The notes under the pieces were generated by a model. It did no database searches. It was not told the DNA's origin and saw nothing but the letters and a program-made list of their open reading frames with translations. 64,000 bases of DNA, taken from Hasllibacter halocynthiae. Lineage in GTDB: Bacteria > Pseudomonadota > Alphaproteobacteria > Rhodobacterales > Rhodobacteraceae. The first letter of the stretch is position 1. Every line of letters begins with the position of its first letter. Below, one piece after another: positions 1 through 64,000 of the stretch. The stretch covers positions 620,001 through 684,000 of the forward strand of contig NZ_PVTT01000001.1 in NCBI RefSeq assembly GCF_003003095.1, given 5' to 3'. Made by a program: the position numbers and the translations under genes.

Positions 1-1396
1 GCTGCAGGGCAACATCATCGACCTCTGCCCCGTGGGCGCGCTGGTCTCGAAGCCCTACGCCTTCACCGCCCGCCCTTGGGAGCTGACGAAGACCGAGTCG
101 GTGGACGTGATGGACGGGCTGGGCTCCAACATCCGCGTGGACACCAAGGGGCGCGAGGTGATGCGCTTCCTGCCCGTCAACCATGACGGCGTGAACGAGG
201 AATGGATCTCGGACAAGACGCGCTTCGTCTGGGACGGGCTCAGGCGGCAGCGGCTGGACAAGCCCTACATCCGGCAGGGCGGCAGGCTGCGGCCCGCCAC
301 CTGGCCCGAGGCGCTGGCCGTCGTGGCCGAGCGGATGAAGGGCGCGGCGCAATTGTCTGGGATCGTTGGCGATCTGGCGCCGGTCGAGGCCGTCTTCGCG
401 CTGAAGCAGCTGATCGAGGGGCAGGGCGGCATCGTCGAGTGCCGGACCCTGGGCGAGGCACTGATCCCTGGGAACCGGGGCGCCTATGTCGGCGACGCCC
501 GCATCGAGGAGCTGGACGACGCGGATCGGATCGTGCTGATCGGCACCAACCCCCGCACGGAGGCGCCCGTCCTGAACGCACGCATCCGCAAGGCGTGGCT
601 GCGCGGCGCCACCGTCGAGCGGCTGGGGATGGCGGCGGACCTGGGCTACGACGTGGAGGAACGGGGCGACGATCCCCGCGAGGTGTCGAAGCTGGACGGC
701 GGCGGCGTGTTCGTGATCGGCATGGGCGCGCTGGCGCGGCCCGACGGGAAGGCCATACTCGCCGCCGCGCTGGAGGCGGCGGGCGACGGCAAAGTGCTGA
801 TCTTGCATCATTCCGCCGCCCGCGTGGGCGCCATGGACGTCGGCGCTACCTGCGAAGGCGGGATCGAGGCGGCGTTGGGTGCTCAGGTCGTCTGGAACCT
901 CGGCGCGGACGAGATCGACGTGCCGCCGGGGGCGTTCGTGATCTATCAGGGCAGCCACGGGGACCGGGGCGCGCACCGGGCGGACGTGATCCTGCCGGCA
1001 GCCGCCTACACGGAGGAGAACGGGCTTTTCGTGAACACCGAAGGTCGCCCGCAGCTGGCCTTCCGCGCGAGCTTCCCGCCGGGAGACGCCAAGGAGAACT
1101 GGGCCATCCTGCGCGCCGCCTCCGGCGAGATGGGGGAGGTGCTGCCCTACGATTCGCTGCCCCAGCTCAGGCAGGCGCTGGTGAAGGCGCATCCCGTCCT
1201 GGGGCGGGTGAACGAGGTCACCGAGAGCGTGCGCGCGCCCGTCGAGCCGGGGGGCGAGGTCACGGACGTGCGCCTCGTGAACCTGATCGCCGACTTCTAC
1301 ATGACGAACCCGATCGCCCGCGCGTCGGAGGTCATGGCCGAGCTGTCCGCGAACCGGAAGGCGCGGCGCGAGGCGCCGCCCATCGCGGCCGAGTAG
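1..1396 (+). CDS. nuoG: NADH-quinone oxidoreductase subunit G, 3' part (5' end outside window)
   Basis: C-terminal 464 residues of the large peripheral-arm subunit of complex I, which belongs to the molybdopterin-oxidoreductase superfamily and carries electrons from NADH toward the quinone site. The frame is open from base 2 with no start; the visible part begins at [14 protein letters not shown], which is the family's conserved C-x-x-x-x-A-L segment near the end of the ferredoxin-like domain. Downstream residues such as [20 protein letters not shown] and the [21 protein letters not shown] stretch are typical of alphaproteobacterial NuoG. It is the first gene of a complete nuoG-N order on this strand. 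Identity is secure from both sequence and context; nuoA-F presumably lie just upstream. Confidence 0.96.
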
Positions 1397-1776
1397 TGCG
1401 CGGGGCCGTGGCGATAGCCCTCCTTGCCGGATGCGCCGCCGGCGGGGCGCCGAGGGGCGCGGTAACGGAGCCCGTGCACGTCGGGATCGAGACGCGTCTG
1501 CTGGACGACGACCTGACGCAGTTCCTCGTCGAGATGCGGGGCGGCGCGGGGCCGGAGGACGTCGACGCCTACGCCCGCTGCGCCGCGGCGCAGTACGCCC
1601 TGATCCGGGGCTACGCCTTCGCGCGGCAAGTGCGCACGCAGGCGGCCGAACGGGGTGGCACCTGGTTCGGGGATGCTGTTTACGTCATCTCGCCCGGCCT
1701 GCCGCGCGGCGCGCGGACCATCGACGCCGAGGTGACGGTGCGGGACTGCCAGGCCCGCGGGATACCGACCGTATGA
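1396..1776 (+). CDS. small lipoprotein encoded inside the complex I operon, unknown function
   Basis: Product of 126 residues. The GTG start overlaps the nuoG stop by one base (TAGTG), so translation is probably coupled. The N-terminus [13 protein letters not shown] is a very short signal peptide with lipobox LAGC (Cys13), predicting a lipid-anchored envelope protein. The mature part has three further Cys-free acidic/hydrophobic segments, then [18 protein letters not shown] and a C-terminal [12 protein letters not shown]. nuoH follows 7 bp later. I do not recognise a named family. Small extra reading frames are known in nuo clusters of Rhodobacter relatives, so this may be an accessory or assembly factor, but that is inference. 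An upstream start is unlikely because it would lie within nuoG. Confidence 0.75.
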
Positions 1777-1783
1777 GGACAGC

Positions 1784-2845
1784 ATGATCCTGATCGAATC
1801 GCCCTTCTGGGCCACGGGCGCAGGGCTCGCGCTGCTGGCGCTGCTGCAGTCGCTGCTGCTGGTCGTGCTGCTGCTGCTGAGCCTTGCCGTGCTGCTCTAC
1901 GCGGACCGGAAGATCTGGGCGGCGGTGCAGATGCGCAAGGGACCGAACGTGGTCGGCGCGTTCGGGCTGCTGCAATCCTTCGCGGACTTCTTCAAGTACG
2001 CCCTGAAGGAGGTCGTCGTGCCCGCCGGGGCCGACAAGCCCGTCTATTTCCTCGCGCCGATGCTGAGCTTCACGCTGGCGCTGATGCTGTGGGTGGTGAT
2101 CCCGTTCGACGAGGGCTGGGTGCTGGCCGACATCAACGTCGCCATCCTCTACATCTTCGCGATCTCGTCCTTCGAGGTCTACGGCGTGATCATGGGTGGC
2201 TGGGCCTCGAACTCGAAGTACCCGTTCCTGGGCTCGCTGCGGTCGGCGGCGCAGATGATCTCCTACGAGGTGTCGATCGGGCTGATCCTGGTGGGGGTCA
2301 TCATCTCGACCGCGTCGCTGAACCTGACGCATATCGTCGAGGCGCAGCGCGGGGCGGGCCTCCTGTCCTGGTACTGGCTGCCGCACCTGCCGATGGTGGC
2401 GCTGTTCTTCATCAGCGCCCTGGCGGAGACGAACCGCGCGCCATTCGACCTGCCCGAAGCCGAGTCCGAGCTGGTCGCGGGCTATCAGGTGGAGTACTCC
2501 TCGACGCCCTTCCTGCTCTTCATGATCGGCGAGTACGCGGCCATGGTCTTCATGTGCGCGCTGATCTCGGTCCTGTTCTTCGGGGGCTGGCTGTCGCCGG
2601 TGCCGTTCCTGCCGGACGGGGCGTGGTGGATGGTGCTGAAGATCGGGCTGTGCTTCTTCATGTTCTCGATGGTCAAGGCGGTGGTGCCGCGCTACCGCTA
2701 CGACCAGCTGATGCGGATCGGCTGGAAGGTGTTCCTGCCGCTGTCCCTGGCCTGGGTCGTGATCGTCGCATTCCTGGCCCGCTACCGGGTGCTGGACGGG
2801 TTCTGGGCCCGCTGGCCCGAGGCGATCCCCCTGGTGGTAAACTGA
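1784..2845 (+). CDS. nuoH: NADH-quinone oxidoreductase subunit H
   Basis: Membrane subunit of complex I (353 residues) that links the peripheral arm to the proton-pumping arm and forms part of the quinone chamber. The sequence has about eight to nine hydrophobic segments and the family signatures [19 protein letters not shown] near residue 45 and [20 protein letters not shown] near residue 215, including the acidic loop implicated in quinone reduction. Length matches the alphaproteobacterial family. GAGGACAGC precedes the ATG as ribosome binding site. It lies between the lipoprotein gene and nuoI in the operon; the last residues abut a 49-bp spacer. Confidence 0.98.
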
Positions 2846-2894
2846 TGCGCCGCGCCCCACATCACGAGGACCGCAACCGTTCGGGAGGCAGGTC

Positions 2895-3395
2895 ATGACG
2901 ACGCAATCCATCGACTACGGGCGGGCGGCCAAGTACTTCTTGTTGTTCGACTTCTGGAAGGGTCTGGGCCTCGGGCTGAAGTATTTCTTCCGGCCGAAGG
3001 CGACGGTGAACTACCCGCACGAGAAGGGCCCGCTGAGCCCCCGATTCCGGGGCGAGCACGCCCTGCGCCGCTATCCCAACGGCGAGGAGCGGTGCATCGC
3101 CTGCAAGCTCTGCGAGGCGATCTGCCCCGCGCAGGCGATCACCATCGACGCCGAGCCGCGCGAGGACGGCTCGCGCCGGACGATCCGCTACGACATCGAC
3201 ATGACGAAGTGCATCTACTGCGGCTTCTGCCAGGAGGCATGCCCGGTCGACGCCATCGTCGAGGGGCCGAATTTCGAGTACTCGACCGAGACGCGCGAGG
3301 AGCTGTTCTACGACAAGGAGCGGCTTCTGGCGAACGGCGAGCGCTGGGAGGCCGAGATCGCCCGCAACCTCGAGCTGGACGCTCCCTACCGCTGA
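2895..3395 (+). CDS. nuoI: NADH-quinone oxidoreductase subunit I
   Basis: Ferredoxin-like subunit of complex I (166 residues) carrying two [4Fe-4S] clusters (N6a and N6b) that pass electrons toward N2. Both cluster motifs are complete: [12 protein letters not shown] and [12 protein letters not shown], about 39 residues apart. The N-terminal amphipathic segment ([20 protein letters not shown]) is the membrane-contacting helix usual in this subunit. A strong GGGAGG ribosome binding site sits 7-8 bp before the ATG. Flanked by nuoH and nuoJ. Confidence 0.98.
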
Positions 3396-3405
3396 GGAGG
3401 GCCGC

Positions 3406-4020
3406 ATGGCCGCCGTGATCTTCTTCTACCTCTTCGCCCTCCTCTCGATCGTGGGGGGGCTGGGGACGGTGCTGGGGCGCAACCCGGTGCACAGCGTGCT
3501 GTGGCTGATCCTGAGCTTCATCAGCGCCGCGGGCCTCTTCGTGCTGGCCGGGGCGGAGTTCGTCGCCATGCTGCTGGTGATCGTCTACGTCGGCGCGGTC
3601 GCGGTGCTGTTCCTCTTCGTCGTGATGATGCTTGACGTGGACTTCTCGGCCCTGCGGGCCGAGACGTCGCGCCTGCTGCCCGTGGGGCTGCTGATCGGGC
3701 TGGTGATCCTGCTGCAGCTCGGGATCGCGTTCGGGGACTGGCACGCCGCGCCCACCGCGCCCGAGCTGGCGCGCGCGCCGGTGCCGGACGCGACGCTGAT
3801 CCAGAACACGGCCGCCATCGGTCAGATCCTCTACGACGAGTACTTCCTGGCCTTCCAGATGGCGGGCCTCGTTCTGCTGGTCGCGATGATCGGGGCGATC
3901 GTGCTGACGCTGCGGCACCGCCAGGACGTGAAGCGCCAGAACGTGATGCTGCAGATGTCGCGCGACCCGAAGAAGGCGATGGCCGTGATCGACGTGAAGC
4001 CGGGGCAGGGCCTGGGTTGA
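3406..4020 (+). CDS. nuoJ: NADH-quinone oxidoreductase subunit J
   Basis: Membrane-arm subunit of complex I (204 residues) with five predicted helices. The conserved third-helix region [21 protein letters not shown], which contains the pi-bulge involved in coupling, is evident near residues 46-66. The C-terminal tail after the last helix is hydrophilic ([19 protein letters not shown]), as in other Rhodobacterales. It starts 10 bp after nuoI behind GAGGAGGGCC. A 45-bp spacer separates it from nuoK. Confidence 0.97.
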
Positions 4021-4065
4021 GGAAATCGGGACGCACCGCGCGGTGCGTTAACGAAGGGGGCCGGG

Positions 4066-4371
4066 ATGATCGGCATCGGACATTATCTGGCGGTCGGGAT
4101 GGTCCTGTTCGTGACGGGCATCTTCGGGCTGTTCCTGAACCGCAAGAACGTCATCGTCATGCTGATGAGCATCGAGCTGATGCTGCTGGCGGTGAACGTG
4201 AACTTCGTCGCATTCTCGACCTTCCACAACGACTTGCAGGGACAGGTCTTCACCCTCTTCGTGCTGACAGTCGCCGCCGCCGAGGCCGCAATCGGGCTGG
4301 CGATCCTGGTCTGCTTCTTCCGCAACCGCGGCACGATCGACGTCGAGGACGTCAACGTGATGAAGGGCTAG
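4066..4371 (+). CDS. nuoK: NADH-quinone oxidoreductase subunit K
   Basis: Antiporter-related small membrane subunit of complex I (101 residues, the standard length) with three transmembrane helices. The essential membrane glutamates are visible in the second helix ([17 protein letters not shown]) and third helix ([18 protein letters not shown]). The C-terminus [10 protein letters not shown] is characteristic. Followed by an 88-bp spacer before nuoL in which I see no further gene. Confidence 0.98.
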
Positions 4372-4459
4372 CGCGCGGTGGGGCAACGGACTGTCAACCT
4401 CTTGCGGGTAGTCTCAATCCCCGTGACTAGAGGCGCGGATTCGAGGGAGCGCTGAGACA

Positions 4460-6559
4460 ATGGCGACGATCATCCTGTTCGCGCCCCTTCTGGGCGCCAT
4501 CGTCTGCGGCTTCGGCTGGCGCGCGATAGGCGAGGCCGGGGCCCAGTGGTTCGCCACGGCGCTGATGTTCCTCGCCGCGATCCTGTCATGGGCGGTCTAC
4601 CTCACCCATGACGGCGTCACGCAGACCCTCACGCTGATGACCTGGATCGAGAGCGGGACGATGGCGGCCGACTGGTCGATCCGCATGGACCGGCTGACGG
4701 CGACGATGCTGATCGTCATCACGACGGTCTCGGCGCTCGTCCACCTCTACAGCTTCGGGTACATGGCACACGACGAGAACTTCCGCGAGGGCGAGAGCTA
4801 CCGCCCGCGGTTCTTCGCGTACCTGTCGTTCTTCACCTTCGCGATGCTGATGCTGGTGACGGGCGACAACCTCGTGCAGATCTTCTTCGGCTGGGAGGGG
4901 GTGGGCCTCGCCTCCTACCTCCTGATCGGGTTCTACTTCCGCAAGCGCAGCGCGAACGCCGCCGCGATGAAGGCCTTCGTCGTGAACCGGGTCGGGGACT
5001 TCGCCTTCCTCCTGGGCATCTTCGCGATCTACGTGGTCTTCGACACGGTCAGCCTGCAGGCGATCTTCGAGGCGGTCCCCCTCGCGCGGGACGAGACGAT
5101 CCGCTTCCTCTGGACCGACTGGCCCGCGCTGGAGGTGATCGCGATCCTCCTCTTCGGGGGGGCCGCGGGCAAGTCGGCGCAGCTTCTGCTGCACACGTGG
5201 CTGCCCGACGCGATGGAGGGGCCGACCCCGGTCTCGGCCCTGATCCACGCGGCGACCATGGTGACGGCGGGGGTCTTCCTGCTGTGCCGGATGTCCCCGA
5301 TCATGGAGTACGCGGATTCGGCCATGGTGTTCGTCACCGTGCTGGGCGCGCTGACGGCGTTCTACGCCGCGACGGTCGGCCTCGTGCAGACGGACATCAA
5401 GCGGGTGATCGCGTACTCGACCTGCTCGCAGCTGGGGTACATGTTCGTCGCCGCCGCCGTCGGGGTCTATTCGGTCGCCATGTTCCATCTGCTGACGCAC
5501 GCCTTTTTCAAGGCGCTGCTGTTCCTGGGGGCGGGGTCGGTCATCCACGGGATGCACCACGAGCAGGACATGCGGAACTACGGCGGGCTGCGCCGCAGGA
5601 TGCCGCTGACCTTCTGGGCGATGATGATCGGCACGCTGGCGATCACGGGGGTGGGGGTGCCGCTGCTCTATATCGGCTTCCCGGTGGGCTTCGCGGGCTT
5701 CGTGTCGAAGGACGCCATCGTGGAGAGCGTCTTCGCCGCCGCGCAGGTCGAGGGGGCCGCCCACGCGACCTTCGCCTTCTGGGCGCTGCTGGTGGCGGCG
5801 ACGCTGACCTCGTTCTACTCGTGGCGTCTGATGTTCCTGACCTTCTTCGGCGCGCCGCGGGGCAACGCCAAGACCCACGAGCACGCGCACGAGAGCCCCT
5901 GGACCATGCTGGTCCCGCTGGGCGTGCTGTCGGTCGGCGCGGTGGTCGCGGGCATGGCGTTCTACAAGCCCTATTTCGGGGACCACGACGCGGTGGCGAA
6001 GCATTTCGGCATCCCCGCGCACCACGCCGAGGCTGCCGAGCCCCCCGCCGAGGGGGCGGCGGTCGAGAGCGACCTCGCCGAGAGCGACGCGGAGGAGCTG
6101 ACGCACGCGCTGCCGGGGCAGGGGGCCATCTACATGGCGCCGGACAACGAGGTCCTCGACGGCGCGCACCATGTTCCCTACTGGGTCAAGCTGTCGCCCT
6201 TCGTGGCGATGCTGCTGGGGCTGGTGCCGGCTTGGCTGCTCTACATCCGCCGGCCCGAGCTGCCAGCGAGGATCGCCGCCGCGAACCGGCCGATCTACCT
6301 GTTCCTGCTGAACAAGTGGTACTTCGACGAGATCTACGACTTCCTCTTCGTGCGGCCGGCGCTGTGGCTGGGCCGGTTCTTCTGGAAGAAGGGCGACGGG
6401 GCGGCGATCGACGGGACCGTCAACGGCGTGGCGCTGGGGATCGTGCCCTTCTTCACCCGCCTCGCCGGGCGGGCGCAGTCCGGGTACCTCTTCCACTACG
6501 CGTTCGGGATGGTGATCGGCATCGCCGCCCTGCTGACGCTGATGACGCTGCTGGGCTGA
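4460..6559 (+). CDS. nuoL: NADH-quinone oxidoreductase subunit L
   Basis: Largest antiporter-like proton-pumping subunit of complex I (699 residues). It has about 14 core helices plus the C-terminal lateral helix and its anchoring transmembrane segment. Conserved features include the proton-channel segment [18 protein letters not shown], the [29 protein letters not shown] region (kept in the window as two adjoining motifs) and [17 protein letters not shown]. Between residues about 490 and 570 there is a long charged, His/Glu-rich loop ([21 protein letters not shown] region) that is also found in Rhodobacterales homologues. Precedes nuoM by 4 bp. Confidence 0.98.
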
Positions 6560-6563
6560 CCCG

Positions 6564-8111
6564 ATGAGCAACCTCCTCTCCATCGTCCTGTTCCTGCCGG
6601 CCATCGCGGCGGCGATCCTCGCGCTGTTCCTGCGCGGCGACGACGAGGCCGCGCAGCGCAACGCCAAGTGGCTGGCGCTGATCGCGACGACGGCGACCTT
6701 CCTGATATCGCTGGGCGTCTGGTTCCAGTTCGACCCCCTCCAGCCCGGTTTCCAGTTCGTGGAGGAGCGGGCGTGGATCCTGGGCCTGAACTACAAGCTG
6801 GGCGTGGACGGGATCAGCCTGCTCTTCGTGATGCTGACGACGCTGCTCATGCCGCTGGTGATCGCCTCGGCCTGGGAGGTGACGAGCCGGGTGAAGGAGT
6901 ACATGATCGCCTTCCTCGTCCTCGAGACGCTGATGATCGGCGTGTTCGTGGCGCTGGACCTGGTCCTGTTCTACCTCTTCTTCGAGGCCGGCCTCATTCC
7001 GATGTTCCTGATCATCGGCATCTGGGGCGGCAGGGAGCGCATCTACGCGGCGTTCAAGTTCTTCCTCTACACCTTCCTCGGCTCGGTCCTGATGCTGGTC
7101 GCGATGATCGCGATCTACGTCGCGGCGGGGACGACCGACATCCCGACCCTGCTGGCGACCGATTTCCCGTCCGAGACGGTGTACATCCTGAACGGCGCGG
7201 TGCCGGGAGGCTTCCAGACGCTGCTGTGGCTGGCCTTCTTCGCGTCCTTCGCGGTGAAGATGCCGATGTTCCCAGTCCACACCTGGCTGCCGGACGCGCA
7301 CGTGCAGGCGCCCACGGCCGGGTCGGTCGTGCTGGCGGCGATCCTGCTGAAGATGGGCGGCTACGGGTTCCTGCGGTTCAACCTGCCCATGTTCCCCGTG
7401 GCGAGCGAGATCATGGCCCCGCTGGTGCTGTGGCTGTCGGCGATCGCGATCGTCTACGCGTCCCTCGTCGCCCTGCGGCAGGAGGACATGAAGAAGCTCG
7501 TCGCCTATTCGTCCGTGGCGCACATGGGCTTCGTCACCGCGGGCATCTTCGTGGCGAACCAGCAGGGACTGGACGGGGCCGTCTTCCAGATGATCTCCCA
7601 CGGGTTCGTCTCGGGCGCGCTCTTCCTCTGCGTCGGGGTGATCTACGACCGGATGCACACGCGCGAGATCGCCGCCTATGGCGGCCTGGCGAACCGGATG
7701 CCGGCCTACGCGCTGGTCTTCCTGCTGTTCACGATGGCCAATATCGGCCTGCCCGGCACCTCCGGCTTCGTGGGCGAGTTCCTGACCCTCATGGGGATGT
7801 TCCAGTACGACACCTGGGTCGCGGTGGTGGCGACGACGGGCGTGATCCTCGCGGCGAGCTACGGCCTTTGGCTGTTCCGGCGCGTCGTCCTCGGCGACCT
7901 CATCCGGGAGAGCCTGCGCTCGATCACCGACATGACGCCGCGCGAGAAGTGGATCTTCGCGCCCCTCGTCGCCTTCACGCTGTTCCTGGGGATCTACCCC
8001 TCCTTCATCCTTGACCCGATCCAGCCGGCCACGGCCGCGCTGCTGGAGGAGGTCGAGACCGCGCGCGCGCTTCACGACGGCGCGCTGCGCTTCGCGGAGT
8101 CGCCTGAATGA
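6564..8111 (+). CDS. nuoM: NADH-quinone oxidoreductase subunit M
   Basis: Second antiporter-like proton-pumping subunit of complex I (515 residues, about 14 transmembrane helices). Recognisable segments are [37 protein letters not shown] with the channel glutamate, and [20 protein letters not shown] with its conserved lysine/histidine. The start lies 4 bp after nuoL. The stop overlaps the nuoN start in ATGA, so the two are translationally coupled. Confidence 0.98.
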
Positions 8112-9544
8112 TCGGACCGTCCCTGGAAGTCATCCTGCCCGAGCTGATCCTCGCGCTCTACGCGATGGGGGGGCTGCTGCTCGCGGTGTACACCGCGAAG
8201 GACCGGGTGGCGAAACTGCTGACCTGGGTGACGGCGGCGGTGTTCGTCGCCCTCGCGGTCTGGATCGGGACCATGCAGGGCGTCGGCGTGGGCTTCGGCG
8301 GGATGTTCGTGGCGGACGGGTTCGCGCGCTTCGCGAAGATCGGCATCCTGCTGTCTGCGGCGGCCGTGCTGCTTATGGCGGTCGACTACCTGGAGCGGCG
8401 GGACCTCCTGCGGTTCGAGTATCCGATGCTGGTCACGCTGGCCGTCGTCGGGATGATGGTCATGGTTTCCTCGGGGGACCTGATCATCCTCTACATGGGG
8501 CTCGAGCTGCAGTCGCTGGCGGCCTACGTGATCGCGGCGATCCGGCGCGACAGCGTGAAGTCGACGGAGGCGGGGCTGAAGTACTTCGTCCTCGGCGCGC
8601 TGTCCTCGGGGCTGCTGCTCTACGGGATCAGCCTGGTCTACGGCTACGCGGGCACGACGCTCTATGCGGGGGTGTTCACCGTCGCCTTCGGCGAGATGCC
8701 GCTGGGGCTTCTCTTCGGCCTCGTCTTCGTGATGTCGGGGCTGGCCTTCAAGATCTCGGCCGCGCCGTTCCACATGTGGACGCCCGACGTCTACGAGGGC
8801 GCGCCCACCCCGGTCGCGGCCTTCTTCGCCACCGCGCCGAAGCTGGCGGCGATGGCCTTGCTGGCGCGGGTCGTCTGGGACGCGTTCGGGCTGGCCGTGG
8901 CGGACTGGACGCAGGTCATCGCCCTGCTCTCGGTGCTGTCGATGATCCTGGGATCCGTGGCCGCGATCGGGCAGCGGGACATCAAGCGGCTGATGGCCTA
9001 CTCGTCCATCGGGCACATGGGCTACGCCCTGATCGGCCTGGCTGCCGGGACGGCCTTCGGGGTCGAGGCGATGCTGCTCTACATGGCGATCTACATCGCG
9101 ATGAACGTCGGCGCCTTCGCCTTCATCCTCCTGATGGAGAGGGGCGGGCGCCCGGTGCCGGACATCGGCGCGCTAGGCGGCCTCGCACGCTACGAGCCGG
9201 TCCGCGCCTGGTCGATGCTGGTCCTGATGTTCTCGATGGCGGGCGTGCCGCCCTTCCTCGGGTTCTTCGCCAAGTTCGTGGTGCTGCAGGCGGCCGTCGC
9301 GGCGGACATGGTCTGGCTGGCCGTGATCGGCGTCGTGGCGAGCGTGGTGGGCGCGTTCTACTACCTGCGGATCGTGTACCTGATGTTCTTCGGCGAGGAG
9401 GCGGACGAGCTGGACCGCGGGGGCGACGCCATCCAGCGCGTCATGCTGGTCGGCTCGGCTGCGGTGATGGTGCTGGGGATGATCTCGCTTCTCGGGGTGG
9501 ACGACGCGGCGGCCCTCGCGGCGGCGGCGTTGATCGCGGGCTGA
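8108..9544 (+). CDS. nuoN: NADH-quinone oxidoreductase subunit N
   Basis: Third antiporter-like subunit of complex I (478 residues). Motifs include [15 protein letters not shown] with the essential glutamate, [20 protein letters not shown], and [20 protein letters not shown] with the conserved channel lysine. It is the last nuo gene; the reading frame overlaps nuoM by 4 bp. Transcription could continue into birA, which begins only 15 bp downstream with no terminator-like hairpin between them. Confidence 0.98.
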
Positions 9545-9558
9545 GGCGCGGCGCAGCC

Positions 9559-10296
9559 ATGGCCAGGCCGGAGGGAGAGGGCGCCGGCTGGCCCGCCGGC
9601 GTGGAGCGGATCGTCCTGCCCGAATGCGCCTCGACCATGGCGGAGGCGCGCAGGATCGCCGACGGGCGGGAGGGGCCGTTCTGGGTCCTGGCGCACCGGC
9701 AGACCAGCGGGCGCGGCCGGCGCGGCCGGTCCTGGCTGATGCCGGAGGGGAACTTCGCCGCGACGGGCGTGTTCGAGGCGCCCCCGGCGGAGGCGCCGCT
9801 TCGCAGCTTCGTCGCCGCGGTCGCGCTGCGGGATGCGCTGGAGGGCGTGCGGGGGCAGGCCGGCCTGTCGCTGAAGTGGCCGAACGACGTCCTCCTGGGC
9901 GGCCGGAAGCTGGCGGGCATCCTTCTGGAGGGGCTGCCGGGGGGGCGCGTCGCCGTCGGGGTCGGCGTCAACCTCGCCGCCGCGCCCCCTTCGGACGCGC
10001 TGCCGGAGGGGGCGCTTCCGGCCGTGGCGCTGGATCGGCCCTGCACGCCGGAGGGCTTCCTCGACCGGCTGGCGCCGGCCTTCGCCCGCTGGGAAGGGGC
10101 GCTGCGCGCCGGGGGCTTCGCCGAGGTGCGCGCCGAATGGATGCGGCACGCCGCCCGGTTGGGCGAGCGGGTGGCGGTGCGCCTTCCGCGCGGGGTCGTG
10201 GAAGGGCGGATGGAAGGGATCGCGCCGGACGGCGCGCTGGTCCTGGCGACGGTGACGGGCGAGCGGCGCGTGTCGGCGGGCGACGTGCTGCCTTGA
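9559..10296 (+). CDS. birA: biotin--[acetyl-CoA-carboxylase] ligase (group I, no DNA-binding domain)
   Basis: Activates biotin to biotinyl-5'-AMP and attaches it to the carboxyl carrier protein of acetyl-CoA carboxylase. The 245-residue protein contains the biotin/ATP loop TSGRGRRGRSW near residue 50, the KWPNDVLLGGRKLAGILLE segment with the catalytic lysine near residues 108-126, and a small C-terminal SH3-like domain (VRLPRGVVEGRMEGIAPDGAL). There is no N-terminal helix-turn-helix, so it should not act as a biotin repressor like the E. coli enzyme. ATG chosen at 9559; longer versions would run into nuoN. The order nuoN-birA-coaX-rnj is frequent in alphaproteobacteria. Confidence 0.93.
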   Translation: MARPEGEGAGWPAGVERIVLPECASTMAEARRIADGREGPFWVLAHRQTSGRGRRGRSWLMPEGNFAATGVFEAPPAEAPLRSFVAAVALRDALEGVRGQAGLSLKWPNDVLLGGRKLAGILLEGLPGGRVAVGVGVNLAAAPPSDALPEGALPAVALDRPCTPEGFLDRLAPAFARWEGALRAGGFAEVRAEWMRHAARLGERVAVRLPRGVVEGRMEGIAPDGALVLATVTGERRVSAGDVLP

Positions 10297-10401
10297 GCGG
10301 TTGCCGTCCGGGATGCTGCCGGGTGCCCCGTCGGCCGTCCCCAGGCCGGGGCGGGGCCGCTTTCGCTTGCCCCCGCCGCCGCTGCGCGTAGAGGGGGCGG
10401 C

Positions 10402-11172
10402 ATGCTGCTCTGCATCGACTGCGGGAACACGAACACGGTCTTCTCCGTCTGGGACGGAACGCGCTTCCTCGCCACCTTCCGCACCGCGACGGAGTGGCAG
10501 CGGACGGCGGACCAGTACTGGGTCTGGTTCGAGGCGCTGGCCCGGCACCGGAAGCTGGACGCGGACATCACGGACGTCATCGTCTCGGCCACCGTGCCGC
10601 GCGTCGTGTTCAACCTGCGCGTCATGGCGGATCGCTATTTCGGGTGCCGCCCCCTCGTCGTGGGGCGCGACGCGGCCCTGCCCACCCCCCCGCGGGTGGA
10701 CGAGGGCACCACGGTCGGGCCGGACCGGCTGGCGAACGCGGCGGGGGCATACGACCGGCACGGCGGCGACCTCGTGATCGTGGACTTCGGCACCGCCACC
10801 ACGTTCGACGTGGTGGACGCCGACGGCGCCTATGTCGGGGGGGCCATCGCGCCCGGGATCAACCTGAGCCTCGAGGCGTTGCACCAGGCGGCCGCCGCGC
10901 TGCCGCACGTGGACATTACCAAGCCCCAGCGCGTCGTGGGGACCAACACCGTCGCCTGCATGCAGTCGGGCGTCTTCTGGGGCTATGTCGGCCTCATCCG
11001 CGAGATAACGACCCGCATCCGCGCCGAGAGGGCGCGTCCGATGAAGGTCATAGCGACGGGCGGGCTGGCGCCCCTGTTCCAGCAGGCCGAACCCCTCTTC
11101 GACGCGTTCGAGGAGGACCTGACCATGCACGGGCTGACCGTGATCCATAAGCACAACGAAAGCATGAAATGA
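10402..11172 (+). CDS. coaX: type III pantothenate kinase
   Basis: Phosphorylates pantothenate in the first step of coenzyme A synthesis. It belongs to the ASKHA fold, shown by the phosphate-1 motif LLCIDCGNTNTVFSVWDG at the N-terminus, the VGPDRLANAAGAYDRHG segment near residue 107 and DFGTATTFDVVDADGAYVGG around residue 130. Length of 256 residues is usual. The stop overlaps the start of rnj (ATGA). The 105 bp upstream of the start, after birA, hold no recognisable gene. Confidence 0.95.
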   Translation: MLLCIDCGNTNTVFSVWDGTRFLATFRTATEWQRTADQYWVWFEALARHRKLDADITDVIVSATVPRVVFNLRVMADRYFGCRPLVVGRDAALPTPPRVDEGTTVGPDRLANAAGAYDRHGGDLVIVDFGTATTFDVVDADGAYVGGAIAPGINLSLEALHQAAAALPHVDITKPQRVVGTNTVACMQSGVFWGYVGLIREITTRIRAERARPMKVIATGGLAPLFQQAEPLFDAFEEDLTMHGLTVIHKHNESMK

Positions 11173-12833
11173 CCGAGAGACTGATCTACCTCCCCCTCGG
11201 GGGCGCCGGCGAGGTCGGCATGAACGCCTATGTCTACGGATGGGGCGAGCCCGGGGCCGAGCGGCTGGTCCTGGTGGACCTCGGCGTGACCTTCCCCGAC
11301 ATGGACAGCACGCCCGGGGTCGACCTGATCTTCCCCGACACCGCATGGCTGGAGGAGAACCGGGACCGGCTGGAGGCGGTGTTCGTCACCCACGCGCACG
11401 AGGACCATGTCGGCGCGGTCGGGCATCTTTACAGCCGGCTGGGGGACGTGCCGGTCTATGCTCGGAAGTTCACCGCGATCCACGCCCGCCGCAAGCTGGA
11501 GGAGCAGGGCTTCGACGCCGGACGCATCGTCAGGGTCGTGGGCCCGATGGAAGGGGTGCCCGTCGGGCAGATGACGCTGAGCTTCATGCCGGTCCCCCAC
11601 TCGATCCCCGAGGCGTCGGGGATGCTGATCGACACGCCCGCGGGGCGGATCTTCCACACGGGCGACTTCAAGCTCGACCCCGATCCGGTGGTGGGCGAGG
11701 GCTTCGTCGAGGAGGATTGGCGCGCCGCGGCCGGGGACGGGGTGCACGCGCTGGTCTGCGACAGCACGAACGTCTGGGTGCCGCATCCGGGGCGGTCGGA
11801 ATCCCTGGTCGGGCCCAACATCCGCGAGCTGGTCGCCGAGGCGTCCGGCATGGTCGTGGCCACGACCTTCGCGTCCAACGTCGCACGGGTCCAGTCAATG
11901 ATCCGCGCGGGCCAGGAGGCGGGGCGCAGCGTCTGCCTGCTGGGCCGGTCCATGCAACGCATGGTCGCCGCCGCGAAGGAGGCCGGGGTGGTCGAGGACT
12001 TCCCCGAGACCGTCGACCTGGAGGACGCCCGCGACATCCCCCGCGAGAGCCTGATGCTGGTCGTCACCGGCAGCCAGGGCGAGCGGCGGGCAGCCTCGGC
12101 GCAGCTGAGCCGCGGCAAGTACCTGGGGCTGACCATGGCCGAAGGGGACACGTTCCTCTTCTCGTCCAAGACCATCCCGGGGAACGAGCGGGGCGTGCTT
12201 CAGATCGTCAACGCCTTCTCGGAGCAGGGGGTGGACGTCGTCTCGGACGAGGAGACGGCCTATCACGTCTCGGGCCACGCGAACGGGCCGGACATCCAGC
12301 GCGTGCACGAGATCATGCGCCCGGCCATGGTGATCCCCATGCACGGCGAGCACCGGATGCTGCGCAAGCAGGCCGAGATGGCCCGCGCCGCCGGGATTCC
12401 CAGCGCCGTCGCGACGAACGGGACCATGCTGGACCTGACCGGCGAGGCGCCGAAGGTGGCCGAGCACATCGAGGCCGGGCGCATCTACAAGGACGGCGAG
12501 GTGCAGATCGGCGCCCTGGACGGCGTGGTGCGCGACCGCATCCGCATGGCGCTGAACGGGACCTGCGTCGTCACCCTGATCGTGGACGAGGATGGCGACG
12601 TCCTGGGCGAGCCCTGGGTCGAGCTGATGGGCCTGCCCGCCGAAGGCAGGTCCGGCCCGTTGGCCGAGACGATGGAGGCCCGGCTGGGCGCGACGGTGGA
12701 CGCGCTGTCGCCGAAGCAGGTCGCGGACGACGACAAGCTGGACGACGCGCTTCGCAAGGCCGCGCGCGCGGTGTCGAACGACGAGATCGGCAAGAAGCCG
12801 GAGGTGATCGTCGTGGTGTCGCGGCTGTCCTGA
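11169..12833 (+). CDS. rnj: ribonuclease J
   Basis: Metallo-beta-lactamase/beta-CASP ribonuclease with endo- and 5'-exonuclease activity in RNA processing and decay (554 residues). The zinc-binding motif THAHEDHVGAV is at residues 74-84, followed by VPHSIPEASGMLI with the next ligand and FHTGDFKLDP with the bridging aspartate. Beta-CASP motifs (VTGSQGE; VSGHANGPD; PMHGEHRML) are all present, and a C-terminal domain follows from about residue 450. Coupled to coaX by a 4-bp overlap. RNase J is typical of alphaproteobacteria that keep it alongside RNase E. Confidence 0.96.
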   Translation: MTERLIYLPLGGAGEVGMNAYVYGWGEPGAERLVLVDLGVTFPDMDSTPGVDLIFPDTAWLEENRDRLEAVFVTHAHEDHVGAVGHLYSRLGDVPVYARKFTAIHARRKLEEQGFDAGRIVRVVGPMEGVPVGQMTLSFMPVPHSIPEASGMLIDTPAGRIFHTGDFKLDPDPVVGEGFVEEDWRAAAGDGVHALVCDSTNVWVPHPGRSESLVGPNIRELVAEASGMVVATTFASNVARVQSMIRAGQEAGRSVCLLGRSMQRMVAAAKEAGVVEDFPETVDLEDARDIPRESLMLVVTGSQGERRAASAQLSRGKYLGLTMAEGDTFLFSSKTIPGNERGVLQIVNAFSEQGVDVVSDEETAYHVSGHANGPDIQRVHEIMRPAMVIPMHGEHRMLRKQAEMARAAGIPSAVATNGTMLDLTGEAPKVAEHIEAGRIYKDGEVQIGALDGVVRDRIRMALNGTCVVTLIVDEDGDVLGEPWVELMGLPAEGRSGPLAETMEARLGATVDALSPKQVADDDKLDDALRKAARAVSNDEIGKKPEVIVVVSRLS

Positions 12834-12873
12834 GGGGCGGGGCGGCGGGCCGGGGCCCGCGCCCCATCGGGTC

Positions 12874-12901
12874 GGCGGGACGGGCTTCGACCCGCCCCGC
12901 C
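12874..12901. terminator. GC-rich hairpin between converging rnj and helicase genes
   Basis: Arms GGCGGG-A-CGGG and CCCG-C-CCCGCC form 10 pairs with a single A/C mismatch around the loop CTTCGA. It fills the 72-bp gap between two convergent genes and could stop transcription from either side. There is no U-run, so intrinsic termination is not certain. Confidence 0.45.
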
Positions 12902-12905
12902 GCCG

Positions 12906-14399
12906 TCACGATGCGAGGCGTTCCTCGAAGGACTTCTCGATGAAGCCGGGAAGGTGATCGCCCATCCCCACGACCTTCGGGCCGGTCGGGCCGCGGTCGT
13001 CGTCGTCCCCGCGGCCCCGGCCGCGCCCACCGCGGGAGCGGCCGCGAGGCGAGCCGTCGCTTTCCCCGCCCTCGGCCTTCACCGGGACCTCGGGGGGGCG
13101 GGCAGGCCCTTCCTCGCGCTCGCCCGCCGGGGCGGCATCCTGCCCGGCTTCGGCGGGCTTCTGGGCCTCGTCCTTCTTCTTCCGCGAGCGGGAGGAGCGG
13201 GACTTCTTCGGCTTCTCCTCGGCGGCTTCCTCGGGCGTGGGGGCCTCGTCGGGCGCGCCGCCGGCGCGGGGGATGTCGCTCTTGATGAGGCGCTCGACGT
13301 CCTCGAGGTTCCTCTCGTCGGCGGTGGAGCAGATCATCACCGCCACGCCCGAGCGTCCGGCCCGGCCGGTGCGGCCGATGCGATGGACGTAGTCCTCGGC
13401 GTGTGAGGGCACGTCGTAGTTGAAGACGTGGCTGACGGCCGGGATGTCGAGGCCGCGCGCGGCGACGTCCGAGGCGACGAGGAACCGCAGCTGGCCCTCG
13501 CGGAACGAGGCCAGGGTCGCCATCCGGGTGGACTGGTCGAGGTCGCCATGGATCGGCGCGGCGTTGTAGCCGTACTTCTTCAGGGACTTGGCGACCACGT
13601 CCACGTCCGTCTTGCGGTTGCAGAAGACGATCGCGTTGGTGCAGCCCTCGCCCTCGGCGTCGATGACCTGTCGCAGCAGCTTGCGCTTCTCGGTCGCGGC
13701 GCGGTCGCGGCGCGAGGCGCGGAACATCACGACGGACTGGGCGATGTTCTCGCCCGTGGTGGCGGCGCGCGCGACCTCGATCTTGGCAGGGTCGTTCAGG
13801 AAGGTCCTGGTGATCCGCTCGATCTCCGGCGCCATGGTGGCGGAGAAGAAGAGGGTCTGCTTGCGCGAGGTCTGGGTGATCTGGAAGATGCGCTCGATGT
13901 CGGGGATGAAGCCCATGTCGAGCATGCGGTCGGCCTCGTCCACGACCATGATCTCGACCCCCGAGAGGAGGAGCTTGCCACGCTCGAAGTGGTCGAGGAG
14001 GCGGCCGGGCGTGGCGATCAGCACGTCGACGCCCTTGTCGAGCAGGGTCTCCTGCTCCTTGAAGGAGACGCCGCCGATGAGGAGGGCCTTGGAGAGCTTC
14101 ACGTGCTTGGCGTAGGCGTCGAAGTTCTCTGCCACCTGCATGGCCAGCTCGCGCGTCGGCGCGAGGACCAAGCTGCGGGGCATGCGCGCGCGGGCGCGGC
14201 CCCGGGCCAGCTTGGTGATCATGGGCAGCGTGAAGCTGGCGGTCTTGCCGGTGCCCGTCTGCGCGATGCCGAGGACGTCGCGTCCTTCGAGCGCGGGGGG
14301 GATGGCCCCCGCCTGGATGGGGGTGGGGGTCTCGTAGCCGGTCTCCTCGACCGCCTTGAGAACCTTTGGGGAGAGGTTCAGGTCAGCGAATTTCGTCAT
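12906..14399 (-). CDS. DEAD-box ATP-dependent RNA helicase, RhlE type
   Basis: RNA-unwinding ATPase of 497 residues, likely acting in ribosome assembly, RNA decay or cold adaptation. Motifs in order: Q motif (GYETPTPIQ), Walker A AQTGTGKT at 46-53, PTRELA, TPGR, DEAD in VVDEADRMLDMGF, SAT in FFSATMAP, then the helicase C domain with ARGLDIP and HRIGRTGRAGR. From about residue 370 the tail is low-complexity: first Glu/Lys/Ala-rich with RSSRSRKKK, then an RGRSRGGRGRGRG stretch resembling RGG-type RNA-binding tails. Its 145-bp upstream region contains no gene and presumably its promoter. Confidence 0.93.
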   Translation of the reverse strand: MTKFADLNLSPKVLKAVEETGYETPTPIQAGAIPPALEGRDVLGIAQTGTGKTASFTLPMITKLARGRARARMPRSLVLAPTRELAMQVAENFDAYAKHVKLSKALLIGGVSFKEQETLLDKGVDVLIATPGRLLDHFERGKLLLSGVEIMVVDEADRMLDMGFIPDIERIFQITQTSRKQTLFFSATMAPEIERITRTFLNDPAKIEVARAATTGENIAQSVVMFRASRRDRAATEKRKLLRQVIDAEGEGCTNAIVFCNRKTDVDVVAKSLKKYGYNAAPIHGDLDQSTRMATLASFREGQLRFLVASDVAARGLDIPAVSHVFNYDVPSHAEDYVHRIGRTGRAGRSGVAVMICSTADERNLEDVERLIKSDIPRAGGAPDEAPTPEEAAEEKPKKSRSSRSRKKKDEAQKPAEAGQDAAPAGEREEGPARPPEVPVKAEGGESDGSPRGRSRGGRGRGRGDDDDRGPTGPKVVGMGDHLPGFIEKSFEERLAS

Positions 14400-14544
14400 G
14401 AGCGTCCGTTGGGTGGCGACCTTGGGCGGCCGCGGTTCCGGGACGCTGATTCGGCGCGTCCCACATATGCGCGCAGCCGAATGCCGCGGCTGCGCGGTCC
14501 CTAGGACATGTGGGCGCTTCGGTCAACGAAGCAAGGGGGCGCCC

Positions 14545-14976
14545 CTACGCGTCGAGGCGCACCGCATCGGTGAGGATCACGGATTGCCAGGTCTCGGGGT
14601 CGTGGACGGGGATCAAGGCGCCGCGCAGGACGACGCGCTGGGACGCGTCGATGCCGGGCATGGGCTCGGCCATGGAGACGTTGACCGTGACGCCGTGGTC
14701 GCCCGCGCCGCAGAACGGGCATTCGGCGAGGTCGGAGACGAGCATGAACTCGCGCCCCTCGAGGTCCATGGGCACGGCGTAGCCGGACACCTCGAACGCG
14801 GGCGCGCCGTCCGCGATCTCGGCGGGGAAGGTCTTGTGGACGGCATAGCTGTCCTCGGTCGCCACCTCGTCGAAGGTGATCCGGTCCAGGACGTGCCAGG
14901 CGTCGGCGGCGCCTTCCGTCTCGGCGACGGCGGGCAGGGCGGGTAGGGCGGCGAGGGGGATCATGGCGCGGCGCAT
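14545..14976 (-). CDS. secreted conserved protein with a CPFCG motif, unknown function
   Basis: Small protein of 143 residues with signal peptide MRRAMIPLAALPALPAVAET, so probably periplasmic. The mature part contains FEVSGYAVPMDLEGREFMLV and SDLAECPFCGAGDHG (Cys87 and Cys90 in a CxxC), then a beta-rich end. The GYAVP plus CxxC arrangement recalls proteins of the DUF3299 type that might bind a metal or act in copper or thiol handling, but I am not certain of the family. Start chosen at the ATG giving a complete signal peptide. It stands between the helicase gene and osmC, all on the same strand, 92 bp from osmC. Confidence 0.75.
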   Translation of the reverse strand: MRRAMIPLAALPALPAVAETEGAADAWHVLDRITFDEVATEDSYAVHKTFPAEIADGAPAFEVSGYAVPMDLEGREFMLVSDLAECPFCGAGDHGVTVNVSMAEPMPGIDASQRVVLRGALIPVHDPETWQSVILTDAVRLDA

Positions 14977-15068
14977 CGGTCGGCTCCTCCGGACGGTCGG
15001 GCGGAGGTTACGCGGGAGCGGGCGCCGCGCAAGGCCGGCCGGCGGTGGTCCGCCGGCCGGCGTGCCGG

Positions 15069-15497
15069 TCAGGCGACGGAGAGGTCCATCGTGATCTCGG
15101 CGTTCAGCAGCTTCGAGATGGGGCAGTTGGCCTTGGCGCCCTCGGCCGCCTCGCGGACCTGATCCTCCGTGGCGCCGGGCACGGTGGCGCGGACCTCCAG
15201 ATGGGACTTGGTGACGGCGAAGCCGCCGTCCTTCTCCTCGAGGGTCACGGTGGCGGTGGTGTCGATGGCACCTGGGGTCAGGTCGGACTGGCCGAGCACC
15301 ATGGAGAAGGCCATGGAGAAGCAGGAGGCATGGGCGGCCGCGACCAGCTCCTCGGGGTTGGTGCCGGGCGCGTCCTCGAAGCGGGTGTTGAAGCCGTAGG
15401 GGTTGTCCTTCATCGCGCCCGAGCCGGTCGAGACGGTGCCCTTGCCGTCCTTCAGGCCGCCGGTCCAATGGGCGCTGCCGCGTTTCTTCGTAGCCAT
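15069..15497 (-). CDS. osmC: OsmC-family peroxiredoxin
   Basis: Thiol-dependent peroxidase that reduces organic hydroperoxides. The 142-residue protein has both catalytic cysteines: Cys59 in AAAHASCFSMAFS and Cys125 in AKANCPISKLLNAE, with the conserved Glu in GTNPEELVAA. It is closer to OsmC than Ohr because of the N-terminal GSAHWTGGLKDGKGTVST strand and the Tyr-Gly-Phe-Asn-Thr-Arg-Phe substrate loop. Separated from prfC by about 70 bp. Expression is often stress-induced; no operator is recognised here. Confidence 0.92.
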   Translation of the reverse strand: MATKKRGSAHWTGGLKDGKGTVSTGSGAMKDNPYGFNTRFEDAPGTNPEELVAAAHASCFSMAFSMVLGQSDLTPGAIDTTATVTLEEKDGGFAVTKSHLEVRATVPGATEDQVREAAEGAKANCPISKLLNAEITMDLSVA

Positions 15498-15567
15498 GAT
15501 TGGGGTCTCCTTCCTTCGCTTGAGGAACGGGAACGGCCCCGGGGACGCCGCGTTCCCGGCCGTCAGG

Positions 15568-17163
15568 TCACACCATCATCTCCTTCGTGGCGCTCAGCGT
15601 CAGCTCGGGGTGGTCCCGCTCGATCCGGTCGATGTCCCATTGGAGGCGCGTGAGGTAGACGAGGTCGCCGTCGTTGTCGTGGGCGAGGTGGCCCTTGTTC
15701 CTCTCGGCGAAGGCCTCGACGGCCGCCTTGGGGCCGGTGATCCAGCGGGCGGAGGTGAACTGCGAGGGCTCGAACCGGACGGGCAGGCCGTATTCCCCCT
15801 CGATCCGGGAGGCGAGGACGTCGAACTGCAGCGCGCCGACCACGCCGACGACGAAGCCCGACCCGATGGCGGGCTTGAAGACCTTGGCGGCGCCTTCCTC
15901 GGCGAACTGCATCAGGGCCTTCTCGAGGTGCTTGGCCTTAAGGGGATCCCCGGCGCGGCAGTTCTGGAGAAGCTCGGGCGCGAAGGAGGGGATGCCGGTG
16001 ACGCGGATCGCCTCGCCCTCCGTCAGCGTGTCGCCGATGCGGAGCTGGCCGTGATTGGGGATGCCGATGATGTCGCCCGCCCATGCCTCGTCCGCCAGCT
16101 CGCGGTCGCTCGCCAGGAAGAGGACGGGGTTCGACACGGCCATGGGCTTCTTCGTGCGCACGTGGGTCAGCTTCTGGCCGCGGGTGAAATGGCCGGAGGC
16201 GAGGCGCAGGAAGGCCACGCGGTCGCGGTGCTTGGGGTCCATGTTGGCCTGCACCTTGAACACGAAGCCCGCGACCTTCGGCTCCTCCGGGGCGACCTGT
16301 CGCGGCTCGGCGGCCTGGGGCTGGGGCTCGGGGGCGAGGGCGCCGATCCCCTCCATCAGCTCGGCCACCCCGAAGGAGTTGATGGCGCTGCCGAACCAGA
16401 TCGGGGTCATCGTCCCGTCCAGCACCGCCTGCGGGTCGAGGGGGGGCAAGAGCTCGCGCGCCATCTCGACCTCCTCGCGCAAGGTGCCGATCAGGTGGGC
16501 GGGGACATGGTCCGCGAGCGCGTCGTCGTCGATCCCGACGGTGATCCGCTCGGCCACCACGTTGCGGTCGGCGCGGTCCATCAGCACGACTTGGCCGTTC
16601 AGCATGTCGTAGACCCCGACGAAGTCCGCGCCGATCCCGATGGGCCATGACGCGGGGGTCACGTCGATGGCGAGGCTCTCCTGGATCTCGTCGACGATCT
16701 CGAAGGTGTCCCGGCTCTCGCGGTCCATCTTGTTGCAGAAGGTCAGGATCGGCAGGTCGCGCAGGCGGCACACCTCGAAGAGCTTGCGGGTCTGGGATTC
16801 GACCCCCTTGGCCCCGTCGATCACCATGACGGCGGCGTCCACGGCCGTCAGCGTGCGATAGGTGTCCTCCGAGAAGTCGGAGTGGCCGGGCGTGTCGACG
16901 AGGTTGAAGCGGAAGTCTTTGTAGTCGAAGGACATCGCGGAGGCGCTGACGGAGATGCCGCGATCCTTCTCCATCTGCATGAAGTCCGAGCGGGTTCGCC
17001 GCGCCTCGCCCTTGGCGCGGACCTGGCCGGCGAGCTGGATCGCCCCGCCGTAGAGCAGGAACTTCTCCGTCAGCGTGGTCTTGCCGGCGTCCGGGTGCGA
17101 GATGATCGCGAACGTGCGCCGGCGGGCGATCTCGGGCGGCAGGGCGGGGCGGTTCGTGTCCAT
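15568..17163 (-). CDS. prfC: peptide chain release factor 3
   Basis: Translational GTPase that recycles RF1/RF2 from the ribosome after peptide release. The start at 17163 (MDTNRPALPPEIARRRTFAI) gives 531 residues, the normal family length; a longer frame upstream has no family similarity. G motifs: G1 HPDAGKT (23-29), G2 in DRGISVSASAM, G3 DTPGH, G4 NKMD. RF3-specific features include PASWPIGIGADFVGVYD and the C-terminal KATVEAFAERNKGHLAHD-like region. Ends with ATKEMMV. Confidence 0.96.
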   Translation of the reverse strand: MDTNRPALPPEIARRRTFAIISHPDAGKTTLTEKFLLYGGAIQLAGQVRAKGEARRTRSDFMQMEKDRGISVSASAMSFDYKDFRFNLVDTPGHSDFSEDTYRTLTAVDAAVMVIDGAKGVESQTRKLFEVCRLRDLPILTFCNKMDRESRDTFEIVDEIQESLAIDVTPASWPIGIGADFVGVYDMLNGQVVLMDRADRNVVAERITVGIDDDALADHVPAHLIGTLREEVEMARELLPPLDPQAVLDGTMTPIWFGSAINSFGVAELMEGIGALAPEPQPQAAEPRQVAPEEPKVAGFVFKVQANMDPKHRDRVAFLRLASGHFTRGQKLTHVRTKKPMAVSNPVLFLASDRELADEAWAGDIIGIPNHGQLRIGDTLTEGEAIRVTGIPSFAPELLQNCRAGDPLKAKHLEKALMQFAEEGAAKVFKPAIGSGFVVGVVGALQFDVLASRIEGEYGLPVRFEPSQFTSARWITGPKAAVEAFAERNKGHLAHDNDGDLVYLTRLQWDIDRIERDHPELTLSATKEMMV

Positions 17164-17296
17164 GGGCGGCAGGTATGCGGCGCCAGGGCGATGTGCAAAC
17201 GGCCGTTGCGCGGGCTTCCTTGGCGTCAGGGTTGACCGAAAGGGGCCTTTGGGATGCGTTGGGCGGATGGCGCGCCTTCGCGCTTGGGGGGCGGCC

Positions 17297-17740
17297 ATGT
17301 CCGTGACAGCGATCGCCGAGGCGCTGATCTCCGCCATTCGGGCGGGGCGCCTCGTGGACGCCGTGGCCGACCTCTACGACCCGGAGGCGGTGGTGGTCGA
17401 GGGCCACTGGTCCGACGTCGGCGCGCCCTTGCGCGGCCATGTCGAGATCCGGGCGGCCTACGAGGCGCGCGCGGCGCTGGTGAAGCCCGCGGAGATGGAC
17501 GTGGCGGGCCCGTTCCTGTCGGGCCCGCAAACGACGGATGCCGGGCGGTTCGCGCTGCAGTTCCATGGGCGCCTCGTCTCGCATGACGGGCGCTTCGCGC
17601 AGGACGTCCGCTCGGTCGGGGTGTTCGAGGTCGAGGGCGGGCGCATCGTCCGGCAGGAGTTCTTCCTGCCCCCCGCGACCGTCCCGGTCGAGCCTTCGGT
17701 GCGCTGGCCCGCGATGCGCGGCGTGGAGGAGGCGGGCTAG
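17297..17740 (+). CDS. NTF2-like (SnoaL-type) protein
   Basis: Protein of 147 residues beginning MSVTAIAEALISAIRAGRLV. The pattern of an N-terminal helix, LYDPEAVVVEGHW, a central GHVEIRAAYEARAAL helix and C-terminal strands (FALQFHGRLVSHDGRFAQD; VGVFEVEGGRIVRQEFF) fits the SnoaL/NTF2-like alpha+beta cone fold. Such proteins may be isomerases, hydrolases or ligand carriers, and the substrate cannot be read from sequence. The start was chosen to keep the fold complete. It converges with the ABC ATPase gene; only 4 bp separate the two stop codons. Confidence 0.75.
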   Translation: MSVTAIAEALISAIRAGRLVDAVADLYDPEAVVVEGHWSDVGAPLRGHVEIRAAYEARAALVKPAEMDVAGPFLSGPQTTDAGRFALQFHGRLVSHDGRFAQDVRSVGVFEVEGGRIVRQEFFLPPATVPVEPSVRWPAMRGVEEAG

Positions 17741-17744
17741 GTCC

Positions 17745-19667
17745 CTAGTCGTAGAGGACCCTGCGGGGCGTGTCGCCGAGGAGGGCGCCGTCCTCGCGGA
17801 TGGCGTTCTCGGCCCGCACGAGGTCGTCCGACCGCTCGAATCCGCCCCATTCGCCCCGCAGGACGCGGTGGCCCGGCGCGACCTCGTCGTATTCGGATGG
17901 TGCGGGGTCGTAGGAGAGGTCGAAGATGGGCGAGGGGACCGGCTTGAAGTCGAGATCCGCCTCCAGCTTGCGCACCCGCGGGTCGGGGACCGGGACCGCC
18001 GCGAGGAGCTGGCGCGTGTAGGGGTGCCGGGGATCCTCCATCACCGCCTGGCGGGGCCCGATCTCGACGATCCGGCCGAGATACATGACCGCGACGTGAT
18101 GGGAGACCCGTTCGACCACGGCCATGTCGTGCGAGATGAAGAGGAAGGCGAGGCCCAGATCGGCCTGCAGCTCCATCATCAGGTTCAGGACCTGCGCCTG
18201 CACCGAGACGTCGAGGGCCGACACCGCCTCGTCCGCGACGATCAGCTTGGGGTTCAGCGCGAGGGCCCGGGCGATGGCCACGCGCTGGCGTTGGCCGCCC
18301 GACAGCTCGTGCGGGTAGCGGCGCATGAAGGCGCGGGGCAGGTGGACGCGGTCGAAGAGGGCGCGGACGCGGTCGTCGATCGCGTCGGTCAGCCCGTAGT
18401 TGCGCAAGGGCTCGGCCACTTGTTCGAAGAGGCGGCGGGTGGGGTTCAGGGACGCGAACGGATCCTGGAAGATCATCTGCATCTCGCGCCGCTCGCCGCG
18501 CATCTGCGAGGGGCCGAGCGCAGTCACGTCCGTGCCGTCCATCACCACGCTGCCGGAGGTCGGCTCGACCAGGCGGAGGATCGAGCGGCCGGCGCTGGAC
18601 TTGCCGCAGCCCGACTCGCCCACCAGCGACAGCGTCTCGCCCCGGTTGAGGGTGAAGGTCAGGTCCTCGACCGCGTGGACGTTGGCGACCGTGCGGCGGA
18701 AGAGGCCCTTCCGGACCGGGAACCGGGTGGTCAGGCCGCGCACCTCGAGCAGGGGCACGCCCGTGCGGGGGATCGGCCTCGGCTCGGGCTGGTCCTCGGC
18801 GCCCAGGATGCGCATGGGTTCGGGGTCGGGCCTGCCCTGCATCTCGCCCAGCTTGGGGACGGCGGCGAGCAGGGCCTTCGTGTAGTCGGCCTTCGGGTTC
18901 TCGAAGATCTCCGTGACGGTGCCGGTCTCGACGAGGTTGCCGCGGTACATGACGACCACTCGGTCGGCCATCTGGGCGACCACGGCCATGTCGTGGGTGA
19001 TGAACATCACCGCGGTCCCCGTCTCGCGCTTGAGGCGGTCGATCAGGGCCAGGATTTCGGCTTGGATGGTGACGTCGAGGGCGGTCGTCGGCTCGTCGCA
19101 GATGAGGAGGCGCGGCTCGCAGATCAGCGCCATGGCGATGACCACGCGCTGGCGCATGCCGCCCGACAGCTCGTGCGGGTACTGGCGCAAGCGCCGCTCG
19201 GGCTCGGGTATGCGGACCTGGCGCAGGAGGTCCGTCGCCCGGGCCTCGGCCTCGCGGCGGGTGACGCCGCCGTGGACGCGAAGGCCCTCGGTCAACTGGC
19301 GGCCGATGGTGAACACGGGGTTCAGCGTGGTCATCGGCTCCTGGAAGATCATGCCGATGGCGTTGCCGCGGATGTCGCGCATCAGCCGCTCGTCCGCGGT
19401 GGCGAGGTCGATCGTCTCGTCGCCCCGCCGGAAGCGCAGCGTGCCGCGGACGATCTCGCCGCCTCCGAACTCGACGAGGCGCATGAGCGAGAGGGAGGAG
19501 ACGGACTTTCCCGAGCCGGACTCGCCCACGACGGCGACCGTCTCGCCCGGGGCGATGGCGAAGGAGACGTCCTCGACCCCGACGACGGTGCCTTGCGAGG
19601 TCTCGAACTCGACCCGGAGGTCGTCGATGGCGACGAGCGGCCCCATCCCTGGCGTGTCGAGCGGCAT
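17745..19667 (-). CDS. oligopeptide-type ABC transporter ATPase, two nucleotide-binding domains fused
   Basis: Energising subunit of a peptide/nickel-family importer with the DppD and DppF halves in one 640-residue chain. Domain 1 has Walker A GESGSGKS (48-55), signature LSGGMRQR (167-174) and Walker B LLICDEPTTALD. Domain 2 has Walker A GESGCGKS (350-357), signature LSGGQRQR and LIVADEAVSALD. Each domain is followed by an oligopeptide-type C-terminal segment (HPYTRQLLAAVPVPDP in the second). No permease or binding-protein gene is adjacent; the closest binding protein is 36 kb away at 55.5 kb. It therefore appears to be an orphan ATPase that may serve permeases encoded elsewhere. Confidence 0.92.
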   Translation of the reverse strand: MPLDTPGMGPLVAIDDLRVEFETSQGTVVGVEDVSFAIAPGETVAVVGESGSGKSVSSLSLMRLVEFGGGEIVRGTLRFRRGDETIDLATADERLMRDIRGNAIGMIFQEPMTTLNPVFTIGRQLTEGLRVHGGVTRREAEARATDLLRQVRIPEPERRLRQYPHELSGGMRQRVVIAMALICEPRLLICDEPTTALDVTIQAEILALIDRLKRETGTAVMFITHDMAVVAQMADRVVVMYRGNLVETGTVTEIFENPKADYTKALLAAVPKLGEMQGRPDPEPMRILGAEDQPEPRPIPRTGVPLLEVRGLTTRFPVRKGLFRRTVANVHAVEDLTFTLNRGETLSLVGESGCGKSSAGRSILRLVEPTSGSVVMDGTDVTALGPSQMRGERREMQMIFQDPFASLNPTRRLFEQVAEPLRNYGLTDAIDDRVRALFDRVHLPRAFMRRYPHELSGGQRQRVAIARALALNPKLIVADEAVSALDVSVQAQVLNLMMELQADLGLAFLFISHDMAVVERVSHHVAVMYLGRIVEIGPRQAVMEDPRHPYTRQLLAAVPVPDPRVRKLEADLDFKPVPSPIFDLSYDPAPSEYDEVAPGHRVLRGEWGGFERSDDLVRAENAIREDGALLGDTPRRVLYD

Positions 19668-19848
19668 GGCGTCCCCCTTTCCGGCGGCAGGCTAGCGGGC
19701 GCCGTGCCGCCGCGCCAGCCACCCTGGGGCGCCGCGGGCCGCTGTGCCGCGAGATCGGGCGGACCGGCCGGAATGCCGCCGGCCGCTGCGGGATGGCGCG
19801 GTGCGGGCGCTTGGACTAGGCCGGCGGCGAACGGCCGGAGGATATCGG

Positions 19849-20628
19849 ATGGACTTGGGGATCAGGGGAAGGCGCGCGGTGGTCTGCGCCGGATCGAAGG
19901 GCCTGGGGCGCGGCTGCGCCGAAGCGCTGGCGGCGGCGGGCTGCGACGTCGTGCTGAACGCCCGGGGCGCCGACGCGCTGGAGCGGGCGGCCGGTGCGAT
20001 ACGCGACGCGCACGGCGTCGAGGTGACGACCGTCCCTGCGGACGTGACCACCGAAGAAGGGCAGGCGGCGGTGATCGAGGCGGCGGGCGCGCCCGACGTC
20101 CTGGTGACGAACGCCGGAGGGCCGCCGCCGGGGCACTGGTCCGACTGGGGACGGGCGGACTTCCAGGCCGCGCTCGACGCGAACATGCTGGCGCCGATCC
20201 TGCTGATGACGGCGCTGCTGCCGGGGATGTGCGAGCGCGGCTGGGGGCGGGTGGTCAACATCACCTCGCAATCGGTGAAGGCGCCGATCCCGCAACTGGG
20301 CCTGTCCAACGCGGCGCGCGCGGGGCTGACGGGCTACGTGGCCGGGACCGCGCGGCAGGTGGCGCCGATGGGGGTGACGATCAACAACCTCCTGCCGGGC
20401 ATCCATGCGACGGACCGAGCCGACGCGCTGGACCGGGGGGTCGTGAAGGCCGAAGGCATCACGCTGGAGGAGGCGCGCGAGCGGCGCAAGGCGACCATCC
20501 CCGCCCGCCGCTACGGCACCCCGGAGGAGTTCGGCGCGACGTGCGCTTTCCTCGCCTCGGTCCACGCGGGGTTCATCGTGGGGCAGAACGTGCTTCTGGA
20601 CGGGGGCGCGACCAACGCGACGATTTGA
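19849..20628 (+). CDS. SDR-family protein lacking the canonical catalytic Tyr and Lys
   Basis: Rossmann-fold protein of 259 residues resembling beta-ketoacyl-ACP reductase. The nucleotide-binding loop is CAGSKGLGRG (13-22), with NAG at 88-90. Ser140 is present in VVNITSQS, but the expected YxxxK is replaced by S153-N-A-A-R157 (LGLSNAARAG). This corresponds to a known divergent SDR subgroup described as BKR-like that lacks the perfect tetrad. The end, GFIVGQNVLLDGGATNATI, is SDR-typical. GGAGGA lies just before the ATG. Divergent from the ABC ATPase gene; the 181-bp gap holds no gene. Confidence 0.88.
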   Translation: MDLGIRGRRAVVCAGSKGLGRGCAEALAAAGCDVVLNARGADALERAAGAIRDAHGVEVTTVPADVTTEEGQAAVIEAAGAPDVLVTNAGGPPPGHWSDWGRADFQAALDANMLAPILLMTALLPGMCERGWGRVVNITSQSVKAPIPQLGLSNAARAGLTGYVAGTARQVAPMGVTINNLLPGIHATDRADALDRGVVKAEGITLEEARERRKATIPARRYGTPEEFGATCAFLASVHAGFIVGQNVLLDGGATNATI

Positions 20629-20700
20629 GGGGGCCATGGCGGGGAGAAAGGACGGGCGCGTAGGAAGCGCGCCCGGGCCCGGGCCCGGAAGCGGGCCAGT

Positions 20701-20742
20701 GGCCCCGCCGGCCGGACCCCTTCCGGGGTGGCCGGCGGGGCC
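20701..20742. terminator. strong GC hairpin between converging SDR and DUF481 genes
   Basis: The 13-base arms 20701-20713 and 20730-20742 are perfectly complementary (GGCCCCGCCGGCC with its reverse complement). They enclose a further 5-pair stem (ACCCC/GGGGT) and a TTCC loop, with only a two-base GG bulge. The position exactly between two convergent stops suggests a bidirectional terminator. Confidence 0.6.
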
Positions 20743-20747
20743 GGGGG

Positions 20748-21581
20748 TCAGAACCCGTAGACGAGGCTGACGCCCAGGCGGTTGTCGGTGCTCTCGGCCC
20801 CGGGGAGGGGGTCGGACACGTAGTCGGTCACGTAGGAGATGCGCGTCGAGGCACGATCCGTGATGGCGAAGTTGAGGCCGAAATCGTTCCGCAGCGTCCA
20901 CTGCGCCTCGTCCGAGTAGAGCGCGGCGGTGTCGTTGGTCAGCGAGAGCGTCGGCGTCAGCTGCTGGTAGTAGCGCGACGAGATGAGGCCGGCGAGCTCC
21001 GTCTCGTCGTCGCCGAGCTGCGTCTCGGTGTAGCGCGCGCCGGGGCCGGCCTGGACGCGCCAGGTCTGCGACGGCGTCGCCAGGATACGGTAGCCGAGGC
21101 CCGCGCCGATGAAGAGGTCGTCCTCGAAGGTCCCGAACTCGTCGTACTGGTAGGAGCCGAGGCCGAAAGCGTAGAGCGGGCCGTTGATCTGGCGCGAGTA
21201 CTCGCCGACCAGGAAGGCCTCGTTCTTGGTCTCCTCGTCGTCGGTCTCGCCGTACTCGATGCCGAAGCCGAACGTGTAGGCGTTGGCGCCCCGGCCATAG
21301 GTGATGCGCCCGGCACCCGTGATGTCGGTCGTCTCGGTGTTGCCCGAGGTGGTCGAGAAGCCGAGGGCCGCGGAGCCCGCGAAGCCCTGGGGGACGCCGC
21401 CGAAGCCGAACCGCTGCTCGTCCTCGCCGCGGCGGAAGTCCTCGTCGATGACGTCGGTGAGGTCGTCGACGCGATCGTCGAGGGCCTCGGTGCCGACGAG
21501 CACGGCCTGCGCCTGTGCGGCGCCGGCGGTGGCGAGGAGGGCAGCGGCGAAGATCGCCGAGATACGGGTCTTGATCATCAT
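20748..21581 (-). CDS. outer membrane protein, DUF481 (YdiY-like) family
   Basis: Protein of 277 residues with signal peptide MMIKTRISAIFAAALLATAGAAQAQA, a short acidic linker (DDRVDDLTDVIDEDFRRGEDE), then alternating amphipathic strands from about residue 60 (GFAGSAALGFSTTSGNTETTDI onward). It ends in LGVSLVYGF with a terminal Phe, the outer membrane barrel signature. SGNT near the first strand is typical of DUF481 proteins. The physiological role is unknown. Two in-frame ATGs lie next to each other at the start; AAGGA is 12-15 bp upstream. Confidence 0.85.
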   Translation of the reverse strand: MMIKTRISAIFAAALLATAGAAQAQAVLVGTEALDDRVDDLTDVIDEDFRRGEDEQRFGFGGVPQGFAGSAALGFSTTSGNTETTDITGAGRITYGRGANAYTFGFGIEYGETDDEETKNEAFLVGEYSRQINGPLYAFGLGSYQYDEFGTFEDDLFIGAGLGYRILATPSQTWRVQAGPGARYTETQLGDDETELAGLISSRYYQQLTPTLSLTNDTAALYSDEAQWTLRNDFGLNFAITDRASTRISYVTDYVSDPLPGAESTDNRLGVSLVYGF

Positions 21582-21797
21582 GGAAACATCATCCTTCTGC
21601 GGCGCTGCGGCCGGATCATTCGTTTCTGGTCGGGCGATACGGCGTGATGCGCAATGCGCCGAACCCGTTCCGCGACAAGGCCGCGAAACCCCGCCTTTCC
21701 GCCGATGCCCGGTTCTGCACGCGCGGTCATCCGCCGAGCGACCGGGGCGGGAATGGCGTCGCGGCGGCCCGGGGGTCCCGTGCCGCCGCCTGCCGGC

Positions 21798-21935
21798 TCA
21801 GTCGTCGTCTCCGACCTGGTTCACCACGAAGCGGGCCGCGCCGTAGGTGTCGCGCGCGACGCCCCCCACGGTGTTGCAGGCGCTGAGGAAGAGGGTCCCG
21901 AGCAGGACCGCGGTGATCGTCTTCGTCGTCTTCAT
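21798..21935 (-). CDS. entericidin-like small lipoprotein
   Basis: Only 45 residues: MKTTKTITAVLLGTLFLSAC followed by NTVGGVARDTYGAARFV and an acidic tail GDDD. The lipobox LSAC and the C-N-T-V-x-G-x-x-x-D pattern are those of the EcnA/EcnB family, cell-envelope lipoproteins linked to stress and programmed lysis in enterobacteria. AAAGGA sits 8 bp before the ATG. It lies downstream of lysR on the same strand; the 216 bp in front of it, including an AT-rich stretch at 22090-22150, probably carries its promoter. No antidote partner of the same type is seen next to it. Confidence 0.82.
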   Translation of the reverse strand: MKTTKTITAVLLGTLFLSACNTVGGVARDTYGAARFVVNQVGDDD

Positions 21936-22115
21936 GGCCACATCCTTTCGATCAGGCCGCGCGCCGCGAGGCGCTGGATTGCATGCGAACGACCGAGGGC
22001 ATCCGCTTGTGCCGCGGGTTCTGTCAGGAAGCCCGCAGCGGTCGGAGGCGAAATGGGCCAGGGGTCCGTCTCGTGCCTCCGTTGCAGCAGTCATATTCCT
22101 GACAGCAGGATAAAG

Positions 22116-22129
22116 GAAATTCGAAATTC
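22116..22129. repeat. tandem 7-bp repeat GAAATTC x2 in an AT-rich island
   Basis: GAAATTC occurs twice without spacer, in the most AT-rich 60 bp seen in the window (about 22090-22150). The island lies between the lysR 3' end and the entericidin-like gene, 180 bp upstream of the latter, where a promoter or regulator site would be expected. No factor can be assigned. Confidence 0.4.
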
Positions 22130-22151
22130 TTCCCGATAGCATGATTTAAAA

Positions 22152-23036
22152 TCAGCCTATCGCCTGCAAGACGCGGTCCTGCTCGGCCTCGGCCTCCGCT
22201 ACCGCGGAACGCAGCGCGTCGTCGACGGGGACGGACGCCTCGCCGGCGAGATCCTGACGGAAGACGGACCACACGGGAAACTCGAAGATCGGCGCGCCCT
22301 CGACCGGGTGCAGGCGCCCGTCGGCGATGTGCCGGGCGACGTAGCGGGCCGGCTGGTAGGCGGCCGCGTCGCGCTTGAGGAGGTAATCCGCCACCTGCGC
22401 GCCGAGCGACATCGTCACCCCCTGGCGCGAGAGGTCGGGAAGGGCGGCCGCATGGCGCGCCGCGAAGTCCGGGCCCCAGTCCGTCATCACGTAGCGCGAC
22501 CCCAGGGCCTCCGCCGCGTCGCCGGGCCGGGTGGAGACGAGGACCAGCTCCTCCGAGAGGATCTTGGCCGCGCGCAGGCCCGGCCGCAGGATGGGCGCGT
22601 AGAGGAGGGCCGCCTGCAGCGTGCCTAGCGAGAGCGCCCGCGTCAGGTCCTCCGCGCTGCCGGTCTCGGCGCGCACGGCGATCTCGGGCCAGCCGGCGCG
22701 CAGCGCGTCGATCCACCTGAAGCCGAGGCGGGGCCAGAGGGACGGCTGCGCCCCGAGGCCGACGGCGCGGGTGAACCGTTCGGGAAGGGAGACCTGCTGG
22801 CGCGCCTCCTCCCATGTCCGCAGGATCGAGGTGGCGTACCGCTCGAACTGCCGGCCGGGCTGGGTGAGGCGCGCGCCCGCCTTCGAGCGGATGAACAGCG
22901 TCTGCCCGAGCTGGTCCTCGAGCCGCTGGATGCGCAGGGACACGGCCGATTGCGTGACGAAGAGCCGCTCGGACGCCGCGACGAACGAGCCCGTCGCTGC
23001 GACCTCGAGGAAGGAGCGGACGAGGGCGATGTCCAA
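22152..23036 (-). CDS. LysR-family transcriptional regulator
   Basis: DNA-binding regulator of 294 residues. The N-terminal winged helix-turn-helix runs MDIALVRSFLEVAATGSFVAASERL then FVTQSAVSLRIQRLEDQLG; the ligand-binding domain covers about residues 90-290. The start is a TTG: an in-frame stop (that of gltA) lies 12 bases further upstream, and no ATG or GTG gives a complete helix-turn-helix. It follows gltA by only 12 bp, so it could be co-transcribed. The effector and targets are unknown. Confidence 0.9.
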   Translation of the reverse strand: MDIALVRSFLEVAATGSFVAASERLFVTQSAVSLRIQRLEDQLGQTLFIRSKAGARLTQPGRQFERYATSILRTWEEARQQVSLPERFTRAVGLGAQPSLWPRLGFRWIDALRAGWPEIAVRAETGSAEDLTRALSLGTLQAALLYAPILRPGLRAAKILSEELVLVSTRPGDAAEALGSRYVMTDWGPDFAARHAAALPDLSRQGVTMSLGAQVADYLLKRDAAAYQPARYVARHIADGRLHPVEGAPIFEFPVWSVFRQDLAGEASVPVDDALRSAVAEAEAEQDRVLQAIG

Positions 23037-23048
23037 CCGGGCGCGTCC

Positions 23049-24338
23049 CTACCGGTCCTCGACCTCGACGTAGTCCCGTTCGGTCGCTCCCATGTAGAGC
23101 TGCCGGGGACGCCCGATCTTCTGCTTGGGGTCCATCAGCATCTCCTTCCACTGCGACACCCAGCCGACGGTGCGCGAGACGGCGAAGATCGGCGTGAACA
23201 TCGAGGTCGGGAAGCCCATCGCGTTGAGGATGATGCCCGAGTAGAAGTCCACGTTCGGGAAGAGCTTGCGATCCGCGAAGTAGGGATCGTCGAGCGCGGC
23301 CTTCTCCAGCTCCTTGGCGACCTGTAGGATGGGGTTGTCCTCGATCCCGAGGAGGTCGAGCACCTCGTCCGCGGACTGCTTCATCACGACGGCGCGGGGG
23401 TCGAAGTTCTTGTAGACCCGGTGGCCGAAGCCCATCAGGCGGAACGGGTCGTCCTTGTCCTTGGCGCGGGCGATGTACTCGGGGATGCGGTCGGGGGTCC
23501 CGATCTCCTCCAGCATCTCGAGGGCGGCCTTGTTCGCGCCGCCATGCGCTGGCCCCCAGAGGCAGGCGATCCCGGCGGCGATGCAGGCGAACGGGTTCGC
23601 CCCCGAGGAGGAGGCCAGCCGGACGGTGGAGGTCGAGGCGTTCTGCTCGTGGTCGGCGTGGAGGGTGAAGATCCTGTCCATCGCGCGCGACAGGATCGGG
23701 TTCGGCATGTAGTCCTCGGCCGGCAGCGAGAAGCACATGCGAAGGAAGTTCGTCGCGTAGTCGCAGTCGTTGCGCGGATACACGAAGGGCTGGCCGATCG
23801 AGTACTTGTAGGCCACCGCCGCGATGGTCGGCATCTTGGCGATCATGCGGAAGGCCGCGACCTCGCGCTGCCAGGGATCGGTGATGTCGGTGCTGTCGTG
23901 GTAGAAGGCGGACATGGCGCCCACCATGCCGACCATGATCGCCATGGGCGGCGCGTCGCGGCGGAAGCCGCGGGTGAAGTTGTACATCTGCTCGTGCAGC
24001 ATGGTGTGGTGCGTCACGTCGTGGACGAACTTCTCCAGCTCGGCGGCGGTCGGCAGGTCGCCGTAGAGCAGGAGGTAGCACACCTCGAGGTAGGACGATT
24101 TCTCGGCGAGCTGCTGGATCGGGTAGCCGCGATGGAGGAGGACCCCCTCCTCGCCGTCGATGTACGTGATCGTCGATTCGCACGAAGCCGTGGAGGTGAA
24201 GCCCGGATCGTAGGTGAACACGTCGCCCTGCGCGTAGAGCTTGGAGATGTCGATCACGTCGGGCCCAGCGGTGGGCGAGTGGATCGGCAGCTCGACCGTG
24301 TTGTCGTCCCAGCTCAGCTTCGCGGTCTTGTCGGCCAT
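23049..24338 (-). CDS. gltA: citrate synthase (type II)
   Basis: Condenses oxaloacetate and acetyl-CoA at the entry of the TCA cycle. The protein of 429 residues starts [20 protein letters not shown] behind GGGGAGGG. Catalytic regions are present: [19 protein letters not shown] with the active-site His, [13 protein letters not shown] with the second His, and the Asp in [17 protein letters not shown]. Length and the N-terminal domain match hexameric, NADH-sensitive proteobacterial enzymes, though regulation was not checked. It lies 32 bp after gltX and upstream of lysR. Confidence 0.97.
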
Positions 24339-24370
24339 TCGGGCCCTCCCCATTCGCGGGGCGGCGCCCC

Positions 24371-25765
24371 TCATGCTTCGGCCGCGTCCCGGAGGCGCGC
24401 GAGGGTCTCCTCCCGCCCGAGGACCAGCATCATGTCGAACACGCTGGGGGTGACGGTGCGGCCGGCGAGCGCGGCCCTGAGGGGTCCCGCGAGCTTGCCG
24501 AACTTGATGCCCTTCGCTTCGGCGAAGGCCGAGGCGATCCCCTCCAGGTCGTCGCGTATCCAGCTACCCTCTCGCAGGCGCGGCGTCAATTCGGCGAGCC
24601 ATCCGCGCGCCTCGGGCGTCAGCGCCTTCTGCGCCTTCTCGTCCGGTGCGACCGGGCGCGATGCCAGCGCGAAGTGCCCCTTTTCAAGAAGATCGGGGTA
24701 GGTCTTCGCCCGCTCCTTCAAGTGGGGCATCGCGGCGAGGAGACGGTCCGCCTGACCCTCCGTCAGCGGCGCGGCCCCCGTCGCGGCCAGGAAGTCCCGG
24801 ATGCCATGCAGCAGCGCAGCATCCGCCGTCATCGCGATGTGGCGGCCCGAGATCGCCTCGAGCTTCTGAAGGTCGAGGCGCGCGGGCGAGGCCTTCACCG
24901 CCGCCAGGTCGAACCATTCGATCAGCTGGGCGTCGCCGAACACCTCGTCGTCGCCATGCGACCAGCCGAGGCGGGCGAGGTAGTTGCGCATGGCGGAGGC
25001 CGGAAAGCCCATGGCGCGATACTCGGCCACCCCCAGCGCGCCGTGCCGCTTGGACAGCTTCCTGCCGTCCGGCCCATGGATCAGGGGGATGTGCGCGTAT
25101 TCGGGCACCGGCCAGCCCATCGCGGCGTAGACCTGCACCTGCCGGGCGGCGTTGGTCAGGTGGTCGTCGCCGCGGATGACATGGGTGACGCCCATGTCGC
25201 GGTCGTCCACCACCACCGCCAGCATGTAGGTCGGCGTGCCGTCGGCGCGCAGCAGGACCATGTCGTCCAGCGTATCGTTCCGCACGCGCACGTCGCCCTG
25301 CACCGCGTCGCGGATCACGGTCTCGCCCTCGCGCGGGGCGCGGAGGCGGATCGCCCCGCCATCGGGCTTCTCCGCGTCCGGCACGTCGCGCCAAGGCGAG
25401 CGGAAGAGGGTCGACCCGCCCCGCGCCTTCGCCCCTTCCCGGAATGCGGCGATCTCGTCCTGGGTCGAGAGGCAGCGGTAGGCGGCGCCCTTCTTCAGCA
25501 TCTCGCGCGCGATCTCGGCATGGCGGGGCGCGCGCGCGGACTGGGAGACCGCGTCGCCGTCCCATTCGAGGCCGAGCCAGCGCAGCCCGTCCAGGATCGC
25601 CTCCACCGCCTCGGGCGTGTTGCGGGCCCGGTCCGTATCCTCGATCCGCAGCAGGAACCGGCCACCGCGCCCCTTGGCGTAGGCCCAGTTGAACAGCGCG
25701 GTGCGCGCGGTGCCGATGTGCATGATGCCCGTGGGCGAGGGCGCGATCCGCGTGACGGGTGCCAT
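24371..25765 (-). CDS. gltX: glutamate--tRNA ligase
   Basis: Class I aminoacyl-tRNA synthetase charging tRNA-Glu (464 residues). The HIGH-equivalent is HIGT at 16-19 in [20 protein letters not shown] and the KMSKS-equivalent is KLSKRHG. A start at 25765 ([13 protein letters not shown]) matches the family; the longer frame adds non-homologous residues. It is divergent from comEC, with 68 bp between the starts. Alphaproteobacteria often have two gltX copies, so a paralogue elsewhere charging tRNA-Gln is possible. Confidence 0.95.
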
Positions 25766-25833
25766 TAACGATTTCCTAACCAGTGCGGGGCAGGGTCGCC
25801 GGGCGTCTCGCAACTGGGCCGGGAAAGGACAAG

Positions 25834-27855
25834 ATGGCGGATCTGGGTCTTCACCGGGCCGCCGGGACGCGCCCCCGCCCGGCCGCCTGGGCCGAAGGGC
25901 AGCGCGGGCACCGCCTGCCCTGGGTGCCGGTGCTGCTGGGGACCGGGATATGCGGCTGGTTCGCCCTGCGGTTCGAGCCGGGGGCCGGCTTCTACGCCGC
26001 GGCGGCGTCGGCGGTGGCGCTCGCGCTGCTGTCGGGCCGGCGGCTGCCGCTCGCGGCCGTGGCGGTCGCGCTGCTGGCGGGGGGGCTGCTTCTCGCGGGC
26101 GCGCGGGCGCACTGGGTCGCTGGGCCGGTGCTGGGCTTCCGCTACTACGGGCCGGTCGAGGGGCGGGTGGTCGCGATCGACCGCTCGGCGTCCGGCAAGG
26201 TGCGGGTGACGCTGGACCGCGTCCGGCTGGAGGACGTCCGCCCCGCCCGCACCCCGGCGCGCGTGCGCCTCTCGCTGCACGGCGAGGGGGGGACCCTGCC
26301 GCGGCCGGGGCTGCTGATCGGCGTGACGGCGCATCTCTCGCCGCCCTCCGGCCCGGTCGAACCGGGGGGGTTCGACTTCCGCCGCAAGGCCTGGTTCGAG
26401 CGGATCGGCGCGGTCGGCTATGCCCGCGCCCCGCCCGTCGCGCTGGTCCGGCCCGAAGGCGGGATGCCCGTGTTCCGCCTGCGCCGCGCCATCGCCGCCG
26501 GGGTGATGGAGCGCCTGGAGGGGGACACCGGCACCGTCGCCGCCGCCCTCCTGACCGGCGACCGGGCCGAGATCGACCCCGCCGTGCGCGACCGCCTGCG
26601 GGCGACGAACCTCGCGCACCTCCTGGCGATCTCGGGGCTGCACATGGGCCTGCTGACGGGGGTGGTCTTCGGCGCGGTCCGCTTCGGGCTGGCGCTCGTG
26701 CCGGCGGTGTCGCTGCGGGTGCCGGCCAAGCGGATCGCGGCCGGGGCGGCGCTGGCCGCAGGGGCGGGCTACTACCTCCTCTCCGGCGGGTCCGTCGCGA
26801 CGGAGCGGGCCTTCGTCATGGTGGCCGTCGCCCTCGGCGCGGTGATGCTGGACCGGCGGGCGATCACGCTGCGGGCGGTCGCGGTGGCGGCATGCGTGGT
26901 CCTCGTCCTGCGGCCTGAGGCGGTGACGGGGCCGGGCTTCCAGATGAGCTTCGCCGCCACGACCGCGCTGGTGGCGGCGTTCGGCGCGATCCGGGGCCGC
27001 GTGCCACGGGCGCCGGGCTGGGCGCAGTTCCTCGGCGCGACGGTGTTCTCTTCGGCGGTGGCGGGACTGGCGACGGCGCCCTTCGCGGCCGCGCACTTCA
27101 ACATCTGGTCCAGCTGGGGGCTGGTCGCCAACCTCCTCTCCGTGCCGGTGATGGGGGCCGTCGTGATGCCCTGCGCGGTCGCGGCGGCGGTGCTGTGGCC
27201 CCTGGGCCTGGAGGGCGTGCCCCTCTGGATCATGGGCGCGGGGATCGACTGGATTCTCTTCGTCGCGGAGGAGGTTGCCTCCTGGGAGGGGGCGGTGCGG
27301 GGCGTTCCCGCGCCGCCGCCGGCGGTCCTGCCGCTGGTGACGCTCGGCGGGCTGGCGTTGTGCCTCTGGCAAGGGCGCGGACGTCTTGCCGGCCTCGCGC
27401 CGGTCGCGGCGGCGCTGATGGTCTGGATGCAGGCGGAGCGTCCACCCGTCCTGATCGCCGAAGGCGGCGGATTGGTCGGCGCGATGACCCCCGAGGGACG
27501 CGCGCTGAGCCGGGAGCGGGGGGACGGCTTCGCGGGGCGCCTCTGGCTGGAGAACGACGGCGACCGCGCGGGGCGCGAGGTCGCGTCCGCCCGCCTGCCG
27601 GGCGCGCCGTGGTCCGCGTCGCTGCCGGATGGCGGAAGGATCGTCCACCTTCCCGGCATCCGGGGTATGGAGCGCCTGGAGGAGGTCTGCCGGGAGGGCG
27701 CGCTGGTCGTGACCAACGTGCCCGACCGTAACGCGCCCCCGGGCTGCACGCTGATGGGCCCCGAGGCCCTGCGCCGTACGGGCGCGATCGCCTGGACGGC
27801 GGGCGGCCCCCGCACCGCGGCGGAGGCGACGGGTCCGCGCCTCTGGGTGCGCTAG
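25834..27855 (+). CDS. comEC: ComEC/Rec2-family membrane protein
   Basis: Protein of 673 residues resembling the DNA-uptake channel. An N-terminal soluble domain (about 80-200, with DUF4131 features) is followed by the competence region from about residue 240, where [22 protein letters not shown] carries the diagnostic AISGLHM motif, then about ten hydrophobic helices. The C-terminal metallo-beta-lactamase domain of the longest ComEC forms is absent or reduced to about 130 residues. GGAAAGGACAAG precedes the chosen ATG. Converges on lexA with 13 bp between stops. Confidence 0.88.
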
Positions 27856-27868
27856 CCCCCGTAGAACC

Positions 27869-28558
27869 TCAGTAGGTGCGGATGAGGCCGACGAGGCGGC
27901 CGCGAACCTCGACCTGATCCTCGGGGAAGACGCGCGTCTCGTAGGCCGGATTCGCTGCCTCGAGCGCGACTGTCCCGCGGGCACGGCGCAGCCGCTTGAG
28001 CGTCGCCTCCTCGCCCCGGACCACCGCGACAACAATGTCGCCGTCGTCGGCGGCGCGCCCCTCGCGGATGACGACCGTGTCGCCGTCGTTGATCCCGGCC
28101 TCGATCATCGAATCGCCCTGCACCTCGAGCGCGTAGTGCCGCGCCTCGCCCGAGAGCATCTGGCCCGGCACCGCGACCGTGTGCGACGGCTCGGCGATGG
28201 CGGCGATCGGGGTGCCGGCGGCGATACGGCCCATGACCTCGATCTCGGACGCGTGCATCTCGACGGGCATGGCCCCCGCGGGCGCGTCGGTGCGATCGCC
28301 CTCGATCACGCGGGGGGTGAAGCCGGCGGGCCTGCCCTCCAGGGCGTCGGGAAGCTTCACGATCTCGATCGCGCGGGCGCGGTGCGCGAGGCGCCGGATG
28401 AAGCCCCGCTCCTCCAGGGCGGTGATGAGGCGGTGGATGCCCGATTTGGAGCGCAGGTCGAGCGCGTCCTTCATCTCGTCGAAGGAGGGGGGGACGCCGT
28501 CCCGCTGCATCCGCCGGTTGATGAAGTCGAGCAGTTCGAGTTGCTTGCGCGTCAGCAC
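27869..28558 (-). CDS. lexA: LexA repressor of the SOS response
   Basis: Represses DNA-damage genes and cleaves itself when stimulated by RecA filaments. The 229-residue protein has an N-terminal winged helix-turn-helix ([39 protein letters not shown]), the cleavage site Ala114-Gly115, and catalytic Ser150 ([10 protein letters not shown]) and Lys188 (ATLKRL). An inserted linker at about 70-100 is typical of alphaproteobacteria. It lies 56 bp after moeA and has a perfect SOS box 31 bp before its start, so it is autoregulated even if also read from the trp-moa operon. Confidence 0.97.
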
Positions 28559-28589
28559 CGGCGCACCCCCAGAATGATGTTGCGGCTTC

Positions 28590-28604
28590 GTTCTAGAAAG
28601 GTTC
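28590..28604 (-). promoter_or_regulatory. SOS box (LexA operator) of lexA
   Basis: GTTC-TAGAAAG-GTTC is an exact match to the alphaproteobacterial LexA consensus GTTC-N7-GTTC. It lies between the stop of moeA and the start of lexA, 31 bp upstream of the latter, where binding would block the promoter. On the strand of lexA it reads GAAC-N7-GAAC. Confidence 0.9.
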
Positions 28605-28614
28605 GCCTTTCATG

Positions 28615-29787
28615 TCAAAGCCCGATCGAGAGGCACCTCGCGACGTCGCCGACCCGCCGCGCCGGATCGTGGGGCGGACGCTGGATCAGGAGGTCGGCCC
28701 GCGCGAGCGGCGAGAGGCGCCCCGAATCCTGGTTGCCGAGGGCCCGAACCCCGCCATCCTGCCGCACGGCGCGCATGAAATGGGTGCGGGGGCCGTTCGC
28801 CTCCAGCGGCGCTACGAGGGCGATCCCGGACGCCTCGTCGTCCTGCGGCAGGTGGAGCATCCGGCGCAGCATCGGAACGAGGAAGACCCGTCCGCAGATC
28901 ATGGCGCTGACCGGGTTCCCCGGCAGGCCGAGGACGACCTGCGCGCCGAGCGTGCCGGCCAGGACGGGCTTGCCGGGCCGCATGGCGATCCGGTGGAAGT
29001 CCAGCCGCGCGCCGAGGCGTTCGAGGGTGGGCGCCACGAGGTCGCGGTCGCCCACGCTGGCCCCGCCGGAAGTCACGAGGACGTCCGCCCCGGCGCCTGC
29101 ACGGATGGCCCCCGCGAGGAGGTCGGGATCGTCCGCGGCGATGGGCAGGATCCGGGCGCGGCCGCCCGCGGCCCCGACCAGCGCGGCAAGGCCGTAGGCG
29201 TTGGACGCGAAGATGCCGTCGGGGCCCGGATCGCCCCCGGGCGGCGTCAGCTCGTCGCCCGTGGAGAGTATGGCGACCTCCGGCCGTGCGGCGCAGCGGA
29301 GCGTGGCCGCGCCGAAGGCGGCGGCGAGGGCGACGAGCGCGGGGGAGAGGACCTGGCCAGCCTCGATCCGGGCGCCGGCCGCGAAGTCCGCACCGGCGGG
29401 CCGGACATAGGAGGCCCGATCCGCGCCCCGCTTCGGCACGACGTGGTGGCCGTCACGCTCGACGTCCTCCTGGATGAGGACGCGGTCCGCGCCGTCCGGG
29501 ACGGGCGCGCCGGTCAGGATGCGCACCGCCTCGCCGGACCCGAGGGGGCCGGAATGGCGCCGCCCGGCGGCCGCCTCGCCCACCACCCGGAGCCGGCTTC
29601 CGGGGGCGGGATCCCCGGAGACCGCGTAGCCGTCCATCATCGAGGCGCGGAAGGGCGGCGAATCCCGCCGGGCGATCACGGCCTCGGCCAACGCGCGCCC
29701 GCCCGCGCGGTCCAGGGGGACCGGTTCGGACGGGAGGGGCGCGACGAGGGCGAGGAGGCGCCGGCGGGCTTCCTCGAACGGGATCAA
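28615..29787 (-). CDS. moeA: molybdopterin molybdenumtransferase
   Basis: Inserts molybdate into adenylylated molybdopterin in molybdenum cofactor synthesis. The TTG start at 29787 overlaps the moaC stop (TTGA) and gives [19 protein letters not shown], matching the family N-terminus; 390 residues. Motifs include [31 protein letters not shown] and STGDEL (as [18 protein letters not shown]), followed by [13 protein letters not shown]. The C-terminal domain ends [20 protein letters not shown] region. No ATG or GTG exists at a suitable place, so the TTG is preferred. Confidence 0.94.
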
Positions 29788-30248
29788 CGGCGCCAGTCGC
29801 CCGATGCGCCGCCGGCCTTCTCGAGAAGGCGGATGCCGCCGATCTCCATGTCCTTCTGGGCCGCCTTCAGCATGTCGTAGAGCGTCAGGCACGCGACCGA
29901 CACGGCCGTCAGCGCCTCCATCTCGACGCCGGTTCGGCCCGTGGTGCGGACGGTCGCGGCAACCCGGATGCCGCCTTCGCACGCCGCGATGTTCAGCGAA
30001 ACCTTCGAGAGCGGCAGCGGATGGCAGAGCGGGACGAGGTCGGCCGTTCGCTTGGCCGCCATGATCCCCGCGAGACGCGCCGTGCCGATCACGTCGCCCT
30101 TGCCGGCGCGCCCTTCCCTAGCCAACGCAAGGGTTTCTGGCGACATCCTTATGTGCCCTTCGGCGGTCGCGGTGCGGGTGGTGACGTCCTTGTCGGTGAC
30201 GTCGACCATGTGCGCCGCGCCGGAGGCGTCGAGATGGGTGAGGGTCAT
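29784..30248 (-). CDS. moaC: cyclic pyranopterin monophosphate synthase
   Basis: Second enzyme of molybdopterin synthesis, converting the MoaA product to cyclic pyranopterin monophosphate. The length of 154 residues is standard. Motifs: [18 protein letters not shown] at the N-terminus, [13 protein letters not shown] with the catalytic His, and [20 protein letters not shown]. The start overlaps the trpC stop by 4 bp and the stop overlaps moeA by 4 bp, so expression is tied to the trp operon. Confidence 0.97.
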
Positions 30249-31045
30249 GCCGCCTTCCTTTCGGCGGAGAGGATGCGGCGGGTCGCGGCGGCGATGTCGG
30301 GCCGGCGCATCAGGCTTTCCCCGATGAGGAACCGGCGTGCCCCGGAGCGGGAGAGCCGGAGGAGGTCCGCCGGCTGGGAGAGGCCGGATTCGGCGACGAG
30401 GTCGCGCCCCGCCGGCAGGCGCGCGGCGAGGCGTTCGGTCACCTGAAGATCGACCTCGAAGGTCTTGAGATCGCGGTTGTTCACGCCGATGAGAGGTGAA
30501 TCCAGCGCGAGGGCGCGGTCGAGCTCGGCCTCGTCATGGACCTCGATCAGGGCGGCCATGCCGTGGAGCCGCGCGGCATCCTCGAGCTCGGCGGCCTGGG
30601 CGTCGGACACCGTCGCCATGATGATCAGGATCGCGTCGGAGCCGATGCTGCGGGCCTCGGCGACTTGGTAGGGCGCATAGAGAAAGTCTTTACGAATGAC
30701 CGGTAGATTGGTGGCCGAACGTGATTCGATGAGGAACGATTCGTGGCCCTGGAACGAAGGCCCATCCGTCAGGACGGAAAGGCAGGCGGCCCCGCCTTCC
30801 GCGTAGGCGCGCGCGTGGGCGGCCGGATCGAAGTCCCGCCGGATCAGGCCCTTCGACGGGCTGGCCTTCTTGATCTCGGCTATCAGCGCGAAGCCCCCCC
30901 GCGCCTTCGCCGCGAGCGCGCCGGCGAAGTCCCGGACCGGGGGCGCGGCCTCGGCGCGGCGCTCCATCTCGGCCTCGGGTACCTCGCGGCGGCGCTGCGC
31001 CACCTCCTCCAGCTTGTAGGCCTTGATGCGGTCGAGGATGTTCAT
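30245..31045 (-). CDS. trpC: indole-3-glycerol phosphate synthase
   Basis: Fourth step of tryptophan synthesis, closing the indole ring. TIM-barrel protein of 266 residues with [20 protein letters not shown] near residue 52, [18 protein letters not shown] containing the catalytic lysine, and [15 protein letters not shown]. It is a single-domain enzyme, not fused to TrpF. The start lies 6 bp after the ung stop; the stop overlaps moaC. Confidence 0.97.
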
Positions 31046-31051
31046 GGACGT

Positions 31052-31729
31052 CTATGTCCCGCACCAGTCGACCGGGGGCAAGCCGCGCGCGGCGAGCCAG
31101 TCGTTCGTTTGGCTGAACGGGCGCGAGCCGAAGAACCCCTTGCGCGCCGCGAGAGGCGAGGGGTGCGCCGTCTCGATCCGCAGATGGTCGCCGGTCAGGT
31201 GCTTCGCGGCGACCCCCTGCGCGCGCCTGCCCCAGAGGATCGCGGCGCGGGGCCGGCCGGACAGGCGGGCGAGGACCTGGGCGGTGAGCCGCTGCCAGCC
31301 GAGGCGCCGGTGCCCGTCGATCACCCCCTCGGGGACCGTGAGCGCCGTGTTGAGCAGGAGCACGCCCTGCCGGGCCCAGTCCGAGAGGTCGGGGTTCGAC
31401 CGCCGGCAGCCGAGGTCGTCCTCGATCTCGCGGAAGACGTTCCTCAGCGAGGGCGGCAGGAAAGCCGCGCCGGGCGCGACGGAGAAGGCGTATCCATGCG
31501 CGTGGCCCCGGGTCGGGTATGGGTCCTGGCCCAGGATCAGGACGCGCACCGCGTCCGGCGGCGAGGCCTCGAGGGCGGCGAAGACCTGGGAGGGGGCCGG
31601 GAGCACCGGTCGGGCCTCGGCGGCGAGGCCGGCCGCGATGGCCGGCAGGTCCTCGGAGAAGAAGGGCAGCTCGCGCCAGGGTCCGAGGCGGGAGAGGTCG
31701 AAGCGGAACGGCGCGGGGGCGGCGGTCAC
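31052..31729 (-). CDS. ung: family 1 uracil-DNA glycosylase inside the trp operon
   Basis: Removes uracil from DNA as first step of base excision repair. The 225-residue protein has the water-activating loop [43 protein letters not shown] and the C-terminal loop [19 protein letters not shown]. The usual GQDPYH reads GQDPYP here. The GTG start overlaps the trpD stop (GTGA), and trpC begins 6 bp after its stop, so it is transcribed between two tryptophan genes. An ATG alternative is not available near the N-terminus. Confidence 0.92.
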
Positions 31730-32739
31730 GCCTTCGGGCTGACCCGGGCGAGGCCCTCGGCCTTCCCGCGCGCGGCGCCGCTGTCGATGGCCTCGGCTGC
31801 CATGGCCGCCCCTTCCTTCAACTCGTCGGTGCGGCCCGCGACCACGAGGGCGGCTGCCGCGTTCAGCAGGACGGCGTCGCGATACGCTGATCGCTCGCCG
31901 CCCAGGAGCGCGCGAAGGGCACGGCCGTTGGCCTCTGGCTCGCCGCCGAGGATCGATTCGAACGGGTGGACGGGCAGCCCCGCATCTTCGGGGTGGACCT
32001 CGCGCCGGGTGACGGCGCCGTCCTTCAGCTCGGCCACCTGCGAGGCGGCGGAGATCGCCAGCTCGTCGGTACCGTCGCCGCCGTGGACCAGCCACGCGGC
32101 CTCCGTGCCGAGAGCGAGGAGCGTCTCGGCCATGGGCCCGATCAGCGCGGGCGAGAAGGCGCCGGTAAGCTGGCGGGTGACGCCTGCGGGGTTGGTCAGC
32201 GGGCCGAGGATGTTGAAGAGGGTGCGGGTGCCCAGCTCGCCCCGGACGGGCATCACGTGGGCGATCGCGGGGTGGTGCATCGGCGCCATCATGAAGCCGA
32301 TGCCGACCTCGGCGAGGGCCCGCTCGACGGTGTCGGGGCCGGCCATGACCTCGATCCCGATCTGGCCCAGCGCGTCGGCGGCGCCGGATCTCGACGAGAG
32401 GTTGCGATTGCCGTGCTTGGCGACGGGCACCCCGCACCCAGCGACCACGAAGGCCGCGGCGGTCGAGATGTTGAGCGTGCCCTTGCCGTCGCCGCCGGTG
32501 CCGACGATGTCGATCGCCCCCTCCGGCGCGCGGACCGGCCGCGCCCGCGCGCGCATGGCGGCCGCGGCGGCGGCGTACTCCTCGACCGTCTCGCCCCGGG
32601 TCCGCATCGCCATGAGGAGGCCGCCGATCTGGGCGGGCGTGGCCTCGCCCTCGAAGAGGGCGTCGAAGGCGGCGCGCGCCTCGTCGGGGGAAAGGGGGCC
32701 TTCGGCCGCCTTCCCGATCAGGGGCCTGATGCCGGTCAT
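31726..32739 (-). CDS. trpD: anthranilate phosphoribosyltransferase
   Basis: Transfers phosphoribose to anthranilate in the second committed tryptophan step. Start at 32739 ([20 protein letters not shown]) overlaps the trpG stop by ATGA and gives 337 residues. PRPP-binding features [37 protein letters not shown] and [12 protein letters not shown] are all present. Translationally coupled upstream to trpG and downstream to ung. Confidence 0.97.
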
Positions 32740-33317
32740 GCGGGAAGGGGGACCCGATCGAGGAACGTGCGGAGCATCGCCCGGCCGTGCTGGGAGCGGA
32801 TCGACTCGGGGTGGAACTGTACCCCCTCGACCGGGGCGGCGCGGTGCCGCAGGCCCATGACGGTGCCGTCGGCAACGCGGGCGGTCACCTCCAGCTCGTC
32901 CGGCAGGCGCGCCGGATCGACCGCGAGGGAATGGTAGCGCGTCGCGGAGAGGGGCGAGGGCAGGCCGGCGAAGACGCCGGCGCCGTCGTGCCGGATCCGG
33001 CCTGGCTTGCCGTGGACGATGGCCGGCGCGCGCACGATCCGGCCGCCGAAGGCCTGGCCGATCGCCTGCATCCCGAGGCAGACGCCGAAGAGGGGCATCC
33101 CCGCCTCGGCCGCGGCGAGGACGAGGGTCACGCAGATCCCGGCGGCGTCCGGATCGCACGGCCCGGGGGAGAGGACGATCGCCGAAGGGCGCATCGCCAT
33201 CGCCTCGCGCACCGTGAGCGCGTCGTTGCGGACCACCTTCGCCTCGACGCCCAGATCGCCGATCAGGTGGACCAGGTTCCACGTGAAGCTGTCGTAGTTG
33301 TCGATCAGCAGGAGCAT
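32736..33317 (-). CDS. trpG: anthranilate synthase component II (glutamine amidotransferase)
   Basis: Supplies ammonia from glutamine to TrpE. The class I amidotransferase of 193 residues has the nucleophile Cys in [15 protein letters not shown] and the His-Glu pair in [13 protein letters not shown]. The N-terminus [20 protein letters not shown] is diagnostic. The stop overlaps trpD. The 170-bp upstream region is shared with the divergent yibQ-like gene; no Trp-codon-rich leader peptide is visible there. Confidence 0.97.
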
Positions 33318-33487
33318 CTTCGCGGCCTCACTCGCGCGCAGGAATCCAAGGCGGGGCTGTCCCGCCCCTTCGCGCGCGGTATAGCTGTGCCGGGCATGGG
33401 GGTGGCGTCAAGCGGCCATGGTGAGGCGTCGACTGCAAGGGCGCGGAACGACGATCGGAGGGCGGTGCGGGCGATGGGGGGACGGCT

Positions 33488-34981
33488 ATGCTGAAGGGCC
33501 TGCTGGCGGGCGTCGCGCTGGGGTCGGCGCTGTCGGTCCTGGCGCTCGGCACCACTTCGCTGCTGGGGGGGCAGCGGCCGCCGGCCGGGGCCCGGGAGAT
33601 CGGGGCGCAGACCGATGTCGGCCCGGTCGTCGCGGCGGAGGAGGCGCCGGCCCCCGTCGCCCCGGCGCCGGCCCGCGACGCCGATCCGGTGGTGCCTTCC
33701 GCCGCGCCCGGGACGGCCGCGGGCGCGGGTCTGGGCCCTGCGCTGGACGTCGAGGGAGCCCCGGTCCCCGCGACCGGGGCGGACCCGCTGCGCCCGGGCG
33801 CCGCCCCCGGCGCCCTCGAGACGCCCGTCCGCCCCGTGGCCATAGACCCGGTCGAGCCGCGCCTCGCCCCGCCGGGCGGGGATGACGGCCCGGTGATCGA
33901 GCGCCGCGTGCCCGTGCTGCCGATCGAGCGGCCCCGTTCCGCGGTGCCCGGCGAGGACGTCGTGCCGACGCTTCCCGGCATGCCGCCAGATGGGACGGCG
34001 ACGGCGACGGGGGCTCGCGGCGTGGAAGGGTCCGGGGCCCCGCCCGTGAAGGTCCCGGAAGGGCAGGACGATGCGCCCGATGCTGACGACGGGGGGTCGG
34101 CGGGGAACGGAACCGATGCGGCCGGAGGCGCAGAGGGTGGAGAGGGATCCGGCACCGCGGCCGCCAGGCCGGAGGCGGCCGGCCAGGGCGGTGCGGGGGG
34201 CGGCGGGGCGGACGTCGCGCGCATCGTGATGGAGAACGGCGCGTCCATGATCGAGCGCGTGGTGCCGGTCGAACCCGTCGCTTCGGCAGCCGCGCCGGCG
34301 GCCGCGCCAATCGGCGACCGCCCGGCCCGGATCGCGAACGCCGCGTCGTTCGAGAACCCGCTGGACCTGCCCCTCATGGCGGTGGTGCTGCGCGACGCGG
34401 AGCCGCGCCCGGCAGCCCGGACGCTGGAGGCGCTGGACGCCCCGATCACCATCGCCGTCGATGCCGAAGCGCCCGATGCCGCCGAGGTGGCCGCCTTCTA
34501 CCGCGACGCGGGGCTGGAGGTCGTGCTCTCCGCGTCCCTTCCCGCGGGGGCCGGACCGCAGGACGCTGCGACGGCCCTCGCCGCCTGGGAGGCGGCCGTG
34601 CCGGTCGCCGTCGGCCTTCTGGAGCTGTCGGAGGGCGGGTTCGCGCCCACGCGGGGCGCGCTGTCGCAGATCGTCTCGGAGGCCGAACGGAGGGGCTACC
34701 TGATGCTGACCTATCCGGCCGGGCTGAACGCCGCCCGGCAGGAGGCCGAGCGCGCGGGCGTTCCCGCCGGCCTCGTCTTCCGAAGCTTCGACGTCGCGGG
34801 CGAGTCGCCGGAGGTCATCCGCCGGTTCCTGGACCAGGCCGCGTTCCGCGCGACCCGCGAGGAGGGGATCGTCATGCTGGGCACCGCCACCGAGGGCACC
34901 CTGGGGGTCCTCGCCGAATGGCTGGAGGGGCCGCGGGCGGAGAGGATCGCCCTGGCGCCGGTCAGCGCGGTGATCGACTAG
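33488..34981 (+). CDS. divergent polysaccharide deacetylase family protein (YibQ-like)
   Basis: Protein of 497 residues. The N-terminus MLKGLLAGVALGSALSVLAL is a signal or anchor. Residues about 35-285 are Pro/Ala/Gly-rich, low-complexity and probably disordered. The C-terminal 200 residues hold the divergent polysaccharide deacetylase (DUF610) fold, recognisable in ITIAVDAEAPDAAEVAAFYR, EVVLSASLPAGAGPQDA and LTYPAGLNAARQEAERAGVP. It is inserted on the opposite strand between trpE and trpG; its TAG stop and the TAG stop of trpE overlap in CTAG. I recall a yibQ-like gene at this position in Rhodobacter relatives. Catalytic activity is uncertain. Confidence 0.85.
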   Translation: MLKGLLAGVALGSALSVLALGTTSLLGGQRPPAGAREIGAQTDVGPVVAAEEAPAPVAPAPARDADPVVPSAAPGTAAGAGLGPALDVEGAPVPATGADPLRPGAAPGALETPVRPVAIDPVEPRLAPPGGDDGPVIERRVPVLPIERPRSAVPGEDVVPTLPGMPPDGTATATGARGVEGSGAPPVKVPEGQDDAPDADDGGSAGNGTDAAGGAEGGEGSGTAAARPEAAGQGGAGGGGADVARIVMENGASMIERVVPVEPVASAAAPAAAPIGDRPARIANAASFENPLDLPLMAVVLRDAEPRPAARTLEALDAPITIAVDAEAPDAAEVAAFYRDAGLEVVLSASLPAGAGPQDAATALAAWEAAVPVAVGLLELSEGGFAPTRGALSQIVSEAERRGYLMLTYPAGLNAARQEAERAGVPAGLVFRSFDVAGESPEVIRRFLDQAAFRATREEGIVMLGTATEGTLGVLAEWLEGPRAERIALAPVSAVID

Positions 34982-36495
34982 CGGTTGCCACCCTCGCCGA
35001 AGCGGTGCGCGTCCGCCGCCGCCGCGCGCAGGGCGTTCGACTTGGCGACGGTCTCCTGCCACTCGGCCTCGGGGTCGCTGTCGTGGACGACGCCGCCGCC
35101 CGCCTGGACGTAGAGCTTGCCGTCCTTCAGCACGCCCGTGCGCAGTGCGATGCAGAAGTCCATGTCGCCGCCCGCCGAGAAGTAGCCGACGCCGCCGCCG
35201 TAGACGCCGCGCTTCTCGGGCTCGAGCTCGTCGATGATCTCCATCGCGCGGACCTTCGGCGCGCCGGAGACGGTGCCCGCGGGCAGGCCGGCGAGGAGGG
35301 CGGAGAGCGCGTCCTCATCCCCCCGCAGCTCGCCGACGACGTTCGAGACGATGTGCATGACGTGGGAGTAGCGCTCGACCGTGAACTCCTCCGTCGGGCG
35401 GACGGTGCCGATGCGCGCCACCCGGCCGACGTCGTTGCGCCCGAGGTCGAGGAGCATCAGGTGCTCGGCCAGCTCCTTCTCGTCGGCGAGGAGTTCGGCC
35501 TCGAGCGCGGCGTCCTCCTCCGGGGTGGCGCCGCGGGGGCGGGTGCCGGCGATGGGGCGGATCGTGACCTCGCCCCCCATGACGCGCACGAGGATCTCGG
35601 GCGAGGCGCCGACGATCTGGAAGCGGTCCCCCTCGGCCGCGCGCATGTCGAAGTGGAACATGAAGGGCGAGGGGTTCGTGCGGCGAAGCGAGCGGTAGAG
35701 GGCGAAGGGGGGCAGGGGGAAGTCCTGCGTCCAGCGCTGCGCGGGGACGACCTGGAAGATGTCCCCGGCGGCGATGTACTCCTTCGCGCGCCGCACGGCG
35801 TCGAGGTAGCCGTCCTTGGTGAAGTTCGACACGGGCTCGGCCACGGGGCCGGGATCGGTCAGTTCGCGCGGGGCGGGGACCGGGCGCTCGAGGTCGCGCA
35901 CGGCGTCCATCAGGCGCTCGGCCGCCTGGGCGTAGGCGGCGCGGGCGGAGAGGCCGGAGGCGGCCCAGGCGGGGGCGCAGAGGATCGCGTCGCCCTTCAC
36001 CCCGTCGAGCACGGCGACCACCGAAGGACGCATCAGCATCGCGTCGGGCAGGCCGATCGGGTCGGGGTTCACGTCGGGCAGACGCTCGACCAGGCGGATC
36101 ATGTCGTAGCCGAGATGCCCGAAGAGGCCGGCGGAGGCGGCGGGCAGGCCGTCCGGGATCGCAATGCGAGATTCTGCCAGCAACGCGCGGAGCGAGGCGA
36201 GCGGGTCTGCTGGGTCGTCCTGCCAGCCATCGGGGTCGTGGCGGGCGGCGCGGTTGATGCGCACGGCGCCGCCGCGGCACTGCCAGATCAGGTCGGGGCG
36301 CAGGCCGATGATCGAGTAGCGCCCCCGTACCTCGCCGCCGGTGACGGATTCGAGGAGGCACGACCCCTCCGCGGCGCGCGCGAGCTTGAGGAAGAGGGAG
36401 ACGGGCGTGTCGAGATCGGCCGCGATGCGGATCCACAGAAGCTGGTTCTCGCCCCGGTCGAACCCTTCGGCGAAGGCGTCGAAGGTCGGGTGCAT
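34978..36495 (-). CDS. trpE: anthranilate synthase component I
   Basis: Chorismate-using subunit that makes anthranilate with TrpG. The protein of 505 residues starts MHPTFDAFAEGFDRGENQLL. The feedback-site motif LLESVTGGEVRGRYSIIG is near residue 45, and the catalytic domain shows RPIAGTRPRGATPEEDAALE, LLMLDLGRNDVGRVA-type sequence (as EHLMLLDLGRNDVG) and GVYGGGVGYFSAGGDMDFCI. The ATG overlaps the stop of the ppiD-like gene (ATGA), which leaves no room for a trp attenuator directly in front. Confidence 0.97.
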   Translation of the reverse strand: MHPTFDAFAEGFDRGENQLLWIRIAADLDTPVSLFLKLARAAEGSCLLESVTGGEVRGRYSIIGLRPDLIWQCRGGAVRINRAARHDPDGWQDDPADPLASLRALLAESRIAIPDGLPAASAGLFGHLGYDMIRLVERLPDVNPDPIGLPDAMLMRPSVVAVLDGVKGDAILCAPAWAASGLSARAAYAQAAERLMDAVRDLERPVPAPRELTDPGPVAEPVSNFTKDGYLDAVRRAKEYIAAGDIFQVVPAQRWTQDFPLPPFALYRSLRRTNPSPFMFHFDMRAAEGDRFQIVGASPEILVRVMGGEVTIRPIAGTRPRGATPEEDAALEAELLADEKELAEHLMLLDLGRNDVGRVARIGTVRPTEEFTVERYSHVMHIVSNVVGELRGDEDALSALLAGLPAGTVSGAPKVRAMEIIDELEPEKRGVYGGGVGYFSAGGDMDFCIALRTGVLKDGKLYVQAGGGVVHDSDPEAEWQETVAKSNALRAAAADAHRFGEGGNR

Positions 36496-38339
36496 CAGTT
36501 GCCGTACTGCGCGGCGATCGCGTTCAGCATCGCCTGGTCCACGGTCACGTCCATCCGGGCCTGCAGGGCGCGGGCATAAGCGGCGAACACGTCGCCGGGA
36601 TAGCCGCGCGGGTTCTCGGCGACGAGGGCGGCGCGCAGCTCCCGCGTGGCGGGATCGTCGGGGTCGGCCGGCGTGACTTGGTCGACGTGGACGAGGGCGG
36701 CGGCGCCGGGAAGGCGGACGGTCGCGGTCCCGCCCTCCGGGGTCTCGAAGATTGCGCGGGCCAGCGCGGGCGGCGCGCCGTCGAGCCCCGCGACGCGGAC
36801 GAGCGCGTCCTCCTCGATCGTATCGAGCGGGGCCTCGCCCGCGGCGAAGTCGTCCCGCAGCGCTTCGGCCAGGGCCATGAGGGCGTCGGTCTCGGCCTCG
36901 CGGCGCCAGGTGGCGAGAACCTCCCCGCGGACCTCGTCCAGGGCGGGCGCGCGGGCCTCGCGCATCCCGTCGAGGCGCAGGGCGAAGAGGCCGCCGTCGT
37001 CGGTGCGGACCGCTTCGGGGAAGTCGTCCTCGGTCGCCGCGCGGGCCGCCTCGCGGAAGGTGTCGTAGCCGAGGAGCGGGTCGTCGCCGTCGGGGCCGGC
37101 GAAGAGGGTGCCGGAGACGGCCGGCCCGATCTCGGCGGCGACGTCCTCGACCGTGGCGCCGCCGGCGAGGAGGTCGTCGACCTCGTCCTCGAGGTCGTCG
37201 ATGACGCGGCGCGCACCCGCGAGACCCAGCTCGAGCGTCAGCTCCTCGCGCACGTCCTCGAACGGGATCTCGACCGCGTTGAGGAGGGCGTTGACGCGGA
37301 AGATGGCGGGCCCGTCCTCGGTCGGGACCACGCGGGTCAGGCCGGGCTCGGTACGGGCGAAGACGGCCTCCGCGGCGCCGCCCAGCCCCTCGAAGGTCAC
37401 GTCGCCGAGGTCGACGTCCTCCGGGGCGAGGCCGGCGGCCGCAACCTCGGCGTCGAAGTCCGAGGCGCCGGTGGCGATGCGGCCCAGCACGGCGCGGGCG
37501 GCGGCCTCGTCCGCGAAGACGAGGCGTTCGACCAGGCGCCGCTCGGGACGCCGGAACTCCTCCGCGCGCTCGTCGTAGAGGGCGCGGAGCCGGGCCTCGT
37601 CGATCTCGGCGTCGGCGGCGACCGCCTCGGGCGCGATCCAGAGATAGGCGATCCGGGGTGCGGCGGGGATGGTGAAGGCCTCGGCGTTGGCCTCGTACCA
37701 CTCGGCCAGCTCGGCCTCGGTGGGGTCGGCGATCGGCGCGGGCAGGAGGTCGGGCCGCAGGATGGCGTAGCGGACGTCCCGCCCCTCGAGGAGGAAGGCG
37801 GTCATGATGTCGAGATAGCCCCGCGGCGCCTCGACCCCGCCGATCACGGCCTGCTCGAGCTGGGCGCGGGCCAGCTGGCGGCGCAGACGCTCCTCGTAGG
37901 CGCTCTCGCTTTCGCGGCGGGATTCCAGGAACTCGCGGTAGATGCTCCGGTCGAAGGAGAGCAGCGGGCGGAAGCGCGGGTCGTCGGTGATGGCGCGGGC
38001 GACCCGCTCGTCCCCGGCGGAGAGGCCGAGGCGCAGGGCCTCGGCGTCGAGGGCGGCATCGGTCACGAGGCTGCCCAGCGCGATGGACTGCACCTGCGCG
38101 AAGGGCAGGGGGCGGCCCTGGCGGGCGGCGTTGCGGCGGATGGCGTCGGCGGTCAGCAGAAGGTCGTCGGCGTCGATGACCTGCCCCTCGACGGTCGCCA
38201 CGCGCTGACCGCCGCCCCCGAACGATCCGGCGCCGAAGCCCGCGAGGCCGACGAGGAGGAGGCCGCCGATCACCCAGGTGGCGACCTTCGAGACCGTGCC
38301 GCCCCGCTTCGCGCCGGGCGCGATCTTCTCCTTGGCCAT
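36495..38339 (-). CDS. PpiD/SurA-type periplasmic folding factor
   Basis: Inner-membrane-anchored, periplasm-facing peptidyl-prolyl isomerase-like protein (614 residues). After the basic MAKEKIAPGAKRGGTVSKVA comes one transmembrane helix (WVIGGLLLVGLAGFGAG), then a SurA-N-like chaperone domain (VATVEGQVIDADDLLLTADA onward) and a central degenerate parvulin domain around 240-360. The rest is acidic and helical. The usual parvulin core residues are poorly conserved, so chaperone rather than isomerase activity is likely. The stop overlaps the trpE start, a coupling common in this order. Confidence 0.88.
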   Translation of the reverse strand: MAKEKIAPGAKRGGTVSKVATWVIGGLLLVGLAGFGAGSFGGGGQRVATVEGQVIDADDLLLTADAIRRNAARQGRPLPFAQVQSIALGSLVTDAALDAEALRLGLSAGDERVARAITDDPRFRPLLSFDRSIYREFLESRRESESAYEERLRRQLARAQLEQAVIGGVEAPRGYLDIMTAFLLEGRDVRYAILRPDLLPAPIADPTEAELAEWYEANAEAFTIPAAPRIAYLWIAPEAVAADAEIDEARLRALYDERAEEFRRPERRLVERLVFADEAAARAVLGRIATGASDFDAEVAAAGLAPEDVDLGDVTFEGLGGAAEAVFARTEPGLTRVVPTEDGPAIFRVNALLNAVEIPFEDVREELTLELGLAGARRVIDDLEDEVDDLLAGGATVEDVAAEIGPAVSGTLFAGPDGDDPLLGYDTFREAARAATEDDFPEAVRTDDGGLFALRLDGMREARAPALDEVRGEVLATWRREAETDALMALAEALRDDFAAGEAPLDTIEEDALVRVAGLDGAPPALARAIFETPEGGTATVRLPGAAALVHVDQVTPADPDDPATRELRAALVAENPRGYPGDVFAAYARALQARMDVTVDQAMLNAIAAQYGN

Positions 38340-38377
38340 CCGGCGCTCCCCCCTCGGGTTCCTGTCCCGGGGGCGGG

Positions 38378-39562
38378 TTAGCCGCGCGGGGAAAGGCCTT
38401 CAAGGTCGCCCGCCAGCCGCTCCGCCAGCAGGGCGATGCCGGGGCGGTCGAGATTGGCGAAGGCGATCCGGACGGTGCGGTCGCCGGCGGGGTCCCCCCC
38501 GGGGTGGAACATCGCGCCCGGAAGGGCGAGGACGCCGCGCTGCCGCACGAGGGCGCGGGCGACGGCCGCGGAAGGCGCGTCCCAGGGATGGCCGGCATAG
38601 GCGAAGTAGGCCCCGGCGGAGAGGGCGCGCCAGCCGGGAAGCGAGCCGAGCGCCGAGAGGACGGCGTCGCGGCGGGCGAGGACCTCCGCCCGTTCGCCGG
38701 CGAGCCACGCGCCGAGGTTCTCCATCCCCCAGAGGGCGGCGCGCTGGCCGATCCCGTTCGGGCAGATGGTCACCGTGTCGAGCACCTTCTCCGCCTGGGC
38801 GAGGAAGGCGGCGTCCGCGACCATCGCGCCGACCCGGTGCCCCGTCAGCCGGTACGCCTTCGAGAAGGAGTAGAGCTGCACGAGCGTGCCGCGCCAGTCC
38901 CGCGCGAGGAGGTCATGGGGCGCGCCGCCGGCCGAGTGGAAGTCGCGGTAGGTCTCGTCGAGGATCAGCGCGATGCCGCGGGCGCGGCAGAGGTCGAGGA
39001 AGGCGGCGAGGATCTCGGCCGGATACTCGCGCCCCGTGGGGTTGTTCGGGGTGACGAGCGCGATGGCGCGGGTGCGCGGGCCGATCAGCCGCGCGGCGGC
39101 GTCCGGGTCGGGGATCAGCGCCTCGCCCGTGGGCAGGGGAACGGCGCGCAGCCCCTGCTGCGAGAGCCACATCGCGTGGTTGAAGTACCATGGCACCGGC
39201 AGGATCACCTCGTCGCCGGGCGCGGCGAGGATGGAGACGGCGGTGGCGAAGGCTTGGTTGCAGCCGGAGGTGACGGCAACATCGGCCGCGGCGACGGACG
39301 CGCCGTAGGCGGCGGTCCATTCCGCCGCGAGGCGGGCGCGCAAGGCGGGCAGGCCGAGAACGGGGCCGTAGAGGTGGGCGTCCGCCTCCTCCAGCGCGAC
39401 GCGGGCGATCTCGCGGCGCAGGGGTTCGGGCGGGGGCTCCGCTGGGGCGGCCTGGGAGACGTCGATGACCCGAAGGCCGGCGGGCGCGTCGTCCAGCCAT
39501 CGCCGCGCCTCCGTCACGGGCGGCGGCGGGGTGGCCAGGAGGTGGGGGTTCAGCCCGCTCAG
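38378..39562 (-). CDS. class I/II aminotransferase, apparent CTG start
   Basis: PLP-dependent aminotransferase of about 394 residues. Features: [16 protein letters not shown] near residue 105, [16 protein letters not shown], the aspartate in [10 protein letters not shown], the Schiff-base lysine in [16 protein letters not shown] and a C-terminal [10 protein letters not shown]. The substrate is unassigned. The N-terminus implied by homology, [21 protein letters not shown], is preceded by no ATG, GTG or TTG; a CTG overlapping the gpt stop (CTGA) fits both length and coupling. The alternative is a GTG 14 codons later (VTEARRWL), which would drop the conserved NPHL segment. Confidence 0.85.
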
Positions 39563-40068
39563 GCGTCGGTCCCCCGGTAGGGCGGGGCGTATTGTAGGGC
39601 CATGTCCCAGGGAAAGAAGATCCAGGTGTCCTGGGAGACGGTCGTCACGTAGTCGTCCGTCTGCTTGGCGCCCTCGGGCTTGGCGTAGATGCAGGCGAAA
39701 TGGGCCTTGGGGTAGAGCTTGCGCACCAGCTCGAGCGTGCGGCCCGTATCGACGAGGTCGTCGACGACCAGGATGCCCGTGCCGTCGCCCATCATCGCGT
39801 CGTCCGGCTTCTTCAGGACCTCGGCCTCGTGCTGGTCCTGATGGGCGTAGGACTTGACGGAGATCGTGTCCACGGTGCGGACGTCCAGCTCGCGCGCGAC
39901 GATCATGGCGGGGGCCATGCCGCCGCGGGTGATGGCGACGATGGCCTTCCAGGCGCCGTCCTCGCCCGGCCCCTTGTGGTCCAGCCGCCAGGCCAGCGCG
40001 CGGCTGTCGCGGTGGATCTGGTCCCAGGAGACGTGGAAGCCCTTTTCGTGCGGCAGGCGGTCGTTCAT
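39559..40068 (-). CDS. gpt: xanthine-guanine phosphoribosyltransferase
   Basis: Purine-salvage enzyme converting xanthine or guanine with PRPP to the nucleotide (169 residues). The PRPP loop is [18 protein letters not shown], and [19 protein letters not shown] provides the N-terminal loop. The C-terminus [20 protein letters not shown] resembles E. coli Gpt. The start is 27 bp from the LysE-family gene on the same strand; the stop overlaps the putative aminotransferase start. Confidence 0.93.
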
Positions 40069-40095
40069 CGGGTCTCCCTCTCGTTTGGCGGGGCT

Positions 40096-40710
40096 TTAGG
40101 TCGCGGCGACGCCGATTCCCAGGGCGGCGAGTGCGCCGCCGAAGAGGCGGTCGGCCCCCGTCTTGATCCGGGCGTAGCCCGCGCGGGCCCGCGGCAGCGA
40201 GAAGACCCGCGCGACGACGAGGTACCACGCCGCCTCGACCCAGAGGATGTTGAAGAGGACGATCCCCTTGTCCGCGGGCGTGGCCGCGGCCGGTACGAGG
40301 CCGACGAAGACCGCGCCAAAGAAGATCGCGGGCTTGGGGTTCGCGAGCATGGAGAGGGTGCCCAGGCGCAGGGCGGACCATGCCCCGCGGGGGGCGGCGC
40401 CGGGCGTGACCCGGGGCATCGGCTCGGGCGCGCGGCGCCAGAGGTTCCAGGCGATCCAGACGAGGAAGAGGCCGCCCGCGACCTTCAGCCCGGTGAAGAG
40501 GGGCGGCGCTACCTCGAAGAGGAGCGCGAGGCCGAGGAGCGCCGCCGCCGCCCAGACCGTCGCCCCGATCCCGAAGCCGAGCGCGAGGTAGGCGGCGGTG
40601 CGGAACCCGTCCGCCGCCGCCGTGCGGACCGACAGAACGAAGGAGGGGCCCGGCGAGATCGCCGCGAGAAGGTGCGCCAGCGCGACGCCGAGGAAGGCGG
40701 CGGGGCTCAC
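40096..40710 (-). CDS. LysE/RhtB-family amino acid exporter
   Basis: Membrane protein of 204 residues with about six helices. The N-terminal LAAISPGPSFVLSVRTAAADG is the conserved LysE/RhtB signature (PGP motif), and LSMLANPKPAIFFGAVFVG matches the central NPK motif. The GTG start overlaps the fabI stop (GTGA), making it coupled to fabI. The substrate, an amino acid or derivative, cannot be inferred. Confidence 0.9.
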   Translation of the reverse strand: MSPAAFLGVALAHLLAAISPGPSFVLSVRTAAADGFRTAAYLALGFGIGATVWAAAALLGLALLFEVAPPLFTGLKVAGGLFLVWIAWNLWRRAPEPMPRVTPGAAPRGAWSALRLGTLSMLANPKPAIFFGAVFVGLVPAAATPADKGIVLFNILWVEAAWYLVVARVFSLPRARAGYARIKTGADRLFGGALAALGIGVAAT

Positions 40711-41537
40711 CCCTCGCGCCTCTCGAGCGTCATGTCGGGGGCCTCGGGGTTCTTCATGCCGACGACGTGATAGCCCGCGTCGACGTGGATCACCTCGCCC
40801 GTGACGGCGCTGCCGAGGTCCGACAGCAGGTAGAGGGCGGACTTGCCGACCTCCTCCTGGGTGACGGTGCGGCGGAGGGGGGCGTTGTTCTCGTTCCATT
40901 TCAGGATGTAGCGGAAGTCGCCGATGCCCGAGGCGGCGAGCGTCTTGATCGTGCCGGCCGAGATCGCGTTGCAGCGGATGCCGTCCCGGCCGAGGTCCTC
41001 GGCGATGTAGCGCACCGATGCCTCGAGCGCGGCCTTGGCAACGCCCATCACGTTGTAGTGCGGCATGACCTTCTCGGAGCCGTAGTAGGTCAGCGTCAGG
41101 AGCGAGCCCCCGTCGGTCATCAGCGGCGCGGCGCGCTGGCAGATGGCGGTGAAGGAGTAGACGGAGATGTCCATGGTCGAGCGGAAGTTCGCCGCGCTCG
41201 TCTCGACGTAGCGGCCGCGCAGCTCGCTCTTGTCGGAGAAGCCGATGGCGTGGACCACGAAGTCGAGGCCGCCCCACTGGTCCTTCAGTTCGGCGAAGAG
41301 CGCGTCGAGCGATGCCCCGTCGCCCACGTCGCATTCGTGCGTGGTGGCGCCGACCGATTCCGCGAGCGGCCTGACCCGCTTCTCCAGCGGGCCGCCCTGA
41401 TGCGAGATGGCGAGCCGCGCCCCCTGGGCGTGGAGGGCCTGGGCGATGCCCCAGGCGATCGACTTGTCGTTGGCGAGGCCCATGATGAGCCCGCGCTTGC
41501 CTTCCATCAGTCCCGCCACTGGCGTCTCCCGCCCCAT
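40707..41537 (-). CDS. fabI: enoyl-[acyl-carrier-protein] reductase (NADH)
   Basis: Last reduction step of type II fatty acid elongation. SDR fold with GLIMGLANDKSIAWGIAQAL as cofactor loop and the Y-x6-K active site in PHYNVMGVAKAALE, preceded by LTYYGSEKVMP; TIKTLAASGIGDF lies in the substrate loop. Start taken at 41537 (MGRETPVAGLMEGKRG); a start at 41507 (MEGKRG) is also possible and only removes ten residues. The lysE-type gene overlaps its stop. Divergent from pdxH with 62 bp between starts. Confidence 0.95.
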   Translation of the reverse strand: MGRETPVAGLMEGKRGLIMGLANDKSIAWGIAQALHAQGARLAISHQGGPLEKRVRPLAESVGATTHECDVGDGASLDALFAELKDQWGGLDFVVHAIGFSDKSELRGRYVETSAANFRSTMDISVYSFTAICQRAAPLMTDGGSLLTLTYYGSEKVMPHYNVMGVAKAALEASVRYIAEDLGRDGIRCNAISAGTIKTLAASGIGDFRYILKWNENNAPLRRTVTQEEVGKSALYLLSDLGSAVTGEVIHVDAGYHVVGMKNPEAPDMTLERREG

Positions 41538-41599
41538 GTCCTTAGGTCCCGCCCGCATACGCCCCCCGGGGGCGCGGCGGCAAGGACGGGGAATCCGGC

Positions 41600-42214
41600 A
41601 TGGAAGAGCGGACGGGCATTTTCGCGGGGCCGGACCCCGTCGCCATCGCGGCGCGCTGGCTGGAGGAGGCCGGGCCCCTGGAGCCGAACGATCCGAACGC
41701 CATGCAGCTCGCCACCGTGGACGAGGCGGGGATGCCGGACGTGCGGACCGTGCTGCTCAAGGAGATCGAGGAGGATCCGGGCGCGTTCCTCTTCTACACC
41801 AACTACGAAGGCGCGAAGGCCCGGCAGATCGAGGCGGCGGGCGGGCGCTGCGCCTTCGTGATGCACTGGAAGTCGCTGCGCCGGCAGGTGCGGGTGCGGG
41901 GCGTCGCCGCGCGCGAGGACGGGGCGAAGGCCGACGCCTACTATGCCAGCCGTCCGCTGGGCAGCCGGATCGGGGCCTGGGCCTCGCCCCAGTCGCGGCC
42001 CGTGGAAGGGCGGGACGAACTGGCGGCCCTGGTCGAGGCGGCGGACCGCGCGCACGGGGACGATCCGGCGCGTCCGCCGCATTGGGGCGGCTACCGGATC
42101 GCGCCGCAGGAGATCGAGCTGTGGGCCGACGGCGAGAGCCGCCTGCACGACCGGTTCCGCTTCACGCGCCCGGCCGAGGACGCGGGCTGGCGCTGGACGC
42201 GGCTGGGGCCCTAG
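41600..42214 (+). CDS. pdxH: pyridoxamine 5'-phosphate oxidase
   Basis: FMN-dependent oxidation of pyridoxamine- or pyridoxine-phosphate to pyridoxal phosphate (204 residues). Characteristic segments are [48 protein letters not shown] and the C-terminal [24 protein letters not shown], which carries the conserved RLHDR and W-RL-P. It starts a plus-strand run with the DUF192 gene 9 bp behind it. Confidence 0.95.
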
Positions 42215-42223
42215 GGTGTGGGG

Positions 42224-42718
42224 ATGAAACACCTCGTCGTCATCGCCCTGGCCTTCGCCGCCGGGCCGGCCTTCCCGGACTGCGCGGCGGACCGCGTGGA
42301 TCTGCGCGGCCCGTTCGGCACGGCGAGCTTTCGCGTGGACGTCGCCGACGAGCCCGACGAGCGCGCGCAGGGACTGATGTTCGTGGAGGAGCTGCGGCCG
42401 AACGAGGGGATGCTCTTCGTGTTCGAGCGCGCGGGGCCGGTCAGCTTCTGGATGCGGAACACGCTGATCCCGCTGGACATGCTGTTCGCCGGCGAGGACG
42501 GCGTGGTGCGGCGCGTCCACGAGAACGCCGTGCCGCTCGACGAGACGGGCATCCCGGGCGGCGACGACATCCGCTACGTTCTGGAGATTCCCGGCGGCGT
42601 CTCCGCCATGCTGGGCGTCGCCGAAGGGGCGCAGATGCGGCACCCCGCCATCGCGGAGCCCGCGTGGCCCTGCGGCGAGGTCGAGGACGAGGTTGAGGAC
42701 GCCGCCCCGCGGGAGTAG
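42224..42718 (+). CDS. secreted DUF192 protein
   Basis: Protein of 164 residues with signal peptide [20 protein letters not shown] and one DUF192 domain. Diagnostic residues are [20 protein letters not shown] and [14 protein letters not shown]. The end, [14 protein letters not shown], is acidic. DUF192 proteins are widespread envelope proteins without a settled function. The ATG at 42224 behind GGGTGTGGGG is preferred over a GTG two codons earlier. It ends 11 bp before tRNA-Pro. Confidence 0.85.
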
Positions 42719-42729
42719 GGCGGGGGCGT

Positions 42730-42806
<77 letters not shown>

Positions 42807-42946
42807 TTCGGGACGCATCTCCGCGACGACATGGCCCAAGCGGATCCGGCCGCCGGTGCGAGATACGTCTTGCGCGTGTTCGCAGCGCCACGACGCCCCG
42901 TCGAGACGGCCGGAAAATGCCTTTCGGAATCAAGGTTCGCAGCGAA

Positions 42947-42972
42947 GGCGGCCGATTCTTTTTTCGGCCGCC
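42947..42972 (+). terminator. hairpin after tRNA-Pro, ahead of nrdJ
   Basis: GGCGGCCGA and TCGGCCGCC pair perfectly (9 bp) around an 8-nt T-rich loop; there is no U-run downstream. It probably ends the pdxH-DUF192-tRNA transcript or shapes the nrdJ leader. Confidence 0.5.
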
Positions 42973-42987
42973 GTTCCGAATCAGGAA

Positions 42988-43035
42988 CTGCCACCCGTAG
43001 TGTCCGGTTCTGGGTTGGCACACTACATCTAGCCT
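42988..43035 (+). promoter_or_regulatory. candidate tandem NrdR boxes of nrdJ
   Basis: Box 2 at 43020-43035 (ACACTACATCTAGCCT) matches the NrdR consensus ACACWATATATWGTGT at 12 of 16 positions. Box 1 at 42988-43003 matches at only 8, including the complete TAGTGT half. The starts are 32 bp apart, about three helical turns, which is the usual spacing for cooperative NrdR binding. The assignment is motif-based by eye. Confidence 0.4.
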
Positions 43036-43119
43036 ATCTGTGGATGGAGCTGGGGATATGTTGGGGGCGATCGCCCCGGCAAGCTCCACGCGCAGCGGGC
43101 ATAACGGGGAGCACCGCAT

Positions 43120-46100
43120 ATGAAGATCGAACGTCGCTACACCGACGAGGGCCGGGACGCCTACGCGGCGATGGAGTTCGGCACCACCGTGTCCGAGATC
43201 CGCAATCCCGACGGCACGGTCGTCTTCCGCAACGACGCGGTCGAGGTGCCGGAGTCCTGGTCGCAGGTGGCCAGCGACGTGATCGCCCAGAAGTATTTCC
43301 GCAAGGCCGGCGTCCCGGCGCGGCTCAAGCGCGTGAAGGAGAAGGGCGTGCCCGAGTTCCTATGGCGCTCGGTCCCCGACGAGGCGGCGCTGGCCGAGCT
43401 GCCCGAGGAGGAGCGGTACGGCGGCGAGAGCTCGTCGAAGCAGGTCTTCGACCGGCTGGCGGGCGCCTGGACCTATTGGGGTTGGAAGGGCGGCTACTTC
43501 ACCGCCGAGGCCGACGCCCGCGCCTATTTCGATGAGATGCGCGCCATGCTGGCCCTTCAGGCCGCGGCCCCGAACAGCCCGCAGTGGTTCAACACCGGGC
43601 TGCACTGGGCCTACGGGATCGACGGGCCCGCGCAGGGGCATTTCTACGTCGACTGGAAGTCGGGCAAGCTCACCCGCTCGACCTCGAGCTACGAGCATCC
43701 GCAGCCGCATGCCTGCTTCATCCAGTCCGTCCAGGACGACCTGGTGAACGAGGGCGGGATCATGGACCTCTGGGTCCGCGAGGCGCGCCTGTTCAAGTAC
43801 GGCTCGGGCACGGGGACCAACTTCAGCAGCCTGCGTGCCGAGGGCGAGGCGCTGTCGGGCGGCGGCAAGTCGTCGGGCCTGATGGGGTTCCTGAAGATCG
43901 GCGACCGGGCGGCGGGCGCGATCAAGTCGGGCGGCACCACGCGCCGCGCGGCGAAGATGGTGATCGTGGACGCCGACCACCCCGACATCGAGGAGTTCGT
44001 CGGCTGGAAGGTCATCGAGGAGCAGAAGGTCGCGGCCCTCGTCGCCGGCTCGAAGATGCACGAGAAGCAGCTGAACCACATCTTCGCCGCCGTGGCCGAG
44101 GGCGGGACCGACCCGGCCGAGAACCCCGCGCTGAAGAAGGCGATCCGGGCGGCCAAGTCCTGCAGCATCCCCGAGACCTACATCTCCCGCGTGCTGCAAT
44201 ACGCCAAGCAGGGCTACACCGGCATCGAGTTCCCGACCTACGACGTCGATTGGGATTCGGAGGCCTACAACAGCGTCTCGGGGCAGAATTCGAACAACTC
44301 GATCCGGGTCACGGACGCCTTTCTGAAGGCCGTCGAGGAGGATGCCGACTGGGCGCTGATCTCGCGCACGGACGGCAAGCCCTGCAAGACGCTGAAGGCC
44401 CGCGACCTGTGGGAGCAGGTGGGCCACGCCGCATGGGCCTGCGCCGATCCGGGCATCCAGTTCCACGACACGGTGAACGCCTGGCACACCTGCCCCGAGG
44501 ACGGCGAGATCCGCGGATCGAACCCCTGCTCGGAGTACATGTTCCTCGACGACACGGCCTGCAACCTCGCGTCGATGAACCTCCTCACCTTCTGGGACGG
44601 GGAGCGGTTCGACGCGGACCGCTACATGCACGCCGCGCGCCTCTGGACCGTGACGCTGGAGATCAGCGTGATGATGGCGCAGTTCCCGTCGAAGGAGATC
44701 GCGCAGCGATCCTACGACTTCCGCACGCTGGGACTGGGCTACGCCAACATCGGTGGGCTCTTGATGAACATGGGCCACGGCTATGACAGCCGCGAGGGGC
44801 GGGCGATCTGCGGCGCGCTCACGGCGATCATGACCGGCGTGTCCTACGCCACCTCGGCCGAGATGGCGGGCGAGCTGGGTGCCTTCCCGGGTTACGAGAA
44901 GAACGCCGGCCACATGCTGCGCGTGATCCGCAACCACCGCCGAGCGGCGCATGGCGAGGCGGAGGGCTACGAGGGGCTTGCCGTGCCGCCCGTCGCCCTC
45001 GACCGTGCCGGCGCGCCGGAGGAGATGGTGGCGCTGGCCAAGGAGGCCTGGGACGAGGCGCTGGCCCTTGGCGAGGAGCACGGCTACCGCAACGCGCAGG
45101 CCACGGTGATCGCGCCCACGGGGACGATCGGCCTCGTGATGGACTGCGACACCACGGGGATCGAGCCCGACTTCGCCCTAGTGAAGTTCAAGAAGCTGGC
45201 AGGGGGCGGCTACTTCAAGATCATCAACCAGTCCGTGCCGGGCGCGCTGCGGAACCTCGGCTATTCGGAGGCCGAGATCGGAGAGATCGTCGCCTACGCG
45301 GTGGGCCATGGCAGCCTCGGCAACGCGCCGGGGATCAACCACACCGCGCTGCTGGGCCACGGCTTCGGCGAGGAGGAGCTGAAGAAGGTCGAGGGCGCGC
45401 TGGGTTCGGCCTTCGACATCCGCTTCGTCTTCAACCAGTGGACCTTGGGCGAGGCGTTCTGCACCCAGGTGCTGGGCATCCCGGCCGAGAAGCTGAGCGA
45501 TCCGGGCTTCGACATGCTGCGGCACCTGGGCTTCTCGAAGGCGGACATCGAGGCGGCGGGCGACCACGCCCTCGGGACGATGACGCTGGAGGGCGCGCCC
45601 CACCTGAAGGACGAGCACCTGAAGGTCTTCGACTGCGCCAACCCTTGCGGCAGGAAGGGCAGGCGCTTCCTCTCCGTGGACAGCCACATCCACATGATGG
45701 CCGCGGCGCAGTCGTTCATCTCGGGCGCGATCTCGAAGACGATCAACATGCCGAACTCGGCCACGATCGACGACTGCAAGGCCGCCTACGAGCTGAGCTG
45801 GTCGCTGGGGGTGAAGGCCAACGCGCTCTACCGCGACGGATCGAAGCTCTCGCAGCCCCTGGCGGCGGCGCTGGTCGAGGACGACGAGGAAGCCGCCGAG
45901 ACGCTGGAGACCGGGACCGCCGACGAGAAGGCGAAGGTCCTGGCCGAGAAGATCGTCGAGAAGGTGATCGTGAAGGAGGTCGCGCGCGGCCGGATGAAGA
46001 TGCCCGAGCGCCGGAAGGGCTACACCCAGAAGGCCATCGTCGGGGGGCACAAGGTCTACCTTCGCACGGGCGAGTATCGCGACGGCCATCTGGGCGAGAT

Positions 46101-46704
46101 CTTCATCGACATGCACAAGGAGGGCGCCGCCTTCCGCGCGATGATGAACAACTTCGCGATCGCGGTGTCCGTCGGCCTGCAGTACGGCGTCCCCCTGGAG
46201 GAGTTCGTGGATGCCTTCACCTTCACGAAGTTCGAGCCCTCGGGCCTCGTTCAGGGCAACGAGGCGATCAAGAACGCGACCTCGATCCTCGACTACATCT
46301 TCCGCGAGCTCGCGATCTCCTATCTCGACCGGACGGACCTGGCGCATGTGAAGCCCGAGGGCTCGGCGATCGACGACATCGGCGGGGGCGAGGCCGAAGG
46401 GAAGGCGCCCGCGCCGGAGGGGCCGCTGGCCGTCCTGCGCGAGATCTCCTCCACCGGCTACCTGCGCAAGCGGATGCCCCGCCAGCTTCTGGGCGGCGCC
46501 GGGACGGCGGCCATCGCGGCGGTCCAGCAGGAGACGACGACCACCGCCGTCGCCCTCGAGACCGCCCCGATGGACGCCCGCGCCAAGGCCCGGATGCAGG
46601 GCTACGAGGGCGAGGCCTGCGGCGAGTGCGGCAACTTCACCCTTGTGCGGAACGGCACCTGCATGAAGTGCAACACCTGCGGGGGGACCAGCGGGTGTAG
46701 CTAG
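43120..46704 (+). CDS. nrdJ: vitamin B12-dependent ribonucleotide reductase (class II)
   Basis: Reduces ribonucleotides to deoxyribonucleotides using adenosylcobalamin, with or without oxygen. The 1194-residue protein contains the barrel motifs [44 protein letters not shown] (near 470-490, with one of the redox Cys and radical-site neighbours), [19 protein letters not shown] and [12 protein letters not shown]-like sequence. The C-terminus (about 1168-1194) is a Cys cluster, CGECGNF...[14 protein letters not shown], as in NrdJ proteins with a zinc ribbon and terminal thiols. It is long, with an acidic insertion near 905-945. Confidence 0.96.
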
Positions 46705-46743
46705 CGGGGCAGCGGGACGAAGTTCCGCTTCGATCGCGAGAGT

Positions 46744-46769
46744 AGCGGGCGGCCTTCGGGTCGCCCGCT
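46744..46769 (+). terminator. UUCG-tetraloop hairpin after nrdJ
   Basis: Eleven pairs (AGCGGGCGGCC with GGTCGCCCGCT, one G-U) close a TTCG loop, 40 bp after the nrdJ stop. This kind of very stable hairpin often ends high-GC transcripts; a poly-U tract is not present directly after it. Confidence 0.6.
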
Positions 46770-46836
46770 TCGCGTTCGCATGAATCTTTTTCGAACCGGG
46801 CGCGTTTGGCTCCCGTCATCCGTTCGGGGAGGGGTC

Positions 46837-47013
46837 ATGCTCGGGCTTTCGATCACCCATAGGCTGCGGGTGCCGGTCGTCGCCGTCCGGCCGGTCCCGG
46901 CGGCCCTGCCGCTTCCGCTTCCGGCTGCCGCTTTCTGCCCCGAATGCGGGCACCGCGCCGCGCTGCCGGACGGCAGCCGGCGCACCTGCCGCCTTTGCGG
47001 GTGGAGCGGCTAG
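46837..47013 (+). CDS. zinc-ribbon miniprotein, unknown function
   Basis: Frame of 58 residues starting MLGLSITHRLRVPVVAVRPV behind a strong GGGGAGGGG ribosome binding site. A Pro/Ala/Val-rich first half is followed by FCPECGHRAALPDGSRRTCRLCGWSG: two CxxC pairs 13 residues apart, as in a small zinc ribbon. It sits alone between the nrdJ terminator and the SSS symporter gene. The Cys pattern and ribosome binding site support it being real; the short length and high G+C leave doubt. Proteins of this type may bind nucleic acid or serve as adaptors, but nothing more can be read. Confidence 0.5.
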   Translation: MLGLSITHRLRVPVVAVRPVPAALPLPLPAAAFCPECGHRAALPDGSRRTCRLCGWSG

Positions 47014-47107
47014 TTCACGTCTTCGGCAGCGCAGCGATTCCCGGTTGCCGGCGCCTCGCGCGCCCGTAACGTCCGGCCCATATCCGTAAGACGAGCGAGA
47101 CCCCCGC

Positions 47108-48484
47108 ATGACCGACACCTCAGCCCTCGTCGCCGTCCTGGTGGGGGCGACGGTCCTCCTGTCGCTTCTCGCCGCGCCGCGGCGGGCCGACGCGGACGGG
47201 TTCTTCGCCGGGCGCGAGGGCGGGGTCGCCCCGGGGCTGTGGACGCTGACGCTGAGCCAGGTGACGACCTGGATCTTCGCGCGCAGCCTGATGAACGCGG
47301 CGATCCTGGGTTACTACTACGGGATCATGGGCACGCTGGCCTATGCGGCCTATTACGGCTCGTTCCTAACGGGCGGGCTGATCGTGGCCCGGCTGCGGGC
47401 GGAGGGCGCGACCTCGGTGCAGGACTGGCTGTCCGGCCGGTTCGGCGGCGCGGGGACGGGGGCCTACAACATCGTGATCGCGCTGCGCCTCCTGTCGGAG
47501 GTGTTCGCCAACCTTCTCGTCGTCGGGCTGATCGCCGCCGCGCTGCTTCCGCAGGCGGAGGCGGCTACGGTGGCCGTCGTGGCGACTGGCCTCTTCGCGT
47601 TCGCCTATGCCGCCTGGGGCGGGCTGTCGGCGGCGCTGCGGACGGACGTGGTGCAGATGGCGCTCTTCGGGGCGGTCCTCGTCGCGGCGACCGTCATGCT
47701 GCTGCTGTCGGACGGGTTCTCGCTGGAGGCGGCGCTGACGGCGGAAGGCACCGCCGGGCCGCGGCAGGGATGGGTCCTGCTGGCGGTGGCGGCGCTGCAG
47801 GTCTTCTCCTACCCCGCGCACGATCCGGTGATGATGGACCGGGGCTTCCTGGCGGATCGGCGGACGACGAGCCGGTCCTTCGTCCTCGCCTTCGTCATCT
47901 CGACCGCGTGCATCGTCACCTTCGGCCTCTTCGGGATCCAGGCGGGGATCGTGGGCGGGGACGCCGACCTGCTGGTCGCGTGGCGCGAGATGTTCCCCCC
48001 TTGGGCCTATGCCGCGCTTCTGGCGTCGCTCCTGATCTCGGCCCTCTCGACGCTGGACAGCGCGCTGGCCTCGGCCGCGCGCCTGACCGTCGAGGAGCTG
48101 CGCCTCGCGCCCCGCACCCTCGCGGGAGGGCGGGCCGCGATGGCCGTCTTTGCCGTGGCGGGCGGGGCGCTGACGCTGTGGGGGAACCAGTCGCTCTTCG
48201 ACGCGGTGGCGGTCTCGGGCACGGCGTCGATGTTCCTCGCCCCCGTGCTGGGCGTGGGGCTGCTGATGGGGCGGACGCTGCCGCTATGGTCTTACCTCGT
48301 CGCATGGGCGGCGGCGATGGCGGGGGCGTTCGTCTACTTCGCGCGGGGGTGGGAGGCGTTCGCCTTCCTGCCGGACGTGCACAAGTACGACCTCCTCCTC
48401 GGGATCAGCGCGGGCGTGCTGGTGGTGGGCTTCGCGGCGGCGCTGGCCGGCGCGCGGGGCAGGAGCGCGGTCCCGGCGGAGTGA
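47108..48484 (+). CDS. sodium:solute symporter (SSS family)
   Basis: Membrane transporter of 458 residues with about 12-13 helices, presumably driven by Na+. Conserved features are FFAGREGGVAPGLWTLTLSQ near the N-terminus, the GGLSAALRTDVVQMALF segment in the core, and AALLASLLISALSTLDSALAS near residue 305, which corresponds to the sodium-site helix 8 region with Ser/Thr pairs. The substrate is not evident. An ABC ATPase gene follows after 61 bp. Confidence 0.9.
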   Translation: MTDTSALVAVLVGATVLLSLLAAPRRADADGFFAGREGGVAPGLWTLTLSQVTTWIFARSLMNAAILGYYYGIMGTLAYAAYYGSFLTGGLIVARLRAEGATSVQDWLSGRFGGAGTGAYNIVIALRLLSEVFANLLVVGLIAAALLPQAEAATVAVVATGLFAFAYAAWGGLSAALRTDVVQMALFGAVLVAATVMLLLSDGFSLEAALTAEGTAGPRQGWVLLAVAALQVFSYPAHDPVMMDRGFLADRRTTSRSFVLAFVISTACIVTFGLFGIQAGIVGGDADLLVAWREMFPPWAYAALLASLLISALSTLDSALASAARLTVEELRLAPRTLAGGRAAMAVFAVAGGALTLWGNQSLFDAVAVSGTASMFLAPVLGVGLLMGRTLPLWSYLVAWAAAMAGAFVYFARGWEAFAFLPDVHKYDLLLGISAGVLVVGFAAALAGARGRSAVPAE

Positions 48485-48545
48485 CCTTGCGAGGGGCCGG
48501 GCGGGCGGCTACCTGCCCGTCGGACCCCGAGCGAAAGGATCGGAA

Positions 48546-49640
48546 TTGGCCGAGGCCGCCCCCGAAAGCGCCCGCCTGACCGCGCGCGGCCTCGTCCGCC
48601 GCCTGGGCGGGCGGGCCGTGGTGGACGGCATCGACCTGTCCCTGCGCGCGGGGCAGGTGACATGCCTTCTGGGCCCGTCGGGATGCGGCAAGTCGACGAC
48701 GCTGCGCCTTCTGGCCGGGGTGGACGCGCCCGACGCGGGCACGATCCGCATCGACGGGGCGGTGGTCGCGAACGGCGCCGCCGCGGTCCCGCCGGAGCGG
48801 CGGGGCGTCGGCCTGATGTTCCAGGACTTCGCCCTCTTCCCCCACCTGACCGTCGAGCGGAACGTCGCCTTCGGCCTATCGGGGCCGGACGCGCGCGAGC
48901 GGGCGCGCGCCATGCTGGCCCGCGTGGGGCTGGAGCGGCACGCGGACGCCTACCCCTCGACCCTCTCGGGGGGCGAGCAGCAGCGCGTCGCCCTCGTCCG
49001 CGCCATGGCCCCGAAGCCCTCCGTCATGCTGATGGACGAGCCCTTCTCGGGCCTCGACAACCGCCTGCGCGACGGCATCCGGGACGAGACGCTGGACATC
49101 CTGAAGGCGGAAGGGACCGCCGTCCTCCTCGTCACGCACGAGCCGGAGGAGGCGATGCGCATGGCCGACGAGATCGTGCTGATGCGCGACGGACGGATCG
49201 TGCAGCAGGGCACGCCCTACTCGATCTGGCATCAGCCGGCGGACCGCGAGGCGGCGGCGTTCTTCTCGGACCTGAACGTGATCCGCGGGCGGTCGAACGG
49301 GGCGCTGACCGACACGCCCTTCGGCGCCTTCCTGACCCCAGGCCATCCCCCCGGGGCGGAAGTCGACATCGTGTTCCGCCCGGTCCACGTCTCGATCGAC
49401 TTCGACCGGGCGGGGCAGGGGCCGAACCCCACGCCGCAGCTCGGCACGCCCGTCCGGGGGATCGTGCGGCGGGCGCGGTTCATGGGGTCCGAATCCCTCG
49501 TCGAGTTCGAGACCGAGGCCGCGGGCATGCTCCAGGCGGTCGTGCCGGCGGTGTTCCTTCCCCGGCCGGGGATGGCGCTGTGGCTGTCCGTTCCGCGCGG
49601 CCGCTGCCACGTCTTCGGGGCGGGGCGCGTCGCGGCCTGA
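48546..49640 (+). CDS. ABC transporter ATPase, FbpC/PotA-like, TTG start
   Basis: ATPase of 364 residues with Walker A LLGPSGCGKSTTLR near residue 37, Q-loop in GLMFQDFALFPHLTV, signature TLSGGEQQRVAL and Walker B VMLMDEPFSGLDNRLRDGIRD, plus the switch histidine in LLVTHEPEEAMRMADEI. The C-terminal about 110 residues (DIVFRPVHVSID; RGIVRRARFMGSESLVEFE) are a TOBE regulatory domain as in iron(III), polyamine and sulfate importers. The start is TTG after AAAGGA; no permease or binding protein adjoins it. It could work with remote partners. Confidence 0.9.
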   Translation: MAEAAPESARLTARGLVRRLGGRAVVDGIDLSLRAGQVTCLLGPSGCGKSTTLRLLAGVDAPDAGTIRIDGAVVANGAAAVPPERRGVGLMFQDFALFPHLTVERNVAFGLSGPDARERARAMLARVGLERHADAYPSTLSGGEQQRVALVRAMAPKPSVMLMDEPFSGLDNRLRDGIRDETLDILKAEGTAVLLVTHEPEEAMRMADEIVLMRDGRIVQQGTPYSIWHQPADREAAAFFSDLNVIRGRSNGALTDTPFGAFLTPGHPPGAEVDIVFRPVHVSIDFDRAGQGPNPTPQLGTPVRGIVRRARFMGSESLVEFETEAAGMLQAVVPAVFLPRPGMALWLSVPRGRCHVFGAGRVAA

Positions 49641-49809
49641 CCGGCTGCCCCTCGGGGCCGCGCCGGGCCGGCGGGATCGGCGGTGACCCGCCGCGCGCCA
49701 TCTGCGGCCTGCCCCTTTCACCCAAAGCCCAACGCGCCTAAGTTGCCCGCTGCAACGAGGGACAGGGTCGGCCCCGAGACAAGGGCTGCGCCGCATGGGA
49801 GGTTATCCA

Positions 49810-50043
49810 ATGCTGAACAACATCGGCCTTCCTGGCCTTCTGCTCATCGCCGTCGTCGTGCTGGTCCTCTTCGGACGCGGCAAGATCTCCTCGCTGATGG
49901 GCGAGGTGGGCAAGGGCATCACCGCGTTCAAGCGCGGCGTCGACGACGGAAAGAGGGAGCTGGACGACGAGCGCGTGGCCGAAGCCCGCGACGTCACCCC
50001 CGAGCCCGCGCCCGCCACCGCCGCCGAGAAGCGCGACGTATAG
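49810..50043 (+). CDS. tatA: Sec-independent translocase subunit TatA
   Basis: Pore-lining component of the twin-arginine export system (77 residues). The start at 49810, behind GGGAGG 8 bp upstream, gives [20 protein letters not shown] followed by [20 protein letters not shown], i.e. one transmembrane helix, the FG hinge and the amphipathic helix. The tail is acidic and variable. It opens the tatABC run. Confidence 0.95.
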
Positions 50044-50070
50044 GCCCGTGCCGCGGGTGGAGGGCGCCTG

Positions 50071-50532
50071 ATGTTCGATCTCGGCGCGATGGAGCTTCTG
50101 GTGATCGGCGTGGTCGCCCTGATCGTCGTCGGCCCCGAGGACCTGCCGCGCATGTTCCGCGCGGCCGGGCGCTTCACCGGCAAGATGAAGGGCATGGCGC
50201 GCGAGTTCACGAAGGCCATGAGCGACGCCGCCGATGAGACCGGCATGCGGGAGACCGCACGGGACCTGAAGTCGATGACGAGCGCGCGCAAGCTGGGCCT
50301 CGACGGGATCAGCGAGGCCGCGAAGTCCATCGTGGAGGAGGCGCCGCCCCACGGTCCCGAGACCGAGGCGATGACCGAGCGGCGCAGGCGCCAGGTCGAG
50401 GCGATCCGCGAGCGCAGCGCCGAGGCCGCGCAGGCCCGCCTGGATCGCGAGGCCGAGATGGCCGCCGAGAACGCCCCCGAGCCGGAGGTGGTGGCGGACG
50501 TGGTTGCCGAGCCGAAGGCGTCGGGCCAGTGA
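50071..50532 (+). CDS. tatB: Sec-independent translocase subunit TatB
   Basis: Substrate-receptor partner of TatC (153 residues). The N-terminal MFDLGAMELLVIGVVALIVV and GPEDLPRMFRAAGRF (glutamate in the membrane helix, then PEDLP) distinguish it from TatA. A long charged helical tail ends in VVAEPKASGQ. The stop overlaps the tatC GTG start (GTGA), showing coupled translation. Confidence 0.95.
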   Translation: MFDLGAMELLVIGVVALIVVGPEDLPRMFRAAGRFTGKMKGMAREFTKAMSDAADETGMRETARDLKSMTSARKLGLDGISEAAKSIVEEAPPHGPETEAMTERRRRQVEAIRERSAEAAQARLDREAEMAAENAPEPEVVADVVAEPKASGQ

Positions 50533-51362
50533 CCGCGCGGCCCGAGGACGACATCGAGGACAGCGCCGCCCCGCTGATCGAGCATCTGCGCGAGCTGCGC
50601 CAGCGGCTGATCTGGTGCGTCGTCGCCTTCGTCGCCTGCATGGCCCTCTGCTTCACGGTCGCGACGCCGATCTTCAACTTCCTGACCGCCCCTCTCTGCG
50701 AGGCCCTGGCCCAGCGCGGGCAGGATTGCGACCTGATCTTCATCAAGCCGCAGGAAGGCTTCTTCGTCGCGGTGCAGGTCTCGCTCCTCGGGGGGTTCAT
50801 CCTGTCGTTCCCGATCCTTGCGACGCAGATGTGGCGCTTCGTGGCGCCGGGCCTCTACCGGTCCGAGAAGGGCGCGTTCCTGCCCTTCCTGATCGCCTCG
50901 CCCTTCATGTTCTTCCTCGGCGCGGCGTTCGCTTTCTACGTCGTCACGCCGCTTGCCTACGACTTCTTCCTGGGATTCCAGCAGTTCGGCGTCGCCGGCG
51001 AGCCCGAGCTGGACGAGTTCGGCGCCCCCCTGTCGGTGGTCTTCCAGGGCTCGGCGCAGGAGTATCTGAACCTGACGATCAAGTTCATCGTCGCGTTCGG
51101 CCTGTGCTTCCAGCTGCCGGTCCTGCTGACGCTGATGGGCAAGGCGGGCCTCGTCTCCGCCGTGGGGCTGCGGGGCATGCGGAAATACGCGGTGGTCGGC
51201 ATTCTGCTGGTCGCGGCGCTGGTCACGCCGCCGGACGTCATCACGCAGGTGATCCTCTTCACGGTGGTCTACGGCCTTTACGAGATCTCGATCCAGCTCG
51301 TCCGCCGCATCGAGGCGAAGCGCGAGGCTGAGCTGGGCAAGGACGGGCTGACCGAGGAGTGA
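50529..51362 (+). CDS. tatC: Sec-independent translocase subunit TatC
   Basis: Six-helix membrane core of the Tat receptor that binds twin-arginine signal peptides (277 residues). Early motif PLIEHLRELRQRLIW, the periplasmic-loop segment IFIKPQEGFFVAVQVSL and the LPVLLTLMGKAG region match the family; TPPDVITQVIL lies near the last helices. GTG start. The stop overlaps the start of the DUF815 gene (GTGA). Confidence 0.97.
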   Translation: MTARPEDDIEDSAAPLIEHLRELRQRLIWCVVAFVACMALCFTVATPIFNFLTAPLCEALAQRGQDCDLIFIKPQEGFFVAVQVSLLGGFILSFPILATQMWRFVAPGLYRSEKGAFLPFLIASPFMFFLGAAFAFYVVTPLAYDFFLGFQQFGVAGEPELDEFGAPLSVVFQGSAQEYLNLTIKFIVAFGLCFQLPVLLTLMGKAGLVSAVGLRGMRKYAVVGILLVAALVTPPDVITQVILFTVVYGLYEISIQLVRRIEAKREAELGKDGLTEE

Positions 51363-52192
51363 CGGACCCGCTGGAGCGCATCGCAGCCGCGCTGGAACGC
51401 GTGGCGCCCCCGCCCGCCCGGCCGCCGGATTGGGCGTTGGCGTCGGCCTTCCTCTGGCATGCCGAGCCGGACGCGCTGATCCCGGTGCCGGACGTCGCGC
51501 GGGTGCCGCTGGGCCTTCTGCTGGGCATCGACGCGCAGAAGGAGACGCTCCTGGCGAACACCCGGCACTTCGCGGGCGGCCTGCCAGCCAACAACGCGCT
51601 GCTCTGGGGTGCGAGGGGGACGGGGAAATCCAGCTTGGTGAAGGCGGTGCACGGCGATCTGGAGGCGACCGGCCTAAAGCTCGTGGAGCTGCAGCGCGAG
51701 GACCTTCCCAGCGTGGGGCGCCTTCTGGACCTTCTGCGGGGCGCCCCCCACCGGTTCGTGCTGTTCTGCGACGACCTTTCATTCAGCCATGACGACCAGC
51801 ACTACAAGGCCCTGAAGGCGGTTCTGGACGGCGGGATCGAGGGACGTCCCGAGAACGTCGTCCTCTATGCCACCTCGAACCGCCGGCACCTGATGCCCCG
51901 TGACATGATCGAGAACGAGCGGTCCACCGCGATCCACGGCTCGGAGGCGGTGGAGGAGAAGGTATCGCTCTCTGACCGGTTCGGCCTGTGGATCGGCTTC
52001 CACCCGTGCGACCAGCCGACCTTCCTTGCGATGATCCGCGGCTACGCGGACGCGTTCGGGATCGCCATCGACGACGACACCCTTCGCGCCGAGGCCATCG
52101 AATGGCAAGCGACGCGCGGCGGCCGTTCCGGGCGGGTGGCGTGGCAGTACGTGACCGACCTGGCGGGCCGAACGGGCGCTCAGTTGAGGTAG
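51359..52192 (+). CDS. DUF815-family P-loop ATPase coupled to tatC
   Basis: AAA-like ATPase of 277 residues. Walker A LWGARGTGKSS (82-92), Walker B RFVLFCDDLSF (132-142), and sensor-like NVVLYATSNRRHLMPRD. Conserved DUF815 end sequence GGRSGRVAWQYVTDLAGR. The biochemical role is unknown. The GTG start overlaps tatC by 4 bp, so it is the fourth cistron of the tat operon. Its 3' end overlaps the convergent LytM lipoprotein gene by 13 bp. Confidence 0.88.
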   Translation: MTDPLERIAAALERVAPPPARPPDWALASAFLWHAEPDALIPVPDVARVPLGLLLGIDAQKETLLANTRHFAGGLPANNALLWGARGTGKSSLVKAVHGDLEATGLKLVELQREDLPSVGRLLDLLRGAPHRFVLFCDDLSFSHDDQHYKALKAVLDGGIEGRPENVVLYATSNRRHLMPRDMIENERSTAIHGSEAVEEKVSLSDRFGLWIGFHPCDQPTFLAMIRGYADAFGIAIDDDTLRAEAIEWQATRGGRSGRVAWQYVTDLAGRTGAQLR

Positions 52193-53361
52193 TCGACCGG
52201 GTCGCGCGCCTCGAAGCCTTCGCGCACCTCGAAATGGAGGAAGTCGCCGTCCGCCTTCACGGCGGCGATGCGCTGGCCCGCGCTGACGCTTTCGCCACGC
52301 GACACGGCCAGGTCGCCGATGTTGGCATAGACCGTGAGAAGGTTCCCGCCATGGCGCAGCACGAGGATGGGGGCGCCGGACGTGTCCTCGGTGATCGCCG
52401 CCACGGTGCCTGCCGCGGCGGCCGTGACCGGCGTTCCGGCGGCGGCCCCGAAGTCGACGCCGTCGTTCGTTCCCGGTGCGAAGGGCCGGATGACGGATCC
52501 CGCAATCGGCGCCCGCAGCCGTCCGCCGGCCGAAGCCTCCGTCCGTTCCTGCGCCAGGTCGGGCTCCTCGACCTCGGCGCGGGGGGGGATGGTGCTCCGC
52601 TCGCCCGGGTCGGGGGCGGCGGCGGGAGCCGGGGGCGCCGCGGGCAGCGGCGCGGAGGCCGATGGCGGCTCCGGCGTGAGCGAGCCCGCACCCGGAGCCG
52701 TGGTCCGGTCCGCCCTGGCGGGGCGGAGGGTGTCGTTCTCGCGACGGACGGGGATGAGGAGGAACCGCCCCTCCTGCACGGCAAGGTCGGGGCCCAGGCC
52801 GTTCCACTCGGCCAGCGCGCCGACCGAGATGCCGTAGAGGCGCGCGATGGTGTAGGCGGTCTCGCCCCGCTCGACCCGGTGGCGGATCGGCTCCCTTCCC
52901 GAGACGGCGGGTTGCTGCGGGGCGGCGATTGCGGGGCGCCCGGCCTCGGCGCGGTCGATGGCGGCCCCCGCGAGGGTCGTGACCTCGATCGAGGTCGCCG
53001 GCGTGATGGGTCCGGTGGTCGCGGCGCCGGTGGCGGGCGACGGCTCGGCCACCCGCGAGGGCAGGGCGAGGATCTCGCCCCGACGCAGGGGCACGTCCGC
53101 GGGAAGGGCGTTGAACCGCGCCAGCTCGGCCGCGTCGATTCCAAGGCGCCGGGCGACGGCCGCGGGCGTATCGCCGGCCCGGGCCTCGGCGACCTGGTAC
53201 CCCGGATAGGAGATGATGCCCCTGCCGTCGGCCTGGGGCCTCGGCTCGGTCGCGGCGCGCGTCACGCCAGCCGTCGGGCCGGTGTTGCGGAAGTCGAAGT
53301 CGACCTGATCGCAGGCCGCGATGGCCAGGATCGTCGTCGCGGCGAGGATGGGGCGGATCAT
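52180..53361 (-). CDS. NlpD/EnvC-like lipoprotein with LysM and degenerate LytM (M23) domains
   Basis: Lipoprotein of 393 residues: signal peptide with lipobox AIAAC (Cys17), LysM-like repeats at about 50-101 and 160-205 (RVERGETAYTIARLYGI), a Pro/Ala linker, then an M23/LytM domain at about 283-393 (GVDFGAAAGTPVTAAAAGTV; FLHFEVREGFEARDPVDYLN). Catalytic zinc ligands look partly lost: the first His is Asn299 and HxH reads FLH, although Asp303 and His376 remain. This pattern fits a non-enzymatic activator of amidases in cell division, as NlpD. ATG behind GAGGGACAACCG. Followed upstream in the genome order by pcm and surE. Confidence 0.86.
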   Translation of the reverse strand: MIRPILAATTILAIAACDQVDFDFRNTGPTAGVTRAATEPRPQADGRGIISYPGYQVAEARAGDTPAAVARRLGIDAAELARFNALPADVPLRRGEILALPSRVAEPSPATGAATTGPITPATSIEVTTLAGAAIDRAEAGRPAIAAPQQPAVSGREPIRHRVERGETAYTIARLYGISVGALAEWNGLGPDLAVQEGRFLLIPVRRENDTLRPARADRTTAPGAGSLTPEPPSASAPLPAAPPAPAAAPDPGERSTIPPRAEVEEPDLAQERTEASAGGRLRAPIAGSVIRPFAPGTNDGVDFGAAAGTPVTAAAAGTVAAITEDTSGAPILVLRHGGNLLTVYANIGDLAVSRGESVSAGQRIAAVKADGDFLHFEVREGFEARDPVDYLN

Positions 53362-53450
53362 CGGTTGTCCCTCGTGCCGAGGCTCTCTGCTCTGGTGCAG
53401 GGTTCGCGCGGATGCCGGGGCCGGGCAACCCGCGGCCCGCGCGGCCCGGA

Positions 53451-54104
53451 TCAATCGTGACCCAAACCCTCCAACAGGGGAACGAAGCGGACGGGGCGCA
53501 GCTCCTCGTAGTCGAAGCCGGCAGAGGTCCGTCGAACCTTGACGAGGGTCTGGACGGCGTCGTCCCGGCCCACGGGCACGATCATCACGCCGCCCTCGCG
53601 CAGCTGCGCGAGCAGGGGCGAGGGGGGGTCCTCCGCGGCGGCGGTGACGAGGATGCGGTCGAAGGGTGCCTGCATGGGCAACCCGCGGGTCCCGTCGCCC
53701 ACCATCGCGACCACGTTGGCCAGTTTCAGCGCCCCGAACGCCCCCTGCGCCTCGCGGACGAGGGTGGGGAAGCGGTCGACCGTGTAGACCCGGCGGGCGA
53801 GGCGCGAGAGGATCGCCGCTTGATAGCCCGAGCCCGTGCCCACCTCGAGCACCGTATGGCCGGGCGCGATCTCCAGCGCCTCGGACATGAGGGCGACGAC
53901 GGAGGGCTGGCTGATCGTCTGGCCGCAGGGGATCGGCAGCGGCGTGTCCTCGTAGGCGCGCGCGGCGAAGTGCCCCTTCAGGAAGAGGCGGCGATCGATC
54001 CCCTCGAGGGCATTCAGCACGCGGGAGTCGCGGACGCCCGCCGCCCGCGCCGCGATCACGATACGGGCGCGCTCCTCCACGCGGGCCGCGGCTGCCGGGT
54101 CCAT
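53451..54104 (-). CDS. pcm: protein-L-isoaspartate O-methyltransferase
   Basis: Repairs isoaspartyl damage in proteins using S-adenosylmethionine (217 residues). SAM-binding motif [19 protein letters not shown] near residue 82; the conserved N-terminal substrate segment is [19 protein letters not shown]. The start shares one base with the surE stop (TGATG), so the pair is coupled, as in most proteobacteria. Confidence 0.95.
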
Positions 54105-54889
54105 CACGCCAGGGCCGCCGACAAGGCGCCGAGGCGGTCGTGCGCCGTCAGGTCGCAGCGCATGGGCGTGATCGAGACATAGCCGTCGAGGTTCGCCGCG
54201 ACGTCGGACCCGTCCTCGCTGCGCCGGTCCTGACGCTCGCCCCGGACCCACACGAAGCGGCGGCCCGTCGGGGCCTGCTGCGCGGTGGCGCCGAACGGCA
54301 CGATGCCGCGGTGGCCCTGCGCCGCGGCCCGCAGGCCCGCCACCTCGGCGGCGGGGCAGGGCGGGAAGTTGACGTTGTAGAAGATGCCGTAGTGCACGAG
54401 ATCGCCCCAGTCGTCGTGGTCCAGGATGGCGCGCACCGCCCGTTCGCCCCAGGCGGCGGCGGCCTCGAACGGATCGGCGAGATCCTGCGTCCGCGGCCCG
54501 AGGAACTGCGAGAGCGCGATCGAGCGGATGCCCTGCATCTCGCCCTCGATGCAAGCGCCGACCGTGCCGGAGTACATGGCGTTCTGCGCTGCGTTGTTGC
54601 CCCGGTTCACGCCGGAGAGGACGAGGTCCGGCGCCGCGGGCATGATCTCGTGCACCGCCGCCAGGACGCAATCCGCCGGCGATCCCTCCGCCGCCCATCG
54701 GCGGGGCCCGAACTCGGAGATGAGGGTGGGGTGGGTGTATGAGATGCAGTGCCCGACGCCCGACTGCTCGAAGGCCGGCGCGACCGTCCATACTTCGCCA
54801 CCATCGCCCGCGAGGGCCCCGGCGATCGCTTCGGCGATCTTCAGGCCCGGGGCGTTGATGCCGTCGTCGTTCGTCACGAGAATGCGCAT
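54104..54889 (-). CDS. surE: 5'/3'-nucleotidase SurE
   Basis: Metal-dependent nucleotidase (261 residues). The N-terminus [20 protein letters not shown] contains the divalent-metal aspartates; [11 protein letters not shown] and [20 protein letters not shown] carry the other ligands. Start at 54889 removes eight non-conserved residues of the longer frame. First gene of surE-pcm; the 118 bp before it separate it from the unknown secreted protein. Confidence 0.95.
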
Positions 54890-55007
54890 GGCGCATCCGA
54901 TAGGCGGCGGCATCGCGTGGGTCCACCTCGGCCGCGGCGGGGCAGGGCGCTGCCGGTGCGTTGTTGCCCTGGCGCCTCCGCCGGGGGCGGGGCGGCCGAA
55001 CGGGACG

Positions 55008-55442
55008 TCAGCGCCAGTCGCATGGCGGGTCGGACGCGCGGGCGAGGGCGCGGGCCCGCGCGAACCGTTCGAGGCCGCCGAACACGTCTATGCAGGCGGC
55101 GAGCTCGGCCGCGACGGCGCGCACCTCTCCGCGGAAGCTCGCACCCGCCTCGACGTCGCGGCGCATGTCGTCGAGCCGGATGTCCGCAAGGACGGAGGTG
55201 CCGACCTCGTAGGTGATCTGGTTCAGCGAGCAGCCGATGGAGAGCGTGGCCTCGTAGCCCAGCGCGTCCCGCCAGAGCTTCGCGTCGAGGGCGGGGCCTG
55301 CCGCGTCCAGCTCGCCCTCCTCGACGAACCGCTCCTGCAGGAGCTGGAGCGCAAGGGCGCGCGCGCCGCATTCGACGAAAGGCGTGACGTCCTGCGCCGC
55401 GGCCGGCACCGCTGCCGCGAGGAGGAGCGCGCCCATCCTCAA
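55008..55442 (-). CDS. secreted protein with four Cys, unknown function
   Basis: Protein of 144 residues starting MRMGALLLAAAVPAAAQDV, a signal peptide cleaved near AAA-QD. The mature chain is mostly helical and carries Cys in TPFVECGARALALQL, LSIGCSLNQITYE, ELAACIDVFGG and SDPPCDWR, so two disulfides are likely. I do not recognise the family. It is on the same strand as surE-pcm but 118 bp upstream, so it may be separately transcribed. Confidence 0.65.
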   Translation of the reverse strand: MRMGALLLAAAVPAAAQDVTPFVECGARALALQLLQERFVEEGELDAAGPALDAKLWRDALGYEATLSIGCSLNQITYEVGTSVLADIRLDDMRRDVEAGASFRGEVRAVAAELAACIDVFGGLERFARARALARASDPPCDWR

Positions 55443-55518
55443 GCGTGCGCACCTCGCTGGCCCACGGTGTCCGCCGCCCGCCGCCCGGCAGGCCGGATCG
55501 GCCGGGGCCCGGGGCGCG

Positions 55519-57189
55519 TCATCCCTCGAAGCCCAGCCGATAAAGGTGGATTTCCGAGGCGGGATGCATCTCGGCGTTCGCCACGTCGCCGCGCTGATGA
55601 CGATAGAGCGACCGCCAGAACGGCTGAACGATCACGCCCTCGTCCCGCATGATCCCCTGGAGGCGGCCCATGACCCGGCTTCGGGATTCGGCGTCCGCGA
55701 CGGACTTCGCCTGCCGCAGCAGGGCGTCGAACTCCTCGTTGGCGAACCCGGTCTCGTTCCAGGCGACGCCTGAGCGGTAGGCCAGCTCGAGCACCTGCAC
55801 GCCGAGCGGGCGGTGGTTCCAATCCGTCGAGGAGAAGGGAAATCGGGCCCAGCCGTTCCAGAACTCCGTCCCTGGCAGGACGGTCCGGCGCACGGGGATG
55901 CCTGCGTCGCGCAGCTGCGCAGCCACGGCGTCCGTCGTGTACCTGCGCCAGCCCTCGTCGATCGAGTGCAGCTCGTGCTCGTAGTCGGCCATCCCGGCCT
56001 CCTCCAGCAGTGCGATCGCGCGGCCGGGGTCGTGCTCGGCCGGGCCGATGTCGGCCCATTCGGGATGGATCGGGCAGACGTGGTCGTTCTCGGCCCGCGC
56101 GCCACGGCCCGCATAGCCCAGCTCGAGGAGGACATCGTTGTCGGTCGCGAGCTGCAGGGCGCGGCGGACGCGGACGTCCGCATAGGGGCGCCTGCCGTCC
56201 ACCTCGGCCCGCTGGTTCGGCCGGATGCAGATGGTCGAGGCGGTCACGGCCTCGGACCGGGTCCAGCCGATGCTGTCCATGACCTCGATGAAGTCGCCGA
56301 CCGTCTCGGAGAGCATGTCGACCTCGCCCGCGCCGGCGGCGGAGACCCAGTCGGCGGGGTCGGCCCCGAAGTCGAGGAAGGTGACGGAATCGAGGTGCGC
56401 GCCCCCTATCCCCGGCGCGGCCGCACCCCACCATTCGTGATCCTCGGCCCGCACGAGGCGTCCCATGGCGCCGACCTCGTACCCGTCCGGGCGGTAGGGG
56501 CCGGTGCCGATCGCGTCCAGGGGATCGCCGCCCCCGTAACTGGGATGGACGATCGCCGCGGGATAGTCCGACATGCCGGCGATCAGGGATATGTCGGGCT
56601 CCGGCAGGCGCAGGGTGACGGTCCGCCCGTCCACCTCCATCCCGCCGTCGATCATCTGGCGGGTCCCGGGATCGACGAGCGAGCCCATCCGGGTCGCCAT
56701 CGAGTTGCCCGGGACGGTCGCGTCGCACCACCGGCGGATGTTGTGCGCCACGTCGCCGGCCGTGAACGGGTCGCCGTTCTGCCATCTGACGCCGGCGCGG
56801 ACGACGAGCGTGTAGACCGTCGCCTCCGCATCGATCGCGTAGCTCTCGAGCAGGAAGGGACGGATCGAGCCGTCGCGCCGATACTCGACCAGGTATTCGA
56901 GATAGCCGCGCGTGAAGTTCGCCATCTGCGGCAGGTCGAACGTGCGGGGGTCCTTGAGCGCGCGAACCTCCTGCTGGATTCGCAGCTCGCCGCCTCGGCG
57001 GATGCGGCCGGCCGCGCGCGCCGGACGCGGCGCGCCGATCATGGCGTAGGCCCCCGCCGTCGTCATCCCGAGAGCGGTGGCGCGGGTCAGGAACTCGCGC
57101 CGGTCGATCCGGCCGGCGAGGTGCTCGCGCGCGTGCATCGTCGCGGCGTGGTGGACCGGGCCGCCCGTGAGGGTCGGGTGTCGGGGCAT
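55519..57189 (-). CDS. peptide-type ABC transporter substrate-binding protein with a Tat-like signal
   Basis: Extracytoplasmic solute-binding protein family 5 (556 residues). The N-terminal region has DRREFLTRATALGMTTAGAY, a twin-arginine type signal (RREFL), placed 30 residues in. The body shows FLLESYAIDAEATVYTLVVR, VRWQNGDPFTAGDVAHNIRR, GTGPYRPDGYEVG and VRRALQLATDNDVLLEL, typical of DppA-like proteins for peptides or other solutes. No permease is adjacent; an AraC regulator is upstream on the same strand. Start supported by AGGGAGG 7 bp before the ATG; an internal ATG (MHAREHL) is the alternative. Confidence 0.9.
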   Translation of the reverse strand: MPRHPTLTGGPVHHAATMHAREHLAGRIDRREFLTRATALGMTTAGAYAMIGAPRPARAAGRIRRGGELRIQQEVRALKDPRTFDLPQMANFTRGYLEYLVEYRRDGSIRPFLLESYAIDAEATVYTLVVRAGVRWQNGDPFTAGDVAHNIRRWCDATVPGNSMATRMGSLVDPGTRQMIDGGMEVDGRTVTLRLPEPDISLIAGMSDYPAAIVHPSYGGGDPLDAIGTGPYRPDGYEVGAMGRLVRAEDHEWWGAAAPGIGGAHLDSVTFLDFGADPADWVSAAGAGEVDMLSETVGDFIEVMDSIGWTRSEAVTASTICIRPNQRAEVDGRRPYADVRVRRALQLATDNDVLLELGYAGRGARAENDHVCPIHPEWADIGPAEHDPGRAIALLEEAGMADYEHELHSIDEGWRRYTTDAVAAQLRDAGIPVRRTVLPGTEFWNGWARFPFSSTDWNHRPLGVQVLELAYRSGVAWNETGFANEEFDALLRQAKSVADAESRSRVMGRLQGIMRDEGVIVQPFWRSLYRHQRGDVANAEMHPASEIHLYRLGFEG

Positions 57190-57235
57190 CAGATACCTCC
57201 CTGCCGCGGCGGGTACCCGGAGGCCCCGGCCGAGC

Positions 57236-57257
57236 CGTGGCCGCCGATGCGGCCACG
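57236..57257. repeat. 9-bp perfect inverted repeat upstream of the binding-protein gene
   Basis: CGTGGCCGC-CGAT-GCGGCCACG, 47 bp before the start codon. It would form a stable hairpin in the 5' leader or act as an operator. Confidence 0.55.
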
Positions 57258-57263
57258 CCCACC

Positions 57264-57292
57264 AATGCAGGACGCGGCGGCCCGGTCGTCAA
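57264..57292 (-). promoter_or_regulatory. possible sigma70-type promoter of the binding-protein gene
   Basis: On the minus strand TTGACG (-35, 57292-57287) and TGCATT (-10, 57269-57264) are 17 bp apart. The -35 is good, but the -10 matches TATAAT at only three positions. The -35 lies inside the direct repeat at 57281-57301. Confidence 0.3.
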
Positions 57293-57301
57293 CCCGGTCG
57301 T
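57281..57301. repeat. direct repeat CCCGGTCGT-CAA-CCCGGTCGT
   Basis: Two identical 9-mers with a 3-bp spacer (12-bp period) in the 149-bp gap between the AraC regulator gene and the binding-protein gene. They overlap the putative -35 element. AraC-family proteins bind direct repeats, so this is a candidate operator. Confidence 0.5.
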
Positions 57302-57312
57302 GGACGCGGAAT

Positions 57313-57329
57313 CCCCCGGCCGCCGGGGG
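57313..57329 (-). terminator. hairpin just after the AraC gene
   Basis: CCCCCGG-CCG-CCGGGGG, 7 bp stem, 10 bp beyond the AraC stop. A second imperfect pair GCCGGC/GCCGGC (57330-57335 and 57343-57348) runs into the stop codon. Confidence 0.4.
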
Positions 57330-57338
57330 CCGGCGATC

Positions 57339-58088
57339 TCAGCCGGCGGCCGCCAGCCGGGCCGCCGTGCGGAACGCGGACGGCGTCGTGCCGCAGCGTA
57401 GCTGGAAGTCGCGCGTGAAGTAGGAGGGCGACGCATAGCCGAGCGAGGCGCCGACCTCGCCCACTGGGCGGCCCGTCTCCACGAGGAGGCGGCGTGCCTC
57501 CAGGATCGTGCGGTTGGTGCAGAGGCGGACGGCCGTGCTGCCGGTGGCCGCTTTGCATACCCGCGAGAGATGGGTCGCCGTGATCCCCAGCCGGTCGGCA
57601 TGGTCCTGCACCCGAAGGCCGGCGTGGAAGCCAAGCTCGAGCTGATGGGCGAAGGCGCGCACGATCCGCTGCGACGCGGTCGGCCGGCCGAGGCCGTGGC
57701 CGCGCGCGAGGATCACGCGGAGCGCCACGACCGGATCGGTCAGGAGGACGTCCGCCTCGGCGGGGGAGGGCTGCCCCATGACTGGAAGGACGGGCAGGCC
57801 GGCACTGCGCCGCACCTCGAGGATCCGGCCGCGCATCCGGCCGGGCGTGAGCGCGAAGGGCAGGCCCGCGGGCACCCAGAGCACGCCCCAGGGCGCGACC
57901 TCCACCGGCAGCCCCTCGACGAGCGCGCGCACGCCGTTCCGGAACGCCCGCAGGGCGAGGCCGTGCGGCCGGGCGTGGAGCGTGGTGTCCGCCCAGTCGT
58001 CGCCGGTCCAAAGCCTTCGCCATCGCGTCGCCGCACGGCGGTCCGATCCCGTGTCGAGGGGAACGTCGATCCGAACTTGGGTGTTCAT
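57339..58088 (-). CDS. AraC-family transcriptional regulator
   Basis: Regulator of 249 residues with a cupin-like N-terminal sensing domain (WADTTLHARPHGLALRAF; EVAPWGVLWVPAGLPFAL) and a C-terminal double helix-turn-helix from about residue 150 (LGITATHLSRVCKAATGST; VGEVGASLGYASPSYFTRDF). The family consensus FxRxFxxxxGxTPSxFR is present as FTRDFQLRCGTTPSAFR. It is 149 bp from the binding-protein gene on the same strand, and the gap carries repeats that may be its target. Inducer unknown. Divergence from no other gene: miaA is 90 bp upstream on the same strand. Confidence 0.9.
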   Translation of the reverse strand: MNTQVRIDVPLDTGSDRRAATRWRRLWTGDDWADTTLHARPHGLALRAFRNGVRALVEGLPVEVAPWGVLWVPAGLPFALTPGRMRGRILEVRRSAGLPVLPVMGQPSPAEADVLLTDPVVALRVILARGHGLGRPTASQRIVRAFAHQLELGFHAGLRVQDHADRLGITATHLSRVCKAATGSTAVRLCTNRTILEARRLLVETGRPVGEVGASLGYASPSYFTRDFQLRCGTTPSAFRTAARLAAAG

Positions 58089-58178
58089 GTCCTGCTCGCA
58101 TTCTCGTTTTTGTGGCAGGCTCGGGCTACAATACGGCGGGAATGGGGCAGGCGGATCGGCCGCCCGCCGATGTTGCGT

Positions 58179-59042
58179 TCACGACAACGGCAGCGGCGTC
58201 CATCCGCCCATCCGCGCGCGGGCCCATGTCCGCTGCCTCTTTGCGTAGCGGCGCGTCGCGGCCACCGCCCGGTCGCGGGCCTCGGCAAGGGTCATCTCGC
58301 CGCGCAGATGGGCCGAGAGCTCCGGCGCGGCGATGGCGGCGGCGGCCGGACGGGACGGATCGCGGAGGAGGTTCGCCCCGACCTCCTCCAGCGCGCCTTC
58401 GGAGATCATGGCGTCGAAGCGCGCCTCGATCCGGGCGTTCAGAAGCTGCGGCGGCGCGTCGATGCGGAAGGCCGCGGCACGGGCCGGCGGCAGGAGCGGG
58501 GGCGGGGTCTCGTCCTGCCAGTCCGCCAGCGGCCTGCCCGTCGCGCGCAGCACCTCCCAGGCGCGGCGGGTGCGCGCGGGGTTGCGGGTGTCGATGCGGG
58601 CCTTCGTGCGCTCGTCGAGCTGCGCGAGCAACGCCTCCGCCGGCGCCGCGCGTGCCTCCGCGCGGATCCCCTCGGGGATGGCGGGGATCTCGGCGAGACC
58701 CTCCGTCAGCGCCGCGAAGGCGAGGCCGGTGCCGCCGACGATCACCGGCGCCGGGCGTGCCTGGAGGAAGGGGGCCACCCCGCGCAGCCAGTGGCCGACG
58801 GACCAGTCCTCGTCCCAGCCGAGATGGCCGTAGAGATGATGCGGCACGGCGGCTTCCTCCGCCGGGGAGGGGCGGGCGGTGAGGATGCGCCAGTCCGCCC
58901 ACGCCTGAAGCGCGTCCGCGTTCACGACGTCCCGTCCCTGCGCCGCGGCGATCGCGATGGCCAGCGCAGTCTTCCCCGACGCCGTCGGTCCAGCGAGAAG
59001 CACGGGAACCTCCGCTGACGGATAGTCTTTCGGATGCAGCAT
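58179..59042 (-). CDS. miaA: tRNA dimethylallyltransferase
   Basis: Adds the isopentenyl group to A37 of tRNAs reading U-starting codons, using DMAPP. The 287-residue protein has the P-loop LLAGPTASGKTALAIAIA at 15-32, followed by NADALQAWADWRILTARP and the catalytic region VIVGGTGLAFAALTEGLA. The arginine-rich C-terminus RYAKRQRTWARARM matches the family (usual KRQxTWxR). Divergent from pyrH with 118 bp between starts. Confidence 0.95.
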   Translation of the reverse strand: MLHPKDYPSAEVPVLLAGPTASGKTALAIAIAAAQGRDVVNADALQAWADWRILTARPSPAEEAAVPHHLYGHLGWDEDWSVGHWLRGVAPFLQARPAPVIVGGTGLAFAALTEGLAEIPAIPEGIRAEARAAPAEALLAQLDERTKARIDTRNPARTRRAWEVLRATGRPLADWQDETPPPLLPPARAAAFRIDAPPQLLNARIEARFDAMISEGALEEVGANLLRDPSRPAAAAIAAPELSAHLRGEMTLAEARDRAVAATRRYAKRQRTWARARMGGWTPLPLS

Positions 59043-59160
59043 CTTCCGCCGTTTAATTCATGCCGCGCGCCGGTCGTAGGCGGCGGCGGTGGACTTCGCG
59101 ACGTGCCTGCGCCATCACGCGCCCGCCGCCAAGTCCCCGCCATAGCCTTCGGAGGATGCC

Positions 59161-59898
59161 ATGCCCGACACCGCCAGGATAACGGGGTCGGCCTATCGCC
59201 GTGTCCTGCTGAAGATCAGCGGAGAGGCCCTGATGGGCGACCAGGGCTACGGGCTGCATCCGCCCACCGTCGAGCGCATCGCGCGCGAGGTCCGAACGGT
59301 CGCGCAGATGGGCGTCGAGGTCTGCATGGTGATCGGCGGCGGGAACATCTTCCGCGGTCTCCAGGGCTCGGCCCAGGGAATGGAGCGGACGACCGCGGAC
59401 TACATGGGGATGCTGGCGACGGTGATGAACGCCCTCGCCATGCAGGCCGCGCTGGAGAAGCTCGGCCAGTTCTGCCGGGTCCAGTCGGCCATACCCATGG
59501 ACCAGGTGTGCGAGCCCTACATCCGCCGCCGCGCCGTGCGGCACCTGGAGAAGGGCAGGGTGGTGATCTTCGCGGCCGGGACGGGCAACCCCTATTTCAC
59601 GACCGACACCGCGGCGACGCTGCGCGCCTCCGAGATGGGGTGCGGGGCGATCTTCATGGGCAAGAACGGAACGGACGGCGTCTACGACAGGGACCCCGCG
59701 CTTCACGACGACGCGGTGCGCTACGACCGCGTGAGCTACGACGAGGTGCTTCGCAAGAATCTGCGCGTGATGGACGCGAGCGCCATCGCCTTGGCACGGG
59801 ACAACAAGCTGCCCATCGTGGTCTTCTCGCTCGACGCGCCGGGGGGTTTCCGCTCGATCCTCGCGGGGGAGGGGACGGCGACGGTGGTCGGGGGATAG
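59161..59898 (+). CDS. pyrH: UMP kinase
   Basis: Phosphorylates UMP to UDP for pyrimidine nucleotide synthesis (245 residues, hexameric family). Motifs: [46 protein letters not shown] and [18 protein letters not shown]. Strong GGAGGA 7 bp before the ATG. First gene of pyrH-frr-uppS-cdsA-dxr-rseP; 154 bp separate it from frr and contain no gene I can support. Confidence 0.97.
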
Positions 59899-60052
59899 GG
59901 ACGGGCGGAACCGGTCATGGGGCGACGACGCCCGGCCGCTTCGTCCGCGATGCGCCGCCTGCGGCACGACCCTTCGCGCCGCGGTTGTGGGCGCAAGGGC
60001 GTCCGGGTTATGCGGTCTGCGACGGATGCCACGACTGCGGGACGGAAACCGA

Positions 60053-60619
60053 ATGGCCGACGAAGACATCGACATCGACACCTCGGACCTTCAGCGCCGG
60101 ATGGACGGGGCCATCGCGTCCATGCGGCAGGAGTTCCAATCGCTTCGCACGGGCCGGGCCTCGGGGTCCATGCTCGACCCGATCATGGTCGACGCCTACG
60201 GCCAGCCCACGCCGCTGAACCAGGTCGGCACGGTCAACGTTCCCGAGCCCCGGATGATCACCGTGTCCGTCTGGGACAAGAACAACGTGAACGCCGTCGA
60301 GAAGGCGATCCGTCAGTCCGGCCTCGGGATCAACCCGGTCATGGACGGCACAACCATCCGCCTGCCCATCCCCGAGCTCAACGAGGAGCGGCGGCGCGAC
60401 CTGACGAAGGTCGCCAGCCAGTACGCCGAGAGCGCGCGCGTCGCCATCCGGAACGTCCGGCAGGACGGGATGCAGAAGATCAAGAGGGCCAGGGCCGCCG
60501 GCATGTCCGAAGACGACGCGAAGCTTTGGGAGGGCGAGGTTCAGGACATGACGAACGCCCACATCAAGCAGGTCGACGAGGCGCTTGAGACCAAGCAGGG
60601 CGAGATCATGCAGGTGTGA
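60053..60619 (+). CDS. frr: ribosome recycling factor
   Basis: Splits the post-termination ribosome together with EF-G (188 residues). Family segments: [20 protein letters not shown] at the N-terminus, [20 protein letters not shown] and [20 protein letters not shown], and a C-terminal helix ([21 protein letters not shown]). The ATG at 60053 restores the normal length; the longer frame adds a stretch unlike the family. It precedes uppS by 43 bp. Confidence 0.97.
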
Positions 60620-60662
60620 CCTGCGGCCGACCCAACCTATTCCCGAGAGGCGCTCCATCGAC

Positions 60663-61397
60663 ATGACCGAACCAAGCCGGGCCGCCAGCCCCGCCCCGCC
60701 GCGCCACGTCGCCGTCATCATGGACGGCAACGGCCGTTGGGCGCAGCTTCGCGGTCGGCCGCGCATCCTGGGGCACCACGCCGGGGCCCGCCGCGTGCGC
60801 GAAGTCGTGCGCGCCGCGGATGGGATCGGCGTCAAATACCTGACGATATTCGCCTTCTCGACCGAGAACTGGAAGCGTACCCAGTCCGAGGTGGCCGGGC
60901 TGATGAGCCTCTTCCGCCGCTACATCCAGCGCGAAGCGCGGAACCTGAGGGACGAGGACGTCCGCGTCCGCTTCATCGGCGACCGGGTCCGCCTCGACGA
61001 ACGGCTCGTGCGGATGATGGACGAGCTGGAGTTGCTGACCGCGGATTGCAGGGGCGTGAACCTGACCATCGCCATCAACTACGGCGGGCGGGACGAGGTC
61101 ACGCGCGCGACCCGCCGGATGGCCCACGACGTCCGGGCCGGCAAGCTCGACCCGCGCAGCGTCGACGACGAGACGTTCACCGGCTACCTCGACACCTGGT
61201 TCCTGCCCGACCCCGACCTCGTGATCCGGACATCGGGCGAGGCGCGGATCAGCAACTTCCTCCTCTGGCAATCGGCCTATGCCGAGTACGAGTTCGTCGA
61301 GACGCTCTGGCCGGACTTCACCGCCGCGGACTTCGAGCGCATCGCCCTGTCCTACGCATCGCGTGAGCGGCGATTCGGCAGGGTTCCCGCGGCATGA
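60663..61397 (+). CDS. uppS: isoprenyl (undecaprenyl) transferase
   Basis: Cis-prenyltransferase that makes the C55 carrier lipid for cell wall synthesis (244 residues). VAVIMDGNGRWAQLRGRPRI with the catalytic Asp is at residues 17-36; other conserved segments are LTIFAFSTENWKR, NLTIAINYGGRDEV and PDPDLVIRTSGEARISNFLL. The C-terminal ALSYASRERRFG-like end is followed by an ATGA overlap into cdsA. Confidence 0.97.
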   Translation: MTEPSRAASPAPPRHVAVIMDGNGRWAQLRGRPRILGHHAGARRVREVVRAADGIGVKYLTIFAFSTENWKRTQSEVAGLMSLFRRYIQREARNLRDEDVRVRFIGDRVRLDERLVRMMDELELLTADCRGVNLTIAINYGGRDEVTRATRRMAHDVRAGKLDPRSVDDETFTGYLDTWFLPDPDLVIRTSGEARISNFLLWQSAYAEYEFVETLWPDFTAADFERIALSYASRERRFGRVPAA

Positions 61398-62266
61398 GCG
61401 GCCCGCGCGAGGCGGACTGGTCGGATCTCTCGGTCCGGTTCGGGGTCGCGACCGTCCTCGCCGTAATCGGCATCTTCGCGATGTGGCTGGGCGGCTGGTT
61501 CTTCTACGTGATGATCGCCGTGATCTGCGGGACGGTCACGTGGGAGCTGGCGCGGATGCTGCAGCATTCCGACAGGATGCGGCCCATGGACAGCATCCCG
61601 ACCGATCGCGCGCCGCGCCCGCCGAAGGGTTCGGACGCGGTCTGGCTCGGCCTCGGGTCGGGGGCGGCGCTCCTCCTGGCGTTCGCGCTGCCCTACGGGC
61701 TTGCGCTGCCGCTGCTGCTGGCGCCGGCGATGGCCTCGCTCGAGGTGATGCGGGGCGCGCGGGCGATCTTCGTGCCCTACTGCGTGCTGATCCTCCTAGC
61801 CGGCTGGGGGCTGGGCGACCTGCGCGCCGAGGCCGGGTTCGGCTGGATGCTGTGGCTCGCGCTCGTCGTGATCGCGACGGACGTCTTCGGCTACTTCGCC
61901 GGCCGGCAGTTCGGCGGCCCGAAGTTCTGGCCCCGGATGAGCCCGAAGAAGACCTGGTCCGGCACCATCGCCGGCTGGGTCGCCGCAGCCGCCGTCGGCC
62001 TGGCCTGGTGGCTCGGCACGGATGCGGGGATCGAGGTCGTCGGAATCTCCGTCGCACTCTCCATGGCGTCGCAGATGGGCGACATCGCCGAGAGCGCAGT
62101 AAAGCGGAAGATGGGCGTCAAGGACTCCTCCGACCTGCTGCCAGGGCATGGCGGCCTCTTCGACCGGTTCGACGGCATGCTCGGCGCGGCGATCCTCCTC
62201 CTCGTCTTCCGCGGCGCGGCCGAGTTCCCGCCCGCGATCGCCGACGCGGCGGTCGTCGTCCTCTAG
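61394..62266 (+). CDS. cdsA: phosphatidate cytidylyltransferase
   Basis: Makes CDP-diacylglycerol for phospholipid synthesis. Integral membrane protein of 290 residues with about seven to eight helices. The family signature is near the C-terminus: SQMGDIAESAVKRKMGVKDS and LLPGHGGLFDRFDGMLGAA, preceded by MSPKKTWSGTIAGWVAA. The start overlaps the uppS stop (ATGA). dxr begins one base after its stop. Confidence 0.97.
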   Translation: MSGPREADWSDLSVRFGVATVLAVIGIFAMWLGGWFFYVMIAVICGTVTWELARMLQHSDRMRPMDSIPTDRAPRPPKGSDAVWLGLGSGAALLLAFALPYGLALPLLLAPAMASLEVMRGARAIFVPYCVLILLAGWGLGDLRAEAGFGWMLWLALVVIATDVFGYFAGRQFGGPKFWPRMSPKKTWSGTIAGWVAAAAVGLAWWLGTDAGIEVVGISVALSMASQMGDIAESAVKRKMGVKDSSDLLPGHGGLFDRFDGMLGAAILLLVFRGAAEFPPAIADAAVVVL

Positions 62267-62267
62267 G

Positions 62268-63437
62268 GTGGCGCGCTCGATCACCGTCCTGGGCGCGACC
62301 GGTTCGGTCGGCGAGCAGACGCTGGATCTCGTCGGTCGCGAGCCGGATCGCTGGCGCGTCCATGCGGTCACCGGCGCCACCGGCATCGCGCGGCTGGCGG
62401 AGCTGGCCGTCGCCCACGACGCCGAGGTCGCCATCACCGCGCTGCCCGAATGCGTCGAGGCGCTGGCCGATGCCCTTGCCGGCACCGCCGTCCGCGCTGC
62501 TGGGCCCGAGGCGCTGGAGCACGAGGCCGCCGCCGCCGAGATCGCGGTGAACGGGATCGTGGGCGCCGCGGGCCTCGCGCCGTCCATGGCCGCGATCCGG
62601 GCGGGCCGGACGCTCGCGCTGGCCAACAAGGAGACGCTGGTCGCCGCCGGCGAGCTGGTGACGGCCGAGGTGGCGCGCCACGGCGCGACCCTCCTGCCGG
62701 TGGATTCGGAGCATTCGGCCCTCTTCCAGGCCCTCACGGGCGAGCCGCGCGACGAGGTCGAGCGCGTCGTCATCACCGCCTCGGGCGGCGCGTTCCGCGA
62801 CTGGCCGCTCGAGAGGCTCGCCGCCGCCACCCCCGCCGACGCGAACGAGCACCCGAACTGGGACATGGGGCGGCGCATCACCATCGACAGCGCGTCCATG
62901 TTCAACAAGGCGCTCGAGGTCGTCGAGGCGCGCGAGCTGTTCGACCTTCGCCCAGGCCAGATCGAGGTCGTCGTCCACCCCGAGAGCATCGTCCACGCCC
63001 TGGTCGGCTTCCGCGACGGCGCCCTGATGGCCCATCTCGGCCCGCACGACATGCGCCATGCCATCGGCTATGCCCTGAACTGGCCGGGCAGGCGGCCGCT
63101 TCCGGTGGAGCGGCTGGACCTCTCCGCGCTCGGCTCGCTCAGCTTCCGCGCCCCGGACGAGGAGCGCTGGCCCGCCCTGCGCCTCGCGCGCGAGGTGATG
63201 GAGGCGCGCGGCCATGCCGGCGCGGCGTTCAACGCCGCCAAGGAGGTTGCGCTCGACGCGTTCATCGAGGGCCGGATCGGATTCCAGGACATGGCGGGCG
63301 TCGTCGAGGAGACGCTGACGCGCCTGTCCGGACGCGGCGACATCACGTCGCCCGTGCGAAGCCTTGAAGGCGCCCTTTCCGCAGACCAACTGGCGCGGGA
63401 CGAGGCGGCGAGGATCGCCGCCGCCATCGGGGACTGA
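62268..63437 (+). CDS. dxr: 1-deoxy-D-xylulose 5-phosphate reductoisomerase
   Basis: First committed step of the non-mevalonate isoprenoid pathway, making MEP with NADPH (389 residues with the GTG start). NADPH loop ITVLGATGSVGEQTLDLVG, then ALANKETLVAAGELV and the metal-site PVDSEHSALFQAL; HPNWDMGRRITIDSASMFNK is the substrate-binding signature. The GTG is used because it yields the family N-terminus; longer frames run into cdsA. Works with uppS supply of isoprenyl units. Confidence 0.97.
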   Translation: MARSITVLGATGSVGEQTLDLVGREPDRWRVHAVTGATGIARLAELAVAHDAEVAITALPECVEALADALAGTAVRAAGPEALEHEAAAAEIAVNGIVGAAGLAPSMAAIRAGRTLALANKETLVAAGELVTAEVARHGATLLPVDSEHSALFQALTGEPRDEVERVVITASGGAFRDWPLERLAAATPADANEHPNWDMGRRITIDSASMFNKALEVVEARELFDLRPGQIEVVVHPESIVHALVGFRDGALMAHLGPHDMRHAIGYALNWPGRRPLPVERLDLSALGSLSFRAPDEERWPALRLAREVMEARGHAGAAFNAAKEVALDAFIEGRIGFQDMAGVVEETLTRLSGRGDITSPVRSLEGALSADQLARDEAARIAAAIGD

Positions 63438-63441
63438 CTGC

Positions 63442-64000
63442 ATGGAAAGCCTGATCGGCGCCTTCGGGGGCCTTGCCTGGACGCTTCTTGCCTTCGTGGT
63501 CGCCCTGTCCGTGATCGTCGCGATCCACGAATACGGCCATTACATCGTCGGCCGGTGGTCCGGCATCTACGCGGAGGTGTTCTCGATCGGGTTCGGGCCG
63601 GTCCTCTTCTCCCGCACCGATCGGCGGGGCACGCGCTGGCAGGTCGCGGCCATCCCGGCAGGCGGCTACGTCAAGTTCCTGGGTGATGCCAACGCCGCCT
63701 CCGTCGGCACGGACCATGCGGCGATGGCCGGGATGGGGCAGGACCGGCGCAGGCATACCATGCAGGGCGCACCCCTCTGGGCGCGGGCCGCCACCGTGGC
63801 GGCGGGGCCGATCTTCAACTTCGTCTTCTCCATCCTGATCTTCACGGGCGTCGCGCTCTGGTCCGGGCAGCCCTCCGACCCCCTTGCGGTGGAATCCCTT
63901 CGGGACGTCGGCGTGGACGCGTCCGCGTTCGACATCGAGGCCGGCGACGTGCCCCTGGCCATCGCCGGCCAGCCCCTGCCAGATGAGGACCTGGGCGACT
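63442..64000 (+). CDS. rseP: site-2 intramembrane protease RseP, 5' part (3' end outside window)
   Basis: Visible 186 residues of a membrane zinc metalloprotease that cleaves anti-sigma factors and signal peptides. The first transmembrane helix carries the catalytic HExxH: VIVAIHEYGHYIVGRW (His33 and His37 by this start). AAIPAGGYVKFLGD is the conserved edge strand, and AAGPIFNFVFSILIF the second conserved helix. The ATG lies 4 bp after the dxr stop. The rest of the protein, with PDZ domain(s), lies outside the window, so its end is unknown. Confidence 0.94.
   Translation, partial: MESLIGAFGGLAWTLLAFVVALSVIVAIHEYGHYIVGRWSGIYAEVFSIGFGPVLFSRTDRRGTRWQVAAIPAGGYVKFLGDANAASVGTDHAAMAGMGQDRRRHTMQGAPLWARAATVAAGPIFNFVFSILIFTGVALWSGQPSDPLAVESLRDVGVDASAFDIEAGDVPLAIAGQPLPDEDLGD

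Follow-up and report, generated by a model that had tools for sequence, protein, structure and literature searches.

A possible CTG start codon overlapping the gpt stop codon in a PRK07550-type aminotransferase gene of Hasllibacter halocynthiae

The window analyzed in this study, a stretch of 64,000 nucleotides of the Hasllibacter halocynthiae genome (contig NZ_PVTT01000001.1, positions 620,001 to 684,000), contained a group of minus-strand genes encoding a LysE-type translocator, a xanthine phosphoribosyltransferase (gpt), and a PLP-dependent aminotransferase, followed by a further gene downstream (Table 1). The gpt product matched its NCBIfam profile with 236.9 bits (cut-off 138), and the start of the translocator gene was a GTG overlapping the stop codon of the preceding gene (GTGA). 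No family was found at gathering score in an Rfam scan of 38000-42500, and a search of 38300-41700 for sigma-70-like promoters found none. Additionally, four terminator-like sites were identified in 38300-41700 against 0.9 expected. One of them, a weak minus-strand hairpin of five pairs within the 3' end of gpt (39634-39622), would, if real, mean less read-through into the aminotransferase gene. Codons of the aminotransferase gene are numbered with the proposed CTG start as codon 2.

Table 1. Features at the gpt-aminotransferase junction, in positions of the window.
Feature	Position	Strand	Remarks
LysE-type translocator	40096..40710	-	Pfam PF01810; upstream, same strand
gpt, xanthine phosphoribosyltransferase	39559..40068	-	Stop TGA 39559-39561; NCBIfam NF006613, Pfam PF00156
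GGGGGA, Shine-Dalgarno-like	39570..39575	-	Within gpt, in Arg-Gly codons near its end; 7-base spacing to CTG
Proposed start codon CTG	39560..39562	-	Overlaps gpt stop as CTGA (39562-39559)
Second in-frame CTG, codon 5	39551..39553	-	Minor rival start
GTG, first canonical in-frame codon (VTEARRW)	39515..39517	-	Codon 17, rival start
Aminotransferase gene, PRK07550 type, class I/II PLP-dependent	38378..39562	-	394 residues if read from CTG
Downstream gene, ATG start	36495..38339	-	ORF and codon model; foldase/peptidyl-prolyl isomerase-like by eye

The aminotransferase matched Pfam PF00155 (E 2.6e-40) and NCBIfam NF005732 (501.2 bits, cut-off 366), with residues 5-385 of the protein aligned to positions 5-385 of the 389 in the latter profile. 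The lysine of the SFSKAYR motif (residue 235), which we take to be the PLP-binding lysine, was invariant in an alignment of 27 sequences, as were the PNNP motif and R365, presumably fold-type I residues. Like the PRK07550 aminotransferases of other Rhodobacteraceae, with which it shares these invariant catalytic residues and 54-67% identity (126 relatives), the gene appears by its sequence to be ordinary and intact and to encode an ordinary predicted enzyme. Unlike it, the relatives start with ATG (rarely GTG or TTG) and usually have a Met at position 18. The residue after V17 (39512-39514) was Thr (ACG) here, versus Met in 117 of the 126 relatives, and the H. halocynthiae gene thus has neither the usual start ATG nor the usual internal ATG.

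The 3' end of gpt reads ...TAC CGG GGG ACC GAC GCC TGA, and the -1 frame across it reads ...CGC CTG AGC GGG CTG AAC CCC CAC CTC CTG GCC ACC. The nearest canonical codons upstream in this frame were a GTG about 220 codons away and an ATG (40381) about 270 codons away, and the first one downstream was the GTG at codon 17, which lies 15 codons inside the gene and 41 bases past the gpt stop. The preliminary description of this locus, which had found no ATG, GTG, or TTG before the homologous N-terminus and had pointed to a CTG overlapping the gpt TGA, is therefore confirmed on both points: the frame has no canonical codon between the GTG about 220 codons upstream and the GTG at codon 17, and the coordinates and minus strand of the CTGA overlap are correct. 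Its remark that such junctions are common in the window also holds, since, of 29 close same-strand junctions in the codon-model calls, 6 showed ATGA, 5 GTGA, 2 TTGA, and 3 CTGA in the downstream frame. Provided that the CTG is the start, it forms with the gpt TGA a co-directional overlap of start and stop (-4, NTGA).

The CTGA string by itself is not evidence for a start, because a C before TGA is common at the G+C content of the window (71%). The other two CTGA junctions had an ATG 14 bases downstream or an ATG overlapping the stop by one base. The gpt product ended in RGTDA here versus RGTD or RGKD in many relatives, and the extra GCC codon (39562-39564) gives the C of the CTGA. The same GCC TGA ending was present in the gpt of relative L056, where an ATG follows immediately (CCTGATG). 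A gpt gene ending in GCC TGA produces the CTGA string automatically; the string may be fortuitous here, with the true start elsewhere. What speaks for the CTG is that no other start is present at a place where 198 of 202 relatives carry one.

These 202 distinct relatives (126 at 54-67% identity and 76 more) were obtained from 80 related loci, genome-search matches, and short sequences around the start from another 80 genomes, after the removal of duplicates. Aligning their start regions, a check that the preliminary description had proposed, placed a canonical codon at query positions -3 to +6 (CTG as position 2) in 198 of them (ATG in 187, GTG in 7, and TTG in 4), and from this we infer that a canonical start was lost in the lineage of H. 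halocynthiae. In 27 of the 202 the ATG coincided with position 2, and a CTG stood at codon 2 in seven, each with an ATG at most two codons off. In the alignment of 27 sequences, the leucine of the CTG fell in the column of the initial M of 10 of the 26 relatives (e.g., MLPLNPALAATF and MAGINPAIAASF). A single substitution in an ATG is not the only possible origin of the CTG; codon 3 may have been the lost start, with the adjacent CTG taken over.

Four relatives fell outside this pattern. L045 had an ATG at +9, L109 an ATG at -12 and a TTG at -6, and L186 ATGs at -18 and +9, while L126 had only the GTG at codon 17 and its 5' end (L126:1480-1545) was full of C runs, which looks like poor sequence rather than biology. 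Among the 203 cases, the window is thus the sole clean-looking one that lacks a canonical start close to the conserved N-terminus. Relatives that share the CTG as a conserved noncanonical start were not found, as 198 of 202 have a canonical one, and the start is best regarded as a plausible CTG initiation in a single genome and not as a conserved device. The gpt and aminotransferase genes are neighbours in many relatives, and a gpt match was present in the compared stretch, which had limited flanks, in 82 of the 126. The gpt stop lay within -30 to +15 bases of the reference point in 28 of these, 31-200 bases upstream in 37, and elsewhere in 17, which suggests that tight coupling may not be family-wide. 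A count of NTGA at the starts of the relatives (92) was set aside, because any ATG followed by A is counted, which leaves the overlap with the gpt stop untouched.

Several controls bear on how these start regions are to be read. Among 61 called genes in the window, five, including the aminotransferase gene, had their nearest canonical codon more than 8 codons from the model start. Of the other four, one ran off the window edge, the OsmC-like and PdxH-like genes had an ATG on inspection, and the AraC-like gene had an ATG 26 codons upstream. Additionally, an ABC transporter ATPase gene (48546-49640) likely starts at the TTG at 48546 after AAAGGA, and the coding model begins 8 codons later. Applied to loci with a matched N-terminus, the same comparison recovered a canonical start in every case for gpt (83 of 83), the fabI-like gene (40 of 40; named by eye), and lysE (21 of 21), counts that include the own locus.

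The gene infC, whose AUU, AUC, or AUA starts are a known noncanonical class, was compared in the same way. Among 30 loci, the own one included, noncanonical starts were recovered as 27 ATA and 2 ATC, with one locus misaligned; since 7 of the 30 also had an ATG or GTG at most 12 codons upstream or at most 7 downstream, these are presumed starts. The infC gene of H. halocynthiae itself had an ATC as its apparent start (AGAGGA...GCC ATC GCC CGC AGA; L141:1459-1461, about position 888679 of the contig). It resembles the aminotransferase gene in having a noncanonical start after a Shine-Dalgarno-like site in the same genome, but it belongs to a conserved class, and its codon differs from ATG at the third base, whereas CTG differs at the first.

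A mundane explanation of the CTG is an error of sequencing or of the consensus, or else a mutation restricted to this strain, with the population carrying ATG, GTG, or TTG. The genus Hasllibacter is represented in the comparison by a single assembly, so that a base error keeps some share of the probability, and the 5' end of L126 shows that poor-looking stretches do occur among the relatives. However, the assembly consists of 4 contigs and is 99.7% complete and 0.06% contaminated, the surrounding frames are intact, and a lone substitution precisely at the start codon would be unlikely a priori. We regard this explanation as quite unlikely.

The segment between the CTG and the GTG had the properties of coding sequence. 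Residues 5-16 scored 37.8 against the 66 NP-type relatives among the 126, whose own scores averaged 41.2 (25.9-48.2). Shuffles of these residues averaged -3.0 with a maximum of 28.8, none of 1000 reaching 37.8, and other 12-residue stretches of the protein reached 16.5 at most with the same scoring. T12, P15, and P16 were kept in 121, 121, and 125 of the 126 relatives, respectively. Third positions were G or C in 15 of 15 of codons 2-16, 9 of 16 of the preceding 16 codons, and 372 of 395 codons gene-wide. A codon model that allowed any codon as a start placed the coding start at 39562; it was trained on five neighbouring genes that included this one with its CTG start, a mild circularity that makes the result supportive only. 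The observations on this segment argue that it has been translated through most of the history of the lineage, which is also compatible with a very recent loss of the start.

The GGGGGA upstream of the CTG had a pairing energy of -8.4 kcal/mol, a stronger pairing than in 111 of the 116 relatives with ATG, versus -3.0 at the CTG of codon 5 and -1.5 kcal/mol at the GTG of codon 17, all computed against an assumed E. coli-type 16S tail. The proposed start is accordingly a near-cognate codon with a well-spaced Shine-Dalgarno sequence (GGGGGA, 7-base spacing). By the codon usage of the window, in whose genes CGG and GGG make up 33% and 30% of their codons, the CGG GGG pair is expected in about 1 in 10 cases, and it was present in 3 of 84 gpt tails, own included. 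We also considered that the strong Shine-Dalgarno sequence was selected to compensate for the CTG, but this was unsupported, since codon usage alone could account for it and two relatives carry the pair. L106 has an identical CGG GGG tail and an ordinary ATG start.

Translation could also begin at the GTG of codon 17, in which case the 15 N-terminal residues were lost when the old start mutated and the old codons are a fading relic. This GTG is the sole canonical codon near the N-terminus, and a GTG stands at its place as an internal codon in 146 of the 202 relatives. In an AlphaFold2 model of the aminotransferase (mean pLDDT 93.3), the first two ten-residue blocks had pLDDT values of 80 and 84 and the second helix began at residue 15, right next to the GTG; the predicted fold might tolerate removal of the first 15 residues. 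On the other hand, the discarded residues fit the family as those of the relatives do, including the kept T12, P15, and P16, the Shine-Dalgarno sequence of the GTG is weak, and the codon is well separated from the gpt stop. Moreover, in the FIB rep gene discussed below, the analogous downstream GTG is described as a wrong annotation (PMC11983097). A start at the GTG is improbable in our estimation.

Initiation at the second CTG or at another near-cognate codon nearby is in frame, and the starts of the relatives do range from -3 to +6, but the weaker Shine-Dalgarno pairing of this CTG and its lack of contact with the gpt stop make it very improbable. A -1 frameshift on the GGGGG at the gpt end, giving a Gpt-aminotransferase fusion that needs no start codon, is the least credible alternative: the aminotransferase does lie in the -1 frame, which is open through the gpt end, and GGGGG does precede the stop, but no proper X XXY YYZ heptamer was seen by eye, in the relatives the two genes are separate, each with a start of its own and often with a spacer between them, L106 combines the same tail with its ordinary ATG, and predicted RNA folding at the junction was weaker than in shuffles (z +1.59).

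We therefore favor, with a probability of roughly 0.6, the explanation that the aminotransferase gene lost its canonical start in its lineage and is now read from the CTG overlapping the gpt stop, by a restart after the UGA; both the initiation and the reinitiation are proposals drawn from the sequence. The start at the overlapping CTG, as first put forward in the preliminary description, is backed by the alignment, the Shine-Dalgarno position, the codon statistics, and the conservation of the N-terminus. A ribosome translating gpt would stop at the UGA, while the GGGGGA in the gpt tail would keep the 3' end of the 16S rRNA positioned seven bases upstream of the CUG. This codon lies one base back and could then be taken either by that ribosome or by a fresh 30S subunit that loads at the accessible site. 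The initiator fMet-tRNA would pair with the CUG despite the first-position mismatch, translation would restart in the -1 frame, and the Met of the product would probably be removed before Ser. Initiation at CUG would presumably give a lower yield than ATG and be subject to IF3 repression, and the yield is expected to be low unless coupling helps, as the preliminary description suggested it may.

CTG starts in bacteria are already known, and the present gene would be another case, close in form to the rep gene of FIB (E. coli F-like plasmids), for which a CTG start was proven by N-terminal analysis and function was lost on changing CTG to CTC (PMC11983097). Both have a CTG with a good ribosome-binding site and a first canonical GTG inside the gene, 14 codons in for FIB rep (PMC11983097) and 15 here, and most annotations of FIB rep are reported to place the start wrongly at that GTG. 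In contrast to the present gene, the start of FIB rep is proven, its low expression suits replication control, and no overlap with an upstream stop is described in the accessible part of that report (PMC11983097). Other CTG starts named in the literature are those of ano of E. coli and rpsL of Deinococcus deserti (PMC5960689). Such starts are reported to be rare and inefficient: among nearly 85,000 genes, only 20 carry an annotated CTG start, and initiation from CTG in E. coli is about 10-fold below that from TTG (as reported in PMC11983097), CUG initiation complexes are less stable (PMC11497404), and in vitro IF3 accepts nothing but Watson-Crick pairing at the first and second bases of the codon (PMC10158994). 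In mycobacteria, ATT is enriched at leadered starts and CTG is not (PMC4633059), and in Caulobacter a CUG upstream of dnaA is bound by 30S in vitro yet unused in vivo (PMC8443254). The sigR gene of Streptomyces has an IF3-repressed GTC start, with GTC in 32 of 34 species (PMC5472188). It is like the aminotransferase gene in having an intact N-terminus and a good ribosome-binding site without an ATG, GTG, or TTG, but its codon is conserved and its initiation and IF3 repression have been shown (PMC5472188), whereas the CTG here is private to one genome and proposed from the sequence.

Generally relaxed initiation in this organism was also considered, with light testing, and rejected. The infC gene was present and scored above its family cut-off, and the inspected window genes with distant canonical codons (OsmC-like and PdxH-like) start at ATG. 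The initiator tRNA (L142:1471-1547) had an A29-U41 pair where the first of three G-C pairs would be expected in the anticodon stem, and the GGG-CCC form of the initiator tRNA was absent from the genome. T was present at position 41 in every listed match, from 44 of 61 genomes with the own one included (the other 17 had no match; base 29 was seen in the own genome only), and the variant is probably not special to H. halocynthiae.

Translational coupling has been documented for gene pairs with -4 overlaps (PMC6728339, PMC12548453, PMC10666635), and the coupled NTGA pairs of these papers resemble the gpt-aminotransferase junction in the -4 spacing, the shared strand, and a Shine-Dalgarno sequence in the upstream gene. 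A term search of the accessible text was negative for CTG in PMC6728339 and for CUG in both PMC12548453 and PMC10666635, and the accessible parts of the open-licence papers surveyed described no bacterial gene with a CTG start that is coupled through CTGA. As a speculative extension, which we hold to be possible but on the unlikely side, termination at the overlapping UGA may deliver ribosomes to the CUG and bypass much of the discrimination by IF3. The overlap would then relax selection on the first base of the start codon, and high-G+C genomes may hold a class of CTGA-coupled genes truncated by annotation to the next GTG or ATG.

If the CTG start is true, the aminotransferase gene would be another that callers restricted to ATG, GTG, and TTG place 15 codons late, as with FIB rep (PMC11983097). 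It would also provide a natural test case of whether termination-reinitiation tolerates start codons that are rejected by de novo initiation.
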